NCBI GenBank assembly: GCA_945836755.1
Contig: CAMAMB010000008.1
Span: 1 to 58,449, forward strand
DNA: 58,449 nt
Source: an uncultured Bacteroidales bacterium
Lineage (GTDB): Bacteria; Bacteroidota; Bacteroidia; Bacteroidales; Bacteroidaceae
Direction of reading: 5' to 3'
The position numbers and the translations under genes are program-made. Of the stretch, positions 1-58,449 are shown piece by piece (position 1 is the first letter of the stretch; each line of letters starts with the position of its first letter). Under the pieces are notes generated by a model. The model was not told where the DNA came from. It saw only the letters and a list, made by a program, of their open reading frames with translations, and did not search any database.

Positions 1-2
1 AG

Positions 3-86
3 CCGATATATGGTCAGTTGATACAATCACTTGACCGCGAAAAAATAGTTGAAATTATTATTGCTTTGCTGTTTAGCGGACAGTAA
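3..86 (+). CDS. C-terminal tail of an unrecognised protein (cut by window edge)
   Basis: One frame is open from the left edge to a TAA at 84-86 and reads as a plausible protein tail: a charged helix (SLDREKIVEII) followed by a hydrophobic end (ALLFSGQ). The stretch is clearly AT-richer than the genes that follow, which may mean a horizontally acquired gene or a transposase tail. I do not recognise the family. Only 27 codons are visible, so chance cannot be excluded. Confidence 0.3.
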   Translation, partial: PIYGQLIQSLDREKIVEIIIALLFSGQ

Positions 87-167
87 TAATTCCGCACGAG
101 ATTGTACAGCTCTTCGTACCTGGTGACTACGTCAACTCTGCCGCAGTCCGCAGCCTCTCACGCTTCC

Positions 168-737
168 TTAGTTGGCAGAGGCAGCCACATCGTCACGGCC
201 TAAGATTGCCGGCTGCCAGTGGGCCGGCACTTGCAAATGACAGATTTCTGCATTCTCCATGCGCGGCGTCAGCCGGATGGTGGTGGCCGACAACGTAGCC
301 CGAATGGCACGATTGAAGAGCCCGTGACCTATGGCCACTACCTGAGAGCCTGCATACTGCGTGCTGACAAACTGAAGAAACCGGGCCGCGCGGTCGTGCA
401 TGGCCTCCACAGTCTCGACATCGGGCGGAAAGTCCATGCCCCTCACCTCGACTATAGCCTTTCCGGTCAGGCTGCCCCAATCACGCTCGCGCAGCAGCGG
501 GCAGGGCATTAGCGGCAGACGAAGGCTCTCGTTGGCTATGCGAGCCGTCAGCATCGTACGCTCTATATCGCTGACTATCAGCGCAGAGAAACATACGCCA
601 AGAGCGGCCAGGCGCTGGCCCAAGAGAGCTGCCTGCCGACGGCCCTCGGCTGTAAGGTGTCCCGGCATGCGACCCTGCAGGACCCCGGCCAAATTCTCTT
701 CAGTCTCGCCGTGACGACAAAGATATAGGTCTGTCAT
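168..737 (-). CDS. Histidine phosphatase family protein (phosphoglycerate mutase-like)
   Basis: This 189-residue protein has the histidine phosphatase fold signature: RHGE at residues 8-11 with the phospho-accepting His9, an Arg in SDIERT (about residue 60), Glu84 in LLRERDWG, and the second catalytic His138 in AIGHG. Members remove phosphate from sugars, nucleotides or other small molecules; the substrate cannot be read from sequence. The start was set at the ATG at 735-737 because the RHG motif normally lies within the first 10 residues. A longer open frame up to 845 adds a Cys-rich, unconvincing extension. It is a lone minus-strand gene facing away from dapF. The family call is safe; a cobC- or gpmB-like role would be a guess. 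Confidence 0.85.
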   Translation of the reverse strand: MTDLYLCRHGETEENLAGVLQGRMPGHLTAEGRRQAALLGQRLAALGVCFSALIVSDIERTMLTARIANESLRLPLMPCPLLRERDWGSLTGKAIVEVRGMDFPPDVETVEAMHDRAARFLQFVSTQYAGSQVVAIGHGLFNRAIRATLSATTIRLTPRMENAEICHLQVPAHWQPAILGRDDVAASAN

Positions 738-1052
738 AGGGAAAAACAATTGTGGCGGCGAAGTTACCATAAGCCGGACGAACTGACGGCATGCCGGGCA
801 GCCTTTTTGACATTCCCCGCCATCTTGACACCACGCCTCTCCCACTTTTCGCCACTCAGGCCATCGTTCGGCAGAGGCTCACACCTATGACCCTGTAAGG
901 CCCTAAGCCAAAAACTTATCTTCACGATAGAGATATACATATATGCACGACTATTTGACACTTATATTCGGCAAATTGTAGAACAAAGCAATCGAAACAA
1001 TATTTTTTGAAGAATTTTGCTCGCAACGCTATGGGGTATTATATAAATGTAC
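738..1052. other. Intergenic region, no gene seen
   Basis: This gap between the phosphatase and the dapF promoter contains no convincing open frame. Its second half, from about 900, is noticeably AT-rich. No exact minus-strand TAnnTTTG box for the phosphatase gene was found. Confidence 0.5.
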
Positions 1053-1060
1053 TACCTTTG
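1053..1060 (+). promoter_or_regulatory. Bacteroidetes -7 box for dapF operon
   Basis: TACCTTTG matches the TAnnTTTG consensus and lies 110 bases before the dapF start. No well-placed TTG is seen at -33. Transcription would begin near 1067. Confidence 0.6.
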
Positions 1061-1085
1061 CTGCGTGATAAGATAGGGGCGCACA

Positions 1086-1128
1086 TGGCTGAAGCCCTTC
1101 AGACATCGCTTCGCCCCCTCTTCAGCCA
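1086..1128 (+). promoter_or_regulatory. Stem-loop in dapF leader
   Basis: TGGCTGAAG (1086-1094) and CTTCAGCCA (1120-1128) form a perfect 9-bp inverted repeat with a 25-base loop. It lies between the predicted start of transcription and the dapF ATG. The leader is too short for a known lysine riboswitch. Function unknown. Confidence 0.35.
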
Positions 1129-1170
1129 CACCGACAACACACTGACTAACTACCCACATACTACACCACC

Positions 1171-2025
1171 ATGACTCGGCTGCTTGAGTTTACAAAAATG
1201 CACGGGGCAGGCAACGACTACATCTATGTCAACACCTTGAAATACCCCATCGCCCATCCCGAACGTCTCTCCGTCGTATGGAGCGACCGGCACAAGGGCA
1301 TTGGCGGTGACGGGCTGGTATTAATAGGTGCGGCCGACGACGCCGACTTCTCCATGCGCATTTTCAACAACGACGGCTCCGAAGCCAAGATGTGTGGTAA
1401 TGCCTCACGCTGCATAGGCAAGTACCTCTATGAGTACGGCCTGACCGACAAGACGACCATCCGGCTGTCTACCCTCTCGGGCGTGAAGGTACTCCATCTC
1501 GTGGTAGGAACAGACAATCACGTAGAGAGTGTGACGGTCGATATGGGCGTGCCCCGTACCGCCGTTGCTCAGCAGTGTGCCACGCCTGACGGCAGCCTCA
1601 CAGAGGGTGTCGTGGTGGCAACTGACGGGCGTCGCTATACCGGCACCTTTGTCTCAATGGGAAATCCTCACTTCGTTGTCTTTGTCGACGACGCCGAGAG
1701 CTTTCCGGTGAGCGAGGTAGGCCCCACGCTTGAGTTTGCGTCTCTATTTCCCGAGCGCTGCAACATTGAGTTTGCCACGGTGCGCCCGGACGGCAGCATC
1801 CGAATGCGCGTCTGGGAACGTGGCTCGGGCGTCACCATGGCCTGCGGAACAGGAGCCTGTGCCACCGCTGTGGCAGCAGCGCTCACCCACCGCACAGACC
1901 GTAGTTGTCATGTCGACATGGACGGCGGCTCCCTCTCTATCAACTGGCGCGAGCACGACGGACGTGTCATGATGGCCGGTCCGGCCACACGTGTGTTTGA
2001 CGGCGTGATTGACTACGAAGAATGA
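1171..2025 (+). CDS. dapF: Diaminopimelate epimerase
   Basis: It converts LL-diaminopimelate to the meso form, the penultimate step to lysine and a precursor of peptidoglycan cross-links; it is cytosolic. The 284-residue protein has the normal length and both halves of the fold. The two catalytic cysteines are visible: Cys75 in MCGNASRC and Cys225 in ACGTGACA. The N-terminal KMHGAGNDY motif and the GGDGLV loop (residues 45-50) are also typical. It is followed 165 bases later by dapL, the enzyme that makes its substrate, so the two very likely share an operon. The ATG start is set by the conserved N-terminus. Confidence 0.97.
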
Positions 2026-2190
2026 CCTACCAACGAGAGCGGTTCTGCCCCTGGGCTGAGCTGCTCTTACTTTATGACACACCTCTAACCCCTCTCGCCC
2101 CGGCCGCGCACGACCTGCGCATGACTGGCCCTGAGGCCACAGCCCCGAGATGGAGGAGAGACAACCCTACAACCACACATAAAGCTATAC

Positions 2191-3408
2191 ATGATTACAC
2201 TGAACGAGCACTTCCTGCAACTGCAGAAGAACTACCTCTTTGCCGACATCGCCCAAAAGGTGGCGGCCTACAAGGAAGCCCATCCCGAAGCCGACCTCAT
2301 ACGCTTAGGCATAGGCGACGTGACACGCCCCCTTGCTCCCGCCGTCATCAAGGCCCTGCATGAAGCTGTCGACGAGATGGCCTCTGCCGACACCTTCCGC
2401 GGTTACGGCCCCGAGCATGGCTACGAGTTTCTCCGCCAAGCCATTGTGGCAGGCGACTTCGCTCCACGAGGCGTGCAGTTAGACGCCGACGAGATCTTCA
2501 TCAACGATGGAGCAAAGAGCGACACCGGCAACTTCGGCGACATACTCGGCACAGACTGCACCATCTGCGTGACCGACCCCATCTACCCCGTCTATATAGA
2601 CAGCAACGTGATGGGAGGTCGTGCCGGCGAATTTGCAAACGGCGCCTGGAGTCGTGTGACCTACTGCCCCTGCACCGAGCAGAACGACTTTATCCCAGCC
2701 CTGCCTGCTCAGCCCGCCGACATGATTTACCTCTGCTACCCCAACAACCCCACAGGCACCACGCTGTGTCGTGAGGAACTGGAGAAGTGGGTGGCTTACG
2801 CCTTAGAGCATGGCAGCCTCCTGCTCTACGACGCCGCTTACGAGGCATATATAAGCCGCCCGGACGTGCCCCACTCCATCTACGAGATAGAAGGCGCCAA
2901 GCGCTGCGCGGTAGAGTTTCACTCCTTCTCAAAGACCGCCGGCTTTACCGGCCTGCGCTGCGGCTACACCGTAGTGCCCAAGCAGCTCACCGTCAGAGCC
3001 AAGAGCGGCGAAGAGGTGCAGCTGAACCAACTCTGGAACCGCCGCCAGTGCACCAAGTTCAACGGCACCGCCTACATCGTGCAGCGCGCCGCTGCCGCCA
3101 TCTACACCCCCGAGGGCCGCACACAGGTCAAGGAGACCATCGACTACTACATGACCAACGCCTCCCTCATGCGCGAGAAACTCACGCAGATGGGTCTGAA
3201 GGTCTACGGCGGCATAGATGCCCCCTACATATGGTTCAAAGCACCCGACGACATGGGCAGCTGGGACTACTTCGAGCACCTGCTCCACGACTTCCACATC
3301 GTCAGCACCCCCGGCGTAGGCTTCGGCCCTGCCGGCGAGGGCTACATCCGACTCACCGCCTTCGGCACACGCGAGAACACCCTCGCAGCCTTGGAGCGTC
3401 TCAAGTAG
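2191..3408 (+). CDS. dapL: LL-diaminopimelate aminotransferase
   Basis: This PLP enzyme makes LL-diaminopimelate directly from tetrahydrodipicolinate with glutamate as amino donor, by-passing the succinylase or acetylase branch. The 405-residue protein shows the class I/II aminotransferase layout: RLGIGDVT near residues 38-45, PNNPTGT at 184-190, and the PLP-binding Lys248 in SFSKTAGFTGLRCGY. The family length is about 410. It sits between dapF and glnN: the neighbours consume its product and supply nitrogen for its donor glutamate. A dapF-dapL-glnN order is familiar to me from other Bacteroidales (from memory, not checked). Confidence 0.97.
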   Translation: MITLNEHFLQLQKNYLFADIAQKVAAYKEAHPEADLIRLGIGDVTRPLAPAVIKALHEAVDEMASADTFRGYGPEHGYEFLRQAIVAGDFAPRGVQLDADEIFINDGAKSDTGNFGDILGTDCTICVTDPIYPVYIDSNVMGGRAGEFANGAWSRVTYCPCTEQNDFIPALPAQPADMIYLCYPNNPTGTTLCREELEKWVAYALEHGSLLLYDAAYEAYISRPDVPHSIYEIEGAKRCAVEFHSFSKTAGFTGLRCGYTVVPKQLTVRAKSGEEVQLNQLWNRRQCTKFNGTAYIVQRAAAAIYTPEGRTQVKETIDYYMTNASLMREKLTQMGLKVYGGIDAPYIWFKAPDDMGSWDYFEHLLHDFHIVSTPGVGFGPAGEGYIRLTAFGTRENTLAALERLK

Positions 3409-3479
3409 CCCCGTCCACCATACACACGACACACACCACACAAAAACTAATCACACAACCAACCATTTACACACAGAGT

Positions 3480-5672
3480 ATGAGCAATCTGCGTTTCAAA
3501 GTAGTAGAAGAGGCGTTCATGAAGCGCCCGGTAGAAGTAGCCACTCCCAAGGAGCGTCCCTCCGAGTACTTCGGCAAGTACGTGTTCAATCAGGAGAAGA
3601 TGTTTAAGTATCTCCCGCTGAAGACCTACCTGCAACTGCGCGAAGTCATCGAGAAGGGCACTCCCCTGCCCCTGAGTGTGGCCAACGACGTAGCCCAGGG
3701 CATGAAGAAGTGGGCCATGGAGATGGGCGTGACCCACTGCACCCACTGGTTCCAGCCCCTGACCGAAGGCACAGCCGAGAAGCACGACGCCTTTGTGGAG
3801 CACGACTTCAAGGGCGGCATGGTCGAAGAGTTCTCCGGCAAGGAACTTGTGCAGCAAGAGCCCGACGCCTCGTCCTTCCCCAACGGCGGCATACGCTCCA
3901 CCTTCGAGGCCCGCGGCTACTCAGCCTGGGACCCCGCCTCGCCCGTCTTCATCATTGGCGACACACTGATGATACCTACCATCTTCGTCAGCTATACCGG
4001 CGAGGCGCTCGACTACAAAGCGCCTCTCAAGAAGGCCCTCGCTGCCGTCGACAAGGCTGCCACCTCCGTTTGCCAGCTGTTTGACACCAACGTCACCCAC
4101 GTCAGCGCCAACCTGGGCTGGGAACAGGAGTACTTCCTCGTAGACGAAGGTCTCTACGCCGCACGCCCCGACCTGCTGCTCACAGGACGCACCCTCATGG
4201 GCCACGACTCCGCCAAGAACCAGCAGATGGAGGACCACTACTTCGGCGCCATACCCGAACGTGTGGCCGACTTCATGCGCGACCTCGAGATACAGGCCCT
4301 CGAACTTGGCATACCCTGCAAGACACGCCACAACGAGGTAGCCCCCAATCAGTTTGAGCTCGCTCCCATCTTCGAGGAGTGTAACCTCGCCGTAGACCAC
4401 AACATGCTCATCATGTCGCTCATGCGCAATATAGCCCGCAAGCACGGCTTCCGCTGCCTCCTCCACGAGAAGCCCTTCGCCGGCATCAACGGCTCAGGCA
4501 AGCACAACAACTGGAGCCTCACCACCAACACTGGCGCCCTGCTGCATGCCCCGGGCAAGACCGCTGAAGACAATCTTCGCTTCCTGGTCTTTGTGGTCGA
4601 GACACTCATGGGTGTCTACAAGCACAACGGCCTGCTCAAAGCCTCTATCATGAGCGCCACCAATGCCCACCGCCTCGGAGCCAACGAAGCCCCCCCTGCC
4701 ATCATCTCCAGCTTCCTCGGCAAGCAGGTGAGCGAATTCCTCGAAAAGGTGGAGAACTCTACCTCCGACGAGCTCTTCACCATGGAAGGCAAACACGGTG
4801 TGCTGCTTGACATCCCCCAGATACCGGAACTCATGGTCGACAACACCGACCGCAACCGCACCTCCCCCTTCGCCTTCACCGGCAACCGCTTCGAGTTCCG
4901 CGCCGTAGGATCCATTGCCAACTGTGCCAGCGCCATGATAGCCCTCAACGCCGCCGTGGCTGAGGCCCTCACCGACTTCAAGAGCCGAGTGGACGAACGC
5001 ATGGCCAACGGACAAGCCAAGATAAGCGCCATCCTCGACGTCGTGCGTGAAGACATCAAGACCTGCAAGCCCATCCACTTCGACGGCAACGGTTACAGCG
5101 ACGAGTGGAAGCAGGAAGCCGCCAGACGCGGCCTTGACTGCGAAACCTCATGCCCCCTCATCTTCGACAGATACCTGGACGACACCACCGTACAGATGTT
5201 CGAAAAGATGAACGTCATGAACCGCCACGAGCTGGAGGCCCGCAACGAAATCAAGTGGGAGACCTATCAGAAGAAGATACAGATTGAAGCCCGCGTGCTC
5301 GGCGACCTCTGTATGAACCATATCATACCTGTGGCCACCAAGTATCAGAGTGAGCTCGTGGACAATGTCCACAAGATACAGCTCGCCTTCTCTGACCCTG
5401 AGAAGGTGAAGGAACTCACCGCCTACAACATCGACCTCATCGAGAAGATTAACAAACACACCTCCTTCATTGCCGAGAACGTCGAAGCCATGGTAGAGAA
5501 GCGCAAGGTGGTCAACAAGATTGAGGACCTCCGCGAGCTGGCCATTGCCTACCACGACGAAATAGCTCCCTACTTCGACGAGATACGTTACCACATCGAC
5601 AAACTCGAGCTCATCGTTGAAGACGAGATGTGGACACTCCCCAAGTACCGTGAGCTGCTCTTCATCCGCTAA
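3480..5672 (+). CDS. glnN: Glutamine synthetase type III
   Basis: It condenses ammonia and glutamate to glutamine using ATP. The 730-residue length is diagnostic of the type III family (about 700-730) as opposed to type I (about 450). Visible signatures include NEVAPNQFELAPIFEE starting near residue 285, the GINGSGKHNNWS segment at about 335-346, and a C-terminal helical region rich in Glu and Lys specific to type III. The start at 3480 (MSNLRFKVVEEAF) gives the usual family N-terminus; the frame is open further upstream but overlaps dapL. The 71-base gap after dapL and the absence of a clear promoter there suggest co-transcription. A strong hairpin ends the unit. Confidence 0.97.
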   Translation: MSNLRFKVVEEAFMKRPVEVATPKERPSEYFGKYVFNQEKMFKYLPLKTYLQLREVIEKGTPLPLSVANDVAQGMKKWAMEMGVTHCTHWFQPLTEGTAEKHDAFVEHDFKGGMVEEFSGKELVQQEPDASSFPNGGIRSTFEARGYSAWDPASPVFIIGDTLMIPTIFVSYTGEALDYKAPLKKALAAVDKAATSVCQLFDTNVTHVSANLGWEQEYFLVDEGLYAARPDLLLTGRTLMGHDSAKNQQMEDHYFGAIPERVADFMRDLEIQALELGIPCKTRHNEVAPNQFELAPIFEECNLAVDHNMLIMSLMRNIARKHGFRCLLHEKPFAGINGSGKHNNWSLTTNTGALLHAPGKTAEDNLRFLVFVVETLMGVYKHNGLLKASIMSATNAHRLGANEAPPAIISSFLGKQVSEFLEKVENSTSDELFTMEGKHGVLLDIPQIPELMVDNTDRNRTSPFAFTGNRFEFRAVGSIANCASAMIALNAAVAEALTDFKSRVDERMANGQAKISAILDVVREDIKTCKPIHFDGNGYSDEWKQEAARRGLDCETSCPLIFDRYLDDTTVQMFEKMNVMNRHELEARNEIKWETYQKKIQIEARVLGDLCMNHIIPVATKYQSELVDNVHKIQLAFSDPEKVKELTAYNIDLIEKINKHTSFIAENVEAMVEKRKVVNKIEDLRELAIAYHDEIAPYFDEIRYHIDKLELIVEDEMWTLPKYRELLFIR

Positions 5673-5702
5673 GCGACCCCTCCCCACTCCACACAGATAG
5701 TA

Positions 5703-5746
5703 TTCACGCCAATGCCGAGGCTATAAACCCTTCGCATTGGCGTGAA
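5703..5746. terminator. Hairpin between convergent glnN and histidine kinase
   Basis: TTCACGCCAATGC (5703-5715) and GCATTGGCGTGAA (5734-5746) are a perfect 13-bp inverted repeat with an 18-base loop. The genes on both sides point at it, so it may serve both strands. There is no long T run. Confidence 0.7.
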
Positions 5747-5807
5747 GTGTGTATGGAGGGTGGCTATCAGTGTCGGCTATCAAGTCACTGAGCACAGCTA
5801 CCCGCCA

Positions 5808-6656
5808 TCACCTCTCGGGGGAGATAACAAAGGTGGTGGTGTAGCCCTGCAGCGGGGTGTCTTTGAGCGTCAGCATCATGTGTTGCATCAGGAGAATTTG
5901 GCGGGAGAGCGAGAGACCGATGCCCGTACCCGACGACTTGGTGGTAAAGAATGGGATGAAGATTTCACGCGCCACATCGGCGGGGATAGCGTGACCATCG
6001 TTGCTGACGAAGAGGCTGCCGTCCCACTTTAGCCCGATGGTCACAGTCTCTGCCTCGACGGCATTCTTGACGAGGTTGATAAGCACCTGACGCAGCAGCT
6101 GCTCGTCGGCTCTGACAACCAAGCCGGCCGGAATGTCTACACGCCATGTCAGTTGTGGGTACATGGCCGCTACACTTTGACAGAGCGCTGACAGACGTAC
6201 CTCACCCATAACGGGAGGCTGTAGCTGTGTAAGCTTCCTATAACTACCCACAAACGACGCCAGGCCGAGACAGGTGTCGTGGATGGCCTGAATGCCTTCT
6301 GCGTAGGGCAGCCCTTTCATCTCTTCATTTTGCAGGTATGCCTGACTGATGGAGAGGATGGGCGTCGTGGCGTTCATGATTTCGTGTGTCAATACCCGTG
6401 TGAGGCGCTGCCAAGCCTCTACCTCGTTGCGCGCCACAAGTTGCTGAATATCTTCTCCCATGTCGTTGAGAGCTTCCTGCAAGGCCCTTTCGCCGAAGAG
6501 CAGGCCGTGAGGGGAGAGACGGAAAGAGAAGTCATGGTGTCTGACAGCGTCGCGCATCAACTGCGCCCTCTCTCTCAACACACACTGATGGCGGTAGATG
6601 ACACAGCCGGCCAGCAGGATGAAGCCCCCCGCGACAATGAGTAAGATGGTAAGCAT
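5808..6656 (-). CDS. Sensor histidine kinase, short membrane-anchored
   Basis: The 282-residue protein has one N-terminal membrane segment (about residues 2-21), a dimerisation domain with the phospho-accepting His91 in LTHEIMNATTPI, and a HATPase domain with an N box (LINLVKNAVEA) and a G box (SGTGIGLSLS). There is no room for a large periplasmic sensor, so the signal is probably sensed in the membrane or through a partner. It starts 4 bases after the regulator gene ends, so the two form one minus-strand unit with the regulator first. It lies divergent from a thioredoxin-ABC exporter operon. Bacteroidetes exporters are often next to such kinases, so envelope stress or an exported peptide is a plausible but unproven signal. 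Confidence 0.92.
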   Translation of the reverse strand: MLTILLIVAGGFILLAGCVIYRHQCVLRERAQLMRDAVRHHDFSFRLSPHGLLFGERALQEALNDMGEDIQQLVARNEVEAWQRLTRVLTHEIMNATTPILSISQAYLQNEEMKGLPYAEGIQAIHDTCLGLASFVGSYRKLTQLQPPVMGEVRLSALCQSVAAMYPQLTWRVDIPAGLVVRADEQLLRQVLINLVKNAVEAETVTIGLKWDGSLFVSNDGHAIPADVAREIFIPFFTTKSSGTGIGLSLSRQILLMQHMMLTLKDTPLQGYTTTFVISPER

Positions 6657-6660
6657 AGAC

Positions 6661-7188
6661 CTAAAAATCTTGATATTTCTTGTAGAGAGTCTGACGCGTG
6701 ATGCCCAACAGCTCAGCTGCCCGGCTCATATTGCCCTTGCAGTGATCGACGACCTTCTGCACATGCTGTTTCTCCATCACCTCGAGCGAGGCAACGGCGT
6801 GTTGGTGGTCAATGACATCCTTCAAGACTTGCACCAGTTCGTCGTTGTCCCAGGGCTTCGTCACGAAGTCTGCCGCCCCGTTTTTCAGCCCGCGCACTGC
6901 AAGTTTCACATCGGCGTAGGCTGTCATCAGCACCACGGGGATGGCGGGATGCTTGCGATGGATGGCGGAGAGCCAAGCCATGCCCTCCTGCCCACAATTC
7001 GTGCCGTGCGAGAAGTTCATGTCGAGAAGTATGACATCCACCTGCTCTTGCTGAAGCGTGGTGAGGAGCGCCTCGGGGCGGGTGAGCTTGAGGATGCGTT
7101 CAAAGTGAGGTTTCAGACATATCTTAGCCGCCGTGAGGATGGCGGGGTTGTCGTCGACCACGAGAATAGTGGCGTGTAGCTGGTTCAT
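6661..7188 (-). CDS. Response regulator, receiver plus Fis-type HTH (RegA/PrrA-like layout)
   Basis: The 175-residue protein has a receiver domain (residues 6-125: acidic pair at 12-13, phospho-acceptor Asp56 in LLDMNFS, Thr89, Lys111) followed directly by a Fis-type helix-turn-helix (about 138-174, with GNMSRAAELLGITRQTLYKK). The AAA+ domain of NtrC-type regulators is absent, so it cannot activate sigma-54; the layout is that of RegA/PrrA/ActR. The ATG at 7186-7188 was chosen because the receiver begins right after it; the frame is open to 7260. It is co-transcribed with the kinase at 5808-6656. The palindrome at 7263-7279, just upstream and shared with the divergent operon, is a natural binding-site candidate. 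Confidence 0.93.
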   Translation of the reverse strand: MNQLHATILVVDDNPAILTAAKICLKPHFERILKLTRPEALLTTLQQEQVDVILLDMNFSHGTNCGQEGMAWLSAIHRKHPAIPVVLMTAYADVKLAVRGLKNGAADFVTKPWDNDELVQVLKDVIDHQHAVASLEVMEKQHVQKVVDHCKGNMSRAAELLGITRQTLYKKYQDF

Positions 7189-7262
7189 GCCGCGAAAATA
7201 GTACATTTCTCCATGTTCCCCATAGATGGGAGGTGGCGTTTCAAGCAGTCCTCCCCGCAAAG

Positions 7263-7279
7263 TGTATGATTATCATACA
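7263..7279. promoter_or_regulatory. 17-bp perfect palindrome, candidate regulator site
   Basis: TGTATGAT-T-ATCATACA has two perfect 8-bp arms around one central base. It lies in the 206-bp space between the response regulator start (7188) and the divergent secreted protein (7395), about 70 bases before the expected plus-strand transcription start. That is a common distance for an upstream activator site, and Fis-type HTH proteins bind as dimers to such dyads. Confidence 0.55.
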
Positions 7280-7304
7280 ATCTGCCCATTGACTTCGTTC
7301 CGGC

Positions 7305-7337
7305 TTGCCGTTATTCAGCCGCAACGCCTTACATTTG
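7305..7337 (+). promoter_or_regulatory. Promoter of thioredoxin-like/ABC exporter operon
   Basis: The -7 box TACATTTG is at 7330-7337 and a TTG is at 7305-7307, 25 bases upstream, which is close to the ideal Bacteroidetes spacing. Transcription would start near 7343, about 50 bases before the ATG at 7395. Confidence 0.65.
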
Positions 7338-7394
7338 CAGCAGTCTCTTGACCGTCTGACCTTCGCACACCATATACATAATATACTTATCCTC

Positions 7395-9428
7395 ATGAAG
7401 CAACTCATTCTGATATTCCTCTGTGGCCTTCTTGCATGGCCTGCCTGTGCGCAGCGCAAGGTGAAAAGTCCCGCGGCGTTGGGCTGCATGAACGTGACGA
7501 ACGGCTCGCTCAGCGCCCGCGAGGTAGTGTTTGCCGACACAGCCACCACCGTACACTTCACACTCGACTATCCCGCCGGCCGGGACTTCCGTCTCAGCAG
7601 CGCCTGCTACCTCGCCGACGAAAGCGGGCGGCGCTATGCCCTGCGCTCCGCCGAAGGACTGACGCCGAACGTATGGACAGTCTCGCCCACCGACCGCACC
7701 ACTCATTTCACGCTCCACTTCGAGCCTCTGCCCAAGCGCACACGCTGGTTCGACTTCATCGAATACGACGGGCAGGGCGCCTTCATGCTCTTGGGCATAC
7801 ACGACAAGAAGCAGAAACTGCCCATGAAGACGATGGAGCAACTCGTCAAGGACTATGCCACTACCGCACCGGCGGACTGGTTTCGCACCGATAGCGTGAC
7901 CCTTCGCGGACGCATTGAGGGCTACACAGCCGAGGCTGGGCTTCCCTGCCAACTCGAGCTGTCGTACGATGGCTTGTTCAACAAGGATGACCTGATCATG
8001 GTGGCCGACATTCATCCCGACGGCACGTTTGAGCGGCGATGGGAGGTAGACCACCCCAGGCAGCAATCGCTGCGTTGGGACAAGGAGCTGCCGGGCATGA
8101 GTTACCTCGAAGTGTTCGTCAGCCCCGGCGACACCATCGACGTGACCCTGCGCAAGGGCAACGACGGCCTGTATCACTGCGACTATCACAGCGGCAGCAG
8201 CCGGGCGGTAGAGCGATGGCTGAAGTCGGGCTTGGATTTCAGTGGACTCGTTTCGCGATTGTTTCACTGCGAAGGGACACCGCAGGAGGTCGAAGCCTTG
8301 GCAGATGAGGTGTGGCAGCTCATGGCCTACCATCTGCAGACGGTGGCCGCGCGCCATGGTTTCACGCCTACGGAAATGCAGCTGGCACTGGCCGATGCAC
8401 AGGCGCAGTATGCCACCGGCGTCATGGACTACGCCCTGCAGAAAGTGTTCAGTCTCAAAATGGACACTGCCGCCGACAGCGCCGTGTTTGCCACGCTCCG
8501 CGACACGGCGTTCTATAGCCGGCTGCTGAGCCGCGTCGATTTCGACAATCCGCTGCTCATGGCCAGCAGCTACTATGCCATTCTGCTCAACCGCCTGCAA
8601 TTTGCCTGGCCTGTGCAAGGCCGATGGAACGTCGTGGAAGTCACCGACGAAGATGACCCGTGGACCGATACCCCCGAAAGCATCTTGAAGGAGATGGAGA
8701 ACCACTACGCCTTGTGGCGCGGCATGATGGGCTGCACAAAGAATAGCCTCATGGCGCAGATGTGCAACTACCGGGAGATGTTGGGCGAGTACACTCTCTG
8801 GCGCCGCAATGAAGTCAATAAGGACAGCGTGTTGGCAAACCGCGCTCTGAGCGAAGAGGAACGCACCCGGCGCGCCGCTGCCGTGCCCTGCCTGAGCAAT
8901 GTGTTCCCCCGCTATGTGGCGTCGTTCTCCCACGAGGCCCTGCGCCGCCACGCCGCACAGTATCACGCACGGCGCCAAGCGCAAGCAGCCCTCACCTCGC
9001 CGCTGCCCGAGGGCCGGCCTGCCGAACTCATCCGCTCGTTGCTGGCGCGCTACCCCGGCCGCTTCTTGGTCATTGACTTCTGGGGCATGGGGTGCGGTCC
9101 CTGCCGCCACGCCATTCAGGTCAGCAAGGAACGGCGGGCGGAGATAGCGAAGCGCAACGACGTGAAGCTCATCTATATCGCCAGCGAAGAAACGGCGGAG
9201 GGCAGCGAGGCATACCACGACTACGTGAAGAAATGGCTCGACGGCGAGGAGACGATTTGCGTCACCTACAACGAGTTCAGCCGCCTGCAAGAATACTTCC
9301 GCTTCAACGGCATCCCACATTGCGAAACCATCACGCCCGACGGTCGCCTTGTCGGCGAGGAGTATCGCATCAACGGCCTCTACAACCTCGAGAATGACCT
9401 ACGGTGCCTGCTGAAGGCCCTGCGTTAA
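7395..9428 (+). CDS. Secreted protein with C-terminal thioredoxin-like (TlpA-type) domain
   Basis: The 677-residue protein begins with a signal peptide (MKQLILIFLCGLLAWPACAQ) and ends in a thioredoxin fold with a CGPC active site (Cys567-Cys570, in WGMGCGPC) and a cis-Pro candidate in FNGIPHCETI. The long middle part is a mixed-charge periplasmic region that I do not recognise. Proteins of this layout are numerous in Bacteroidetes and act as periplasmic thiol-disulfide reductases with unknown clients. The start was moved from 7305 to 7395 because only that ATG gives a signal peptide and it lies downstream of the promoter. The exporter permease begins 33 bases after its stop, so the three genes to 12589 are one operon. 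Confidence 0.85.
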   Translation: MKQLILIFLCGLLAWPACAQRKVKSPAALGCMNVTNGSLSAREVVFADTATTVHFTLDYPAGRDFRLSSACYLADESGRRYALRSAEGLTPNVWTVSPTDRTTHFTLHFEPLPKRTRWFDFIEYDGQGAFMLLGIHDKKQKLPMKTMEQLVKDYATTAPADWFRTDSVTLRGRIEGYTAEAGLPCQLELSYDGLFNKDDLIMVADIHPDGTFERRWEVDHPRQQSLRWDKELPGMSYLEVFVSPGDTIDVTLRKGNDGLYHCDYHSGSSRAVERWLKSGLDFSGLVSRLFHCEGTPQEVEALADEVWQLMAYHLQTVAARHGFTPTEMQLALADAQAQYATGVMDYALQKVFSLKMDTAADSAVFATLRDTAFYSRLLSRVDFDNPLLMASSYYAILLNRLQFAWPVQGRWNVVEVTDEDDPWTDTPESILKEMENHYALWRGMMGCTKNSLMAQMCNYREMLGEYTLWRRNEVNKDSVLANRALSEEERTRRAAAVPCLSNVFPRYVASFSHEALRRHAAQYHARRQAQAALTSPLPEGRPAELIRSLLARYPGRFLVIDFWGMGCGPCRHAIQVSKERRAEIAKRNDVKLIYIASEETAEGSEAYHDYVKKWLDGEETICVTYNEFSRLQEYFRFNGIPHCETITPDGRLVGEEYRINGLYNLENDLRCLLKALR

Positions 9429-9460
9429 ACATGCCTCCTCCATATAGACTATCTACCCTC

Positions 9461-11884
9461 ATGACCCTCTTCATTCACCACCTCAAGGTAGCCATGCGCC
9501 ACCTCATGAAGTACAAACTTCAGACGCTCATCTCCGTGCTGAGCATCGCCATCGGCATCGTCACCCTCGCCTTCAGCCATGCCGCGCTGAAGCACTACAC
9601 CTTCCCGCACATCTACCACCAACCCTACTTCGACCGTACCTTCAACGTCGGCTTCCAACCGGCGGACACCAACCCGGCACACGTCAAGCTCACGAAGTAT
9701 CCCCACTTCACCGCCAACATGATCCGCGCCATCAAGCGCGACGGCGGACCGAAGAGCGCAGAACGCATGGCAATGCCCAACGGGATGGTGTTCACCGACA
9801 TGGTAGCGTTCCGCCTGCCGGACGCCACCGCGCGCAAGTTGCAAATGGAATATGCGCCCATCGACCCCGAGTACTTTCATCTCGCCGGCATCCGTTCCGC
9901 CCTCACGGGCAAGGTCATTGCGAGGCTGAAGCCCGGCGAGGCCGTCGTCAGCAGACAGATGGCGAAGCGCATCTTCGGCGAAGCCAACCCCGTGGGCGCC
10001 GTCACCACGCAGCCCCTCATCTTCTGCCCCATGACGCTGAAGATTGTCGACGTGTTTGACGACGTGTCTGCCTTCGAGCTGGTGGATAAGAGGCAGCTGT
10101 ATTTCTCGCTCGGCGAAGCGGAGAAGGAACTCTGCGACATGAAACTCTCCGACGGCCACGAACTATTCTATACCACCTACATCCACGTGGTGCTGAAAGA
10201 GGGGTACACACGGAGGCAGCTGCTGGCAGAGCTGGACGCCCGCCTGAAGCCTTTTGGCTACGTCGCCACGCTGTCAGAGCCCTTCAGCGCCGACAAGGTC
10301 CGCACGGTGGTGACGACACAGACGCTGGTCCACCTGATTGGGGCGCTCATCCTCATCGCCGCCCTCAGTGGCTTCTTGCGCATGGAGGTGCAGCTCTTCC
10401 GTATGCGGCGGCGCGAGCTGGCGCTACGCACTGTCCACGGGGCCAAGCGCGGACAGCTCTTCCGCCTGCTCTTCACCGAGGTGCTGCTCGTAATCATAGC
10501 CTCTGTGGCAGTTGCCATGTGTATGGGCAGTTGGCTGGAGCACTTCATCGGCCTGCGATTTGAGCCCGTCATCCGCGTGGTTCCCTTCTCCGTCGAAAGC
10601 CTGGCCGTCATCAGCCTCTGCATCGGCGGCGCACTGATAGTCGCCTGTGCTGCCATCATCCGGCTGACACTTTCGCAGACGAAGCGGGCTGAACAGTCGG
10701 AGCAGGGCCTCGCCATCCGTATGCGGCACGGCCGGTCTCACCTCTTCCGCCACGTCATGCTGACCGTCGAGATTGCCATCAGCCTCCTCTTCGTCTGCTC
10801 CACCCTCTCGCTCGTACGCTGGACAGACCTCATGGCGAAGTATTTCCATGTGCCCGACAACCTTGCGCCTTACAAGGAGTGTGTACTGTTGCAGGCCCAC
10901 GAGGCAAGTGAGAGCCCGGGCGCTCTCTTGCAGGAGACGTCCCGCCTGCCGAGCCTGAAGACCATGATAGCACACGACATCATCTACCTGACCTGCAAGA
11001 ACATCAAGGAGGATGCCGAGGTGCAGGCAGCGCTCGACAACCACACGCACCTGCCCTTCTTTGCCGCGTGCGACACCTCGCTCGTCTCCTTCTACAACCT
11101 ACGGGTGAACTGGCTGCAGGAGCCAGCCGACACAGGGCGCTTCGTCCTGCTGAGCGACAGCATCTATCAAAAGCTTCGCCGCCTGGGAGCTGTGGACGAA
11201 GGCTCACTGACCATGCACTACGGGCGCAATGAGGGCACGGTACTTCCGATAGCGGGCACAATAGGCCCCGTGCCCTATGAGAACCGTCCCCTTTCCATCA
11301 TCGTCAGTCCCGAAATGGCATACGAGTGTGCCGCCTTTGTGCTGGTGCCTAAGGAGGGACAGCATGAGGCGTTGGTGCACGAAGTGGACGCTGCGGTGCG
11401 GCGCTTCGAACCGGCCGTGGTCAGCAAGATGGCAGTCAACTTCCACGACTCTCACACCCAGGTGACGCTTTGCGAGAGCATGCGCAGCGCCGGCTACATT
11501 CTCGGTGTTGTCAGCCTCATCGTCTGCGCCATGAGCATATATAGCACCGTAGCGCTCGACACTCGCTCTCGCCGCAAGGAGGTGGCCATACGCAGGGTGA
11601 ACGGAGCGAAGCGGAGCGACATCTATCGTCTCTTCGGCCGTGTCTATCTCGTGGTCACCGCCCTCGCTCTCTGCCTCGCCATCCCCGCGGCGCTGCTCTT
11701 CCATCGCTATCTGTTCGGGGGAGGCATGAGCGACGTGCTGCCTTTTGTCTGCGTCAACGTCTCGCCACTCCTGCCCTGTCTCGGAGGCGCTCTCTTGGTC
11801 ATCGCGCTGGTGGCGGTCATCGTCGTCCGGAGCGTCCGCCTCGTCATGCGCACCAACCCCTCGCAACTGATTGCCAAGGAATAA
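9461..11884 (+). CDS. ABC transporter permease with two FtsX-like domains
   Basis: The 807-residue protein has about eight membrane segments arranged as a MacB/FtsX unit twice: an N-terminal helix (LQTLISVLSIAIGIVTLAF, about residues 17-35), a large periplasmic domain, three helices (around 290-415), a fifth helix (ISLLFVCSTLSLV), a second periplasmic domain and three C-terminal helices. This duplicated form is the usual Bacteroidetes version of the MacB-type permease, which works by mechanotransmission and not by moving substrate through the membrane core. The start at 9461 avoids overlap with the upstream gene; an ATG at 9431 is an alternative. The ATPase follows after 30 bases. Substrate unknown; antimicrobial peptides or lipoproteins are typical for relatives. 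Confidence 0.9.
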   Translation: MTLFIHHLKVAMRHLMKYKLQTLISVLSIAIGIVTLAFSHAALKHYTFPHIYHQPYFDRTFNVGFQPADTNPAHVKLTKYPHFTANMIRAIKRDGGPKSAERMAMPNGMVFTDMVAFRLPDATARKLQMEYAPIDPEYFHLAGIRSALTGKVIARLKPGEAVVSRQMAKRIFGEANPVGAVTTQPLIFCPMTLKIVDVFDDVSAFELVDKRQLYFSLGEAEKELCDMKLSDGHELFYTTYIHVVLKEGYTRRQLLAELDARLKPFGYVATLSEPFSADKVRTVVTTQTLVHLIGALILIAALSGFLRMEVQLFRMRRRELALRTVHGAKRGQLFRLLFTEVLLVIIASVAVAMCMGSWLEHFIGLRFEPVIRVVPFSVESLAVISLCIGGALIVACAAIIRLTLSQTKRAEQSEQGLAIRMRHGRSHLFRHVMLTVEIAISLLFVCSTLSLVRWTDLMAKYFHVPDNLAPYKECVLLQAHEASESPGALLQETSRLPSLKTMIAHDIIYLTCKNIKEDAEVQAALDNHTHLPFFAACDTSLVSFYNLRVNWLQEPADTGRFVLLSDSIYQKLRRLGAVDEGSLTMHYGRNEGTVLPIAGTIGPVPYENRPLSIIVSPEMAYECAAFVLVPKEGQHEALVHEVDAAVRRFEPAVVSKMAVNFHDSHTQVTLCESMRSAGYILGVVSLIVCAMSIYSTVALDTRSRRKEVAIRRVNGAKRSDIYRLFGRVYLVVTALALCLAIPAALLFHRYLFGGGMSDVLPFVCVNVSPLLPCLGGALLVIALVAVIVVRSVRLVMRTNPSQLIAKE

Positions 11885-11914
11885 GATACACACAAGCACT
11901 TCCATCCCACGTCT

Positions 11915-12589
11915 ATGATACAGCTACATCACATCAAGAAGTCATTCAGCTCAGGCGAAGTGAGCACATGGGCGCTGCGCGAGGTCACGCTCGAGGTGCA
12001 GGAAGGCGAGTTTGTCGCCATCATGGGGCCTTCGGGCTGCGGCAAGTCGACCCTGCTCCACATCCTCGGGCTGCTCGACAACCCCACCGACGGCAGCTAT
12101 CTGCTCGAGGGGCGCCTCGTCAGTGCGCTCAGCGAGGACGAACGCACCGACCTGCGCACAGGCTTCATCGGCTTCGTCTTCCAGAGCTTCAACCTCATCG
12201 ACGAACTCAATGTCTACGACAATATCGAGCTGCCACTGCTCTACATGGGGCTGCCGGCCAAGGAGCGCCGGCGGCGCGTGGAGCTGGTGATGGACCGCAT
12301 GGCCATCTCCCACCGCCGCAAGCTTTTCCCCAACCAGCTCTCCGGCGGTCAGCAACAGCGGGTGGCCATCGCTCGCGCCGTGGTCTCGCGTCCGCGCCTC
12401 ATCCTTGCCGACGAACCGACGGGCAACCTCGACTCTACCCACGGCCAGGAGGTGATGGACATGCTCGGTGAGTTGCACCGCGAAGGCACTACCATCGTCA
12501 TGGTCACCCACTCGCAGCACGATGCCTCCTTCGCCGACCGCATCATCCGGCTCTACGACGGGCTCATCGTCGACAACGTAATCATGTAG
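11915..12589 (+). CDS. ABC transporter ATP-binding protein (LolD/MacB-type)
   Basis: The 224-residue ATPase contains every motif of the family: Walker A GPSGCGKST (38-46), Q-loop Gln90, signature LSGGQQQR (142-149), Walker B LILADEP (162-168) and switch His199. The length and the NQLSGGQQQRVAIARA context put it in the LolD/MacB/FtsE group that pairs with FtsX-like permeases, here the gene ending 30 bases upstream. It ends the operon that starts at 7395; no separate HlyD-type adaptor gene is present in the operon. Confidence 0.95.
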   Translation: MIQLHHIKKSFSSGEVSTWALREVTLEVQEGEFVAIMGPSGCGKSTLLHILGLLDNPTDGSYLLEGRLVSALSEDERTDLRTGFIGFVFQSFNLIDELNVYDNIELPLLYMGLPAKERRRRVELVMDRMAISHRRKLFPNQLSGGQQQRVAIARAVVSRPRLILADEPTGNLDSTHGQEVMDMLGELHREGTTIVMVTHSQHDASFADRIIRLYDGLIVDNVIM

Positions 12590-12634
12590 CCCACACGGAT
12601 GCTGGAACATTTTACGGGGCATCTGCGCCGTGCG

Positions 12635-12676
12635 TAGAAGCCTGTTTCCCGTTTTTAGAAGCCTTCGCGCCGGTGA
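12635..12676 (-). repeat. Two 21-bp-period GCTTC-core repeat units
   Basis: TAGAAGCC occurs at 12635 and again exactly 21 bases later at 12656. Read on the minus strand the units have the same build as the array at 37163-37266 (GGCTTC followed by an A-rich stretch and CGGGAAA). The second unit merges with the left end of the hairpin element at 12658-12776. Confidence 0.6.
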
Positions 12677-12776
12677 AATTCGGGCGGATGCAAGGTAGCA
12701 TTGGGCCAAATGCAACCTTGCATCCGCCCGAAAGCAAGGTGACATCCGCCCCAATGTCACTCTCGCGAAGGCTTCC
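12658..12776 (+). repeat. Hairpin-forming interspersed repeat, copy 1 (119 bp)
   Basis: The element is bounded by GAAGCCTTCGCG and CGCGAAGGCTTCC. Inside, GGGCGGATGCAAGGT (12682-12696) pairs with ACCTTGCATCCGCCC about 18 bases later, with a further GCATT/AATGC pair, giving a hairpin of roughly 20 bp. A third related block (GACATCCGCCCC) follows. The reverse complement recurs almost unchanged at 37056-37175. No gene lies in the 340-bp gap 12590-12929 apart from these repeats and the promoter at its right end. Confidence 0.85.
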
Positions 12777-12865
12777 GGGAACGGCCGGACGCCTTCCGGC
12801 TTCGGCACGGACGGCCTCCATACACCGTCGGGCCGCCTTGCAGTCTTACTTTTCGGTCCAAAGAC

Positions 12866-12896
12866 TTGCCCCTTCGCAAAGACAGTGCTACCTTTG
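12866..12896 (+). promoter_or_regulatory. Promoter of nif3-like gene
   Basis: The -7 box TACCTTTG (12889-12896) and TTG at 12866-12868 are 23 bases apart. Transcription would start about 28 bases before the ATG at 12930. Confidence 0.65.
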
Positions 12897-12929
12897 CACC
12901 ACTTACATAAAATGTGCTCGTAACCCAAT

Positions 12930-13745
12930 ATGAGACTGAAGGATGTCACCGATGCCCTTGAACGGTTCGCGCCTCTGCCCCTGCAAGAAAGCTACGACAA
13001 CGCCGGCTTGCAGATAGGACTAACAGAGACGGAAGATGTGTCAGGGGTATTATTATGCCTTGACGTGACCGAGCAGGTCATAGCCGAAGCCGTGCAGAAG
13101 GGCTGCAACCTCATCGTGGCCCATCACCCCCTGCTCTTCAGGCCCCTCAAACGCATTGCCTCCACCACCTACGTGGAGCGCTGTGTGGTCAGTGCTATAC
13201 GCAGCGGCGTGGCCATCTATGCCGCCCACACCAACCTTGACAACGCGCCCGGCGGCGTCAGTCACGCCATGGCCCGCCGATTAGGCCTTGAAGAGGTGGA
13301 AGTGCTCGACCCCCTGCCCGGCGGAGACGGCGGAGGCGGAGTGGTAGGCCGTCTGCCGCAGCCCATGGCCACGGAGCGCTTCCTCGCCTTGGTGGGTAGC
13401 GCCTTCGGCATCGACGTCATACAGCACAACGGCTACGAGGCCCGTCCCATAGAGCGCGTGGCCCTCTGCGGAGGTTCGGGCAGCTTCCTGCTGCCCCGCG
13501 CCCTCAGTGCACGGGCCGACGCCTTCCTCACAGGCGAGATAGGCTACCACCCCTTCTTCGGCCACGAGACCGGCATGCTGCTCGTAGAAATGGGACACTA
13601 CGAAAGCGAGCGCTTCACCATCGACCTGCTCCACGACATACTCTCCGAAGCCCTCCCGGGCCTCAGGGTAGAGCCCACGGAGCTATGCACCAATCCCCGC
13701 AAGGCATGGGTGAGCAGCGCCGCCACCTCCCCGCAAATCGTATAA
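12930..13745 (+). CDS. Nif3-like dinuclear metal centre protein (YbgI/NIF3 family)
   Basis: The 271-residue cytosolic protein carries the metal-binding residues of the family: His65-His66 in VAHHPLLF, His100 and Asp104 in AAHTNLD, and a C-terminal His and Glu in EMGHYESE. Relatives form hexameric rings with two metal ions per site and are often annotated as GTP cyclohydrolase I type 2; the reaction in vivo is unsettled. The length matches the short form without the inserted PII-like domain. The next gene, a coiled-coil zinc-ribbon protein, begins 24 bases after its stop. This pairing is, from memory, common in Bacteroidetes and other phyla and suggests a shared role. Confidence 0.92.
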   Translation: MRLKDVTDALERFAPLPLQESYDNAGLQIGLTETEDVSGVLLCLDVTEQVIAEAVQKGCNLIVAHHPLLFRPLKRIASTTYVERCVVSAIRSGVAIYAAHTNLDNAPGGVSHAMARRLGLEEVEVLDPLPGGDGGGGVVGRLPQPMATERFLALVGSAFGIDVIQHNGYEARPIERVALCGGSGSFLLPRALSARADAFLTGEIGYHPFFGHETGMLLVEMGHYESERFTIDLLHDILSEALPGLRVEPTELCTNPRKAWVSSAATSPQIV

Positions 13746-13768
13746 CCAATCATAACTCAACCACACAC

Positions 13769-14605
13769 ATGGCAAAGAAAGAATCTGTGACTGACATGTC
13801 TGTCGAACAGAAGCTCAAAAACCTCTATCAGCTTCAGACCATTCTCTCTGAGATAGACCGCATCAAGATACTACGCGGCGAACTCCCCTTGGAAGTGCAG
13901 GACCTCGAGGACGAGATAGAAGGCCTCACCCACCGCATAGGCAAGTATACCGAAGAAGTGGAGGGACTGACCACTGAAATAGAGATGAAACGCGGCAAAA
14001 TCAAGGACGCCGAAGAGATGATAGAGCGCTACAAGGCCCAGCTCAACGACGTGCGCAACAACCGCGAGTATGACATGCTCTCGAAGGAGATAGAATTCCA
14101 GAGCCTGGAGGTCGAACTCCAGAACAAGAAGATCAACGAGGCCCAACGCACCATCGACGAAGACCAGGAGGAAATCAGCAAGGTGAGAACCCTGCTCGAA
14201 GAGCGCCGCACCGACCTCAACGTCAAGAAGTCGGAGCTCGACGAAATCGTGACCGAGACCAAGGCCGAGGAAGAGAAGCTCCGCGAAAAAGCCAAGCAGG
14301 TGGAACAGACCATCGAGCCTCGCCTGCTCTTGGCCTTTAAGCGCATACGCAAGAGCCAGACTGAGAACGGCCAGCGCAACGGCCTCGGCATAGTCTACGT
14401 GCAGCGCGACGCCTGCGGCGGCTGCTTCAACAAGATACCGCCCCAGCGTCAGCTCGACATCCGCATGCGCAAGAAGATCATCGTATGCGAATACTGCGGC
14501 CGCATCATGATTGACCCTGAGCTGGCCGGCGTCAAGATAGAAAAGCCCGCCGAGGAAAAGCCCAAGCGCCGCTCCCGCCGCATCGTCAAGAAGGAGGGCG
14601 AGTAA
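13769..14605 (+). CDS. Coiled-coil protein with C4-type zinc ribbon
   Basis: The 278-residue protein is almost entirely a charged coiled coil from about residue 15 to 195, followed by a zinc ribbon with Cys216/Cys219 (ACGGC) and Cys240/Cys243 (VCEYC) and a basic tail (KPKRRSRRIVKK). It belongs to the widespread bacterial family called zinc ribbon domain protein; relatives bind nucleic acid or act as hubs, but no firm function is known. The start at 13769 was preferred to an upstream one at 13685 that would overlap the nif3-like gene by 60 bases. It is co-transcribed with that gene. Confidence 0.9.
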   Translation: MAKKESVTDMSVEQKLKNLYQLQTILSEIDRIKILRGELPLEVQDLEDEIEGLTHRIGKYTEEVEGLTTEIEMKRGKIKDAEEMIERYKAQLNDVRNNREYDMLSKEIEFQSLEVELQNKKINEAQRTIDEDQEEISKVRTLLEERRTDLNVKKSELDEIVTETKAEEEKLREKAKQVEQTIEPRLLLAFKRIRKSQTENGQRNGLGIVYVQRDACGGCFNKIPPQRQLDIRMRKKIIVCEYCGRIMIDPELAGVKIEKPAEEKPKRRSRRIVKKEGE

Positions 14606-14671
14606 GCGCCCCGCCCTACCCCACAGCCACTGACACGCCGCACCCTGTGCGGACACCATCGACACACACGC

Positions 14672-14700
14672 ACAAATGCCGCGACCTTCGCGGCATTTGT
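14672..14700 (+). terminator. Hairpin after zinc-ribbon gene
   Basis: ACAAATGCCGCGA (14672-14684) and TCGCGGCATTTGT (14688-14700) are a perfect 13-bp inverted repeat around a 3-base loop. No T run follows. Its place 67 bases after the stop fits termination of the nif3-zinc ribbon operon. Confidence 0.65.
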
Positions 14701-14738
14701 CGTAGGCGGACGGCGAAGCCACCCCGCCACCACACAAA

Positions 14739-14774
14739 GCACCCGCAGGAACGCCGTAAGGCGTCTGCGGGTGC
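14739..14774 (-). terminator. Terminator of FadL-type porin gene
   Basis: GCACCCGCAG-GA-ACGCC pairs with GGCGT-CTGCGGGTGC around a GTAA loop (15 bp with a 2-base bulge). On the minus strand the stem is followed by TTTGTGT, as expected for the gene ending at 14816. Confidence 0.7.
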
Positions 14775-14815
14775 TCACATATAAAAAGAGTAGTTTTTGT
14801 GTATATGTGCGAGGT

Positions 14816-16411
14816 TTAGAAGTCTATCTCCATGCCGAGACCAAACACGTCGTTGGTGCGGTGGAACTTGTCGAAGCCGTCGTAACGCCCACTGCCCATG
14901 GCTGCACCTACAGCTCCGAGCACTGTTTCGGCAGCTCCGGCCTCGGCAGCTATCACGCCGAGACGGGCGGAAGCAGATGCACGCTGCTCGGCAGTGGCGT
15001 TGGGGTTGGCCAGGACGCTCTGCTGATACTGGGCATCGGCAGTGAGGGCGGCGGTAAGCTGGTTTACCATGGCACCGGCCTTCTGGTCGAGCTTGTCGTA
15101 GGGCTTCATGTTCTTCTTATAGTGGGTGTAGATGGTCTTGAAGTAGGCCACGTTGAGGTGGATGCGCTTCTTGATTTTGATACGTGCACCGAGGCCTACG
15201 CTGTTGGAGTTGGTCACGAAGCTCATGTCTGAGAGGAACTGGCTGTCGTCGCCCAAGCCGTAGTTAGTGGTCTGCCAACCGGCGCTCACAGTGAAGCGGT
15301 CGTTGATGTCATACTCCACGCCGGCCAGCACTTCCCATCCGCCACCGGCGAGATGGTTCTCCTTGTGCTCATACTGCGTGGCCTGCTTGTCGAAGTAGTA
15401 GTGGAAGCCGGTGGAGACGCGCAGATTGTCGAGCACGTCGTACTTGGCACCGAGGGTCAGAATGGCGGGGATGTCGGCAGCTATCTCCTTGCCGTCGTCA
15501 TACTCGGCCAGGCCGCTGGTGTTGATGCCCGACTTGTTCTTGAGGCGCAAACGGGTCTTGAACTCATACTTGGCAGCCACGTTAAGCTTGCCGAAGTTGT
15601 AGTCGACGCCGATGACGGGGGTGAAGCCCCAGCCCGTCTGGTCGCAGTTGAGCTCGCGGTTGCCGGCGAGGGCTGCAAAGTCGGGCATGCCCTGGCTCTC
15701 GAAGAGCTGAGCGGCCGGCATGTAGACCACACCCTGGGGCGTGTTGACGCCCACCTGTATGTTGCGCACGTGGCCGTAGTAGTTGCAGTCGGCATAGACC
15801 ACGCGACCGCCCACACTCACGTTGAACCTGTCTGTCACCTTGTAGCCCACACCAAACTGGCCTCCGAAGTAATATTGGCGGCCCTGCATGCGGGTGTCCA
15901 TGGAGTAACCGGAAACGGCACCGGGCTGAAGGGCATTGATGAGGTCGGGCAGCAGGGCCACCTGGCTCTCGAAGCTGCCGAGGCCGTCGTCGAACTTACA
16001 CTTGCCGCCGCCACCGGTGATGCCGAAGTGGAAAGAGAAGAACCACTTGTCGGCCACGCGGGCGAGGTCGATGGAGGGAATGACAGGAGCCGTGGCCTTG
16101 CCCTCGAAGTCCTTGCGCCCACCGGCGGGGTTGGCCACACCATTGACTGTGCCTGCAGCGAAGGGAGCGAAATAAGAGGAGGCGGTACGTGTCTGATAGG
16201 CAGACTGAATGTCGAAACCCATGTGCCAGCCCTTGGAAAGGAAGCCGATGCCTGCGGGATTGAAGTAAGCGCCGTCGATGGCAATGTAAGCATCACGCGC
16301 AGGGTTACGCAGGAACGACACACTCTGGTTAGTGTTGGTCAGATAGCCGCCGGCAAAGGCGGTGCTGGCTACGCTAATCATGGCGGCCGTCAGGAGTAAA
16401 ATTTTTCTCAT
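14816..16411 (-). CDS. OmpP1/FadL/TodX family outer membrane transporter
   Basis: The 531-residue protein has a signal peptide ending near residue 20 (ASTAFA-GG) and the N-terminal plug typical of FadL porins, with an NPA motif after an aromatic stretch (AYFNPAGIGFLSKG) and a preceding NPARDAY. The rest alternates polar and hydrophobic residues as in a beta barrel and ends in an aromatic residue (GMEIDF), as outer membrane proteins do. Relatives take up long-chain fatty acids or aromatic hydrocarbons; in gut Bacteroidales the substrate is not established. The start at 16411 is set by the signal peptide and the promoter upstream. It is a single-gene unit. Confidence 0.93.
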   Translation of the reverse strand: MRKILLLTAAMISVASTAFAGGYLTNTNQSVSFLRNPARDAYIAIDGAYFNPAGIGFLSKGWHMGFDIQSAYQTRTASSYFAPFAAGTVNGVANPAGGRKDFEGKATAPVIPSIDLARVADKWFFSFHFGITGGGGKCKFDDGLGSFESQVALLPDLINALQPGAVSGYSMDTRMQGRQYYFGGQFGVGYKVTDRFNVSVGGRVVYADCNYYGHVRNIQVGVNTPQGVVYMPAAQLFESQGMPDFAALAGNRELNCDQTGWGFTPVIGVDYNFGKLNVAAKYEFKTRLRLKNKSGINTSGLAEYDDGKEIAADIPAILTLGAKYDVLDNLRVSTGFHYYFDKQATQYEHKENHLAGGGWEVLAGVEYDINDRFTVSAGWQTTNYGLGDDSQFLSDMSFVTNSNSVGLGARIKIKKRIHLNVAYFKTIYTHYKKNMKPYDKLDQKAGAMVNQLTAALTADAQYQQSVLANPNATAEQRASASARLGVIAAEAGAAETVLGAVGAAMGSGRYDGFDKFHRTNDVFGLGMEIDF

Positions 16412-16438
16412 TTTCTTATTTGTTGGTAGAAACTTCGG

Positions 16439-16470
16439 CAAAAGTACAATACACATGCACACCGGCCAAA
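16439..16470 (-). promoter_or_regulatory. Promoter of FadL-type porin gene
   Basis: On the minus strand, TACTTTTG (16446-16439) is preceded by TTTG (16470-16467), 24 bases upstream. The ATG is 28 bases beyond the -7 box. Confidence 0.7.
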
Positions 16471-16575
16471 TAATCTGTGCAATTTCTATACAAATCTTTA
16501 GTTAACCGTCGCTTTTGCTCGGTGCAGTTTTAATAATATTAGCTTATGGCAGGCCGCGAGGGCGAGTAAAGGGGC

Positions 16576-16583
16576 TATCTTTG
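16576..16583 (+). promoter_or_regulatory. -7 box before discoidin-like fragment gene
   Basis: TATCTTTG is a full match to TAnnTTTG, 64 bases before the ATG at 16647. No TTG is well placed upstream. Confidence 0.5.
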
Positions 16584-16646
16584 CAAGAGACATCACCCAT
16601 TCACCTCCATTTGTTACTTATTCACAACCTTATTGTCTCTATCATC

Positions 16647-16940
16647 ATGCAACGAATGTGGTTTCTACTACTCTTCTCCCTGCTGATGGGCACTCCGTGC
16701 GCCCTGGCAGAGAGCAAGCCTAAGCAGGCACACACCTTTGCAGCCGGCAACCACACCGCCGACAAGCTCTTTGACCTTCAGGAGAGCACCTACTGGCAAG
16801 CCGGGCCGAAGGCCAAAAAGCCGCTCCTGCTGGTCATCGACCTCGGCAGCGAGCAGACGGTGACAGGCTTAGACTATCTGCCACGCGCCGAGAAGGGTGC
16901 GCCGGGCAGCATCAGCCGCCTGAGCGTCTACATCTATTAG
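16647..16940 (+). CDS. Small secreted protein with partial F5/8 type C (discoidin)-like domain
   Basis: The 97-residue product has a signal peptide (MQRMWFLLLFSLLMGTPCALA) and then a segment matching the first half of a discoidin domain as found at the ends of Bacteroidetes glycosidases: ADKLFDLQESTYWQ, LLLVIDLGSEQTVTGLDYLP and RLSVYIY. A full domain needs about 120-140 residues; this one stops after about 75, right after the strand SVYIY. It is either a truncated relic of a larger secreted enzyme or a small binding protein in its own right. It keeps its own promoter and signal peptide, so it is probably expressed. No neighbour is a glycosidase. Confidence 0.6.
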   Translation: MQRMWFLLLFSLLMGTPCALAESKPKQAHTFAAGNHTADKLFDLQESTYWQAGPKAKKPLLLVIDLGSEQTVTGLDYLPRAEKGAPGSISRLSVYIY

Positions 16941-17016
16941 CCGGAGCGTCGGCATCAGCCTAACCCGCCCCCTCAGACCTATCCCCGTAGCACACAGCTC
17001 CATCACACCGCTCACA

Positions 17017-17080
17017 CACATATATAATGTAGGACGTGCGCCGCACACAGCGAAAGTGTGCGGCGCACTATCTATATGTG
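17017..17080. repeat. Two-layer palindrome (hairpin element)
   Basis: An inner perfect 13-bp stem, GTGCGCCGCACAC (17036-17048) with GTGTGCGGCGCAC (17056-17068), has a 7-base loop. An outer 8-bp pair, CACATATA (17017-17024) with TATATGTG (17073-17080), flanks it. It may end transcription from 16576 or be a small mobile hairpin element. The remainder of the 399-bp gap 16941-17339 has no gene; the ECF promoter is at 17255. Confidence 0.65.
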
Positions 17081-17254
17081 AACACTGCCGCCGCCGAACG
17101 AAAAGGCCCGGCGGCTCCGGCTCGCCGCCCCGCAAAACCGCAAAACGCTCGGCCGAACGGAGAGAACGCCCCACACCGACCATGCAGAGCGGGGAAGCGG
17201 GCTTTCGGGGCAACGCGAGAACCACGACATGGCATGCCCATAAAAATGATTGAG

Positions 17255-17262
17255 TACTTTTG
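17255..17262 (+). promoter_or_regulatory. -7 box of ECF sigma operon
   Basis: TACTTTTG matches TAnnTTTG and lies 78 bases before the ATG at 17340. No -33 TTG is visible, so an ECF-type autoregulated promoter remains possible. Confidence 0.5.
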
Positions 17263-17339
17263 TGGCGAAACACCTACCTCGTGTGTAATACATATAGGCG
17301 ACCGAAAAGTCAATCCACCCCCACTCACTGCATCCGCCA

Positions 17340-17843
17340 ATGACTCCTACCGAACTACATCACACCTTCCTCACGCATGCTGCCCGCCTGCTGGCACAGG
17401 CGCAGCGCTACGTGGTCAGTGCGGACGAGGCGCAGGACATTGTGCAAGACGCCTTCGAGGCTATATGGAAACGGCGGGACAGACTGACGGAAATGACAGC
17501 CGGAGAGGCTCTCTCATACTTCTCCACCACGGTGCGCCACCTGAGCCTGAACCGTCTGCGCGACCTGAGCCACATAGAAAGCGGCGACACGGGGCCAGCC
17601 ATTGACGAGAGCGGGGCGCAAGGCGCGGCACCGTCGCCCGAGACCATCATGATGGGCCGGGAGAGGGTGGAGAGGCTGCAACGGCTCATCAACTGCCTGC
17701 CGGCAAAACAGGCACGCGCCTTCACGCTGTTCCACCTCGACGGGCTCGAAACGGCAGAGATTGCAGCGACCATGAACGAGACTGAATCGTACGTCAGGCT
17801 GCTGCTCAGCCGCGCCCGGAAGGAATTGAAGAGTAAGATATAG
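17340..17843 (+). CDS. ECF-type RNA polymerase sigma factor
   Basis: The 167-residue protein has a sigma-70 region 2 (about residues 5-75, with ADEAQDIVQDAFEAIWKRR as the core-binding helix) and region 4 (about 105-165, ending AEIAATMNETESYVRLLLSRARKEL), joined by a short linker: the ECF layout. It directs RNA polymerase to a stress regulon that is not identified here. It is followed after 34 bases by a single-pass membrane protein in the position of an anti-sigma factor, and then by a secreted DUF4252-like protein. This three-gene arrangement recurs in Bacteroidetes (from memory). Confidence 0.95.
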   Translation: MTPTELHHTFLTHAARLLAQAQRYVVSADEAQDIVQDAFEAIWKRRDRLTEMTAGEALSYFSTTVRHLSLNRLRDLSHIESGDTGPAIDESGAQGAAPSPETIMMGRERVERLQRLINCLPAKQARAFTLFHLDGLETAEIAATMNETESYVRLLLSRARKELKSKI

Positions 17844-17877
17844 CTGACAGACCTATCAACCAGACATTCGTGAAAAC

Positions 17878-18684
17878 ATGAAAGAGGAGCTCACACTCTC
17901 AGAAGCCCGCGCGCTCCGCGTCCGCTTCTTCGAAGGAGACTTGTCACAAGCCGAGGCTCACAGGTTGGCATGCTTCGTGTGCGGCGACGCTTGCCCGCAG
18001 GAATGGCGCGGCGAGCGCGACTTCTGGGTCCTGCATCTCGTGGGGCCTACTCTGCCGCCCGACTTCGCGGCCAAGTTGGCAGCACACATGAAGCAGGTGG
18101 AAGAAGAGACTGCGACCGCTGAGAAAGAAACGCAAACGCCTCGCCGTATAATCTGGAAGCGACACACAACATGGGCGGTGGCAGCAAGCGCAGCCTTGGC
18201 GCTGGGCTTCGCAGGCTGGCATTACCTGAAGCCAAAGCCGGAAGCCACTCCGATGGCTGTGGCTGTAACCAACCAAGGCCCGCAAGCACCGCATGGGGCA
18301 CAGATCTGCCGTCCAAACCCACTGCCGCAGCGGGCGGAAGAGCCTGGCGACAAGCCCGCCAAGGCCTGGCACAGACAGGCAGAGAGGGAGAAGGGTGTAG
18401 CGGCGAGAGTGCCCGGCGAGACAGGCGTGCACTACGTCACAGACCGCAGCCCCGACGACGTCTATGAAGCCACCGTGGGGAGTCTGCCCGAGGCGCTGGC
18501 CATTTGTGCCGAGGTGGAAGGTCTGCTGCGCGAGTCGGCCGAGGCACAGCGTGTAACCTGCATTTGGCAGTCGCTCTTCGAAGGGGCTGACTACCTTGAC
18601 GCCGCTGATAAGCCAGCCGAGATGCAAGAGGCCGGGCAGCCACTGCCGCACAGCAACGGCGATGTGCTACAAATCTCATTTTGA
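17878..18684 (+). CDS. Single-pass membrane protein, likely anti-sigma factor
   Basis: The 268-residue protein has a cytosolic N-terminal part of about 95 residues, one membrane helix (about 99-117, AVAASAALALGFAGWHYL) and a periplasmic C-terminal part. It carries no zinc-binding anti-sigma motif that I can see, although Cys32, Cys35 and Cys39 cluster in CFVCGDAC. The topology and the position directly after an ECF sigma gene make a membrane anti-sigma factor the best guess. The sequence itself is not one I recognise. The C-terminal segment (residues about 175-230) may bind the signal or the downstream DUF4252-like protein. Confidence 0.7.
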   Translation: MKEELTLSEARALRVRFFEGDLSQAEAHRLACFVCGDACPQEWRGERDFWVLHLVGPTLPPDFAAKLAAHMKQVEEETATAEKETQTPRRIIWKRHTTWAVAASAALALGFAGWHYLKPKPEATPMAVAVTNQGPQAPHGAQICRPNPLPQRAEEPGDKPAKAWHRQAEREKGVAARVPGETGVHYVTDRSPDDVYEATVGSLPEALAICAEVEGLLRESAEAQRVTCIWQSLFEGADYLDAADKPAEMQEAGQPLPHSNGDVLQISF

Positions 18685-18722
18685 CATATTCCTTATCCTA
18701 TCTACATACACCTTATACTATT

Positions 18723-19583
18723 ATGAACCGCATCCTCATCTTCTGCATGGCGGCACTGATGGCCGTCAGCCTACACGCCGCAAGCCCGTTCGTAGATTTC
18801 AGCGCCTACCGCAACCTTGATGGCGTACGCTACATCTACTTCCCGGGAACGATGACAAGACAGGTCAGACTGGTCAGCAACGTGGAAGGTTTCACGCCCA
18901 CCACCTTCAGCGAGGTCGACGGCATCCTCATGCTGCTCCCCACGCAAGAAAAGGTCACCAACACGCTGATTGCCAAGGTGACGAACATCGCAAAAAATAA
19001 AGCCTACCAGACACACTACGAATCCACGCTCGGCACGAAGAGTACCACGCTTCTGCTGCATCCGATAAAAGACTCGGTGGACGTGTTCGACGAGATGATC
19101 TTCTTCAGCAACGAGAAGAAAAAGGTTCTCATCCAGCTCATGGGCAGACTACGCCTCGGCGAGGTACAAGACTTCCTCAACAGTTACATCGCCGGCTACA
19201 CAGAAAAGCGAGGCTCGTACTCCGCCAAGATTGCCACGCCTCTCACTCCCGAGCAAATACTGCTCGACTTAGAGCAACTGCGGCATCTACAAGGCAGCTT
19301 TGCAGACGACTCTCTGCAACTGCGGCAATGGGCGAGCAGCTTCCCCATTGACTCTTTACAGTTTGAGAAGCTGGTCAACCACGAAACCCTCTCGGCGCAA
19401 GAACTCGCGTCAGTGTCGCGAAGCCTGCGCAAGTGGGCGGAGACGATGCCCGCTACCATGAAGAATATGAAGGAGCAGCAAAAGAAGATACAGCAGTGGG
19501 TCGACGCGCTGAATTTCTCCGCGAAAATGAGGGAGAAGGCCGCCAAGATAAGAAGGGGCGACGACGAATTGAGCGACGAGTGA
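18723..19583 (+). CDS. Secreted DUF4252-like protein
   Basis: The 286-residue protein starts with a signal peptide (MNRILIFCMAALMAVSLHAA). The mature part begins with a conserved-looking FVDFSAYRNLDGVRYIYFP and ends in a long charged helix with KEQQKKIQQW. DUF4252 proteins typically lie in ECF sigma operons of Bacteroidetes; the gene order here fits, and I rely on that as much as on sequence. Function of the family is unknown. The ATG at 18723 was chosen for its signal peptide; one at 18681 would overlap the upstream gene. Co-transcribed with the sigma factor. Confidence 0.65.
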   Translation: MNRILIFCMAALMAVSLHAASPFVDFSAYRNLDGVRYIYFPGTMTRQVRLVSNVEGFTPTTFSEVDGILMLLPTQEKVTNTLIAKVTNIAKNKAYQTHYESTLGTKSTTLLLHPIKDSVDVFDEMIFFSNEKKKVLIQLMGRLRLGEVQDFLNSYIAGYTEKRGSYSAKIATPLTPEQILLDLEQLRHLQGSFADDSLQLRQWASSFPIDSLQFEKLVNHETLSAQELASVSRSLRKWAETMPATMKNMKEQQKKIQQWVDALNFSAKMREKAAKIRRGDDELSDE

Positions 19584-19632
19584 GGGCTGACGTGGTAGCT
19601 GCCCGCCCCGATGGACATGGGCAAACAAAGAA

Positions 19633-19671
19633 CGAGGCTGTGCTGTAATCTCATCTTACGGCGCAGCCTCG
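19633..19671. terminator. Hairpin between convergent operons
   Basis: CGAGGCTGTGC (19633-19643) pairs with GCGCAGCCTCG (19661-19671), with one G-U pair, and an inner GTAA/TTAC extends the stem. It lies between the DUF4252-like gene (plus) and plsC (minus) and can serve both. Confidence 0.7.
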
Positions 19672-19722
19672 TCCTGTCGGGCGTCGAGCGTTCCGGCGGA
19701 AGCCTCATTCACACGCTCCGGC

Positions 19723-20490
19723 TCATTGGTCGTCGTTCTTGACGTAGCCCTGATACTTCTCCGGCAGGCTCCCCATGACGGCGCGATAGGCCTTGTCCAT
19801 CGTCTGCTTGACGTCGTCCTTACCCTCACCGACCGGCGGGATAGGGGCATGGATGACGAGGCGGAGGGAATGCCAATGCACGAAGTTGAAGCCAGCCATG
19901 CGGGTCAGCACATCGAACGAGCCGTCGATGGTGACGGGTACGACTGGGAGCTGAAGGTCGTCTGCCAGCTGGAAAGCGCCTTTCCGGAAGAGCCCCATGT
20001 GGCCGGTGAAGGAGCGGGAGCCTTCGGGAAAGACCACCAACGATGTGCCGCTCTGCAACGTGGCACGCGCCTTGTCGATGGTCTCCTTGATGGCCTTAGG
20101 ACCTGACTTGTCGACAAAGATGTGACGGGCCTTGACGCAGGCATACCCCACGAACGGCATCTTGCGAAGGGCTTTCTTCATCATCCACTTAAAGTTGCGG
20201 CCGAGGTAGCCGTAGATGAGGAAGATGTCGAACGGGCCTTGATGGTTGGCCACGAACACGTAGCTCTGCTTAGGGTCAAGCCGCTCGCGACCCTCTACCT
20301 TGACGGGCAACAGGAGCACCCTGATAATAATCTTCGACCACATGCGGCCGGGATAGTAACCGAAGATGTGGGCATTGAAAAGGCCGCCGACAATGGTGAC
20401 AATGCAGGTGAGCACAGTGGCAATGAGGATGACGGGCAGCCCCACGCACAGCTGATAGGCTCTATAGATGAAGGTAGGCACTTTGTCCAT
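19723..20490 (-). CDS. plsC: 1-acyl-sn-glycerol-3-phosphate acyltransferase
   Basis: It adds the second acyl chain to lysophosphatidic acid to give phosphatidic acid at the inner membrane. The 255-residue protein has an N-terminal membrane segment (about 13-37), the catalytic HX4D motif His83-Asp88 (NHQGPFD) and the substrate-binding FPEGSRS (154-160). A short Lys/Asp-rich tail ends it. The length is normal. It is the last gene of a minus-strand unit with dihydroorotase (64-base gap) and a glycosyltransferase. Another acyltransferase of the family is not excluded. Confidence 0.93.
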   Translation of the reverse strand: MDKVPTFIYRAYQLCVGLPVILIATVLTCIVTIVGGLFNAHIFGYYPGRMWSKIIIRVLLLPVKVEGRERLDPKQSYVFVANHQGPFDIFLIYGYLGRNFKWMMKKALRKMPFVGYACVKARHIFVDKSGPKAIKETIDKARATLQSGTSLVVFPEGSRSFTGHMGLFRKGAFQLADDLQLPVVPVTIDGSFDVLTRMAGFNFVHWHSLRLVIHAPIPPVGEGKDDVKQTMDKAYRAVMGSLPEKYQGYVKNDDQ

Positions 20491-20554
20491 GATGGTAAAA
20501 GGTGGAAGAGGCTAATGAGGGAGCTGATAGCGGGCCGTTGTGGCTCGACAGCAC

Positions 20555-21895
20555 TCAGCGATTATAGCAAACGGGACGTCCGCGGAATTTCTCGTCGGTG
20601 ACATGGCCGCGGTTGTAGATGGGGAAGCCGTTGCAGAAGGTGCGCTCCACACGCCAGCGGAAGGTTGTGCCTTCAAAGGGGCTCCAGTTGCAGAGTGACT
20701 GTATGCGGTTGGGCGTAAGCGTCCAGGGCACTCCCGGACGTACAAGGACGAGGTCGGCCATGTAGCCCTCGCGCAAGAAACCACGGTTTTCGATTTGCAG
20801 GAGGCGGGCCGGGTTGTGGCACATGAGCTCCACGAGACGCTCCATGGTGAGCACGCCTTCGTCCACTAAGGAGAGCATGGCCACCAATGAGAATTGGATG
20901 GAGGGCATGCCCGAGGCGGCCTTCACGCAGCCGCCCACCTTGTCGGCCAGGCGGTGGGGAGCATGGTCTGTGCCTATGGTATAGATGGTGCCATCGGCGC
21001 AGGCACGGCGCAGCGCGTCGCGGTCGGCAGCCGACTTAATGGCAGGGTTCACCTTGATGCGTGCTCCCAGTTTCTTGTAGTCGTCGGCTGAGAAGAAAAG
21101 GTGTCCCACACAGGCCTCGGCCGTAATCCGGGGGTCGTTTGCCGTGAAGAGCTCCAGCTCGCGGGCGGTGGAAAGGTGGGCCACATGGAGGCGCGCACCG
21201 GTCTCACGAGCCAACTTTACGGCCAGAGCGGTCGACTGATAGCAGGCCTCGGCGCTGCGTATCTCGGGATGGTGAACCACGTCTGGGTCAGGGCCATATT
21301 GTCGGCAGCATGCCTTGAGGTTATCGGCAATGAGCTGGCTGTCTTCACAGTGGGTCATGATGGGCAGGCTGCTCTGCTCGAAGATGATGCGAAGCACATG
21401 CTCGCCGCTGACCAGCATATTGCCGGTGGAGGCGCCCATAAAGAGTTTGACCGCCGCCACCTTGCGGGGATTGAGACGACCGAGCTCATAAGAGTTGCCC
21501 GCGGTGGCCCCGAAGTAGAGGCCGAAGTTGACCACGCTTTTCTGCGAGGCCAGACGCCACTTCCGGTCGAAGGCTTCGAGCGTCGTGGTCTGCGGCTGAC
21601 AGTTGGGCATGTCGAAGACAGTGGTCACGCCGCCGGCGGCCGCTGCCTTGCTCTCGCTGAAGAAGTCGCCCTTGGCCGTGAGCCCTGGGTCGCGGAAGTG
21701 TACGTGGTCGTCTATTACGCCGGGCAGCAGGTAGCAGCCGGTGCCGTCGATGGTCTCGTCCACGGGTATCATGTCGGGCCCAGCATCGCCCTCAATGATT
21801 TGGTCGATGCGGTCATCGTCTATCAGAAGGCTGCCTTTTATCCGGCGGCCCTCGTTGACCATGGTCACATTTTTGATATATATGCGGAAGTGCAT
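20555..21895 (-). CDS. pyrC: Dihydroorotase
   Basis: It closes carbamoyl-aspartate to dihydroorotate in pyrimidine synthesis. The 446-residue protein has the type I (long) dihydroorotase layout: metal ligands His64 and His66 in DDHVHFRDPG, a carbamylated Lys150 in AAVKLFMG, His in MTHCEDS, and DHAPH near the C-terminal end of the barrel. Related cyclic amidohydrolases (allantoinase, hydantoinase) share the fold, but DHVHFRDPG and DHAPH favour dihydroorotase. The start at 21895 (MHFRIYIKNV) is set by the beta-strand that opens the family. It lies between plsC and a polyprenol-phosphate glycosyltransferase, a combination I recall from other Bacteroidales. Confidence 0.93.
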   Translation of the reverse strand: MHFRIYIKNVTMVNEGRRIKGSLLIDDDRIDQIIEGDAGPDMIPVDETIDGTGCYLLPGVIDDHVHFRDPGLTAKGDFFSESKAAAAGGVTTVFDMPNCQPQTTTLEAFDRKWRLASQKSVVNFGLYFGATAGNSYELGRLNPRKVAAVKLFMGASTGNMLVSGEHVLRIIFEQSSLPIMTHCEDSQLIADNLKACCRQYGPDPDVVHHPEIRSAEACYQSTALAVKLARETGARLHVAHLSTARELELFTANDPRITAEACVGHLFFSADDYKKLGARIKVNPAIKSAADRDALRRACADGTIYTIGTDHAPHRLADKVGGCVKAASGMPSIQFSLVAMLSLVDEGVLTMERLVELMCHNPARLLQIENRGFLREGYMADLVLVRPGVPWTLTPNRIQSLCNWSPFEGTTFRWRVERTFCNGFPIYNRGHVTDEKFRGRPVCYNR

Positions 21896-22045
21896 GGTAA
21901 GGTATCGTTGTGAGGGCCGCGTGGCCCACCGTAATCGCTCCATGGCTTATAGCAATGCCTGCAAGCCACGGAGCGAAGCCTGCAAGCATGATGGAGGGCC
22001 GGTCTCTCGCCTCAGCCTGTCTCAAAGGGCGACGAGGTCGGCCGA

Positions 22046-22795
22046 CTATGCGCGGCGGGGCTTGATCTTGCCCGTCAGCGCGGCCCAGCGCAGGCGCATC
22101 ACGCCAAAGAAGGCCTCGCCGAAAATGCCGCCACTCATCTTGCTCGTACCGAGCACGCGGTTGACAAAGATCACAGGCACTTCCTTCACCTTGAAGCCCA
22201 GCTTGTAGGCCGTAAACTTCATTTCTATCTGGAAGGCATACCCCTTGAAGCGGATGGCGTCGAGGTCAATGGTCTCGAGTACGCGGCGGCGGTAACACTT
22301 GAAGCCCGCGGTGGTGTCGTGGATGGGGAGACCCGTCACGGCGCGCACATATTTTGAGGCGAAATAGCTCATCAACACGCGTCCCATGGGCCAGTTGACC
22401 ACATTGACCCCGCTCACATAGCGTGAGCCTATGGCCACGTCGTTGCCCTCGTCGGCACAGGCCGCGTAGAGGCGGGGCAGGTCCTTGGGGTCGTGGCTGA
22501 AGTCGGCGTCCATCTCAAACACATAGTCGTAGCCCTGGGCGATGGCCCATTTAAAGCCTGCGATGTAGGCTGTACCGAGGCCCAGCTTCCCCTTACGCTC
22601 TATGAGATGCAGCTCATCGGCAAACTCCTCACGCTGCAAGCGTTTCACGATGTCGGCCGTGCCGTCGGGTGAGCCGTCGTCTATGATAAGTATATGAAAA
22701 CCATGCTCCAAGGCCAAGACGGCACGCACGATGCTTTCCACATTCTCTTTCTCGTTGTAGGTGGGTATGATGACCACACTGTCACTCTTCTTCAT
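22046..22795 (-). CDS. Polyprenol monophosphomannose synthase-like glycosyltransferase (GT2)
   Basis: The 249-residue protein is a single GT-A domain without membrane helices. It has the nucleotide-binding VVIIPTYNE, the IIDDGSPDGT loop and the DADFSHDP catalytic segment (DxD) that mark dolichyl/polyprenyl-phosphate mannose synthases. These move a sugar from a nucleotide to a lipid phosphate at the cytosolic face. The start at 22795 was chosen because the motif begins 7 residues later; the longer frame starts upstream. It begins a minus-strand unit with pyrC and plsC. The sugar cannot be told from sequence. Confidence 0.92.
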   Translation of the reverse strand: MKKSDSVVIIPTYNEKENVESIVRAVLALEHGFHILIIDDGSPDGTADIVKRLQREEFADELHLIERKGKLGLGTAYIAGFKWAIAQGYDYVFEMDADFSHDPKDLPRLYAACADEGNDVAIGSRYVSGVNVVNWPMGRVLMSYFASKYVRAVTGLPIHDTTAGFKCYRRRVLETIDLDAIRFKGYAFQIEMKFTAYKLGFKVKEVPVIFVNRVLGTSKMSGGIFGEAFFGVMRLRWAALTGKIKPRRA

Positions 22796-22868
22796 GCTGC
22801 GATTGATATTGTCGGGTGGATAGTGCCACACCGCTTCCGCCAATGGGGCGGGCGGCTTATTTTGAGGG

Positions 22869-22876
22869 CAAAAGTA
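22869..22876 (-). promoter_or_regulatory. -7 box of glycosyltransferase-pyrC-plsC unit
   Basis: On the minus strand TACTTTTG matches TAnnTTTG, 74 bases before the ATG at 22795. It is only 22 bases from the plus-strand -7 box at 22898. Confidence 0.6.
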
Positions 22877-22897
22877 CTACAAAGCCCGCAAAATGTT

Positions 22898-22905
22898 TAC
22901 TTTTG
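22898..22905 (+). promoter_or_regulatory. -7 box of tlpA-like gene
   Basis: TACTTTTG lies 56 bases before the ATG at 22961. The upstream region that would hold its -33 box overlaps the divergent promoter. Confidence 0.6.
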
Positions 22906-22960
22906 CTCTCAAAATAAGCAAAACAAACCCTACTAACTATTTACCAAACACTCTGACTAT

Positions 22961-24037
22961 ATGAAAAAGGTATTACTTGCGGCCCTCGCGGCCCTGAGCC
23001 TGTCACCCGCCATGGCCCAACGTTTCAGCATAGACGGCGTATGCGACCCAACGGCCACCATGGCCTATCTCAAAAGCGTCAAAGGCCGGATTGACAGCGT
23101 GGCGGTCAAGGGCGGCATCTTCCACTTCGAGGGAGACGCCGGCGGGCACTGCCTACGCCGAGTTTATACTAATATCGTCTCGTGGGACGCCGTCACACTC
23201 ATTACCGACGGCGAGCACATCACCGTCGACCTCACCAAAGGCACGGTGGGAGGCACTCCCGAAAACGATGCCCTCAATCCCTGGCTGCAGCGCATGGCCC
23301 CTCACAAGGCCAGCATGCGCGAGGTGCTCAAAGAGTTCACTGCCTACAAGACCCGCGGGGAACAAATGCCCGACAGCATACGCGAGGCCATCATCTCACG
23401 CTACGAAGCTGAAGAGGAACAGTGTGTCGCCCTCGCCCGTGAGTGCTGCGAAGCCAACAAGCAGCACATCTTCCCCCTCTTCTTCCTTGTAGACCACGCC
23501 TCCTCTATGCCCCGCGAGACGGTCATTTCCCTGGCCGAGGAGGGCGACCCTGCCTATATGAAGGTGGACGAAGCCGGGCGTCTCAGGCAGCAACTCAAAG
23601 GCTGGAAGCGCCAGGCCGTGGGACAGCAGTATACTGACCTCGAAATGCCCGACGCAGAAGGCAAGATGCACAAGCTCAGCGAGTTCGTAGGCAATGGCAA
23701 GTACCTGCTCGTAGACTTCTGGGCCTCCTGGTGCGGACCTTGCCGTGCCGAAATGCCCCACGTGAAGGCTGCCTATGAGAAGTACAAAGACAAGGGCTTT
23801 GACGTGGTGGGCCTCTCCTTCGACGAGGACAAAGATGCCTGGACCGGCGCCATCAAGCGTCTCGGCCTGCCCTGGCATCACCTCAGCGACCTCAAAGGCT
23901 GGCGCTGCGTAGCCGGCGAGGTCTACGGCATCAACTCCATACCCGCCACCCTCCTCATCGGGCCCGACGGAACAATTGTGGCAGGCGGCCTGCGCGGCGA
24001 AGAGCTGGAGAAGAAGCTCAGCGAACTCCTGAAATAA
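22961..24037 (+). CDS. TlpA-like periplasmic thiol-disulfide oxidoreductase
   Basis: The 358-residue protein has a signal peptide (MKKVLLAALAALSLSPAMAQ), an N-terminal DUF4369-like beta domain (about 22-110), a helical linker and a C-terminal thioredoxin fold with FWASWCGPC (Cys258-Cys261) and a cis-Pro in GINSIPATLL. This is the standard Bacteroidetes DUF4369-TlpA layout. It would reduce or isomerise disulfides in the periplasm; clients are unknown. It is shorter than the 677-residue thioredoxin-like protein at 7395-9428 and not clearly paralogous outside the thioredoxin fold. It stands alone with its own promoter and a hairpin behind it. Confidence 0.92.
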   Translation: MKKVLLAALAALSLSPAMAQRFSIDGVCDPTATMAYLKSVKGRIDSVAVKGGIFHFEGDAGGHCLRRVYTNIVSWDAVTLITDGEHITVDLTKGTVGGTPENDALNPWLQRMAPHKASMREVLKEFTAYKTRGEQMPDSIREAIISRYEAEEEQCVALARECCEANKQHIFPLFFLVDHASSMPRETVISLAEEGDPAYMKVDEAGRLRQQLKGWKRQAVGQQYTDLEMPDAEGKMHKLSEFVGNGKYLLVDFWASWCGPCRAEMPHVKAAYEKYKDKGFDVVGLSFDEDKDAWTGAIKRLGLPWHHLSDLKGWRCVAGEVYGINSIPATLLIGPDGTIVAGGLRGEELEKKLSELLK

Positions 24038-24081
24038 CGCCGCCAACCTCGCGGACCGCTCCCACTCACACAACCATCGCA

Positions 24082-24120
24082 TATCCGGGTGTTCGGACAT
24101 GGTGCCGACTCACCCGGATA
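24082..24120 (+). terminator. Hairpin after tlpA-like gene
   Basis: TATCCGGGTG (24082-24091) and CACCCGGATA (24111-24120) form a perfect 10-bp stem with an inner TCGG/CCGA pair. CTTCTTTCTC follows. It is probably the end of the tlpA-like transcript; some read-through to the symporter is possible. Confidence 0.65.
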
Positions 24121-24151
24121 CTTCTTTCTCACCCAACGCCTCCCTCCCATC

Positions 24152-25348
24152 ATGCACCTCCCCCACATCGGCCTTCTCCCGCGCATACTCATCGCCATTG
24201 CCCTGGGCATAGGGCTGGGCCTCATCTCGCCCGACGTGCCCGTGCGCATCTTTGTCACCTTCAACGGCCTCTTCAGCCAGTTCTTAGGCTTTCTCGTCCC
24301 CCTCATCATCCTGGGCCTCGTCACCCCGGCCATTGTCAGTGTCGACAGCGAAGGCCGACAGGGCGCAGGTCGCATGCTCCTGCTCACCGTGCTGCTGGCC
24401 TACGGAGCTACCCTCGTCTCCGGCTTCTTCTCTTACGGCGTATGCAGCCTCACCCTGCCCCACCTCATCGACAGCAAGGTAGCGCTCACCGCCATCAGCG
24501 AGAGCACCACCTCACAACCCTACTTCAGTGTGGCCATACCCGAACCGCTCAGCGTCATGACCGCCCTCGTGCTGGCCTTCACGCTCGGCTTGGGCATCGC
24601 GGCCCTCAAAGCCAAGGTGCTGACCCGCGCAGCCGAGGAGTTTAAGGACGTCATCGTGCTTGCCATACAGAAGGTCATCCTGCCGCTACTTCCGGTCTAC
24701 ATCTTCGGCATCTTCTACCACATGAGCCACTCCGGCGAGGTGTTTCACGTGCTGGCCATCTTCGCCAAGGTCATTGCCGTCATCTTCGTCATGCACATCC
24801 TGCTGCTGGTCTTCCAGTTCACGATTGCCGGCCTGCTCCACGGGCGCAGCCCCTTCCGTCTGCTCAGCCGCATGATGCCCGCCTACTTCACGGCCTTAGG
24901 CACACAGTCGTCGGCAGCCACCATCCCCTTCACCCTGCGCTGCGCCATCAAGAATGGGGTCAGCGAAGGCATCGCCGGCTTCGTCATCCCCCTCTGCGCC
25001 ACCATCCACCTCTCGGGCAGCATCCTCAAGATTGTGGCGTGCGCCATTGCCCTCATGCTCACTCAGGGCATCGCCTTCGAGCCGGGGCAGATGGCCGGAT
25101 TCATCTGCATGCTGGGCATCACGATGGTGGCAGCGCCGGGGGTGCCGGGCGGCGCCATCATGGCAGCCCTGGGAGTGCTCCAGTCTATGCTGGGCTTCAC
25201 CGACAACGACCAGGCCCTCATGATAGCCCTCTACATCGCCATGGACAGCTTCGGCACAGCCTGCAACGTCACAGGCGACGGAGCCCTTGCCCTCATCGTA
25301 CAGAAGATAGCCGGCAAAGCGAAAAGTGCTCCATCCATGGCAGGTTGA
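24152..25348 (+). CDS. Dicarboxylate/amino acid:cation symporter (DAACS family)
   Basis: The 398-residue inner-membrane carrier has the eight-helix glutamate-transporter fold: an N-terminal ILIAIALGIGLGL helix, the first re-entrant hairpin with the Ser-rich GTQSSAATIP, and the second hairpin with GVPGGAIMAAL followed by MDSFGTACNVTGD in helix 8. These positions bind substrate and sodium in GltPh/DctA relatives. Substrate (glutamate, aspartate, serine or a dicarboxylate) is not decidable. The start at 24152 avoids the terminator hairpin that an upstream start at 24089 would include. The last eight codons and the stop codon lie inside an 85-bp interspersed repeat (25326-25410). Confidence 0.9.
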   Translation: MHLPHIGLLPRILIAIALGIGLGLISPDVPVRIFVTFNGLFSQFLGFLVPLIILGLVTPAIVSVDSEGRQGAGRMLLLTVLLAYGATLVSGFFSYGVCSLTLPHLIDSKVALTAISESTTSQPYFSVAIPEPLSVMTALVLAFTLGLGIAALKAKVLTRAAEEFKDVIVLAIQKVILPLLPVYIFGIFYHMSHSGEVFHVLAIFAKVIAVIFVMHILLLVFQFTIAGLLHGRSPFRLLSRMMPAYFTALGTQSSAATIPFTLRCAIKNGVSEGIAGFVIPLCATIHLSGSILKIVACAIALMLTQGIAFEPGQMAGFICMLGITMVAAPGVPGGAIMAALGVLQSMLGFTDNDQALMIALYIAMDSFGTACNVTGDGALALIVQKIAGKAKSAPSMAG

Positions 25349-25410
25349 CAAGGCATATGATACATACGTAAGCGGCTGAGCCTCATACGTTTGCAAGAAA
25401 GGTGAATCCC
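25326..25410 (+). repeat. 85-bp interspersed repeat, copy 1 (diverged)
   Basis: This copy aligns without gaps to 25475-25559, 44277-44361 and 58185-58269. Shared blocks are ATGGCAGGT, TACATACGTAA and TGCAAGAA, at equal distances. Its first 23 bases are the 3' end of the symporter gene. Confidence 0.75.
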
Positions 25411-25474
25411 GCCACGCGCCACCTGCTTCTTCCCCTCCCTCAACGCCCCGAAAACGGCTGGCAGAGCGGCGGAA

Positions 25475-25559
25475 ATGCTGCATTGATGGCAGGTGGCGGA
25501 TTCAAATGCTACATACGTAAACGTCTGACCTTCAGACGTGTGCAAGATTAGTGTAAGAT
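25475..25559 (+). repeat. 85-bp interspersed repeat, copy 2
   Basis: Blocks in order: ATGCTGCATTGATGGCAGGT, CAAAT-CTACATACGTAA, TGCAAGA and GTGTAAGAT. The first 20 bases are identical to the copy at 44277. The GTGTAAG at its end is matched by an inverted CTTACAC about 64 bases downstream (25615-25621), as it is in the 44-kb copy. It begins the composite element that runs to the array at 25691. Confidence 0.85.
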
Positions 25560-25690
25560 GTGTAAGTAAATTCTGCGACCACAAACGTATAGGCATACAG
25601 CGCCCCTCTCTCACCTTACACAGCCCCCTCCGCCCAAGTCAACCCCCACCATCCAGCTCCGCCTTCTCACCGCAAGGCATCTCGCCACCA

Positions 25691-25790
25691 CGGCAATGCT
25701 TCCAGTTTTAACGGGGATGCTTCCAGTTTTAACGGCAATGCTTCCAGTTTTAACGGCAATGCTTCCAGTTTTAACGGGGATGCTTCCAGT
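25691..25790 (+). repeat. Five-unit 21-bp tandem array with GCTTCC core
   Basis: GCTTCC occurs at 25698, 25719, 25740, 25761 and 25782, exactly 21 bases apart. Units read TGCTTCCAGTTTTAACGG followed by GGA or CAA, so two versions alternate. A block related to CACCGCCAAGGCATCT stands just before it, as before the single units at 44 and 58 kb. There are no unique spacers, so it is not CRISPR. Confidence 0.9.
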
Positions 25791-25830
25791 AAACTTACAT
25801 TCCGGGTGACAACTATGACGTTGCCGGGGA

Positions 25831-25932
25831 GCCTCCGCCACCCGCTTAGCGAGCTGCGTAGAGAGCGAAGATGGTGGGCACCTTGTGGATGGGCGGCTCG
25901 GGCTGCTGCCTCCACCCGGCCACGGTGAGAGT
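25831..25932. repeat. 102-bp direct repeat, distal copy (island left boundary)
   Basis: Identical to 27820-27921 except A25852 against G27841. The sequence is the last 29 codons (with stop) of the rsmI-like gene plus 15 bases of its 3' flank. Here it is detached from the gene, so it is a duplicated gene tail. Confidence 0.95.
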
Positions 25933-26063
25933 GGAATATGCCACTGGCATGACAAGGCAATTCCCCTATATCAGAAAGATTATCTGACACAAAGCCATCT
26001 GGAGGGGCAAATCCGGCATATCCATGAATGATACATGGCTAATGAGTTTATTTTGAACAATCA

Positions 26064-26095
26064 TACTACAACCGTCAATAAATGTAGTAACTTTG
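26064..26095 (+). promoter_or_regulatory. abiE promoter with overlapping inverted repeat
   Basis: The -7 box TAACTTTG is at 26088-26095. TACTACA (26064-26070) and TGTAGTA (26083-26089) are a perfect 7-bp inverted repeat with a 12-base spacer that reaches into the -7 box. AbiEi antitoxins are known to repress their own operon through inverted repeats, so this is a good operator candidate. Confidence 0.55.
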
Positions 26096-26118
26096 TACGC
26101 AAGATATCGTATAAAGGC

Positions 26119-26691
26119 ATGGAAGACAAGAGATGTAGCAACAGTTTTACCTCCTCAGGAATGGTAAAGGAAGAAGGACGGGCAGCATACTACAAGCTGC
26201 TGAACAGCGTGCGTAATGGTGATACCGTTCGCATCAAGCGCGGGGTGTATGCCACAGCTGAACAGTTGGCTGACACGATGATAGATGTGCAGGCCATTGT
26301 TCCGGGTGGGGTGATATGCCTTCTCTCCGCATGGAGCGTGCATGAACTTACCACCTCGCTTCCTCAGGCATACCATATTGCCGTAAAGAGAGGCAGGAAA
26401 GTCACGCTCCCTATCTTCCCCAAAGTAGAACTGCATCACATCACCGATACGATGTTTGACATAGGTATCGAAGAACAGATAGTCAGCGGCTATCGCATAC
26501 AGCTATATAACAAGGCGCGGTGTGTATGTGATGCCATAAAATACCGCAACAAGGTTGGCATGGACATTTGTGCCGAAGTGGTAAACAGCTACCTCTCACT
26601 ACCAGACAGAAACCTTTCCCTGCTATTTGACTATGCCGACAAACTGCGAGTAAGAAGCATCCTCGAACAATATGTGGCACTAAAGCTATGA
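26119..26691 (+). CDS. abiEi: Type IV toxin-antitoxin system antitoxin, AbiEi family
   Basis: The 190-residue protein resembles AbiEi antitoxins: an N-terminal winged-helix region with RIKRGVYATAEQL (the recurring K/R-RGxY element), then a domain containing GGVICLLSAWSVHELTTSLP and a C-terminal segment ending in DYADKLRVRSILEQY. AbiEi represses the operon and counters the toxin without a stable complex, which defines type IV. The frame is open to 26035, but the promoter at 26088 implies a start at the ATG at 26119 (or 26161). Its stop overlaps the toxin start by 4 bases (ATGA), typical of this pair. Confidence 0.88.
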   Translation: MEDKRCSNSFTSSGMVKEEGRAAYYKLLNSVRNGDTVRIKRGVYATAEQLADTMIDVQAIVPGGVICLLSAWSVHELTTSLPQAYHIAVKRGRKVTLPIFPKVELHHITDTMFDIGIEEQIVSGYRIQLYNKARCVCDAIKYRNKVGMDICAEVVNSYLSLPDRNLSLLFDYADKLRVRSILEQYVALKL

Positions 26692-27563
26692 GTGAGATAA
26701 AGAACTGTGGAAAATCCATCAGGGCAAGGCTGCTTAACGTGGCCAAGCAGGAGGAGGTGTTCTATCAGACCATCCTGACCCGATACTTTCAGGAGCGTCT
26801 GCTGCACCGCATTTCCCGGACGCGTTACCGCGACAACTTCTATCTGAAAGGCGGTGCGCTGATGTACGCCTACGAGAGGTTTGCCGCTCGTCCCACTTTG
26901 GACATAGACTTTCTTGGTGCTCACATCAGCAATGATGGTGAGCGCATAGCCGAGGCGTTCCGAGAGATATGTGCGGTTGATTGCAAGGAGGATGGCGTAC
27001 AGTTTGCCTGCAACAAGATTACTACCCAGGATATCACCGAGTTCAAGGATTACCATGGCATCCGTCTGAGTATTCCGGTGACCATGGACACCATCGCACA
27101 GGTGCTCACGATGGACGTTGGGTTTGGAGATGTGGTTACTCCGCATCCTGTTTCGTTGGACTATCCTCTGTTGTTAGAGGGACTGCCCGAAGCGAGCATC
27201 CTTGCCTATTCTACAGAAACCGTGATTGCAGAGAAGATGCATGCCATCATAGATTTGGCTGACCAGAGTAGCCGTATGAAAGATTATTATGACATCTACC
27301 ACCTGCTCACATCCTTCCCATACGATACTACCGTCTTGCAGGATGCCATCAACCGCACCTTTGAGAATCGTCGCACAGTCTATAATGCCGACACGATGTT
27401 TTTCAGGAAAGACTTCCCCAACCATCCGCAGATGGAAGTTCGATGGACCGCTTTCCTAAGAAAGACCACTATCAATAGTGTCCTATCATTTGCTGAGGTA
27501 GCACATTGGCTTCAAGACACATTAAGACCATACTGGACAGCGTATGGACGTATGCAGCACTGA
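26688..27563 (+). CDS. abiEii: Nucleotidyltransferase toxin, AbiEii/AbiGii family
   Basis: The 291-residue protein has the nucleotidyltransferase core: KGGALM (residues 54-59), the metal-binding pair Asp72/Asp74 in RPTLDIDFLG, and the downstream basic segment VIAEKMHAIIDL followed by DYYDIYHL. AbiEii-type toxins attach nucleotides to tRNA or other targets and stop growth, which gives abortive phage resistance. All motif residues appear intact, so the toxin is probably active. It is translationally coupled to the antitoxin gene. Codon use is visibly less GC-biased than in flanking genes, which supports transfer. Confidence 0.92.
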   Translation: MSEIKNCGKSIRARLLNVAKQEEVFYQTILTRYFQERLLHRISRTRYRDNFYLKGGALMYAYERFAARPTLDIDFLGAHISNDGERIAEAFREICAVDCKEDGVQFACNKITTQDITEFKDYHGIRLSIPVTMDTIAQVLTMDVGFGDVVTPHPVSLDYPLLLEGLPEASILAYSTETVIAEKMHAIIDLADQSSRMKDYYDIYHLLTSFPYDTTVLQDAINRTFENRRTVYNADTMFFRKDFPNHPQMEVRWTAFLRKTTINSVLSFAEVAHWLQDTLRPYWTAYGRMQH

Positions 27564-27819
27564 CCGAGCTTGGTTACTTATGATGCCTTATTCGATGGAA
27601 GCTTTATTACTACCATTCGGCTCAAGCTCACTACCAACAACATGAGATCCTTCGCACCCGGCAATCCCGTTACCGGCTCTATATAGTCGCCCCTTAAAAA
27701 GCGTTCACCCGAGAAATGTGGCAGACGTGGCAAAGCTAACAGAATAACGACTTGTTGATTATTAGCAAGACAGCAACCTATTAAGGGTAGACTAAATAAT
27801 GAGTGACTACGATCCCGAA

Positions 27820-27921
27820 GCCTCCGCCACCCGCTTAGCGGGCTGCGTAGAGAGCGAAGATGGTGGGCACCTTGTGGATGGGCGGCTCGGGCTGCTGCCT
27901 CCACCCGGCCACGGTGAGAGT
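27820..27921. repeat. 102-bp direct repeat, gene-attached copy (island right boundary)
   Basis: Contains the 3' end of the rsmI-like gene (27835-27921) and 15 bases beyond its stop codon. One mismatch to 25831-25932. Confidence 0.95.
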
Positions 27922-28554
27922 ACGCAGGAAGGCGGCGTCGGTGGTGAGGCCGGCCGCTACACAGAGACGGGTATTCTTGTCAAGCGTCTGCAGCAAATGA
28001 TGGAAGAGCTGGAGATTGCGGAAGGGGGTCTCTATAAAGAGCTGCGTCTGCCGCTCCACGGCTGAACGTGTCTCTAAACGCTTGAGTGCCTTGGCACGGT
28101 CGGCTGTATCGACAGGCAGATAGCCATTGAAGGCAAAGCTCTGGCCATTGAAGCCACTACCCATCACGGCCAACAAGATGGAAGACGGGCCTACCAAGGG
28201 TACTACTTCGAGACCCTCGCGCTGGGCGATGGCCACGAGATCGGCACCCGGGTCGGCCACAGCAGGACAGCCGGCCTCGCTGATTACGCCCATGCTCTCG
28301 CCACGACGCAGAGGCTCGAGATGGCGACTAAAGAGGGCTGCATCGGCATGCTTCCCCATCTCGTAGAACGTGAGGGCATCAATGTCGATGCTACGGTCCA
28401 CTTGTTTGAGGAAACGGCGGGCCGAACGCAGGTCCTCGACGATGAAATGGCGCAAGCCGAGGATGACGTCGCGATTATAATCGGGCAACACCTGACGATG
28501 GGGCACATCGCCACCAAGAGTAACCGGTATGAGATAGAGAGCAGGGGTGGACAT
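27835..28554 (-). CDS. SAM-dependent methyltransferase, tetrapyrrole methylase fold (RsmI-like)
   Basis: The 239-residue protein is of the COG0313 group, whose best-known member RsmI methylates the 2'-O of 16S rRNA C1402. It shows YLIPVTLGG at the N-terminus, the SAM-binding MGVISEAGCPAVADPG, and VPLVGPSSILLAVMGSGFNGQSFAFNG split by short loops. The protein is shorter than E. coli RsmI and matches the Bacteroidetes form usually annotated only as a SAM-dependent methyltransferase, so the rRNA target is inferred. It is the last gene of a likely mtaB-GT2-rsmI unit. Its 3' end serves as the integration site of the AbiE island and is preserved. Confidence 0.88.
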   Translation of the reverse strand: MSTPALYLIPVTLGGDVPHRQVLPDYNRDVILGLRHFIVEDLRSARRFLKQVDRSIDIDALTFYEMGKHADAALFSRHLEPLRRGESMGVISEAGCPAVADPGADLVAIAQREGLEVVPLVGPSSILLAVMGSGFNGQSFAFNGYLPVDTADRAKALKRLETRSAVERQTQLFIETPFRNLQLFHHLLQTLDKNTRLCVAAGLTTDAAFLRTLTVAGWRQQPEPPIHKVPTIFALYAAR

Positions 28555-28673
28555 GGGGGGATGGAAAAGAAGAGGGCGAGGATGGAGAGGAAGCTGATAG
28601 AGCGTGGCAGGGAGAGAAAAGGAGACCCGTCACACTGACGCCGGAGAGCTGCGAGACCCGGCACAACGGCCAC

Positions 28674-29720
28674 TTACAGGCAGCGTCTGAGGGCCGTAAA
28701 GGTGCGCACGCCTTTCAGATAATACAGAAAAAGAAGGCTGCGCCCGATACGCTCCGGGATGTGACGCCCTCCGTCGACGGAGAGGGAAAGGTTGTGCTGA
28801 CGGTCGGCGTCAAACTCAGAGCGACGTCGCTTGTATTCACGCCGCGCCTTGACCACTGCCCGCACATTAGCCCCGTCGAGGGTGAGCAGAAACTTCAACG
28901 CAGCCACGTAGTCAAGGAAGGTACGCCAACGCATGACGGAGTGCAGCTCTGCCTCGGGCAGGTTCTTGTAAAGCATGAAGAGATTGTTGCGGAAGTTGAG
29001 GAAGGTCTTGCGGGGATTGCCTGCATCGAGTGTGCCACCGCCCACATGGTATGCCACGCTCTCGGGCACACAGACTATGCGGCGGCCCCTGGCACGCAGA
29101 CGCCAGCAGAAGTCAATCTCCTCTTGGTGGGCAAAGAAGCGGGGATCGAGCCCTCCGCTGCCGCGCCAGTCTGAAGCACGTACCATGAGCGCAGCCCCGG
29201 TCGCCCAGAAGAGGTCGGCCACGTCGTCATACTGACCTGCGTCACGCTCCACAGTGGCCATCAGTCGGCCGCGACAGAAGGGGTAGCCTAAATAGTCGAT
29301 ATAGCCTCCGGCCGCCCCTGCATACTCAAAACTTCCTTTGTCGGCCTGCGCCAATAGCTTGGGCTGGCAGGCGGCCACATCGGGATGGCTGTCCATATAC
29401 GCCACAAGCGGCCGCAACCAGCCGGCGGGCACTTCGACATCGCTATTGAGCAGCAAGAGATAGGGCGCGTCTATCTCTGCCAGAGCACGATTATAGCCCT
29501 CGGCAAAGCCATAGTTGCGGGGGAAGGCTATCACCTTGACCTCGGGGAAGTCGGTGCGGAGAAGCTCGAGGGAGTCGTCGGTCGACCCGTTGTCGGCCAC
29601 TACCACCACGCCTTCGTCAGCGGAATGACGAACCACGGAGGGGAGAAAGCGGCGCATCATGGCTGAGCCGTTCCAGTTGAGTATGACGATGGCGACTTTC
29701 TTATCTATCTTGAGTGACAT
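28674..29720 (-). CDS. Glycosyltransferase family 2
   Basis: The 348-residue protein opens with the GT-A motif VAIVILNWNGS, then VVADNGSTDDS and LLLLNSDVEVP (the DxD-like metal site), and has the DPRFFAHQEEIDFCWRLRARG segment typical of rhamnosyltransferase/WbbL-like GT2 enzymes. A hydrophobic stretch near the C-terminus (RSLLFLYYLKGV) may contact the membrane. It would add a sugar to a surface glycan; donor and acceptor are unknown. It starts 41 bases after mtaB ends and is probably co-transcribed with it. No other glycan genes surround it. Confidence 0.92.
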   Translation of the reverse strand: MSLKIDKKVAIVILNWNGSAMMRRFLPSVVRHSADEGVVVVADNGSTDDSLELLRTDFPEVKVIAFPRNYGFAEGYNRALAEIDAPYLLLLNSDVEVPAGWLRPLVAYMDSHPDVAACQPKLLAQADKGSFEYAGAAGGYIDYLGYPFCRGRLMATVERDAGQYDDVADLFWATGAALMVRASDWRGSGGLDPRFFAHQEEIDFCWRLRARGRRIVCVPESVAYHVGGGTLDAGNPRKTFLNFRNNLFMLYKNLPEAELHSVMRWRTFLDYVAALKFLLTLDGANVRAVVKARREYKRRRSEFDADRQHNLSLSVDGGRHIPERIGRSLLFLYYLKGVRTFTALRRCL

Positions 29721-29761
29721 ATCAATGGATGAGGGGAATAAGTGACTGAAGGGAAGGCTGT

Positions 29762-31120
29762 CTATAAGGTGCTGCTCTCCACGGTCTCACCATCGGACGC
29801 GAGGCGTGTGAGGCTGACTGACGTGATGCTGCCATCCACCAAGTGGAGGCCGGCGGGTTGAGTGACGCGGATGTAGTTGTCGGTGAAGCCCTGCATGGGC
29901 TGTCCGTCCTTGGTATGCTCCCAGAGCACCGGCCGCTGCGTGCCGAGGAAGCGGCGATAGTGGGACAGGCGCTTCTCCTCAGAGAGGGCCAGCAGCCGCT
30001 GGCTGCGGAGGTGCTTGACCTCGGGGGGCACGGCATGGGGTATGTCTAAAGCCTTTGTGCCGGGGCGCTCGCTGTAACTGAACACATGCAGCTGGGAGAT
30101 GGGAAGGTTGCGAATAAAGCGCTCGGCCTCGTCGAAATAGGCATCGGTCTCTCCGCGCATTCCGACAATGACGTCAACCCCAATGAACGCATCGGGCAAG
30201 CGGCGACAGATGGTCTCCATCTTTTGGGCAAAGAGGGCGGTATCGTAGCGACGCCGCATGAGACGGAGCACCTCGTCGCTGCCACTCTGCAGAGGCACAT
30301 GGAAGTGGGGCATGAAGGCACGGCTGTCGGCACAGAAGGCGATGATCTCATCGGTGAGTAGATTGGGCTCTATGCTGGAAATACGGTAGCGCTCTATGCC
30401 CTCCACCTCGTCAAGCCGGCGCAGGAGGTCAAGGAAGGTCTCACCCGTGGAGCGACCGAAGTCGCCGGTGTTAACCCCGGTGAGCACAATCTCCCTGCCA
30501 CCACGCGCTACCACCTCGTGTGCCTGAGCCACGAGGGAGGCAATGCTGCCATTGCGGGAGCGGCCACGTGCCATGGGGATGGTGCAATAAGTGCAGTAGT
30601 AGTTGCAGCCGTCTTGCACCTTCAGGAAATAACGGGTGCGCTCGCCACACGAACAACTCGGGACAAAGGTACGTATGTCGGCAGTGGGCACACAGACTGC
30701 CTCATGGCAAGCCCCGCCTTCCGCGGTGGCAAGGCCATCGACTGAAGGCTGTGACTGGCGGCGGGCAAGGCGGTCGGCCAGCAACTCCACTATCTGTCCC
30801 TTCTGCTCCATGCCCACGACGAGGTCTACCCCTGCCATGGCGGCTATCTCCTGTGCTTTGAGCTGGGCATAGCAACCTGTCACCACTACGAAGGCGCCGG
30901 GATGGAGGCGGGTGAAGCGATGTATGGCCTGACGGCATTTGTGGTCGGCCACTTCGGTGACAGAGCAGGTATTGACAATGCAGATGTCGGCCACTTCGCC
31001 CTTCTCCGCAGTTCTCACTCCGGCCCGCTCGAGGCGGTCACGCAGAGTGGCTGTCTCAGCGAAGTTGAGCTTGCAGCCGAGGGTTTGATAGGCTGCTGTT
31101 TTGTGAGTTAAGGCTATCAT
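29762..31120 (-). CDS. mtaB: tRNA (t6A37) methylthiotransferase MtaB
   Basis: This radical-SAM enzyme adds a methylthio group to t6A at position 37 of tRNAs that read ANN codons. The 452-residue protein has the N-terminal cluster ligands Cys16 (TLGCKLN), Cys52 (VNTCSVT) and Cys83 (TGCYAQ), the radical-SAM cluster Cys172/176/179 (GCNYYCTYC) and a C-terminal TRAM-like region. TLGCKLNFAET and the N-terminal spacing favour MtaB over MiaB and RimO. The -7 box is only 5 bases from the ATG, so the mRNA may have almost no leader. Confidence 0.93.
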   Translation of the reverse strand: MIALTHKTAAYQTLGCKLNFAETATLRDRLERAGVRTAEKGEVADICIVNTCSVTEVADHKCRQAIHRFTRLHPGAFVVVTGCYAQLKAQEIAAMAGVDLVVGMEQKGQIVELLADRLARRQSQPSVDGLATAEGGACHEAVCVPTADIRTFVPSCSCGERTRYFLKVQDGCNYYCTYCTIPMARGRSRNGSIASLVAQAHEVVARGGREIVLTGVNTGDFGRSTGETFLDLLRRLDEVEGIERYRISSIEPNLLTDEIIAFCADSRAFMPHFHVPLQSGSDEVLRLMRRRYDTALFAQKMETICRRLPDAFIGVDVIVGMRGETDAYFDEAERFIRNLPISQLHVFSYSERPGTKALDIPHAVPPEVKHLRSQRLLALSEEKRLSHYRRFLGTQRPVLWEHTKDGQPMQGFTDNYIRVTQPAGLHLVDGSITSVSLTRLASDGETVESSTL

Positions 31121-31124
31121 GCTG

Positions 31125-31132
31125 CAAAGGTA
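31125..31132 (-). promoter_or_regulatory. -7 box directly before mtaB
   Basis: On the minus strand TACCTTTG ends 5 bases before the ATG at 31120. Transcription would start at or within a few bases of the start codon. Confidence 0.55.
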
Positions 31133-31258
31133 CGGCTTTTATCAGACATAGAAGGCGCGAGGGTTGGAAGCACTGCCCGGCCACACCCGGCTGTCGAGGC
31201 AGGTCAGGGCAAGCAGCGGCGGCACGGCGCAGCAGGGACGACCCTCGTCGCACGAAAC

Positions 31259-31302
31259 GCCCCGCACAGAGGGCGAGGCGGTCTCAGCCTTCTGTGCGGG
31301 GC
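31259..31302 (-). terminator. Terminator of carboxynorspermidine synthase gene
   Basis: GCCCCGCACAGA (31259-31270) and TCTGTGCGGGGC (31291-31302) are a perfect 12-bp inverted repeat with an inner AGGC/GCCT pair. On the minus strand GTTTCG follows the stem. Confidence 0.75.
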
Positions 31303-31325
31303 ATGGTGAGTGGCCGGCACGCAGT

Positions 31326-32549
31326 TTAGAGTTCGAGGTCGCCGTCGAACACCTCGTGCCAGGGAAGTCCTTGCTTGTTGAGCTCGTCCATGAAGGGGTC
31401 GGGATCGAATTCTTCTACATTCCAGACGCCGGGCTTCTTCCAGAGACCAAGCATGAACATGCGGGCGCCGATACAGGCGGGCACACCGGTGGTGTAGCTC
31501 ACTCCCTGCATGCCTGTCTCCTCGTAAGCTGCCCTGTGGGAGCAGTTGTTGTAGACGTAGTAGGTGCGCTCCTTCCCATCTTTGAGGCCACGAATGCGAC
31601 AGCCAATGCTGGTCTCTCCGTCGTAGTTCTCACCGAGATCTTGGGGGTTGGGAAGCACAGCCTTCAGGAATTGCAGGGGCACGATTTTCACCTTGACGGG
31701 TCCGCTGCCATCTGCCGCCTCGGCGGTATATTCAAGCTCGTCGATGCGCGACATACCGATGTTTTGTATCACATCAAGATGCTTGAGATACTGCTCGCCG
31801 AAGGTCATCCAGAAACGGGCGCGCTTGATGGTGGGATAGTTTTTGACGAGGCTCTCTATCTCTTCGTGGTGAAGCAGATAACTCTCCTTGGGGCCAATGT
31901 GGGGGTAAGTGAGGGGCTGGTGTATTTCGAGGGGTTCTGTCTCCACCCACTTGCCATCTTGCCAGTAGAGGCCCTTCTGGGTAATCTCGCGAATATTGAT
32001 TTCGGGGTTGAAATTGGTGGCGAAGGCCTTATGGTGGTCGCCGGCGTTGCAGTCAACGATGTCGAGGTACTGTATCTCGTCGAAGTGGTGCTTGGCGGCA
32101 TAGGCTGTATAGATGCTTGTGACACCGGGGTCGAAGCCGCAGCCGAGTATGGCGGTGAGACCAGCCTGTTCGAAGCGTTCCTTATAGGCCCACTGCCAGG
32201 AGTACTCAAAGTGAGCCTCGTCTTTGGGCTCGTAGTTTGCGGTGTCAAGATAGGAGCAGCCACACTGCAGACAGGCTTCCATGATGGTGAGGTCCTGATA
32301 TGGCAGGGCGAGGTTCATGACGAGGTCCGGCTTGAAGCTGTTGAGCAGCTCGCAGAGCTGGGGCACGCTGTCGGCATCGACCTGTGCGGTGCGAATGTCG
32401 GGGCGTCCTATGGCTTTGACAATGGCGTCGCACTTTGACTTGGTGCGGCTGGCTATCATGATTTCCGTAAATACGTCGGTGTTCTGTGCCACCTTATGAG
32501 CGGCCACTGTGGCCACGCCACCGGCACCGATAATCAATACTTTACCCAC
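31326..32549 (-). CDS. Carboxynorspermidine/carboxyspermidine synthase (saccharopine dehydrogenase family)
   Basis: The 407-residue protein has an N-terminal Rossmann fold (VLIIGAGGVATV), a central catalytic region with ACLQCGCSYLDTANYEP and GCGFDPGVTSIY, and a C-terminal domain of the saccharopine reductase type. Length and motifs fit carboxynorspermidine dehydrogenase, which joins aspartate semialdehyde to a diamine with NADPH in the alternative polyamine route used by gut Bacteroidetes. Plain saccharopine dehydrogenase is less likely because lysine is made here through DapL/DapF. The start is GTG at 32549: the frame runs upstream to a TAA without an ATG. The partner decarboxylase (nspC) is not in the window. 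Confidence 0.85.
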   Translation of the reverse strand: MGKVLIIGAGGVATVAAHKVAQNTDVFTEIMIASRTKSKCDAIVKAIGRPDIRTAQVDADSVPQLCELLNSFKPDLVMNLALPYQDLTIMEACLQCGCSYLDTANYEPKDEAHFEYSWQWAYKERFEQAGLTAILGCGFDPGVTSIYTAYAAKHHFDEIQYLDIVDCNAGDHHKAFATNFNPEINIREITQKGLYWQDGKWVETEPLEIHQPLTYPHIGPKESYLLHHEEIESLVKNYPTIKRARFWMTFGEQYLKHLDVIQNIGMSRIDELEYTAEAADGSGPVKVKIVPLQFLKAVLPNPQDLGENYDGETSIGCRIRGLKDGKERTYYVYNNCSHRAAYEETGMQGVSYTTGVPACIGARMFMLGLWKKPGVWNVEEFDPDPFMDELNKQGLPWHEVFDGDLEL

Positions 32550-32687
32550 GTTGAATAGTAGTTGAATTGGTTATGAATTATATAAATAGGATTGTGTCGA
32601 AGGGAGGAGGCCGCCGGTCGCGGGACGGTGAGCTGCGCCATGGGCCGGAAGGCAGCGCGACATACCTATAATTATATAGGAGGCAGC

Positions 32688-33113
32688 TTACCGGGGCAGC
32701 TCCATTTTCACTCTTACCCACATCTCTGTGACATCGGTCTGGTCGGTGGGGAAGCGGTAGGAGATGACCATGGTGTCGCGGTCGAGGAACTTGTAGCTAA
32801 TCTTGTTCTTCTTGCCCACCATCTCCGGCTTGGTGAGGGAGGCACTGATATGCTCCACGATAACGTTGTCAGCGCCTACGGTGTAGGTGCCTTGGTTGGT
32901 GATGATGCTTTGTGCCTGTTTGTTGGCAATGAGAAAGAGGGTGAACTGCCCATCCTGCTGCAGCACTTTCCACACCGGCAGTTTGATGGCCGGGTTATCG
33001 CCTTTAGCCGGGCTTACCTGCTGCCAGATGCCCACGAGCTGGTCTTTCTGTTCTACCGGCTCTGCGCAGAGCGTGAGGGGAACGAGGAGGAGGAGAAGAA
33101 GAAACTTTTTCAT
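32688..33113 (-). CDS. Small secreted DUF4488-like protein
   Basis: The 141-residue product has a signal peptide (MKKFLLLLLLVPLTLCAEP) and a small beta-rich lipocalin-like domain with LVGIWQQVSP near the N-terminus, GTYTVGADNVIVEHI in the middle and TEMWVRVK at the end. The pattern of GIWQ followed by IxNQGTY fits the DUF4488 family of Bacteroidetes, whose function is unknown. There is no clear promoter in the 185-base gap to the thioesterase gene upstream. It could be co-transcribed with either neighbour on the minus strand. Confidence 0.7.
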   Translation of the reverse strand: MKKFLLLLLLVPLTLCAEPVEQKDQLVGIWQQVSPAKGDNPAIKLPVWKVLQQDGQFTLFLIANKQAQSIITNQGTYTVGADNVIVEHISASLTKPEMVGKKNKISYKFLDRDTMVISYRFPTDQTDVTEMWVRVKMELPR

Positions 33114-33298
33114 AAGATGTAGAGATAAGAAAGGGATGAATAAATGCTCCCTTTACGTGGCCGGCAGCCTGTCAGACGGGGCGGCAGCCCTTGGAGGGAG
33201 AGTGGATTGTCGGGAGGTGCAGACGCAGGGGCTGTCTGCTTGCCTCTCTCTCCATCTGTCCTGACATTCTCTCTCACATCTGTGTGGGGGGATGGAAA

Positions 33299-34036
33299 CT
33301 ACTGGATGCTGCCCTTGACCACGGTGGTGGCCTCCCCCTTGCGTATCTCGAACTGCCGCACGCCATCCACCGGGGGCTCCATGTAGATGCGGAGCTCATC
33401 GCCGGCGTATCCTTCGGCCGAGTAGGCCATTTCGATGCGATGGGGCGGCTGTTGCCTGAGTTCTTCGAGGGTGAAACGGTCAAGTATCATCTCCAGCAGG
33501 CGAATGGAGTTGACGTGGCCGTTGATGTCGAGATCGGTGAAGGCGGCCTTGTGAGTGGCCACGGGACGGCTGTCAGCGAGACGCGGCAGGCGCGAGGGGG
33601 GCGCTATGGGCAGTGGGCGATCGGCCACCACGAAGGGCTGAAGGCCTCCGTCGGGCAGCGCCTCGAGGTCAGCCGACTGGCGTGTCTGCAGGTCGATGAG
33701 CGCCCACACGCTGGTGGCATGGCCGTAAGCTGTGCCGTCGGCACGCAGCACGCTGAAGTGGCGGTCGGTAAACCGTCTGTATGCCCGGCCCACCCAGGTC
33801 TCAATGTAGAGGTCGTCGTTGGTACGCGGCATTTCGTCCATCTCGATGACGAGACGCGAGAGCACCCACACGCGGCCCTGCTTCACCATGTCGTCAAACC
33901 CAAATCCATGCTCGCCGGCATGGAGCGAGGCGCAGCGCAGGATGAGATTGCCCAAACGACCCCAAGAGAGGTTGCCGAGGGCGTCCTCGGTGAAGGGCTC
34001 AACGTTGTAGTGGTATCGGCTGATGTAGGGGTGCAT
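33299..34036 (-). CDS. Acyl-ACP thioesterase
   Basis: The 245-residue protein is a double hot-dog thioesterase like plant FatA/FatB: an N-terminal domain with GNLSWGRLGNLILRCASLHA and an equivalent C-terminal domain carrying the catalytic-type FTDLDINGHVNSIR (residues 166-179). It releases free fatty acids from acyl carrier protein. The ATG at 34036 was used; the frame extends 6 codons to a TTG at 34054. In Bacteroides I recall this gene inside the ilv operon; here it is on the opposite strand 3.7 kb from ilvD. It is divergent from dipeptidyl peptidase IV with a palindrome between. Confidence 0.9.
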   Translation of the reverse strand: MHPYISRYHYNVEPFTEDALGNLSWGRLGNLILRCASLHAGEHGFGFDDMVKQGRVWVLSRLVIEMDEMPRTNDDLYIETWVGRAYRRFTDRHFSVLRADGTAYGHATSVWALIDLQTRQSADLEALPDGGLQPFVVADRPLPIAPPSRLPRLADSRPVATHKAAFTDLDINGHVNSIRLLEMILDRFTLEELRQQPPHRIEMAYSAEGYAGDELRIYMEPPVDGVRQFEIRKGEATTVVKGSIQ

Positions 34037-34124
34037 ATCTCTCAGTGCTAGCAAGTGGCTCAGGCCCGGCCCGACCGCGGAGAGCGATGCGGAATACCGC
34101 CCCGGCCCACTTATATTGACGCAG

Positions 34125-34155
34125 CAAAGATATAGAAACGGCGGTGGATGACAAA
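34125..34155 (-). promoter_or_regulatory. Promoter of acyl-ACP thioesterase gene
   Basis: On the minus strand TATCTTTG (34132-34125) has TTTG 23 bases upstream (34155-34152). The leader to the ATG at 34036 would be about 80 bases. Confidence 0.65.
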
Positions 34156-34174
34156 ACTTGCCGCCTAAATTTCC

Positions 34175-34188
34175 TACTCCGCGGAGTA
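34175..34188. promoter_or_regulatory. 14-bp perfect palindrome between divergent promoters
   Basis: TACTCCGCGGAGTA is fully symmetric. It ends 5 bases before the plus-strand -7 box (34194), so it lies in the spacer where a bound protein would block RNA polymerase, and about 20 bases beyond the minus-strand -33 element. Candidate operator; no regulator gene is adjacent. Confidence 0.5.
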
Positions 34189-34193
34189 AGGTG

Positions 34194-34201
34194 TATTTTT
34201 G
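34194..34201 (+). promoter_or_regulatory. -7 box of dipeptidyl peptidase IV gene
   Basis: TATTTTTG matches TAnnTTTG, 53 bases before the ATG at 34254. No well-spaced TTG is seen. Confidence 0.6.
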
Positions 34202-34253
34202 CAGCCGGGGCGTTTCCCCATTGATTGACCATTTACAAATACCTCATACAGAC

Positions 34254-36536
34254 ATGAACAAGACCTATTCCCTGACTCCCTCCTGCTGCGTACAGTCTGC
34301 GGGGCTTGCCCGCCGCCTGCTGTGGAAAGCAGCAGCCGTAGTGTTCACCCTGTTTGCTCCGGCGGCGGCCGTCCAGGCTCAGGCCCAGCAAGCCGACCTC
34401 TCCCTCGCCGATGTGGCAGCCGGAAAGTACTACCCTCAGTATGTCTACGGCATCAATCCCCTGAGCGACGGAGAGAGCTACACGCAGCTCAGCAGCGACG
34501 GACAGCGCATCGTGCGCCATTCTTTCAAAAATGGCAAAGAGCTCGACGTGCTGTTTGACGCCTCCACAGCTCGTGGCGACGCCAAGCTGAAGGCCATCGA
34601 TGGCTACATCATCTCGCCCGACGGACGCCGCATCCTCCTGCGCACACAGACAAAGTCCATCTACCGCCGCTCATACACCGCTGTCTACTACATCTACGAC
34701 AGGGACAACAAGAGCTACGAGCCGCTCAGCGATGGCGGGCCGCAGCAACAGCCTCTCTTCTCACCCGATGGCGAGAACATTGCCTTCGTAAGAGACGGCA
34801 ACCTCTTCCTCGTCAAGCTGCTCTTCGGCAACGCCGAGAGCCAGGTGACGAAAGACGGCGAGTTTAACAAGGTCATCAACGGCCTGCCCGACTGGGTCAA
34901 CGAAGAGGAATTCAGCACGGCCCGGTCATTCGACTTCTCCGCCGACGGCACCATGCTGGCCTGGGTTCGTTACGACGAGAGCCAAGTGCCCATCTACTCC
35001 ATGCAGATGTACAAAGGCGACGCCCCGGCGCTCGAAGACAACGACGCTTACCCGGGAGCCTACAACTACAAGTACCCCGTGGCCGGAGAGCAGAACAGCC
35101 GGGTCACAGTCATGACCTTCGACATTCAGAGCCGCGCCACACGCACCGTCAAGCTCCCCCTCGACGAGGACGGCTATGTGCCTCGCATCAAGTTTACCGA
35201 CAATCCCGACATGCTGGCCATCGTAACCCTCAACCGCCGTCAAAACCGCATGGACATCTATGCCGCCAACCCTCGCAGCACCGAATGCAAGCTCCTGGTG
35301 CGTGAAGAGACCGACAAGTATCTGCCCGAGTCCACCTACGGCTCACTGCGCTTCTACCCGGGCGAGTTTGCCTACATCTCCGACCGTTCGGGCTACAAGC
35401 ACATCTATCTCTACAGCCTCACCGGTAAGCTCATACGCCCCCTCACTAAGGGCCGCTTCGACGTGAGCGACTTCTACGGCTACGACCCCGCCACCAAGCA
35501 GTGCTTCTATGCCTCGCACGAGGAAAGCCCCCTGCGCACAGCCGTCTACGTGAGCAACGCTGCAGGCAAGGTCAAGAAACTCAGCACCGCCGTAGGTACA
35601 AACAGGGCCACCTTCAGTACTTCCTACCGTTACTTCATCAACGTCTACTCCTCACTCCGGCAGCCGCCCGTCACCACGCTGTGCAGCGCCACCGACGGTA
35701 AGACGCTCACCACCCTCATCGACAACGCCGCCCTCAAACAGCAGACAGACCCGCTGCTCGGACACAAGGAGCTCTTCAGCTTCACCACCGCCGACGGCGT
35801 GCAGCTCAACGGCTGGATGATAAAGCCGCGCAACTTCGACGCCTCGCGCCGCTATCCCGTCATCATGTACCAGTATTCCGGTCCCGGTTCCCAAGAGGTG
35901 ACCGACTCCTGGAGCATGGGGCTCTATCCCGGCGGTGCCTTTGAGAGCTACCTCGCCGCCAAAGGCTTCATCGTGGCCTGCGTCGACGGACGCGGCACGG
36001 GCGGTCGCGGTGCCGACTTCGAGAAATGCACTTACCTGCGCCTCGGCGAGACGGAGTCGCACGACCAGGCCATGGCGGCCCGATACATAGGTTCGCTGCC
36101 CTACGTAGACGCCCAGCGCATCGGTATATGGGGATGGAGCTTCGGTGGCTTCAACACGCTCATGTCCATGAGCGAGGGCAGCGATGTCTTCAGCGCCGGC
36201 GTGGCAGTGGCAGCGCCCTCCAACTGGAAGTACTACGACACCATTTACACCGAACGCTACATGCGCACACCCAAGGAGAACCCTGAAGGCTACGCCATCA
36301 ATCCCATCACGCGCGCACCCAAGCTCCACGGTGACCTGCTGCTCATACACGGCACGGCCGACGACAACGTGCACTTCCGCAACTTCACCGAGGTGAGCGA
36401 AGCCTATGTGCAAAACCTCAAGCCCTTCCGCCAGCAGGTCTACACCAACCGCAACCACTTCATCACCGGCGGACAGACACGGCTTCACCTCATGACTACC
36501 ATCGCCGACTTCTTCACCGAGAAGCTGAAGCCTTAA
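34254..36536 (+). CDS. Dipeptidyl peptidase IV (S9 family)
   Basis: It removes X-Pro dipeptides from peptide N-termini in the periplasm. The 760-residue protein has a signal/anchor region (about 24-43), an eight-bladed propeller with the N-terminus-binding double Glu in DWVNEEEFS, and an alpha/beta-hydrolase domain with Ser629 (GWSFGG), Asp703 (HGTADDNVHF) and His735 (RNHFITGG). The order and spacing are those of human DPP4 and the Bacteroides/Porphyromonas enzymes. It is a single-gene unit with its own promoter and a strong terminator. Relatives take part in protein use and may cleave host incretins. Confidence 0.95.
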   Translation: MNKTYSLTPSCCVQSAGLARRLLWKAAAVVFTLFAPAAAVQAQAQQADLSLADVAAGKYYPQYVYGINPLSDGESYTQLSSDGQRIVRHSFKNGKELDVLFDASTARGDAKLKAIDGYIISPDGRRILLRTQTKSIYRRSYTAVYYIYDRDNKSYEPLSDGGPQQQPLFSPDGENIAFVRDGNLFLVKLLFGNAESQVTKDGEFNKVINGLPDWVNEEEFSTARSFDFSADGTMLAWVRYDESQVPIYSMQMYKGDAPALEDNDAYPGAYNYKYPVAGEQNSRVTVMTFDIQSRATRTVKLPLDEDGYVPRIKFTDNPDMLAIVTLNRRQNRMDIYAANPRSTECKLLVREETDKYLPESTYGSLRFYPGEFAYISDRSGYKHIYLYSLTGKLIRPLTKGRFDVSDFYGYDPATKQCFYASHEESPLRTAVYVSNAAGKVKKLSTAVGTNRATFSTSYRYFINVYSSLRQPPVTTLCSATDGKTLTTLIDNAALKQQTDPLLGHKELFSFTTADGVQLNGWMIKPRNFDASRRYPVIMYQYSGPGSQEVTDSWSMGLYPGGAFESYLAAKGFIVACVDGRGTGGRGADFEKCTYLRLGETESHDQAMAARYIGSLPYVDAQRIGIWGWSFGGFNTLMSMSEGSDVFSAGVAVAAPSNWKYYDTIYTERYMRTPKENPEGYAINPITRAPKLHGDLLLIHGTADDNVHFRNFTEVSEAYVQNLKPFRQQVYTNRNHFITGGQTRLHLMTTIADFFTEKLKP

Positions 36537-36578
36537 CACCGCGCCGGGGACGTAGCCACACGCCGCCCTGCACCTGCA

Positions 36579-36619
36579 AAGAGGCTGTATCGTACCATCA
36601 CGTTACGATACAGCCTCTT
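36579..36619 (+). terminator. Terminator of dipeptidyl peptidase IV gene
   Basis: AAGAGGCTGTATCGTA (36579-36594) and TACGATACAGCCTCTT (36604-36619) form a perfect 16-bp stem with a 9-base loop, 43 bases after the stop codon. Confidence 0.85.
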
Positions 36620-37055
36620 CTCGTTGTCGCTGCGAGCCCTCCGCGCCTACTTCCACCACTTGGGGAAATACTGGCGCAGTATGTAGGGGGTGGGCTATAC
36701 ACCTGTCGCATCCACTGAAGGCCATAGACTGCTGGGCGAACGGGGCAGGAAGACGTACGACACGGCTCTTCGTGCCACTCTCCGGGCAGCACCGCACGAC
36801 GGCTACTGCTACCGGTGAAAGGGGAATAGGATTTGACTGACACGGGGTTCATATGGAGGAGATGGTGAATAATTAGGTGAACGATGTTGCTGCATATGTA
36901 AAAAAATCTGCACGAGCAAACCCACACTTTGGCTGCGCTTTCAAGCCATGCCGCCGCGGCCCACGGCCTCGCTCCTGCACCGGCCGCCACGGGGCTGCAC
37001 AGCGGGCGTGGCCGCAGGCGCTTCGGCCGTGTGTCGACAGGGCCTCGTCGTGCCT
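36620..37055. other. Gap with possible decayed gene on the minus strand
   Basis: No intact gene is seen. On the minus strand, around 36650-36700, a short frame ends as a natural-looking protein tail (LRQYFPKWWK, stop near 36650) but is broken by a stop after about 15 codons, while a neighbouring frame stays open upstream. This may be a frameshifted relic. The right part is GC-rich and borders the hairpin repeat at 37056. Confidence 0.3.
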
Positions 37056-37175
37056 GGAAGCCTTCGCGCGAGTAACATTGGGGCGGATGCCACCTTGCTT
37101 TCGGGCGGATGCAAGGTGGCATTCGGCCTAATGCTACCTTGCATCCGCCCGGATTTCACTCACGCGAAGGCTTCC
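37056..37175 (-). repeat. Hairpin-forming interspersed repeat, copy 2 (120 bp)
   Basis: This is the inverted counterpart of 12658-12776: read on the minus strand the two agree over almost the whole length, including the GGGCGGATGCAAGGT / ACCTTGCATCCGCCC stem and the terminal GGAAGCC / GGCTTCC. Its right end runs straight into the 21-bp array at 37163. Confidence 0.85.
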
Positions 37176-37266
37176 AAACATGGCGCGAAGGCTTCCAAAC
37201 ACGGGAAAAAGGCTTCCAAGCACGGGAAAAAGGCTTCCAAGCATGGGGAAAAGGCTACCGGACACG
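37163..37266 (+). repeat. Five-unit 21-bp tandem array with GGCTTCC core
   Basis: GGCTTCC starts at 37169, 37190, 37211 and 37232, and GGCTACC at 37253: a strict 21-bp period. Between cores the units vary (AAACATGGCGCGAA, AAACACGGGAAAAA, AAGCACGGGAAAAA and similar), so the core is more conserved than the linker. From 37267 to the ilv promoter at 37495 I see no gene. Confidence 0.9.
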
Positions 37267-37494
37267 GCGAGCGGACACGGCGGCGAGCGCAGGATGCTTG
37301 GCGGCGAAGGCATGAAGCCTGACAAACCGACGCGGAGCCTCTGCCTCGCGCCACCCATCCACGAAGGCCATGCCACAGGCCACCCCCCGGGCAACAGACT
37401 GAGGGCCAAGACGGCACCAAACCCTTGCGCACTGACAAGCCGGCTGTGCAAAAGCAGCCAAACGGAACAAATAAAATGGATAAAGTGCTGACAA

Positions 37495-37528
37495 TTTGAA
37501 GCAAGTGTGGGAGTTTTTCTTACATTTG
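37495..37528 (+). promoter_or_regulatory. Promoter of ilvDBNC operon
   Basis: TTTG (37495-37498) and the -7 box TACATTTG (37521-37528) are 26 bases apart, one of the best -33/-7 pairs in the window. Transcription would start near 37535. Confidence 0.75.
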
Positions 37529-37534
37529 CAAGCG

Positions 37535-37753
37535 AAAGGGCTGCATCGCCCGCCCTCGTGTCAGCATCACAGGCCGGCCACCCGTTAGGCCGCAGGCGCT
37601 CCGACACACCTATTATTATATATAGGCGTCTGCGTGTTCAGCCCGCTGCCGCGCAGCCCTACATTCTGCCGCAAGCCTCCACTTACGGCGGAGTATTTTT
37701 ACAAACGGGCACGAAGCCCGTCCACCTACAGACTACTAAACAACGCATCCACC
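37535..37753 (+). promoter_or_regulatory. Long leader of ilv operon with stem-loops
   Basis: About 220 bases separate the promoter from ilvD. CGCAGGCG and CGTCTGCG enclose an inner CCTAT-ATAGG hairpin around an AT-only loop (about 37590-37638), and ACGGGC/GCCCGT (37705-37721) makes a small second stem. One frame contains Ile-Ile-Ile codons (ATTATTATA) in the first loop, which hints at attenuation, but no convincing ATG-started leader peptide is present. Confidence 0.35.
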
Positions 37754-39559
37754 ATGATGAAGCACCCCTTACGTAGCAGCGTCTGCACCGAAGGCCGCCG
37801 CATGGCCGGCGCCCGTGCCCTATGGCTTGCCACAGGCATGAAGCGCGAGCAGATGGGCAAACCTATCATCGCCATTGCCAACTCCTTCACCCAGTTTGTG
37901 CCGGGCCACACCCACCTTCACGAAGTGGGACAGCTCGTCAAGCAGGAGATAGAGAAGCTGGGCTGCTACGCGGCCGAGTTTAACACCATCGCCATCGACG
38001 ACGGCATCGCCATGGGGCACGACGGCATGCTCTACTCCCTGCCCTCGCGCGACATCATTGCCGACTCCGTGGAGTACATGGTGCAGGCCCACAAGGCCGA
38101 CGCCCTCGTCTGCATATCCAACTGCGACAAGATTACGCCGGGCATGCTCATGGCCGCCATGCGCCTCAACATCCCGACCGTCTTCGTCAGTGGCGGAGCC
38201 ATGGAGGCAGGTGAGCTCAACGGCGAACACGTAGACCTCATCACCGCCATGGTCAAGGGCGCCGATACCTCGGTGAGCGACGCCGAACTGCAAAAGGTGG
38301 AAGCCCTCGCCTGCCCCGGCTGCGGATGCTGCTCGGGCATGTTCACCGCCAACTCCATGAACTGCCTGACCGAGGCCCTCGGCCTCTCGCTGCCCGGCAA
38401 CGGCACCATCGTGGCCACCCACACCAACCGCCGACGCCTCTTCGAAGACGCCGCACGCCTTATCGTGGACAACGCACGCCGCTACTACGAAGAGGGCGAC
38501 GAGAGTGTGCTCCCCCTCAGCATAGCCACCCGCCGGGCCTTCCTCAACGCCATGACGCTCGACATAGCCATGGGCGGCTCCACCAACACCGTGCTCCACC
38601 TGCTGGCCGTGGCCAACGAGGCCGGCGTCGACTTCAAGATGAATGACATCGACGCGCTCAGCCGCCGCGTGCCCTGCCTCTGCAAGCTCTCGCCCAACAC
38701 CACCCGCTACTCTGTGCAAGACTGCAACCGCGCCGGCGGCGTCATGGGCATCATGGGCGAGCTGGCCAAGGGCGGTCTCTTAGACCTCGACGCACCCCGC
38801 GTCAACGGCTCGACCTTAGGTAGCGACATCAAGCGCTACTCCATCACCGGCCCGACCATCGACCCCGAGGCCGACCGCATCTACCACAGCGCCCCGGGCG
38901 GCAAGTTCTGCACCAAGATGGGCGTACAGAGCACCTCGTGGGACGGTCTCGACACCGACCGCGCCACAGGCTGCATACGCGACCTCGACCACGCCTACAC
39001 CAAAGACGGCGGACTGGCCGTGCTCTTCGGCAACATAGCCCAAGACGGCTGCGTAGTCAAGACGGCCGGCGTCGACGAAGCCCTCTGGCACTTCGAAGGA
39101 AGAGCCCGTGTGTTCGACTCGCAGGAAGACGCCTGCGAAGGCATACTCGGAGGCCGGGTGGAAGCCGGCGACGTAGTGGTCATCACCCACGAAGGGCCTA
39201 AGGGAGGCCCGGGCATGCAGGAAATGCTCTACCCCACCTCCTACATCAAGAGCCGCCACCTCGGCAAGGCCTGCGCCCTCATCACCGACGGCCGCTTCTC
39301 AGGCGGCACCTCCGGCCTGAGCATCGGACACATCTCGCCCGAGGCCGCAGCCGGCGGCAACATAGGCAAGGTGGTCGACGGCGACATCATCGTCATCGAC
39401 ATACCCTCACGCAGCATCTCCGTCAAACTCTCTGACGAAGAGCTCGCCGCACGCCCGCAACGCCCCCTGCAACGCCGGCGCACCGTCTCCAAGGCCCTGA
39501 GAGCCTACGCCTCCATGGTGGCCAGCGCAGACAAGGGCGGCGTCAGAATTGTAGACTAA
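37754..39559 (+). CDS. ilvD: Dihydroxy-acid dehydratase
   Basis: It dehydrates dihydroxy-isovalerate and dihydroxy-methylvalerate to the keto acids that become valine, leucine and isoleucine. The 601-residue protein has the family signatures: [19 protein letters not shown] at the N-terminus, [11 protein letters not shown], the Fe-S ligand segment [18 protein letters not shown], and the C-terminal [14 protein letters not shown]. The start at MMKHPLRSS (37754) matches the family; an ATG three bases later is equally good. It is the first gene of ilvD-ilvB-ilvN-ilvC. Confidence 0.97.
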
Positions 39560-39593
39560 GCAGACACACCTCAGCTACAAGCAGACACACCTC
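39558..39593 (+). repeat. 15-bp direct repeat with 21-bp spacing after ilvD
   Basis: AAGCAGACACACCTC occurs at 39558-39572 and 39579-39593. The first copy includes the last two bases of the ilvD stop codon. The period equals that of the GCTTCC arrays, but the sequence is unrelated. Confidence 0.6.
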
Positions 39594-39747
39594 TTATACA
39601 ACAAGCCTCTCCTTAATAGATAGGAAGGCCATCCTCCAGCCATAGGCAACGGCCGGACAACGCGGCCGGCAGCGAGCCCGCCCCGCGCCCCACACCGTCT
39701 GACCCCCAAGCCTCTCACTCACCCCATTCCACGCAAACCCTCAGTGT

Positions 39748-41445
39748 ATGAAAGATATACAACTCACAGGTGCCGAGATACTCATGCGCGCCCTCATCGA
39801 CGAAGGCGTAGACACCCTCTTCGGCTACCCCGGCGGCGCCATCATGCCGGTATATGATGCCCTCTACGACTACCGCGACCGCCTCAACCACATCCTTGTG
39901 CGCCACGAACAGGCAGCCACCCACGCCGCCGAAGGCTACGCACGAGTGAGCGGCCGCACAGGTGTGTGCATCGTGACCAGCGGTCCGGGCGCCACCAACA
40001 CCGTGACCGGCGTGGCCGACGCCATGGTCGACAGCACGCCCATGGTGGTCATCACCGGACAAGTGGGTGTACAGATGCTGGGATCCGACGCCTTCCAGGA
40101 GATTGACGTGGTAGACATCATGCAGCCCATCAGCAAATGGGCCTACCAGATACGCTCTCCCAAGGACGTGGCATGGGCCATCCACCGCGCCTTCTACATA
40201 GCCGGCAGCGGACGTCCCGGCCCCGTCGTGCTCGACTTCGCCAAAAACGCACAGGTGGAGAAAGCCCCCTACGAAGCAGGCACCATCGACTTCATACGCA
40301 GCTACGTGCCCATCCCACCCACCGAAAAGGAAAGCATCACGCAGGCAGCCGCCCTCATCAACGAGGCCAAACGCCCCCTCGTGCTCGTGGGACAAGGCGT
40401 AGAACTGGGACACGCCCAGCACGAACTGCGCCACTTCATCGAAAAAGCCGGCCTGCCCGCAGGCTGCACCTTGCTCGGCCTCTCAGCCCTGCCCACAGCC
40501 CATCCGCTCAACGTGGGCATGCTCGGCATGCACGGCTCACTCGGCTCTAACAAGAAGACACAAGAGTGTGACGTGCTCATAGCCGTGGGCATGCGCTTCG
40601 ACGACCGCATCACAGGCAAGCTCTCCACCTACGCACGCCAGGCCAAAGTCATCCACTTCGACATAGACCCCTCCGAAATCAACAAAAACGTCAGGGCCGA
40701 CGTAGCCGTGCTCGGCGACTGCAAGGAAACGCTGGCCGCCGTCACCGCCCTGCTCCGCCCCAATAGTCACGACGAATGGCGCGAGAGCTTCAGACCCTAC
40801 GACGAAGAAGAACGCGCAGCCGTCATCGAACCGCAGGTACACCCCACCGCAGGACCGCTGCGCATGGGTGAGGTGGTGCGCCGCGTCTCGGAGCTGACAG
40901 GCGACAAGGCCGTACTCGTGACCGACGTGGGACAGAACCAGCTCATGGCCGCACGCTACTTCCGCTTCACCGAACCCCGTAGCATCGTGACCTCAGGCGG
41001 CATGGGCACCATGGGCTACGGCCTGCCCGCCGCCATCGGCGCCACCTTCGGAGCGCCAGACCGCACAGTCTGCGTCTTCCTCGGCGACGGCGGCCTGCAA
41101 ATGTCGATACAGGAAATGGGCACCATCATGGAACAAGGCGCACCCGTCAAAATCATCCTGCTCAACAACAACTACCTGGGCAACGTGCGCCAGTGGCAGG
41201 CTCTCTTCTTCAGCCATCGCTACTCCTTCACCCCCATGGCCAACCCCGACTACGAAAAAGTGGCCGAAGCCTACCACATACCCGCCCTCACCGTGACCGA
41301 CCGCGACAAGCTCGACGACGCCATCCGCACCATGATTGCCACCCCGGGGCCGTTCCTCCTCCAAGCCGCTGTGCTCGAAGAAGACAATGTCATGCCCATG
41401 TGCTGTCCCGGCCACGACGTCGACGACATGATACTGACCTGCTAA
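39748..41445 (+). CDS. ilvB: Acetolactate synthase, large (catalytic) subunit
   Basis: This thiamine-diphosphate enzyme condenses two pyruvates, or pyruvate with 2-ketobutyrate. The 565-residue protein has the catalytic Glu54 (RHEQAATHAAEGYAR), the central FAD-binding domain and the C-terminal ThDP motif that begins with GDG (residues 446-448) and ends in LLNNNYLG. The FAD-domain segment and the QRI-type region (VRQWQALFF) support acetolactate synthase over related enzymes. It is followed 40 bases later by its regulatory subunit. The 188-base gap to ilvD has no promoter that I can see. Confidence 0.96.
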   Translation: MKDIQLTGAEILMRALIDEGVDTLFGYPGGAIMPVYDALYDYRDRLNHILVRHEQAATHAAEGYARVSGRTGVCIVTSGPGATNTVTGVADAMVDSTPMVVITGQVGVQMLGSDAFQEIDVVDIMQPISKWAYQIRSPKDVAWAIHRAFYIAGSGRPGPVVLDFAKNAQVEKAPYEAGTIDFIRSYVPIPPTEKESITQAAALINEAKRPLVLVGQGVELGHAQHELRHFIEKAGLPAGCTLLGLSALPTAHPLNVGMLGMHGSLGSNKKTQECDVLIAVGMRFDDRITGKLSTYARQAKVIHFDIDPSEINKNVRADVAVLGDCKETLAAVTALLRPNSHDEWRESFRPYDEEERAAVIEPQVHPTAGPLRMGEVVRRVSELTGDKAVLVTDVGQNQLMAARYFRFTEPRSIVTSGGMGTMGYGLPAAIGATFGAPDRTVCVFLGDGGLQMSIQEMGTIMEQGAPVKIILLNNNYLGNVRQWQALFFSHRYSFTPMANPDYEKVAEAYHIPALTVTDRDKLDDAIRTMIATPGPFLLQAAVLEEDNVMPMCCPGHDVDDMILTC

Positions 41446-41485
41446 GCCCTCCGTGGCCATCATCCACCATTCACCACATACAGGA

Positions 41486-42091
41486 ATGACCGACAAACCA
41501 CATATCACCATCGACACTGCGCCCTCGGAAGGCACACAGCTATACACCATCATCGTGTTCAGCGAGAACCTCGCCGGCGTGCTCAACCTCGTGACCAACG
41601 TCTTCACGCGCCGCCAGCTCAACATCGAGAGCCTCAACGTGTCGCCCTCCGGCGTAGACCACATCCACCGCTACACCATCACCACCTACACCGACGAACA
41701 CACCGTGCAGACCCTCGTCAAGCAGCTCGAAAAGAAGATTGACGTCATTCAGGCGCAGTACTTCCTCAGCGACGAGGTCTTCGTCATGGATCAGGCCCTG
41801 TACAAGATAGCCACCGCACGTCTCATCGAAAACCGCGAGATATCCAAGGCCATCCGCTTCTTTGACGGACACATCGTCGAAGTGAACGCCACCTACGCCA
41901 TCGTATCTAAGAACGGCCTGCCCGAGGAGACACTGGCCCTCTACCGTAAGCTCAAAAGCTTCGGCTGCATCTTGCAGTACGTCAGCAGTGGCGTGGTGGC
42001 CGTCACCAAGAGCCAACGCGAAGAGCTAAAGGAGTTCCTCTCCCTGCGCGAGGAAGAAGGACGACAGGGGCAGCAGCTGAGCGAAATCTAA
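41486..42091 (+). CDS. ilvN: Acetolactate synthase, small (regulatory) subunit
   Basis: The 201-residue protein has an N-terminal ACT domain (about 18-90: TIIVFSENLAGVLNLVTNVF, then RRQLNIESLNVSPS) and the C-terminal domain of long small subunits (about 100-190). Such subunits raise the activity of IlvB and confer feedback inhibition by valine. The start at 41486 gives a short hydrophilic leader before the ACT domain; a start at 41453 is possible. Located directly after its partner gene. Confidence 0.95.
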   Translation: MTDKPHITIDTAPSEGTQLYTIIVFSENLAGVLNLVTNVFTRRQLNIESLNVSPSGVDHIHRYTITTYTDEHTVQTLVKQLEKKIDVIQAQYFLSDEVFVMDQALYKIATARLIENREISKAIRFFDGHIVEVNATYAIVSKNGLPEETLALYRKLKSFGCILQYVSSGVVAVTKSQREELKEFLSLREEEGRQGQQLSEI

Positions 42092-42155
42092 AAGCCTCCG
42101 CCCCTGCTCCGCAAGCAACAGACTATCACATTCAACCATCATAAAATCCACACAA

Positions 42156-43199
42156 ATGGCACAACTGAATTTTGGCGGCGTCATCGAAGAAGTGATGACC
42201 CGCGAAGAATTTCCTCTCGAGAAAGCACGTGAAATCTTGAAGGACGAGACCATCGCCGTACTGGGCTACGGTGTGCAGGGTCCCGGCCAGGCATGCAACC
42301 TGCGCGACAATGGCTTCAATGTCATCGTAGGCCAGCGCCCCGGCAAGACTTACGAGAAAGCCGTGGCCGACGGATGGGTGCCCGGCGAGACGCTCTTCTC
42401 ACTTGAAGAGGCTGCCGAGAAGGGTACCATCGTATGTATGCTCCTCTCCGACGCTGCCCAGATGCAGCTCTGGCCCAGCATCAAGCCCCACCTCACCGCC
42501 GGCAAGACCCTCTACTTCTCCCACGGCTTCGCCATCACCTGGAGCGACCGCACGGGCGTAGTTCCCCCCGCCGACATCGACGTCATCATGGTGGCTCCCA
42601 AGGGCTCAGGCACTTCTCTGCGCACCATGTTCCTCGAGGGACGCGGCCTCAACAGCTCATACGCCGTCTACCAGGACGCTTCAGGCCACGCCACCGAAAA
42701 GGTACTGGCCTTCGGCGTCGGCATAGGCTCCGGCTACCTCTTCAAGACCGACTTCAAGCGCGAGGCCACCAGCGACCTCACCGGCGAACGCGGCTCACTC
42801 ATGGGTGCCATACAGGGCCTCTTCCTCGCACAGTACGAGACTCTCCGCGAACACGGCCACACGCCCTCTGAAGCCTTCAACGAGACCGTGGAAGAGTTTA
42901 CACAGTCGCTCCTCCCCATGGTAGGCAAAAACGGCATGGACTGGATGTACGCCAACTGCTCTACCACCGCACAGCGAGGCGCCCTCGACTGGATGGGCCC
43001 CTTCCACGACGCCATCAAGCCCGTCATGGAGAAGCTCTACGAGAGCGTAGCCACCGGCAACGAGGCACAAATCTCTATCGACAGCAACTCGAAGCCTGAC
43101 TACCGCGTGGGCCTCGAAGCTGAGCTCAAAGCCCTCCGCGAGAGCGAGATGTGGCGCGCCGGCGAGACCGTCCGCACCCTCCGTCCCGAGAACAACTAA
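42156..43199 (+). CDS. ilvC: Ketol-acid reductoisomerase
   Basis: It rearranges and reduces acetolactate or acetohydroxybutyrate. The 347-residue class I enzyme has a nucleotide-binding GYGVQGPGQACNLRDNG (GxGxxG at 37-44), a VGQRPGKTYEKA cofactor loop, and the knotted helical domain with the metal-binding Glu residues (LTGERGSLMGAIQGLF; ETVEEFTQSLLPMV). The GPGQ variant of the glycine loop, in place of GSQ, is characteristic of the Bacteroidetes form as I recall it. The loop carries few positive charges, so the cofactor preference should not be assumed. It ends the ilv operon. Confidence 0.97.
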   Translation: MAQLNFGGVIEEVMTREEFPLEKAREILKDETIAVLGYGVQGPGQACNLRDNGFNVIVGQRPGKTYEKAVADGWVPGETLFSLEEAAEKGTIVCMLLSDAAQMQLWPSIKPHLTAGKTLYFSHGFAITWSDRTGVVPPADIDVIMVAPKGSGTSLRTMFLEGRGLNSSYAVYQDASGHATEKVLAFGVGIGSGYLFKTDFKREATSDLTGERGSLMGAIQGLFLAQYETLREHGHTPSEAFNETVEEFTQSLLPMVGKNGMDWMYANCSTTAQRGALDWMGPFHDAIKPVMEKLYESVATGNEAQISIDSNSKPDYRVGLEAELKALRESEMWRAGETVRTLRPENN

Positions 43200-43243
43200 C
43201 CGACGCCTACCGGCTCTCTCCTTCAGCCAAGGCTTCGCAGCCC

Positions 43244-43281
43244 CAAGCCCCGCCCAACGATGGTTCGCTGAGCGGGGCTTG
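43244..43281 (+). terminator. Terminator of ilv operon
   Basis: CAAGCCCCGC (43244-43253) and GCGGGGCTTG (43272-43281) form a perfect 10-bp stem with an 18-base loop, 45 bases after ilvC. The stretch 43282-43488 shows no gene. Confidence 0.7.
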
Positions 43282-43488
43282 CTGTCGCAAAGCCGCCTAT
43301 CGCCGCTGCCGGGACGGGCCTGCCCCCTCACGAAGTCCCGGCCCACCGAAAGGCCCGGCGACAGTCGAGGCGCGCACGGCCTCCGGAAATGGGCGGAAAA
43401 ACGGCTGCGAGAGGGCAAAAACAACCCACATGAACCTCCGCACACGAAAAAGGCGACGCTCAACCTCGGCTGTCCTTCGACAAAGCAC

Positions 43489-43496
43489 TATTTTTG
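43489..43496 (+). promoter_or_regulatory. -7 box of DUF4738-like lipoprotein gene
   Basis: TATTTTTG matches TAnnTTTG, 29 bases before the ATG at 43525. Confidence 0.55.
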
Positions 43497-43524
43497 TACA
43501 CTGATTAAGCCCATTTTCCCTACC

Positions 43525-44139
43525 ATGAAAACAATGATCTCTCCGTCGACCTTCCATGTCGCTCCCCTTAACGCCCTGTTTCAGACCTCGTTGTACGCCC
43601 TGCTCCTGTGCGCCGGGCTCAGCCTGACTTCCTGCAACGGGCAGAAAAGCGACGCTGCCGCCACCACCGCCGACTCTGCTGCGGTGACGTCGCAGGCCGC
43701 CGAACCTAAGTCGGACGCTCCCCGCCACAACGAAAACCATCTCACGCTGGGCGGACATAGTTTCACCGTCCGGGTGAGCCGTGAAGCCAACCGCGACGGC
43801 GATGTCGTAACTGACGAAAACGGCACAGAGTATTATGACAACAGCGTGACCATCCACATCGACAAGGACGGCGAACCGCTGACCGACCACACCTTCACCA
43901 AGCGCTCCTTCGCTGACTTCCTCTCCGCCGCCGAACAACAAGGCACCGTGCTCTTAGGCATGGCCTTCGACGAAGCCCGCAGCGACGCCCACGCCTTGCG
44001 CTTCGGCGCCCAGATTGGGATGCCCGGCATTGAGGAAGGCCCTGCCTTCATTGTAGAAGTGCCCGTCGACGGAGGCGCTGTCAGCATCGTGCGCGACAAA
44101 GAGCAGGACACCACAGGCAACGACGGGATGAGCGAATAA
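43525..44139 (+). CDS. Lipoprotein, DUF4738-like
   Basis: The 204-residue protein has a long signal sequence ending in a lipobox (LSLTSC, Cys37), then a low-complexity Ala/Ser/Asp linker and a compact domain with DGDVVTDENGTEYYDNSVTI and TFTKRSFADFL. The phrase DENGTxYYDN followed by a charged strand and FTK-xxF fits the DUF4738 family of Bacteroidales lipoproteins as I remember it; function unknown. The ATG at 43525 was chosen over a longer frame because it follows the promoter and gives a signal peptide. A composite repeat lies 137 bases behind its stop. Confidence 0.65.
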   Translation: MKTMISPSTFHVAPLNALFQTSLYALLLCAGLSLTSCNGQKSDAAATTADSAAVTSQAAEPKSDAPRHNENHLTLGGHSFTVRVSREANRDGDVVTDENGTEYYDNSVTIHIDKDGEPLTDHTFTKRSFADFLSAAEQQGTVLLGMAFDEARSDAHALRFGAQIGMPGIEEGPAFIVEVPVDGGAVSIVRDKEQDTTGNDGMSE

Positions 44140-44276
44140 GCCAAGCCGCTCCCGAGCCTGCCCATCGGACCGACGGGGCACAGGCTCAGTGACCCATGCC
44201 GCCCCTTACCCCACCTTACACACTGCCTGCACCCCACGCCCGGCGTCATCCCTGAGTAGCGCCGCGCGTGGGGTGA

Positions 44277-44361
44277 ATGCTGCATTGATGGCAGGTGTGA
44301 GCCGCAAACGCTACACACTTAACGCAGTGACAATCAAGCATCTGCAAGAAGAGTGTAAGAT
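44277..44361 (+). repeat. 85-bp interspersed repeat, copy 3
   Basis: Shares ATGCTGCATTGATGGCAGGT exactly with copy 2 and keeps the CTACA-AC-TTAA, TCTGCAAGAA and GTGTAAGAT blocks at the same positions. It is followed, as in copy 2, by CTTACAC 63 bases on (44416-44422), by CACCGCCAAGGCATCT (44468-44483) and by a GCTTCC unit (44498). Confidence 0.85.
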
Positions 44362-44488
44362 TGTAGACATATATTCGCACTTCCACACCGTATAGGGCCA
44401 TCAGACCTCACACACCTTACACGGACCATCTCCTACGGGGCAAATCCTCCCCGATGGTCCAGACCTCACCGCCAAGGCATCTACGAAA

Positions 44489-44528
44489 AACCGGAATGCT
44501 TCCCGTAAAAACTGGAAGCATTCCGGTT
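44489..44528 (-). terminator. GCTTCC-unit hairpin acting as terminator of the M23 gene
   Basis: AACCGGAATGCTTCC (44489-44503) and GGAAGCATTCCGGTT (44514-44528) form a perfect 15-bp stem with a 10-base loop. On the minus strand the stem runs into five Ts, the layout of an intrinsic terminator for the gene ending at 44592. The stem is made from two inverted GCTTCC repeat units. Confidence 0.75.
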
Positions 44529-44591
44529 GACGTTATATGCGGTGGTGATTAGATACGTTGGCCCGCAGGGGGCGCCTCGAGGCGGTCAGGC

Positions 44592-45506
44592 TCAGTAGCG
44601 GAGTATCTGGCCGAGGCGCAGCTTGCTCGAAGTCTTCAGGCGGTTGGTCTTCACCAGCTGGCTGACGGAGAGGCCCAATTTGCCGGCTATGGAATAGAGG
44701 GTGTCACCCTTGACCACCTTATAGTAATGCGTGCTCTTCACGGGTGCCTGGCTCCGCTCGGCCACGGCAGTATTGGCAGCCAGCACGGGCTCTGGGTGTG
44801 ACGGCCGTTGCTTGTGGAAGGTGTAATAGTCGGCCGTCACGTCCTGCTCGGGGAAGTTGAAGAGAAGCTCCGGGTCGATGGGCTCGCCAGCGAGGCGTGT
44901 CTCGAAGTGGAGGTGTGAGCCGAAGGAGCGTCCCGTATTGCCTCCCAGACCGATGGGCTGACCTGACTTCACTTCCTCATCCACCTCGACGAGCTGCTTG
45001 GAGAGGTGGCCGTAGATGGTCTCGAGACCGTTGTGGTGGCGCACGACGATGTAGTTGCCATAACCTCCGCCATCGTAGCGCACCACACGCACCTTGCCGT
45101 CGAAGGCAGCCACGATGGTGTCGCCGGTATAGACCTTGATGTCAAGGCCCTTATGCATGCGTCTGAAGGCCGGGCGGTAGCCATAGCGCGAAGTGACGAT
45201 GCGCGAAGCAGTAGGCATGGTGAAGCCTCTGAGGTCGATGCGGAAACTATCAGGCACCTCCTCCTTCTCGTAAGGATGGGCGCGGGTGGTGATCCACGAC
45301 TTGTAGACCTCACTGCTGTAATCCAACTGGAGGTCGCGCTCAACGGCCCTCTGTATGGCCACAGAGTCAACGGCGCGCAGTCTGCGGTCGACAGGCGCCT
45401 GACGGGCTATGAGATCCTGTGCAAGAAGCGGGGCGCTCATGGCTGCGGCCAGCAGGACGAACGCACCACGACGAAGTATGTGGGAAAGACGACGGAACGA
45501 AATCAT
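44592..45506 (-). CDS. M23 family metallopeptidase with C-terminal LysM
   Basis: The 304-residue exported protein has a signal peptide (residues 1-30, ending AAAMSAPLLAQ), an M23 endopeptidase domain (about 98-215) with zinc ligands His118 and Asp122 (HKGLDIKV) and the HxH pair His198/His200 (SHLHFE), and one LysM peptidoglycan-binding repeat (about 260-303). The ligands are complete, so it should be an active DD-endopeptidase. The start at 45506 gives the best signal peptide; an ATG at 45563 is in frame and downstream of the promoter too. It is divergent from another murein hydrolase. Confidence 0.92.
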   Translation of the reverse strand: MISFRRLSHILRRGAFVLLAAAMSAPLLAQDLIARQAPVDRRLRAVDSVAIQRAVERDLQLDYSSEVYKSWITTRAHPYEKEEVPDSFRIDLRGFTMPTASRIVTSRYGYRPAFRRMHKGLDIKVYTGDTIVAAFDGKVRVVRYDGGGYGNYIVVRHHNGLETIYGHLSKQLVEVDEEVKSGQPIGLGGNTGRSFGSHLHFETRLAGEPIDPELLFNFPEQDVTADYYTFHKQRPSHPEPVLAANTAVAERSQAPVKSTHYYKVVKGDTLYSIAGKLGLSVSQLVKTNRLKTSSKLRLGQILRY

Positions 45507-45638
45507 TGGCTTGGCCGGCCCCGCGAGGTGAAGAGAAGAGCCGCCAGAGAGGATGCAATTCATTGGGATATAAGGTTGTGACAAGGGTGGAAAGACCTTG
45601 GCACGTGGCCAAACCTTGGCTACTGGTCTTTCCGGCGG

Positions 45639-45646
45639 CAAAGATA
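45639..45646 (-). promoter_or_regulatory. -7 box of M23 peptidase gene
   Basis: On the minus strand TATCTTTG matches the consensus. Transcription would start near 45632, giving a leader of about 125 bases to the ATG at 45506, or about 70 to the ATG at 45563. Confidence 0.5.
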
Positions 45647-45741
45647 GCATATTCGGGCTAAGTGGCCGTGCTTCACTATGTTAAATAGTGAGGAGAAGTT
45701 AAAAATGAGGCCGCGCCGGCTTATCGTTGGCAGTTTTTCAC

Positions 45742-45749
45742 TACCTTTG
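45742..45749 (+). promoter_or_regulatory. -7 box of GH73 glucosaminidase gene
   Basis: TACCTTTG lies 129 bases before the ATG at 45878. The only nearby TTG (45727-45729) is too close for a standard -33 element. Confidence 0.5.
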
Positions 45750-45877
45750 CTTTTTAGTGGCCATCCATCCCTCAAACCGAGGCAGCGCCCGTGCAGCGCC
45801 CGCAGCCCCGTGCCTTGTCAGAGGCCTGCCGCCGACAGGTCCGGGCGTCCCACTTCTTACAACCTATCCATCTCATA

Positions 45878-46798
45878 ATGAAGCAAGTACTTTACATCCT
45901 GCTCCTCCTTACCCTCAGTTTAGGCCCACGCCGGGTGTGGGCTCAGGGTCCTACCTACGAACGCTACATCGAGCGGTACGCCCCTGAGGCGGTCAATCAG
46001 ATGAAGAAGTACGGCATACCTGCCAGCATCACCCTGGCACAGGGGCTCTTGGAGAGTGCTGCCGGCACAAGCACCTTGGCACGCAAGGGCAACAACCACT
46101 TCGGTATCAAGTGTGGCGGCACATGGAGAGGTCCCTACATGCTGCGCAATGACGATGCCCCCAACGAGAAATTCCGCGTCTACCGCAGCGCCCTCGAGAG
46201 CTACGAGGACCACTCCCTCTTTCTGCGCAACGGCCGACGTTACGCCTCCCTCTTCCAACTCTCCGCCACCGACTACAAAGGGTGGGCCCACGGCCTGAAG
46301 CGGGCAGGCTATGCCACCAGCCCCACCTATGCCTCTTCGCTCATCCAGCTCATAGAGCGCTACGACCTCCACAAGTATGACCGCCGCCACCACTTCAGCC
46401 ACAAGGCCGAGAAGGAGGCCGAGAAGGAAGAGCTTCTGCAACGCCGGGCCGGAGACCACCCCATCAACCGCTGCAACGGACAGTACTACATCGTGGCACA
46501 AGCCGGCGACACCTACGCCTCGTTAGGCAAGCGCATGAAGATCAGGGAGAAGAAACTGCGTAAATACAACGACGCCGACGCCTCCATGACGCTGCGGCCG
46601 GGCGACATAGTCTACCTCGGCAAGAAAGCGCGCAAGGCCGACAAGTCGCTCAAGACCAAGTATCACCAAATGCGCCCCGGCGAAAGCCTGTACACCATCA
46701 GCCAGAGTTACGGCATCCGCCTGGCCAACCTCTGCAAGATGAACCCCATCGGCAGTACCTACCACTTCAAGGTGGGCGACAGGATACGCATCCGCTAA
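45878..46798 (+). CDS. GH73-type N-acetylglucosaminidase with two LysM repeats
   Basis: The 306-residue exported protein has a signal peptide (about 1-22), a glucosaminidase domain (about 25-170) with IPASITLAQGLLESAAGTS containing the catalytic Glu59, and NNHFGIKC, then two LysM repeats (about 208-250 and 262-306). This layout is that of the Bacteroidetes glucosaminidases that cut glycan strands in peptidoglycan. Together with the divergent M23 gene it forms a murein-remodelling pair. The start at 45878 was chosen for its signal peptide. Confidence 0.92.
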   Translation: MKQVLYILLLLTLSLGPRRVWAQGPTYERYIERYAPEAVNQMKKYGIPASITLAQGLLESAAGTSTLARKGNNHFGIKCGGTWRGPYMLRNDDAPNEKFRVYRSALESYEDHSLFLRNGRRYASLFQLSATDYKGWAHGLKRAGYATSPTYASSLIQLIERYDLHKYDRRHHFSHKAEKEAEKEELLQRRAGDHPINRCNGQYYIVAQAGDTYASLGKRMKIREKKLRKYNDADASMTLRPGDIVYLGKKARKADKSLKTKYHQMRPGESLYTISQSYGIRLANLCKMNPIGSTYHFKVGDRIRIR

Positions 46799-46899
46799 GC
46801 TTCCGACCGGGCAGCCCGACCGTCAAGACACGGAGACAGAGGCGGCCCCGAGGGACGATACACTCAACTAAACTCACCCTACGCCAACACATTACGCCC

Positions 46900-47853
46900 A
46901 TGAATGTCAGTCATTTTCTCAGTGAGCCCCACACCACGGCTTTCTCGTTTGAGGTGCTCCCACCCCTGCGCGGCAAACGCATTGACAGCGTAATGGGGGC
47001 CATCGAACGTCTGATGCCCTTTGCCCCCTCCTACATCAACATCACCACCCACCGCGCCGAGACTATCTATCACGAAGCCGGAGGCGGCCTCTACGAACGT
47101 CTCTCCGTGAAAAGCCGTCCCGGCACAGTGGCCGTGGCAGCAGCCATCAAAGAGCGCTTCCATCTGACCGTGGTGCCCCACCTCATCTGTAGCGGCTTTA
47201 CGAAAAGCGACATCGAGAATGAGCTCATCGACCTCTCCTTCTTAGGCATCACCGACCTGGTACTGCTGCGCGGCGACCGCATGAGGGGGGAGAACCGCTT
47301 CACCCCCACTCCGGGAGGCCATGAACATGCCATTGACCTCATCGGGCAGGTGAACGACTTCAACGAGGGACGCCTCATCGACGGCAGCCTGTGTGAGAAG
47401 CTCGACGAGCCCTTCACCTTTGGCGTGGCCGGCTATCCCGAAAAACACGACGAGGCCATGAACCTTGACACCGACATCGCCTACCTCAAGCAGAAGGTGG
47501 AGGCCGGCGCGCAGTATATAGTGACCCAGATGTTCTTCGACAACGAGCGCTACTTCCGCTTCGTGGAACGCCTGCGCGCCGAGGGCATCAACGTGCCCGT
47601 CATTCCGGGACTGAAACCCCTCACCACCTTAGGCCACCGCTCCATGCTGCCCAAGACATTCCACATCGACTTTCCCGCCGACCTCGTCAAAGAGCTGCAA
47701 CGCTGCACCTCAAACGACGACGTCAAGGCCGTGGGCGTGGAATGGGGCATCTACCAGGCCCGCGAACTGAAGAAGGCCCAAGTGCCCAGCATCCACTTCT
47801 ACAGCATGAACGCCGCAGCCAGCATCGAGAAGATTGTGAAAGCCGTCTACTGA
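46900..47853 (+). CDS. metF: 5,10-methylenetetrahydrofolate reductase
   Basis: It reduces methylene-THF to methyl-THF, the methyl donor for methionine. The 317-residue flavoprotein has the TIM-barrel signatures FSFEVLPPLRG at the N-terminus, INITTHRA, LVLLRGDR, FGVAGYPEKH and QMFFDNERYFRF. The Glu in FEVLPP is the conserved acid. The next gene, metH, uses its product and starts 44 bases after its stop, so the pair forms one operon. There is no cobalamin riboswitch in the 101-base gap before it. Confidence 0.97.
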   Translation: MNVSHFLSEPHTTAFSFEVLPPLRGKRIDSVMGAIERLMPFAPSYINITTHRAETIYHEAGGGLYERLSVKSRPGTVAVAAAIKERFHLTVVPHLICSGFTKSDIENELIDLSFLGITDLVLLRGDRMRGENRFTPTPGGHEHAIDLIGQVNDFNEGRLIDGSLCEKLDEPFTFGVAGYPEKHDEAMNLDTDIAYLKQKVEAGAQYIVTQMFFDNERYFRFVERLRAEGINVPVIPGLKPLTTLGHRSMLPKTFHIDFPADLVKELQRCTSNDDVKAVGVEWGIYQARELKKAQVPSIHFYSMNAAASIEKIVKAVY

Positions 47854-47897
47854 CACTCCGCCCCTTCACCCCACACTTCCACCTCCCCACACTCACT

Positions 47898-50800
47898 ATG
47901 GAAAGGACACAGGAAAGCTCTGCCAGCCTATCACTCCGCCAGCGCTTAGACCAAGGCGAAATCCTCATACTCGACGGCGCCATGGGCACCATGATACAGG
48001 CAGCCCATCTCAGCGAGGACGACTTTCGCGGCCAACGCTTTGCACACCACCCTACACGCCTCTTAGGCAACAACGACCTGATAAGCCTCAGCCGCCCGGA
48101 CGTGCTGCTCCACATACACAGGAGCAACCTTGAAGCCGGCGCCGACATCATTTGTACCAACACCTTCAACGCGCAACGCATCTCGCAACAGGAGTACGGC
48201 ACCACCGAGGCCGTGGCCGACATCAACCGCGCCGCCGCACGCATCGCCCGTCAGGCAGCCGACGAGATGACCAGACGCACCCCCGAAAAGCCTCGCTACG
48301 TGGCCGCCTCCATAGGCCCCACGAGCAAGACACTGTCTATGTCGCCCGATGTGGACAACCCGGCCTTCCGCTCCCTCACATATGACGAACTGGCGGCTGC
48401 CTACACCGAACAGATGGTGCCACTGCTGGAGGAGAAGGTAGACCTCCTGCTCATTGAGACCATCTTCGACACGCTCAATGCCAAAGCCGCTCTCTCGGCA
48501 GCCCGCGCCGCCTCGGGCATCGTGGGCCGCCACGTACCCGTGATGTTGAGTGCCACCATCGCCGATGCTTCGGGCCGCACCCTCTCAGGTCAGACTATCG
48601 AGGCCTTCCTTACATCCATCGCCCACGACGACCAAGTGGTGAGCGTAGGGCTCAACTGCTCATTTGGCGCTGACGACATGCGCCCCTACCTGCGCCTGCT
48701 TGCCACCCGAGCACCCTATTATATAAGCGCACACCCCAATGCCGGCCTGCCCGACGAAGAGGGCAACTACTCACATACACCGACCCTCATGGCAGAAGCC
48801 GTGAGCCGCTTTGCCGACGACGGAAGCATCAACATCGTGGGCGGCTGCTGCGGCTCAACTCCCGCCCATATAGCCGCCATCGCCGCCACCCTGCACGGAC
48901 GGAAAGGGCGCAAACGGCCCACCGAGGCACACTCTGACTGGCTGGCGGGCCTGGAAGGCTTCACTCCCCTGCCCCACACTTTCACCAATGTGGGCGAACG
49001 CTGCAACGTGGCAGGCAGCCGCAAGTTTCTCCGCCTCATCAAGGAGAAAGCATACGACGAAGCCTTGGGCATTGCCCGCAAACAGGTCAGAGACGGCGCC
49101 ATGGTGCTCGACATCAACATGGATGACGGGCTCTTGGATACAGCGCAGGAGATGGTACACTTCTTGCAGCTCATGGCCTCAGACCCCGAGGTGGCACGCA
49201 TCCCTTGGATGATAGACTCTTCGAGGTTTCAGGTCATAGAGGCCGCGCTGAAGTGTGTACAGGGAAAGGCCATCGTCAACTCCATCTCGCTCAAAGAGGG
49301 CGAGGAAACCTTCCTGGCCCACGCCCGCACCATCCGTAGCCATGGGGCTGCCATGGTGGTAATGGCCTTCGACGAAGAAGGGCAAGCCACCACCTACGAA
49401 CGCAAGATCAGCATCTGCCAACGAGCCTACCGCCTGCTCACCGAGCGCGCAGGCATCCACCCTGCCGACATCATTTTCGACCCCAACATCCTGACCGTAG
49501 CTACCGGCATGAAGGAACACGACCGCTATGCGCTCGACTTCATTGAAGCCACAGCCTGGATACGCCAACACCTGCCGGGCTGCCATGTGAGCGGCGGAGT
49601 GAGTAACCTCTCCTTTGCCTTCCGCGGCAACAACTACCTGCGGGAGGCCATGCACGCAGCCTTTCTCTTCCACGCCATGGAAGCCGGCATGGATATGGCC
49701 ATCGTCAACCCCTCCTCACGACTGCAATATGCCGACATCCCGCCCCATCTGCTGGAACTCATAGACGATGTGCTGCTGTGCCGCCGGCAGGATGCCACGG
49801 AGAGACTGACCGAAGAGGCCGGTCGCCTGATGGAAGCACAAGATGCCTCCACCCGAACAGCAGAAGCTACCCCTGCAGACCGCACCGCCCTTCCATTGAC
49901 CGAGCGATTAGCCACCGCACTACGACAAAGCGATGACGAATATCTCGAGGCTGACCTGCAAGAGGCGCTTACAGCCTACCCCGCCCCGGAAGCCATCATC
50001 GAAGGCCCACTCATGGAGGGCATGGAACGTGTGGGCGAGCTCTTCGGAGCCGGCAAGATGTTCCTGCCACAGGTAATCAAGTCGGCCCGCACCATGAAGC
50101 GCGCAGTGGCCTTCTTACAGCCCTACCTCGAAGCCAAAAAGGCTGCTGCCACAGAGACCAAGGGACGCTACCTCATGGCCACGGTCAAAGGCGATGTGCA
50201 CGACATAGGCAAGAACATTGTGGCCGTCGTGATGGGGTGTAACGGATTTGAAGTGGACGACCTGGGGGTCATGGTACCCGCCGAACACATCGTAACAAGA
50301 CTTCAGGAAGACCACTATGACTTCGTGGGGCTTAGCGGCCTCATCACGCCCTCACTCGACGAGATGTGTCACACTGCACGCGCCATGGAAGCTGCCGGAC
50401 TGACACTTCCACTCTTTGTAGGCGGCGCCACCACCTCGCCCCTGCACACAGCCCTGAAGATCGCCCCACTATACTCCGGACCGGTGTTCCATGTGAAGGA
50501 TGCCGCCCAGAACCCCGTTCTTGCCCTGGCGCTCTTAGGAGCAGACAGGGATAAGATAATTGCCGAAAACCGGCTGACACAAGCCACACTGGTACGCCAA
50601 CACGAGGCAAAGAAAAAAGCCCACGACCTGATGCGACAGGCCGAGACCTCTTCCACCGAGGCCAAAGCCACCACACCGCCCACAGACGCGCTACCGCCCG
50701 GACGCCTCCACATAGACTGGACGCAGGAGACCCTGCCACGCCCCACCTTCACAGGGCTGCGCACGCTGCGAAGCCTGCCACTCAACGAGGTGAGACGCCT

Positions 50801-51512
50801 GATAAACTGGACATACTTCTACCATTTCTGGCGAGTACGCCCTCACACGGCCGAGGCCGAGAACGTGAAACAGGAGGCCGAGGCGCTGCTGGACAGTCTG
50901 CCCAACGACTGCCTTCAAGCGCAGGTAGCTTTCTGCCCGGCTTATGCCACTGACCACAGCATCGTCCTCAAGCCTGACCACATGAACGGGGACGACACGA
51001 TAGAACTGCCCACACCCCGCCAGCAAGTTACTGCCCGACCGGACGGAGCTTGTCTCGCACTGTGCGACTTTGTGGCTCCCCAAGGCTATGCCGACTACGT
51101 GGGCGCCTTTGCCATCACCCTCTCTCCTACCCTGCGGCAGAAGGTGGAGCACGCACGCAAGGGAAGCGACCAGTATCATGCCATCCTGCTGCAAAGTGTG
51201 TGTGACCGCCTGGCCGAAGCCGGCAGCGAGTGGCTTCACCGTGAGGTGCGCCGCCACCTTTGGGGGTATGCCCCCGACGAACACCTCAGCCCCGAAGACC
51301 TCGCCCGTGCCGCCTACCAAGGCATACGGCCGGCCATAGGCTATCCCTCCCTGCCCGACCAAAGCCTCATCTTCAAGATGGCACAGCTGCTTCGTCTTGA
51401 CGACATAGGCATACGACTCACCGAGAATGGGGCCATGTATCCCCAGTCTTCGGTCTGCGGCCTCTACCTCAGCAGCCCACACGCCTGCTACTTCAACGTG
51501 GTGAGAGACTGA
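47898..51512 (+). CDS. metH: Cobalamin-dependent methionine synthase
   Basis: The 1204-residue protein has all four modules in order: homocysteine-binding barrel (about 10-325; DGAMGTMIQ, zinc ligands in LNCSFGA and GGCCGS), pterin-binding barrel (about 345-620; FTNVGERCNVAGSRKF), cobalamin-binding cap and Rossmann domain (about 640-890; His768 in GDVHDIGKNIV), and the SAM-binding reactivation domain (about 920-1204; ending RLTENGAMYPQSSVCGLY). The length is normal. The start at 47898 avoids overlap with metF. Activity depends on vitamin B12, which most gut Bacteroidales import; no uptake genes are in the window. Confidence 0.97.
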   Translation: MERTQESSASLSLRQRLDQGEILILDGAMGTMIQAAHLSEDDFRGQRFAHHPTRLLGNNDLISLSRPDVLLHIHRSNLEAGADIICTNTFNAQRISQQEYGTTEAVADINRAAARIARQAADEMTRRTPEKPRYVAASIGPTSKTLSMSPDVDNPAFRSLTYDELAAAYTEQMVPLLEEKVDLLLIETIFDTLNAKAALSAARAASGIVGRHVPVMLSATIADASGRTLSGQTIEAFLTSIAHDDQVVSVGLNCSFGADDMRPYLRLLATRAPYYISAHPNAGLPDEEGNYSHTPTLMAEAVSRFADDGSINIVGGCCGSTPAHIAAIAATLHGRKGRKRPTEAHSDWLAGLEGFTPLPHTFTNVGERCNVAGSRKFLRLIKEKAYDEALGIARKQVRDGAMVLDINMDDGLLDTAQEMVHFLQLMASDPEVARIPWMIDSSRFQVIEAALKCVQGKAIVNSISLKEGEETFLAHARTIRSHGAAMVVMAFDEEGQATTYERKISICQRAYRLLTERAGIHPADIIFDPNILTVATGMKEHDRYALDFIEATAWIRQHLPGCHVSGGVSNLSFAFRGNNYLREAMHAAFLFHAMEAGMDMAIVNPSSRLQYADIPPHLLELIDDVLLCRRQDATERLTEEAGRLMEAQDASTRTAEATPADRTALPLTERLATALRQSDDEYLEADLQEALTAYPAPEAIIEGPLMEGMERVGELFGAGKMFLPQVIKSARTMKRAVAFLQPYLEAKKAAATETKGRYLMATVKGDVHDIGKNIVAVVMGCNGFEVDDLGVMVPAEHIVTRLQEDHYDFVGLSGLITPSLDEMCHTARAMEAAGLTLPLFVGGATTSPLHTALKIAPLYSGPVFHVKDAAQNPVLALALLGADRDKIIAENRLTQATLVRQHEAKKKAHDLMRQAETSSTEAKATTPPTDALPPGRLHIDWTQETLPRPTFTGLRTLRSLPLNEVRRLINWTYFYHFWRVRPHTAEAENVKQEAEALLDSLPNDCLQAQVAFCPAYATDHSIVLKPDHMNGDDTIELPTPRQQVTARPDGACLALCDFVAPQGYADYVGAFAITLSPTLRQKVEHARKGSDQYHAILLQSVCDRLAEAGSEWLHREVRRHLWGYAPDEHLSPEDLARAAYQGIRPAIGYPSLPDQSLIFKMAQLLRLDDIGIRLTENGAMYPQSSVCGLYLSSPHACYFNVVRD

Positions 51513-51649
51513 ACCGGCCACCTGTCTCTCTATACATCAATTCTATCCGATGGATAGATATGACACCCCGAGAAACCATGAAGCAAGAGGCACAGAAGCC
51601 ACTTCTCAAAAAGTGGGCAAGCAGTAAGCCACGCCTCAAAAAGATGCCG

Positions 51650-51657
51650 TACTTTTG
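51650..51657 (+). promoter_or_regulatory. -7 box of OstA-like gene
   Basis: TACTTTTG lies 73 bases before the ATG at 51730. Confidence 0.55.
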
Positions 51658-51729
51658 TAACCAGCAACAGGTGGCCCGGCCCAAACAGGCCACGCAGAAG
51701 CCCACCTCCTATACAGATAACAGCCTTCT

Positions 51730-53415
51730 ATGAAGAAAGCCCTCCCTCACCTCCTGCCCACTCTCGCCACGCTGCTACACCGGCGTTCATCGTACCTATG
51801 CCACTCTCACAGACTGACAAGAGGCTTACTACCGGTCGGCCTGATAGTCAGTTGCATGCTATGCGCCATGCCTACCCTTCACAATAGGCCAACGCCCAAA
51901 GACGACGAACGCATCACCCTCATCCACGCCGACAACCTGCGCTTCACCGAGAACAGCATGAACGACGCCAAACGACTCAGCGGGAAGGTGGTACTCAAAC
52001 ACTCCGGCATGACCATGTACTGTGACAGCGCCGTGCTATATGACCTGTCGCAAACATTTGACGCCTTCGGTCATGTACGCATCGTGCAAGGAGATACCCT
52101 CTCGCTCACAGGCGACCGTCTCCATTATGATGGCACTACCCTCATCGCCGAGATGCGCGAAGGCGTTGTCATGACACATAGACAGCAAAAGCTCTATACC
52201 GACAGCCTCAACTACGACCGCTACTACCATACCGGCTACTACTTCGAAGGAGGCCGCCTCGTAGACGGAGAAAATGTACTCACCTCCGACTGGGGAGAAT
52301 ACCATACCGACCTGCGCACGGCAAAGTTCAACTACAACGTGGAGCTGCGGAGCCCCAAGTTCAGGCTGGTGACAGACACCCTACACTATGACACACAGAC
52401 CAAGTGGGCCGAAGTGCTGGGACGCTCCAACATCTACTCCGGCTCAGACCGCATCTACACCGAACACGGGTTTTACAACTCTGAGTCCGAGCAAGTACGC
52501 CTGCTGAGAGCCACCAAGGCATTTGGACGCAACCGCATCATGGAAGGCGACACCATCTACTACGACAAAAATACGGGATGGATGGAGGCACGCTACAACG
52601 TAAGCTGCGAAGACACGCTCAACAAGAACATTCTCACCGGCGACTACGCCCGCTACAACGAACTGACAGGCGAAGCCTTCGCAACCGGACACGCCTTGGC
52701 ACGCGATTACTCCCAAGGCAATGACACCCTCTACTTCCACGCTGACACCATTCGCCTCTATACATATAATATAGAGACTGACTCGGTCTACAGAGTGATG
52801 CACGGATACTTCCACACACGGGCCTACCGCAAGGACGTGCAGGCCGTGGCCGACTCGCTGGTATTCAACACACGGGACAACATCCTGACCCTCTACCGCG
52901 ACCCCATAGTATGGAGCGACAATCGCCAGATCGTGGGCGAGGAAATCAACATCTTCATGAACGACTCGACCATAGACTCGACCCACGTCGACCGACAAGC
53001 TCTCATGGTGGAGCAGGTGGACAGCATACACTTCAACCAGGTGGCCGCACAGAAAATGCGCTCATACTACACCCAGGGCGAGCTACGCGAAAACCAGGCC
53101 GAGGGCAATGTGATGGTGGTAAACTATCCCCTCGAACGAGACAGCATCGTGCTGTACCAAAACTACACCGAGACCTCGAAAGCCCGCATGTTCATGCAGG
53201 AACGCAAACTCCACAAGATATGGGCTCCCGCTTCTACCGGGTGCTTCTACCCTCTCGGACTTGCCCCCAAAGAGCGGAGCCAGCTGCCCGGCTTCGCATG
53301 GTTCGACTACATACGGCCACTAAGCCCTGAAGACGTCTTCATCTGGCGAGGCAAGAAGAAAGGTACTGAGCTGAAGCCTTCAGTTCGCCGCGTAGCCCCG
53401 TTGCAGAAACTCTGA
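51730..53415 (+). CDS. OstA-like protein (LptA/OstA family)
   Basis: The 561-residue protein has an N-terminal hydrophobic segment (about 35-48) and a series of OstA-type beta repeats: IHADNLRFTENSMNDAKRLSG, VLKHSGMTMYCDSAVLYD, then several YxxxTGWMEARYN-like repeats in the middle. OstA/LptA domains form a beta-jellyroll bridge that carries lipopolysaccharide across the periplasm; the Bacteroidetes protein is longer than E. coli LptA (185 residues). It is followed by mutL after 58 bases, probably in one transcript. The alternative, an outer-membrane LptD, is excluded by size and absence of a barrel. Confidence 0.85.
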   Translation: MKKALPHLLPTLATLLHRRSSYLCHSHRLTRGLLPVGLIVSCMLCAMPTLHNRPTPKDDERITLIHADNLRFTENSMNDAKRLSGKVVLKHSGMTMYCDSAVLYDLSQTFDAFGHVRIVQGDTLSLTGDRLHYDGTTLIAEMREGVVMTHRQQKLYTDSLNYDRYYHTGYYFEGGRLVDGENVLTSDWGEYHTDLRTAKFNYNVELRSPKFRLVTDTLHYDTQTKWAEVLGRSNIYSGSDRIYTEHGFYNSESEQVRLLRATKAFGRNRIMEGDTIYYDKNTGWMEARYNVSCEDTLNKNILTGDYARYNELTGEAFATGHALARDYSQGNDTLYFHADTIRLYTYNIETDSVYRVMHGYFHTRAYRKDVQAVADSLVFNTRDNILTLYRDPIVWSDNRQIVGEEINIFMNDSTIDSTHVDRQALMVEQVDSIHFNQVAAQKMRSYYTQGELRENQAEGNVMVVNYPLERDSIVLYQNYTETSKARMFMQERKLHKIWAPASTGCFYPLGLAPKERSQLPGFAWFDYIRPLSPEDVFIWRGKKKGTELKPSVRRVAPLQKL

Positions 53416-53473
53416 CGCCAAACCCTGACACTACCATCCACCGTTTCCACACCATCCACGCCCTACATCATCC

Positions 53474-55450
53474 ATGTCTGACATCATCCAACTATTACCC
53501 GACTCTGTGGCCAACCAGATAGCAGCCGGCGAAGTGATACAACGACCGGCCTCCATCATCAAAGAGCTGGTGGAGAATGCCCTCGACGCCGGCGCCACCG
53601 ACATTGAGGTATGGGTGCAGGACGCAGGAAAGAGCCTCGTCCAGGTAATCGACAATGGGCAAGGCATGAGCACCACCGATGCCCGCATGGCCTTCGAACG
53701 ACACGCCACCTCTAAGATACGCCAGGCAACCGACCTCTTCCATCTTCAGACCATGGGGTTCAGAGGCGAGGCCTTGGCTTCCATTGCTGCAGTAGCTCAG
53801 GTTGAGCTCCGCACCAAGCAGAAAGGCGAGGAGGTTGGCACTGCCCTCCGCATTGAGGGATCGAAGGTGGTAAGCGTAGAGCCGGCCAGCGTCCCCGTTG
53901 GAGCCAATTTCGCGGTGCGCAACCTCTTCTTCAACATACCGGCCCGCCGCAAATTCCTCAAGTCACATCAGACTGAGCTCTCCCACATCATGGCTGAGAT
54001 GGAGCGCATTGCACTATCTCGCCCCGACGTAACTTTCAGCCTCCACAGCGACGAAAGCCTCCTGCTCAGCCTTCCCGAGGGCAACTTTCGCCGCCGCATC
54101 GCCGCCCTTTTTGGCCAGAAGACAGACAGTCAGCTCATCCCCGTCGAGGTGGACACCAATCTTGTAAAGATTAGCGGTTTCGTCGGCGTTCCCTCAGCGG
54201 CACGCCGCAAAGGAGCTCGCCAGTTCCTCTTTGCCAATGGCCGCTTCATGCGACACCCTTATTTTGCCAAAGCCATACAGAGTGCCTACGACCGCCTCGT
54301 GGCAGAAGGCATGCAACTACCCTTCTTCCTATCTCTACAAGTAGACCCTGGCCGTCTTGACGTAAATATTCACCCCACCAAGACGGAGATAAAGTTTGAA
54401 GACGACACAGCCATCTTCCAGATACTTCTGGCTGCCGTCAGAGAGGCCCTCGGCAAGTATGGCGCGGTTCCGGCCATCGATTTCGACGTGGAGGGACGCC
54501 CTTATATCCCACCCATGCCCCAGACTGATGAGGCCCTACGGCAGATACAACAGCCCCAGATTAAGGTCGACGCTTCCTTCAATCCCTTCAAGAGCACTTT
54601 CCCCTCTTATCAACCACACACTCAGGCCAACCCGACACGCCATTCCCATTGGCAGGCAGCGTACGAAGGCATTGCCCATCATGCCTCCATTCCAATCGCT
54701 GACAGCATCCCCGACGAGAGCGCCCAACAAGTGGCCGGTAGCACATTTACCACAGAGAAGGGGGCTATCAGTGAGGAGCATCCCCACCCATCGCCTACCC
54801 CTTCAGACGACACTTCCGAGGCCACACCTCCCCCCACAGAGACATCGCTCTACGCCAGTCTCGAAAGTGGCCCTGATACTGTATCCCACCACGACGACCT
54901 CATCCAGTTGCGGGGCACTTATATTTTGGCCCCCCTCCACTCCGGCCTTGCCCTGATAGACCAGCACCGGGCTCATGTGCGCATCCTCTACGAGCGTTAC
55001 ATGAAGCAGATTACCGAAGCACCGGCCGCATCTCAGCGCCTTCTATTTCCAGAGATGCTGCAAGTGAGTCCTGCTGAAGTGCCTGTGATGGAGAGCCTTA
55101 TTCCTTCCATGCAGAAAGTGGGGTTCGACCTCTCCCCCTTAGGAGCCGGCAGCTACTCCATCCTCGCCATGCCATACGGCGCCGAAGGACTGAGCCCACT
55201 CCCACTTGTAGAAGAGATTTTGGCCAATGCCGTGGCAGGGAAGACCGACATAGCCTCCACCGTAACCCACGGGTTCGCCCTCACCCTCGCCCGTAAAGTG
55301 GCTGTGCCCGTCGGGCAGATACTCAGCCAGGACGAAATGCGGGACATCATCGAACGCCTCTTTACCACCACAACTCCCAATCTTACCCCCGACGGACACA
55401 CCATCCTCGTCATGGTAGACTACGAGACCATCGAACGATGGCTTGGATAG
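53474..55450 (+). CDS. mutL: DNA mismatch repair protein MutL
   Basis: The 658-residue protein links MutS mismatch recognition to strand removal. Its GHKL ATPase domain has the motifs ENALDAG (34-40), DNGQGM (60-65) and GFRGEAL (95-101), the transducer domain ends near residue 330 with VNIHPTKTEIKF, a variable Pro/Thr/Ser-rich linker follows, and the C-terminal dimerisation domain covers about 475-658. The metal-binding DQHAxxERxxYE endonuclease motif of many bacterial MutL proteins appears here as DQHRAHVRILYERY, a diverged form, so nicking activity is uncertain. Confidence 0.96.
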   Translation: MSDIIQLLPDSVANQIAAGEVIQRPASIIKELVENALDAGATDIEVWVQDAGKSLVQVIDNGQGMSTTDARMAFERHATSKIRQATDLFHLQTMGFRGEALASIAAVAQVELRTKQKGEEVGTALRIEGSKVVSVEPASVPVGANFAVRNLFFNIPARRKFLKSHQTELSHIMAEMERIALSRPDVTFSLHSDESLLLSLPEGNFRRRIAALFGQKTDSQLIPVEVDTNLVKISGFVGVPSAARRKGARQFLFANGRFMRHPYFAKAIQSAYDRLVAEGMQLPFFLSLQVDPGRLDVNIHPTKTEIKFEDDTAIFQILLAAVREALGKYGAVPAIDFDVEGRPYIPPMPQTDEALRQIQQPQIKVDASFNPFKSTFPSYQPHTQANPTRHSHWQAAYEGIAHHASIPIADSIPDESAQQVAGSTFTTEKGAISEEHPHPSPTPSDDTSEATPPPTETSLYASLESGPDTVSHHDDLIQLRGTYILAPLHSGLALIDQHRAHVRILYERYMKQITEAPAASQRLLFPEMLQVSPAEVPVMESLIPSMQKVGFDLSPLGAGSYSILAMPYGAEGLSPLPLVEEILANAVAGKTDIASTVTHGFALTLARKVAVPVGQILSQDEMRDIIERLFTTTTPNLTPDGHTILVMVDYETIERWLG

Positions 55451-55569
55451 CCCCTTACAACTATTCAGACTTGCACGCATACTACTATCCTAAAACGACA
55501 GAATGGTGTTCCTATTATGCAAATACCAAGAAGTTAGCGTTTTTAGATAAAAGATTTATTTAAGAATTC

Positions 55570-55601
55570 TTGGTGTAGATACCAAACCTTTGCTATCTTT
55601 G
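55570..55601 (+). promoter_or_regulatory. Promoter of OmpA-family gene
   Basis: TTGG (55570-55573) and TATCTTTG (55594-55601) are 24 bases apart. The leader to the ATG at 55749 would be about 140 bases, long and AT-rich near the start codon, as in highly expressed Bacteroidetes outer membrane protein genes. Confidence 0.7.
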
Positions 55602-55748
55602 CCGCGCCAAATTACAACAACTGCGCCCATACGCCCGGCCTCTCGTGTTACCCTTTGAGCAGCTGCAAGTTAGCCTCGCAGACGTCAAGCCGGTGCGAAT
55701 GATACATGTAATCAATACAAATATTTATAGTTTTCAAATCATTCTGTC

Positions 55749-56912
55749 ATGAGAAAATTAATGATTGCTCTTGCTTTTGTAGGCCTCTCTACAGGAGCAG
55801 TGATGGCACAAGACACTGAGGTGCCCTCACAGAAGTACAGCGTAGCTACCAACTCCTTCTGGTCAAACTGGTTCTGGAGCTTCGGTGTAAATGCCAACGC
55901 TTGGTACTCTTCACAAGAACACAAGGTCGACAAACTGCCTTTCAGCGACAAGCGTGGTTCACTTGGCCTTGAAGTGGCTGTAGGCAAATGGTTTACTCCC
56001 GGCCTCGGTCTCCGCACTAAAGTTGAAGGTGGATGGGGTCGTCAGGTCAACACCAACAGTTCTCACCCTCTCTTCACACAGATTGACATCCATGAAGATG
56101 TGATGTTCAATTTCTCCAACCTCTTCTACGGCTATAACGAAAACCGTGTATGGAACTTCATACCCTACTTCGGTATAGGCTACGCACACAACTTCACCGA
56201 CAAGGTGAACGAAATCTCTTACCACCTCGGTTTGCTCAACAACTTCAAGGTGAGCAAGCGCCTCCAAATCTTCGCCGACCTCAACGTTGCCGCCTACGAA
56301 GGCGAACATGATGCGGCTCACAACGACAACTACCTCAGTCACAAGAAGTTCACAAGCCGCTACTGGGATAAGAAGATTGGCCTCAGCGTCGGCCTTACCT
56401 ACAACGTAGGCAAGTGCAACTGGGAGAAAGTGCCTGACGTAGACGCACTCATGGCCATGAACAAGGAGCAGGTAGATGCCCTCAACCAGACCATCAAGGA
56501 ACAGCAGGACGAAAATGCTCGCCTCCGCGACATGCTTGCTAACCAGAAGCCCGCTCAGCCTTCTGTAGTAGAGGCCTCCACCAAGACCCTCTTCGTAGGT
56601 ACCGCTGCCAGCGTATTCTTCAATATCAACTCTGCCAAGGTGGCCAGCCGCAAGGACCTCGTCAACGTAAAGGAACTTGCTGAATACGCCAAGGCCAACA
56701 ACTCTAAGATTGTCGTTTCCGGCTACGCTGACAGCAAGACAGGCTCCGCCGCTTACAACCAGGCTCTCTCACAGCGCCGTGCCGACACCGTTGCCAAGGA
56801 ACTCGTGAAGATGGGTGTCAACCCCGACAACATCATCACCGAGGCTAAGGGTGGTGTAGACAACCTCTCACCCTTCTCCTACAACCGTCGCGCCACTGTC
56901 AAGATTCAGTAA
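55749..56912 (+). CDS. OmpA family outer membrane protein
   Basis: The 387-residue protein has a signal peptide (MRKLMIALAFVGLSTGAVMA), an N-terminal beta barrel (about 37-225), a short coiled coil (about 235-265, NQTIKEQQDENARLRDML) and a C-terminal OmpA peptidoglycan-binding domain (about 280-387) with FFNINSAKV and GYADSKTGSAAYNQALSQRR. It anchors the outer membrane to peptidoglycan and is one of the most abundant surface proteins in relatives. Codons end in T more often than in neighbouring genes, consistent with high expression. It is a single-gene unit. Confidence 0.95.
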   Translation: MRKLMIALAFVGLSTGAVMAQDTEVPSQKYSVATNSFWSNWFWSFGVNANAWYSSQEHKVDKLPFSDKRGSLGLEVAVGKWFTPGLGLRTKVEGGWGRQVNTNSSHPLFTQIDIHEDVMFNFSNLFYGYNENRVWNFIPYFGIGYAHNFTDKVNEISYHLGLLNNFKVSKRLQIFADLNVAAYEGEHDAAHNDNYLSHKKFTSRYWDKKIGLSVGLTYNVGKCNWEKVPDVDALMAMNKEQVDALNQTIKEQQDENARLRDMLANQKPAQPSVVEASTKTLFVGTAASVFFNINSAKVASRKDLVNVKELAEYAKANNSKIVVSGYADSKTGSAAYNQALSQRRADTVAKELVKMGVNPDNIITEAKGGVDNLSPFSYNRRATVKIQ

Positions 56913-56951
56913 GACACATTCCTCTCCACACCGGAGATACAATTCCCTCCA

Positions 56952-56993
56952 CGGCGAGGCTGCACCATCCACGTGCAGCCTCGCCGCTTTTTT
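56952..56993 (+). terminator. Rho-independent terminator of OmpA-family gene
   Basis: CGGCGAGGCTGCAC (56952-56965) and GTGCAGCCTCGCCG (56973-56986) form a perfect 14-bp stem with a 7-base loop followed by CTTTTTT. This is the only textbook intrinsic terminator on the plus strand in the window. Confidence 0.95.
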
Positions 56994-57138
56994 ATCCCAA
57001 GAGGGTGACGAGATAATACCATCGTCCCCCGCCTCCTTCTTGCCCCGTCAATTCCACGGTGACCTCCGATAATGAGGCATCTATCTCAGAGAAGCGGCAC
57101 ATTTTCTACCCTTGCCCTAAAAAAAATGGCAGAAAGAC

Positions 57139-57171
57139 TTGACTCGTCCCTTAGGGCAGCATCTACCTTTG
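57139..57171 (+). promoter_or_regulatory. Promoter with MerR-type operator
   Basis: TTGAC (57139-57143) and TACCTTTG (57164-57171) are 25 bases apart. CCCTTAGGG (57148-57156), symmetric around its central T, sits in the middle of the spacer, the usual place for a MerR operator. TTAGGGCA (57151-57158) also has an inverted match, TGCCCTAA, at 57113-57120. Confidence 0.6.
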
Positions 57172-57198
57172 CCGTCGCTTAGCAAACGTATCGCGATC

Positions 57199-58017
57199 AT
57201 GAAAACAAAATTCACCATCGGTCAATTCTCCCGGCTGACACAGGTCACTGTAAAGACCCTGCGCTTCTACGAGCAGAAATCACTTCTACTGCCTGAAGAG
57301 GTAGATGAGTGGACTGGCTACAGGTACTACACGGTGGGACAAATGCAGCGTCTCAAAACAATCCGCAACCTCCAGCTCCTGGGTTTCTCCTTAGACGAAG
57401 TCACAGCGCTGTTTGAAGAAGAGTCACAGACGCCGACCATTCCACAGCTGGATGCCAAAATTGCGGAAGTTGACCAGCGGTTAAAAGAGCTCACAGCTCG
57501 GCGTAATCAGCTGCTACACTGGAAGAATTACCTCACATCCATTACCCTTATGCAAACAATCTCACTACAATCTCTGCCCTCTATCATAGTGGCTTCACAT
57601 CGTACCATTATACCAAGCTACGAAGCCCTCGGCCTGCTCTGCTGCCAGACCATAGGTCCTGAGATGCAACGCCTTGGCTGCAAATGTCCCCCTCCGGGAT
57701 ACTGCTTCACCATTGAGCATAATGAGGAGTATTCTCCCACCCACATCGACATAGAGTATTGCGAGCAGGTGGAAGAAATGGGACACGACTCGTCCATCAT
57801 CCAATTCAAGCGTCTGCCTGCCGTTGAGAAGGCGCTTTGCCTGAAGCATTACGGCCCGTACGACCGCTTCTACGAGTCGTATACCGCCCTCTTCAAATAC
57901 ATGGAAGACCACGGCCTTACCGCCATCGGCCACCCACGATGCAGCTATGTAGATGGTATATGGAACCAGGCCGACCCTGAAAAGTGGCTGTCTATCATAC
58001 AACAACCGGTAGCCTAA
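57199..58017 (+). CDS. MerR family regulator with GyrI-like effector domain
   Basis: The 272-residue protein has a MerR winged helix (about 6-75: FTIGQFSRLTQVTVKTLRFYEQ), a linking coiled coil (about 80-115) and a C-terminal GyrI-like/BltR-type effector-binding domain (about 120-270). This is the layout of BmrR/BltR and of many activators of drug-efflux or detoxification genes; they bind lipophilic ligands and bend the promoter. The start at 57199 follows the operator-bearing promoter, so self-regulation is likely. The target operon is not evident; the window ends in repeats. Confidence 0.9.
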   Translation: MKTKFTIGQFSRLTQVTVKTLRFYEQKSLLLPEEVDEWTGYRYYTVGQMQRLKTIRNLQLLGFSLDEVTALFEEESQTPTIPQLDAKIAEVDQRLKELTARRNQLLHWKNYLTSITLMQTISLQSLPSIIVASHRTIIPSYEALGLLCCQTIGPEMQRLGCKCPPPGYCFTIEHNEEYSPTHIDIEYCEQVEEMGHDSSIIQFKRLPAVEKALCLKHYGPYDRFYESYTALFKYMEDHGLTAIGHPRCSYVDGIWNQADPEKWLSIIQQPVA

Positions 58018-58130
58018 CCACACATACATCTCCGACACTCCCAAGAAGCCCTCTGCGAACCCAGCAATCACTACCCGCTGCAACAGAGGGCTGACCGGAA
58101 CAAAATATCTGACAAACAGTCTATGCCCCT

Positions 58131-58153
58131 CCTTACACCACACCTCTGTAAGG
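58131..58153 (+). terminator. Hairpin after MerR gene
   Basis: CCTTACA (58131-58137) and TGTAAGG (58147-58153) form a perfect 7-bp stem with a 9-base loop, 114 bases after the stop. No T run follows. Confidence 0.5.
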
Positions 58154-58184
58154 CTGTGAGGCATAGGCTATAATGCTGCCACGC

Positions 58185-58269
58185 ATGCTACATTTATGGC
58201 AGGTAGCAAGACCAAATCCTACATACGTAACCACATGTATATCAACCTCCTACAAAATCAGTGAAAGGT
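58185..58269 (+). repeat. 85-bp interspersed repeat, copy 4
   Basis: Aligns without gaps to copies 1-3: ATGCTACATTTATGGCAGGT, CAAAT-CTACATACGTAA, then TACAAAATCAGTGAAAGGT in place of the TGCAAGA/GTGTAAGAT end. Downstream, a CCAAGGCAT block occurs twice (58382 and 58403) and AACTGGAAGC follows (58420-58429), so the composite order is kept to the window edge. No gene is present in 58018-58449. Confidence 0.8.
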
Positions 58270-58449
58270 TGTAGGAAGAAACGGAAAGTCTGTTACGTAA
58301 AGGCTTCCCGGCTACCACGGGCCATGCCTCTGACCTGCCACAAATCAATAAAAAGGTCTCACAAACCTTCCAACTTCCCCACCAAGGCATCCGACTATAC
58401 CTCCAAGGCATGTAGGAAAAACTGGAAGCAGCCCAGGAAAAACTGCAAT

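Follow-up and report, generated by a model that had tools for sequence, protein, structure and literature searches.

Does an abiE gene pair enclosed by two copies of the 3′ end of an rsmI-like gene represent a small cassette integrated at an attachment site, or a piece of a larger element that reached this place by another route? The stretch of DNA analyzed here (58,449 bp, hereafter the window) is contig C8 of the metagenome-assembled genome (MAG) G000, which consists of 94 contigs and is 84.8% complete. Sequence comparison placed two direct copies of a 103-bp sequence at 25830–25932 (distal copy) and 27819–27921 (proximal copy), with a spacing of 1989 bp. The copies are identical at 102 of 103 bases, in agreement with the original prediction of direct repeats differing at one base. 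The sole mismatch (25852 A / 27841 G) leaves the encoded amino acid unchanged, as read from the sequence (GCC/GCT), and its position leaves a longest exact stretch of 80 bp. The repeat covers the last 29 codons, the stop codon and approximately 15 bp beyond it of a minus-strand gene at 27835–28554, the proximal copy being the 3′ end of this intact gene. In a self-BLAST of the window, the pair had an E value of 7e-46, the lowest at the settings used, and in the 84.8% complete MAG the repeat is located at only two places, both in the window. An extension of the repeat leftwards past 27819 was rejected, as the local alignment of the outer flanks was no better than those of shuffled sequences (12.2% of 5000 equaled it).

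The DNA between the copies has a G+C content of 47.8%, compared with 58.5% for the window, and is thus AT-richer as had been predicted. On the plus strand it contains abiEi (26035–26691, 218 amino acids from the first ATG) and abiEii (26688–27563, 291 amino acids), which overlap by 4 nt. The antitoxin gene was assigned by PADLOC (AbiEi, 8.9e-51) and the toxin gene by PADLOC (2.6e-92) and Pfam (AbiEii, 2.9e-49), while abiEi matched no Pfam family at 1e-3 and neither gene had an NCBIfam match at 1e-3. The two genes of AbiE families are adjacent, as in AbiE type IV toxin-antitoxin systems, and both frames are open. Judging from their families, AbiEi and AbiEii would be expected to function as a normal type IV toxin-antitoxin system, and the predicted pair may persist by addiction or as defence. 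The cassette was described earlier as encoding nothing clear besides these two genes; it also contains a gene remnant and a MITE-like element. Its left edge, joined directly to the repeat, is the 3′ remnant of a DUF6043 gene (25933–25988, plus strand), recognized by alignment to the genomes G045 and G131 with its end placed by reading the alignment. No paper on DUF6043 was found in the open-licence PMC literature. Downstream of abiEii, a tail (27564–27633) is still similar at the DNA level to the corresponding region in G045, and a 119-bp MITE-like element follows at 27680–27798, ending 20 bp before the repeat. The 22-bp ends of the MITE-like element form an imperfect inverted repeat, complementary at 17 of 22 positions, and are similar to those of an insertion sequence with a DUF772/DDE_Tnp_1 transposase in G010; the element was found once in the MAG. 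In G010, such DUF772/DDE insertion sequence ends are located at 453, 5771, 7189, and 8145 of contig C7 (L133). The cassette has no frame of at least 80 amino acids besides abiE and frames overlapping abiE or the repeats, and neither of the two G131 recombinases described below matched anywhere in the window at 0.01. The reported lack of an integrase was therefore upheld by both searches, and the cassette has neither the integrase nor, judging from the frame list alone, the relaxase that an integrative mobilizable element (IME) would carry of its own.

RsmI is the 16S rRNA C1402 methyltransferase, and the repeat had been assigned to the last 29 codons of rsmI; the number of codons was correct, but the gene is a paralogue. 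Profile search and homologue comparison indicated that the gene at 27835–28554 (minus strand) encodes an RsmI-like methyltransferase of 239 amino acids. Its TIGR00096 (RsmI) score of 83 bits lies below the cut-off of 167.9, which places it outside RsmI by this test, and it matched no Pfam family at 1e-3. A second homologue in the same MAG, a 301-amino-acid frame on C72, is 35% identical to it. Because of the low score and this second homologue, the gene is called RsmI-like here, and the C72 frame is more likely to be the true RsmI. The query was matched in 56 of 58 same-genus genomes, in a number of them through the second homologue only.

The genome G012 is the nearest relative for the RsmI-like gene (84% amino acid identity). 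The rsmI locus had been proposed as the place to look for empty sites, and G012 provides one: an SDF symporter gene, approximately 450 bp and the rsmI-like gene follow each other without the cassette and without the repeat. The corresponding SDF-family symporter gene of the window (24089–25348, plus strand; assigned by Pfam and comparison with G012) is the neighbor on the other side of the cassette, and approximately 500 bp lie between its stop and the distal gene-end stop. As this length compares with approximately 450 bp in G012, the 1989 bp are a net insertion. Both integration and capture by recombination predict an empty site with a single copy of the gene end, so that its presence decides nothing between them. 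The intergenic DNA of G012 gave no convincing alignment with either outer flank, so the original copy of the repeat cannot be told from G012. As far as could be told, the genomes compared include none of the source's own species. A cassette at a repeat-free junction, which had been named as evidence against the integration reading, was not found among them.

Other repeats are present in this part of the window. A 21-bp tandem array (25690–25790, 4.8 copies) lies between the symporter gene and the distal repeat, and another 21-bp array, whose unit is partly similar by eye, lies at 37167–37268. Two 91-bp direct copies of a dispersed repeat (25474–25564 and 44276–44365) are 75% identical, and a related copy overlaps the symporter gene end (25290–25398). 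A 75-bp repeat by this gene end (25324–25398 and 25473–25547) was considered as a parallel case of gene-end duplication and rejected as a dispersed repeat because part of it recurs at 44276–44365. An inverted pair of 156 bp (12628–12783 and 37049–37204, 85% identical), with each arm partly self-complementary, has the look of a dispersed MITE-type repeat.

Among the 58 same-genus genomes, five including the source have an abiEii relative, that of G012 being only a 71-residue piece with a stop. The module in G045 and G047 has 86% DNA identity and is located on contigs other than those of their rsmI-like genes; downstream of these genes, abiE is absent over the 7.5 and 1.2 kb covered, respectively. 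No long repeat flanks abiE in G045 and G047, where only matches of 26 bp at 88% and 22 bp at 95% were found. Cassette DNA was detected at E ≤ 1e-6 in 20 of 399 family genomes, source included, and once within the source MAG. Apart from G045 and G047, the only near-whole match with more than 80% identity among the 399 genomes was in G131, a member of another genus whose module is 87% identical to the cassette. The gene order in G131 is recombinase, recombinase, DUF6043, abiEi, and abiEii, followed by primase-like and mobilisation-like frames; the tyrosine recombinase, primase-like and mobilisation-like frames were named by reading the sequence, not by family search. The abiEii frame of G131 starts near residue 53, and this copy looks interrupted. 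A DNA search of plasmids and a search of viral contigs with abiEii peptide patterns gave no match, and a phage collection contained 17 records with AbiEii relatives, all below 60% identity.

The similarity to G045 and G131 begins at 25929, 4 bases before the end of the distal repeat. In G131, the point matching this left edge lies inside the DUF6043 gene, whose frame continues to the left for approximately 880 bp, and G045 retains a DUF6043 fragment (residues 281–363). The cassette edge is therefore a cut inside a gene and not an element end, and the cassette is a cut-out fragment; a unit cassette with its own ends was rejected for this reason. Approximately 157 bp of G045, with a similar stretch in G131, are missing from the window after 25974. 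The 4-bp match at the left joint (GAGT) fits G131 but not G045 (GAGC), and the role of microhomology is therefore uncertain. An assignment of the left flank in G045 as IS982-like was dropped, as it reads by eye as a frame-broken DUF6043 gene.

A search at E ≤ 1e-100 gave int1 relatives in 12 of 399 family genomes. Ten elements, one in each of ten of these genomes, were examined in their upstream DNA, leaving out G160 and G098 (weaker matches) and a second, partial copy in G342. The element in G255 has only 122 bp before int1 and could not be counted for the left end. In all nine elements with enough upstream DNA, a common left end (AAG[CT]GTGGAAC) is located 205–232 bp before int1. The flanks beyond it have no similarity at E ≤ 1e-3 except that G198 and G313 share approximately 0.9 kb; accordingly, the nine elements have eight different flanks. 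None of the loci covered for these elements has an rsmI-like gene (best match E 0.49; none at 0.01). The element locus of G131 (L172; G131:C1, 30063–33818, minus strand), with tandem tyrosine recombinase frames and DUF6043, has relatives with the same left end at different sites. At L173 (G069:C166, 6570–7208), an int1 piece lies directly beside the abiE upstream region as another decayed form of the same element. Low integration specificity is reported in passages of PMC5704250 for the IMEs with two tyrosine recombinases MTnPi1-3, and the many unrelated sites seen here agree with it. With no more than one mismatch allowed, the cassette has no copy of the left-end motif. With 3 mismatches of 11, seven matches occur in 25800–27950, one of which (25927–25937) spans the left joint; we read this match as probably due to chance, although it also allows the opposite reading.

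At 120 of 122 rsmI-like loci, we looked within the locus for a further copy of the gene end; the other two, whose match ended before the gene end was reached, were left out. The 120 loci are partly non-independent, with some contigs present in two collections; they extended downstream of the gene by a median of 5987 bp, and by 1.4 kb or more at 110 of them. A direct gene-end repeat longer than 19 bp was found at none of these 120 other loci. Short extra matches of 15–46 bp, mostly inverted, were present at 19 loci, and the three direct ones measured 15, 18, and 19 bp. With a C-terminal query of 60 amino acids, 277 of 399 family genomes had any match, and two matches occurred only in the source MAG and G262. 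The double match in G262 was rejected, as it consists of two full-length frames (237 and 240 amino acids) on two contigs of a genome with 5% contamination. The source MAG is the only one of the 399 genomes with a partial second copy of the C-terminal stretch, a count that could overlook a duplicate of 30 codons in a distant genome. An apparent second gene end in G031 was rejected as an assembly break, since two contig ends overlap there with the same sequence (by eye). Viral contigs contained no exact 32-base match to the repeat. As to a possible insertion hotspot, the frames that follow the rsmI-like gene (as many as three per locus) had an ordinary look in 12 relatives, judged by eye only. 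At L080, matches to the G131 recombinases lie approximately 2 kb away, on the 5′ side of the rsmI-like gene. The word rsmI was absent from the ten best-ranked of 333 literature matches on attachment sites, which were drawn from open-licence PMC articles. Of the site-specific integration footprint in the original prediction, the foreign-looking DNA, the duplicated end and the intact gene stand. Its other part, the repeats as attachment sites of the cassette, is not supported, given the left edge inside DUF6043, the related elements with a left end of their own in eight different flanks, and the result from the 120 loci.

We favor capture by one-sided homologous and illegitimate recombination over a tiny self-contained mobile cassette. 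With a rough probability of 0.55, the cassette is a fragment of a tandem-tyrosine-recombinase IME of Bacteroidales captured by recombination, and the 103-bp duplication is a by-product and not an attachment site. The donor arrangement and the order and mechanism of events that we infer are as follows. In a related strain, the element would have been located just downstream of the rsmI-like gene and then decayed. A donor piece containing the rsmI-like end, the MITE, abiE and the DUF6043 tail would have entered a cell with an empty site, where one of its ends would have undergone homologous recombination inside the rsmI-like gene and the other would have been joined illegitimately to the recipient gene approximately 30 codons before the stop. 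The outcome would be the donor gene end, the cassette and the recipient gene end in direct repeat, with the gene intact; a single crossover of a degraded, recircularized molecule could give the same layout by an alternative route. The single synonymous difference would fit donor and recipient alleles. Capture requires a single donor arrangement and a single event, homologous at one end and illegitimate at the other. A donor strain with abiE beside the RsmI-like gene was not found among the genomes compared.

Gene-end duplications of this kind are described for conjugation in E. coli in passages of PMC3240628, where 56 of 60 selected clones gave a PCR product diagnostic of the duplication. In the 14 such clones sequenced, the duplications measured 109–950 bp and were explained by single crossovers of circular molecules that had been shortened; the remaining four clones were interpreted as homology-facilitated illegitimate events. 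Three of these four lacked any homology at the joint, and such events had a frequency of approximately 3.5e-10. The likeness is foreign DNA between direct repeats, of 103 bp here, whereas the plasmid of that study was built with homology and the donor homology of our case is presumed. The rarity of the E. coli illegitimate events, and the lack of homology at most of their joints, count against capture. A comparable proposal was made for immunity gene arrays of Vibrio cholerae in passages of PMC5361080.

A gene-end duplication with an intact gene is also what attachment-site integration leaves, and with two internal deletions the result looks alike. A mobilizable element may thus have integrated site-specifically at the rsmI-like 3′ end with attL and attR of at least 103 bp, and subsequent deletions may have taken away the integrases, the mobilisation genes and the two ends of the element, so that abiE now stands between the att copies as in a CIME. 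The layout and the restored gene end correspond to what tyrosine recombinases leave when they integrate at the 3′ end of a gene, CIMEs are defined in passages of PMC5704250 by lost integration and transfer genes with attL and attR kept, a deletion that reached into the repeat would account for the exactness of the edge, and four Phage_integrase matches are located on other contigs of the MAG. We nevertheless consider this remnant somewhat unlikely: related tandem-integrase elements sit at unrelated sites with their own left end, no duplicated end (direct, longer than 19 bp) occurs at 120 other loci, the MAG has no int1 relative at E ≤ 1e-100 and the window no G131 recombinase match at 0.01, two independent deletions must both have spared the repeats, and the integrase required would have a site seen in none of the relatives examined. 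The length of 103 bp also exceeds the 8–60 bp given in passages of PMC5704250 as usual for att repeats of such elements. In terms of CIMEs, the locus is similar in that no integration or transfer genes were seen between the repeats (frame list and G131 recombinase search) and direct repeats lie on both sides, one including a gene end. It differs in that the left edge lies inside a gene of a larger element and the repeats are only candidate att sites, which are not attL and attR of an element family known at the same site.

That a minimal defence cassette lacking an integrase is moved by one supplied in trans, with the rsmI-like 3′ end as its attachment site, is very improbable; if true, gene-end cassettes of 2 kb would allow bare toxin-antitoxin pairs to travel. 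Copying within the locus is improbable as well: the element would have decayed downstream of the gene, and the 103-bp gene end would then have been copied across by template switching or unequal sister-chromosome exchange. The 21-bp tandem array of 4.8 copies in the same intergenic region indicates that local copying happens there, but a second event would be needed to delete what was left of the element on the far side of the new copy, and no intermediate was found. Quite improbable is a misassembly of the MAG, in which a molecule carrying abiE was joined to a chromosome with an empty site by way of the repeat common to both. The fragmentation of the assembly (94 contigs, 84.8% complete) and the 80-bp exact repeat, close to the k-mer lengths of short-read assembly, would allow it; the one-base difference between the copies, the position of both junctions inside a 58-kb contig and the single occurrence of cassette DNA in the MAG argue against it. 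A transposon target-site duplication was rejected, as DDE elements are not known to make duplications anywhere near 103 bp in length and 20 bp separate the MITE-like element from the repeat.

The element in G131 resembles MTnPi1-3, Bacteroidales IMEs of Prevotella intermedia, in its two adjacent tyrosine recombinase frames and, through its relatives, in occupying many unrelated sites with low specificity (passages of PMC5704250). The window differs in containing only the abiE pair and scraps, and the G131 element is likened to MTnPi1-3 by recombinase layout and sites. A type IV AbiE pair is likewise carried by an integrative element in ICESsuHN105 of Streptococcus suis, where AbiEi affects element stability according to PMC11062541. 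Unlike there, the rest of the element is missing here, and a role in element stability is therefore not expected.

The evidence points to an abiE cassette left over from a larger mobile element, and to a recombination accident more than a mobile cassette. The kind of the presumed parent element, a tandem-recombinase IME of Bacteroidales, is already known. The textbook footprint of an attachment site is probably misleading at this locus, as the insert is a fragment, cut inside a gene, of an element type already described, and none of the relatives of this element that were examined uses the rsmI-like site. Scans for islands by direct repeats of gene ends would count the cassette as an island. 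The finding suggests that a mobile element can be lost while the type IV toxin-antitoxin pair it brought survives.
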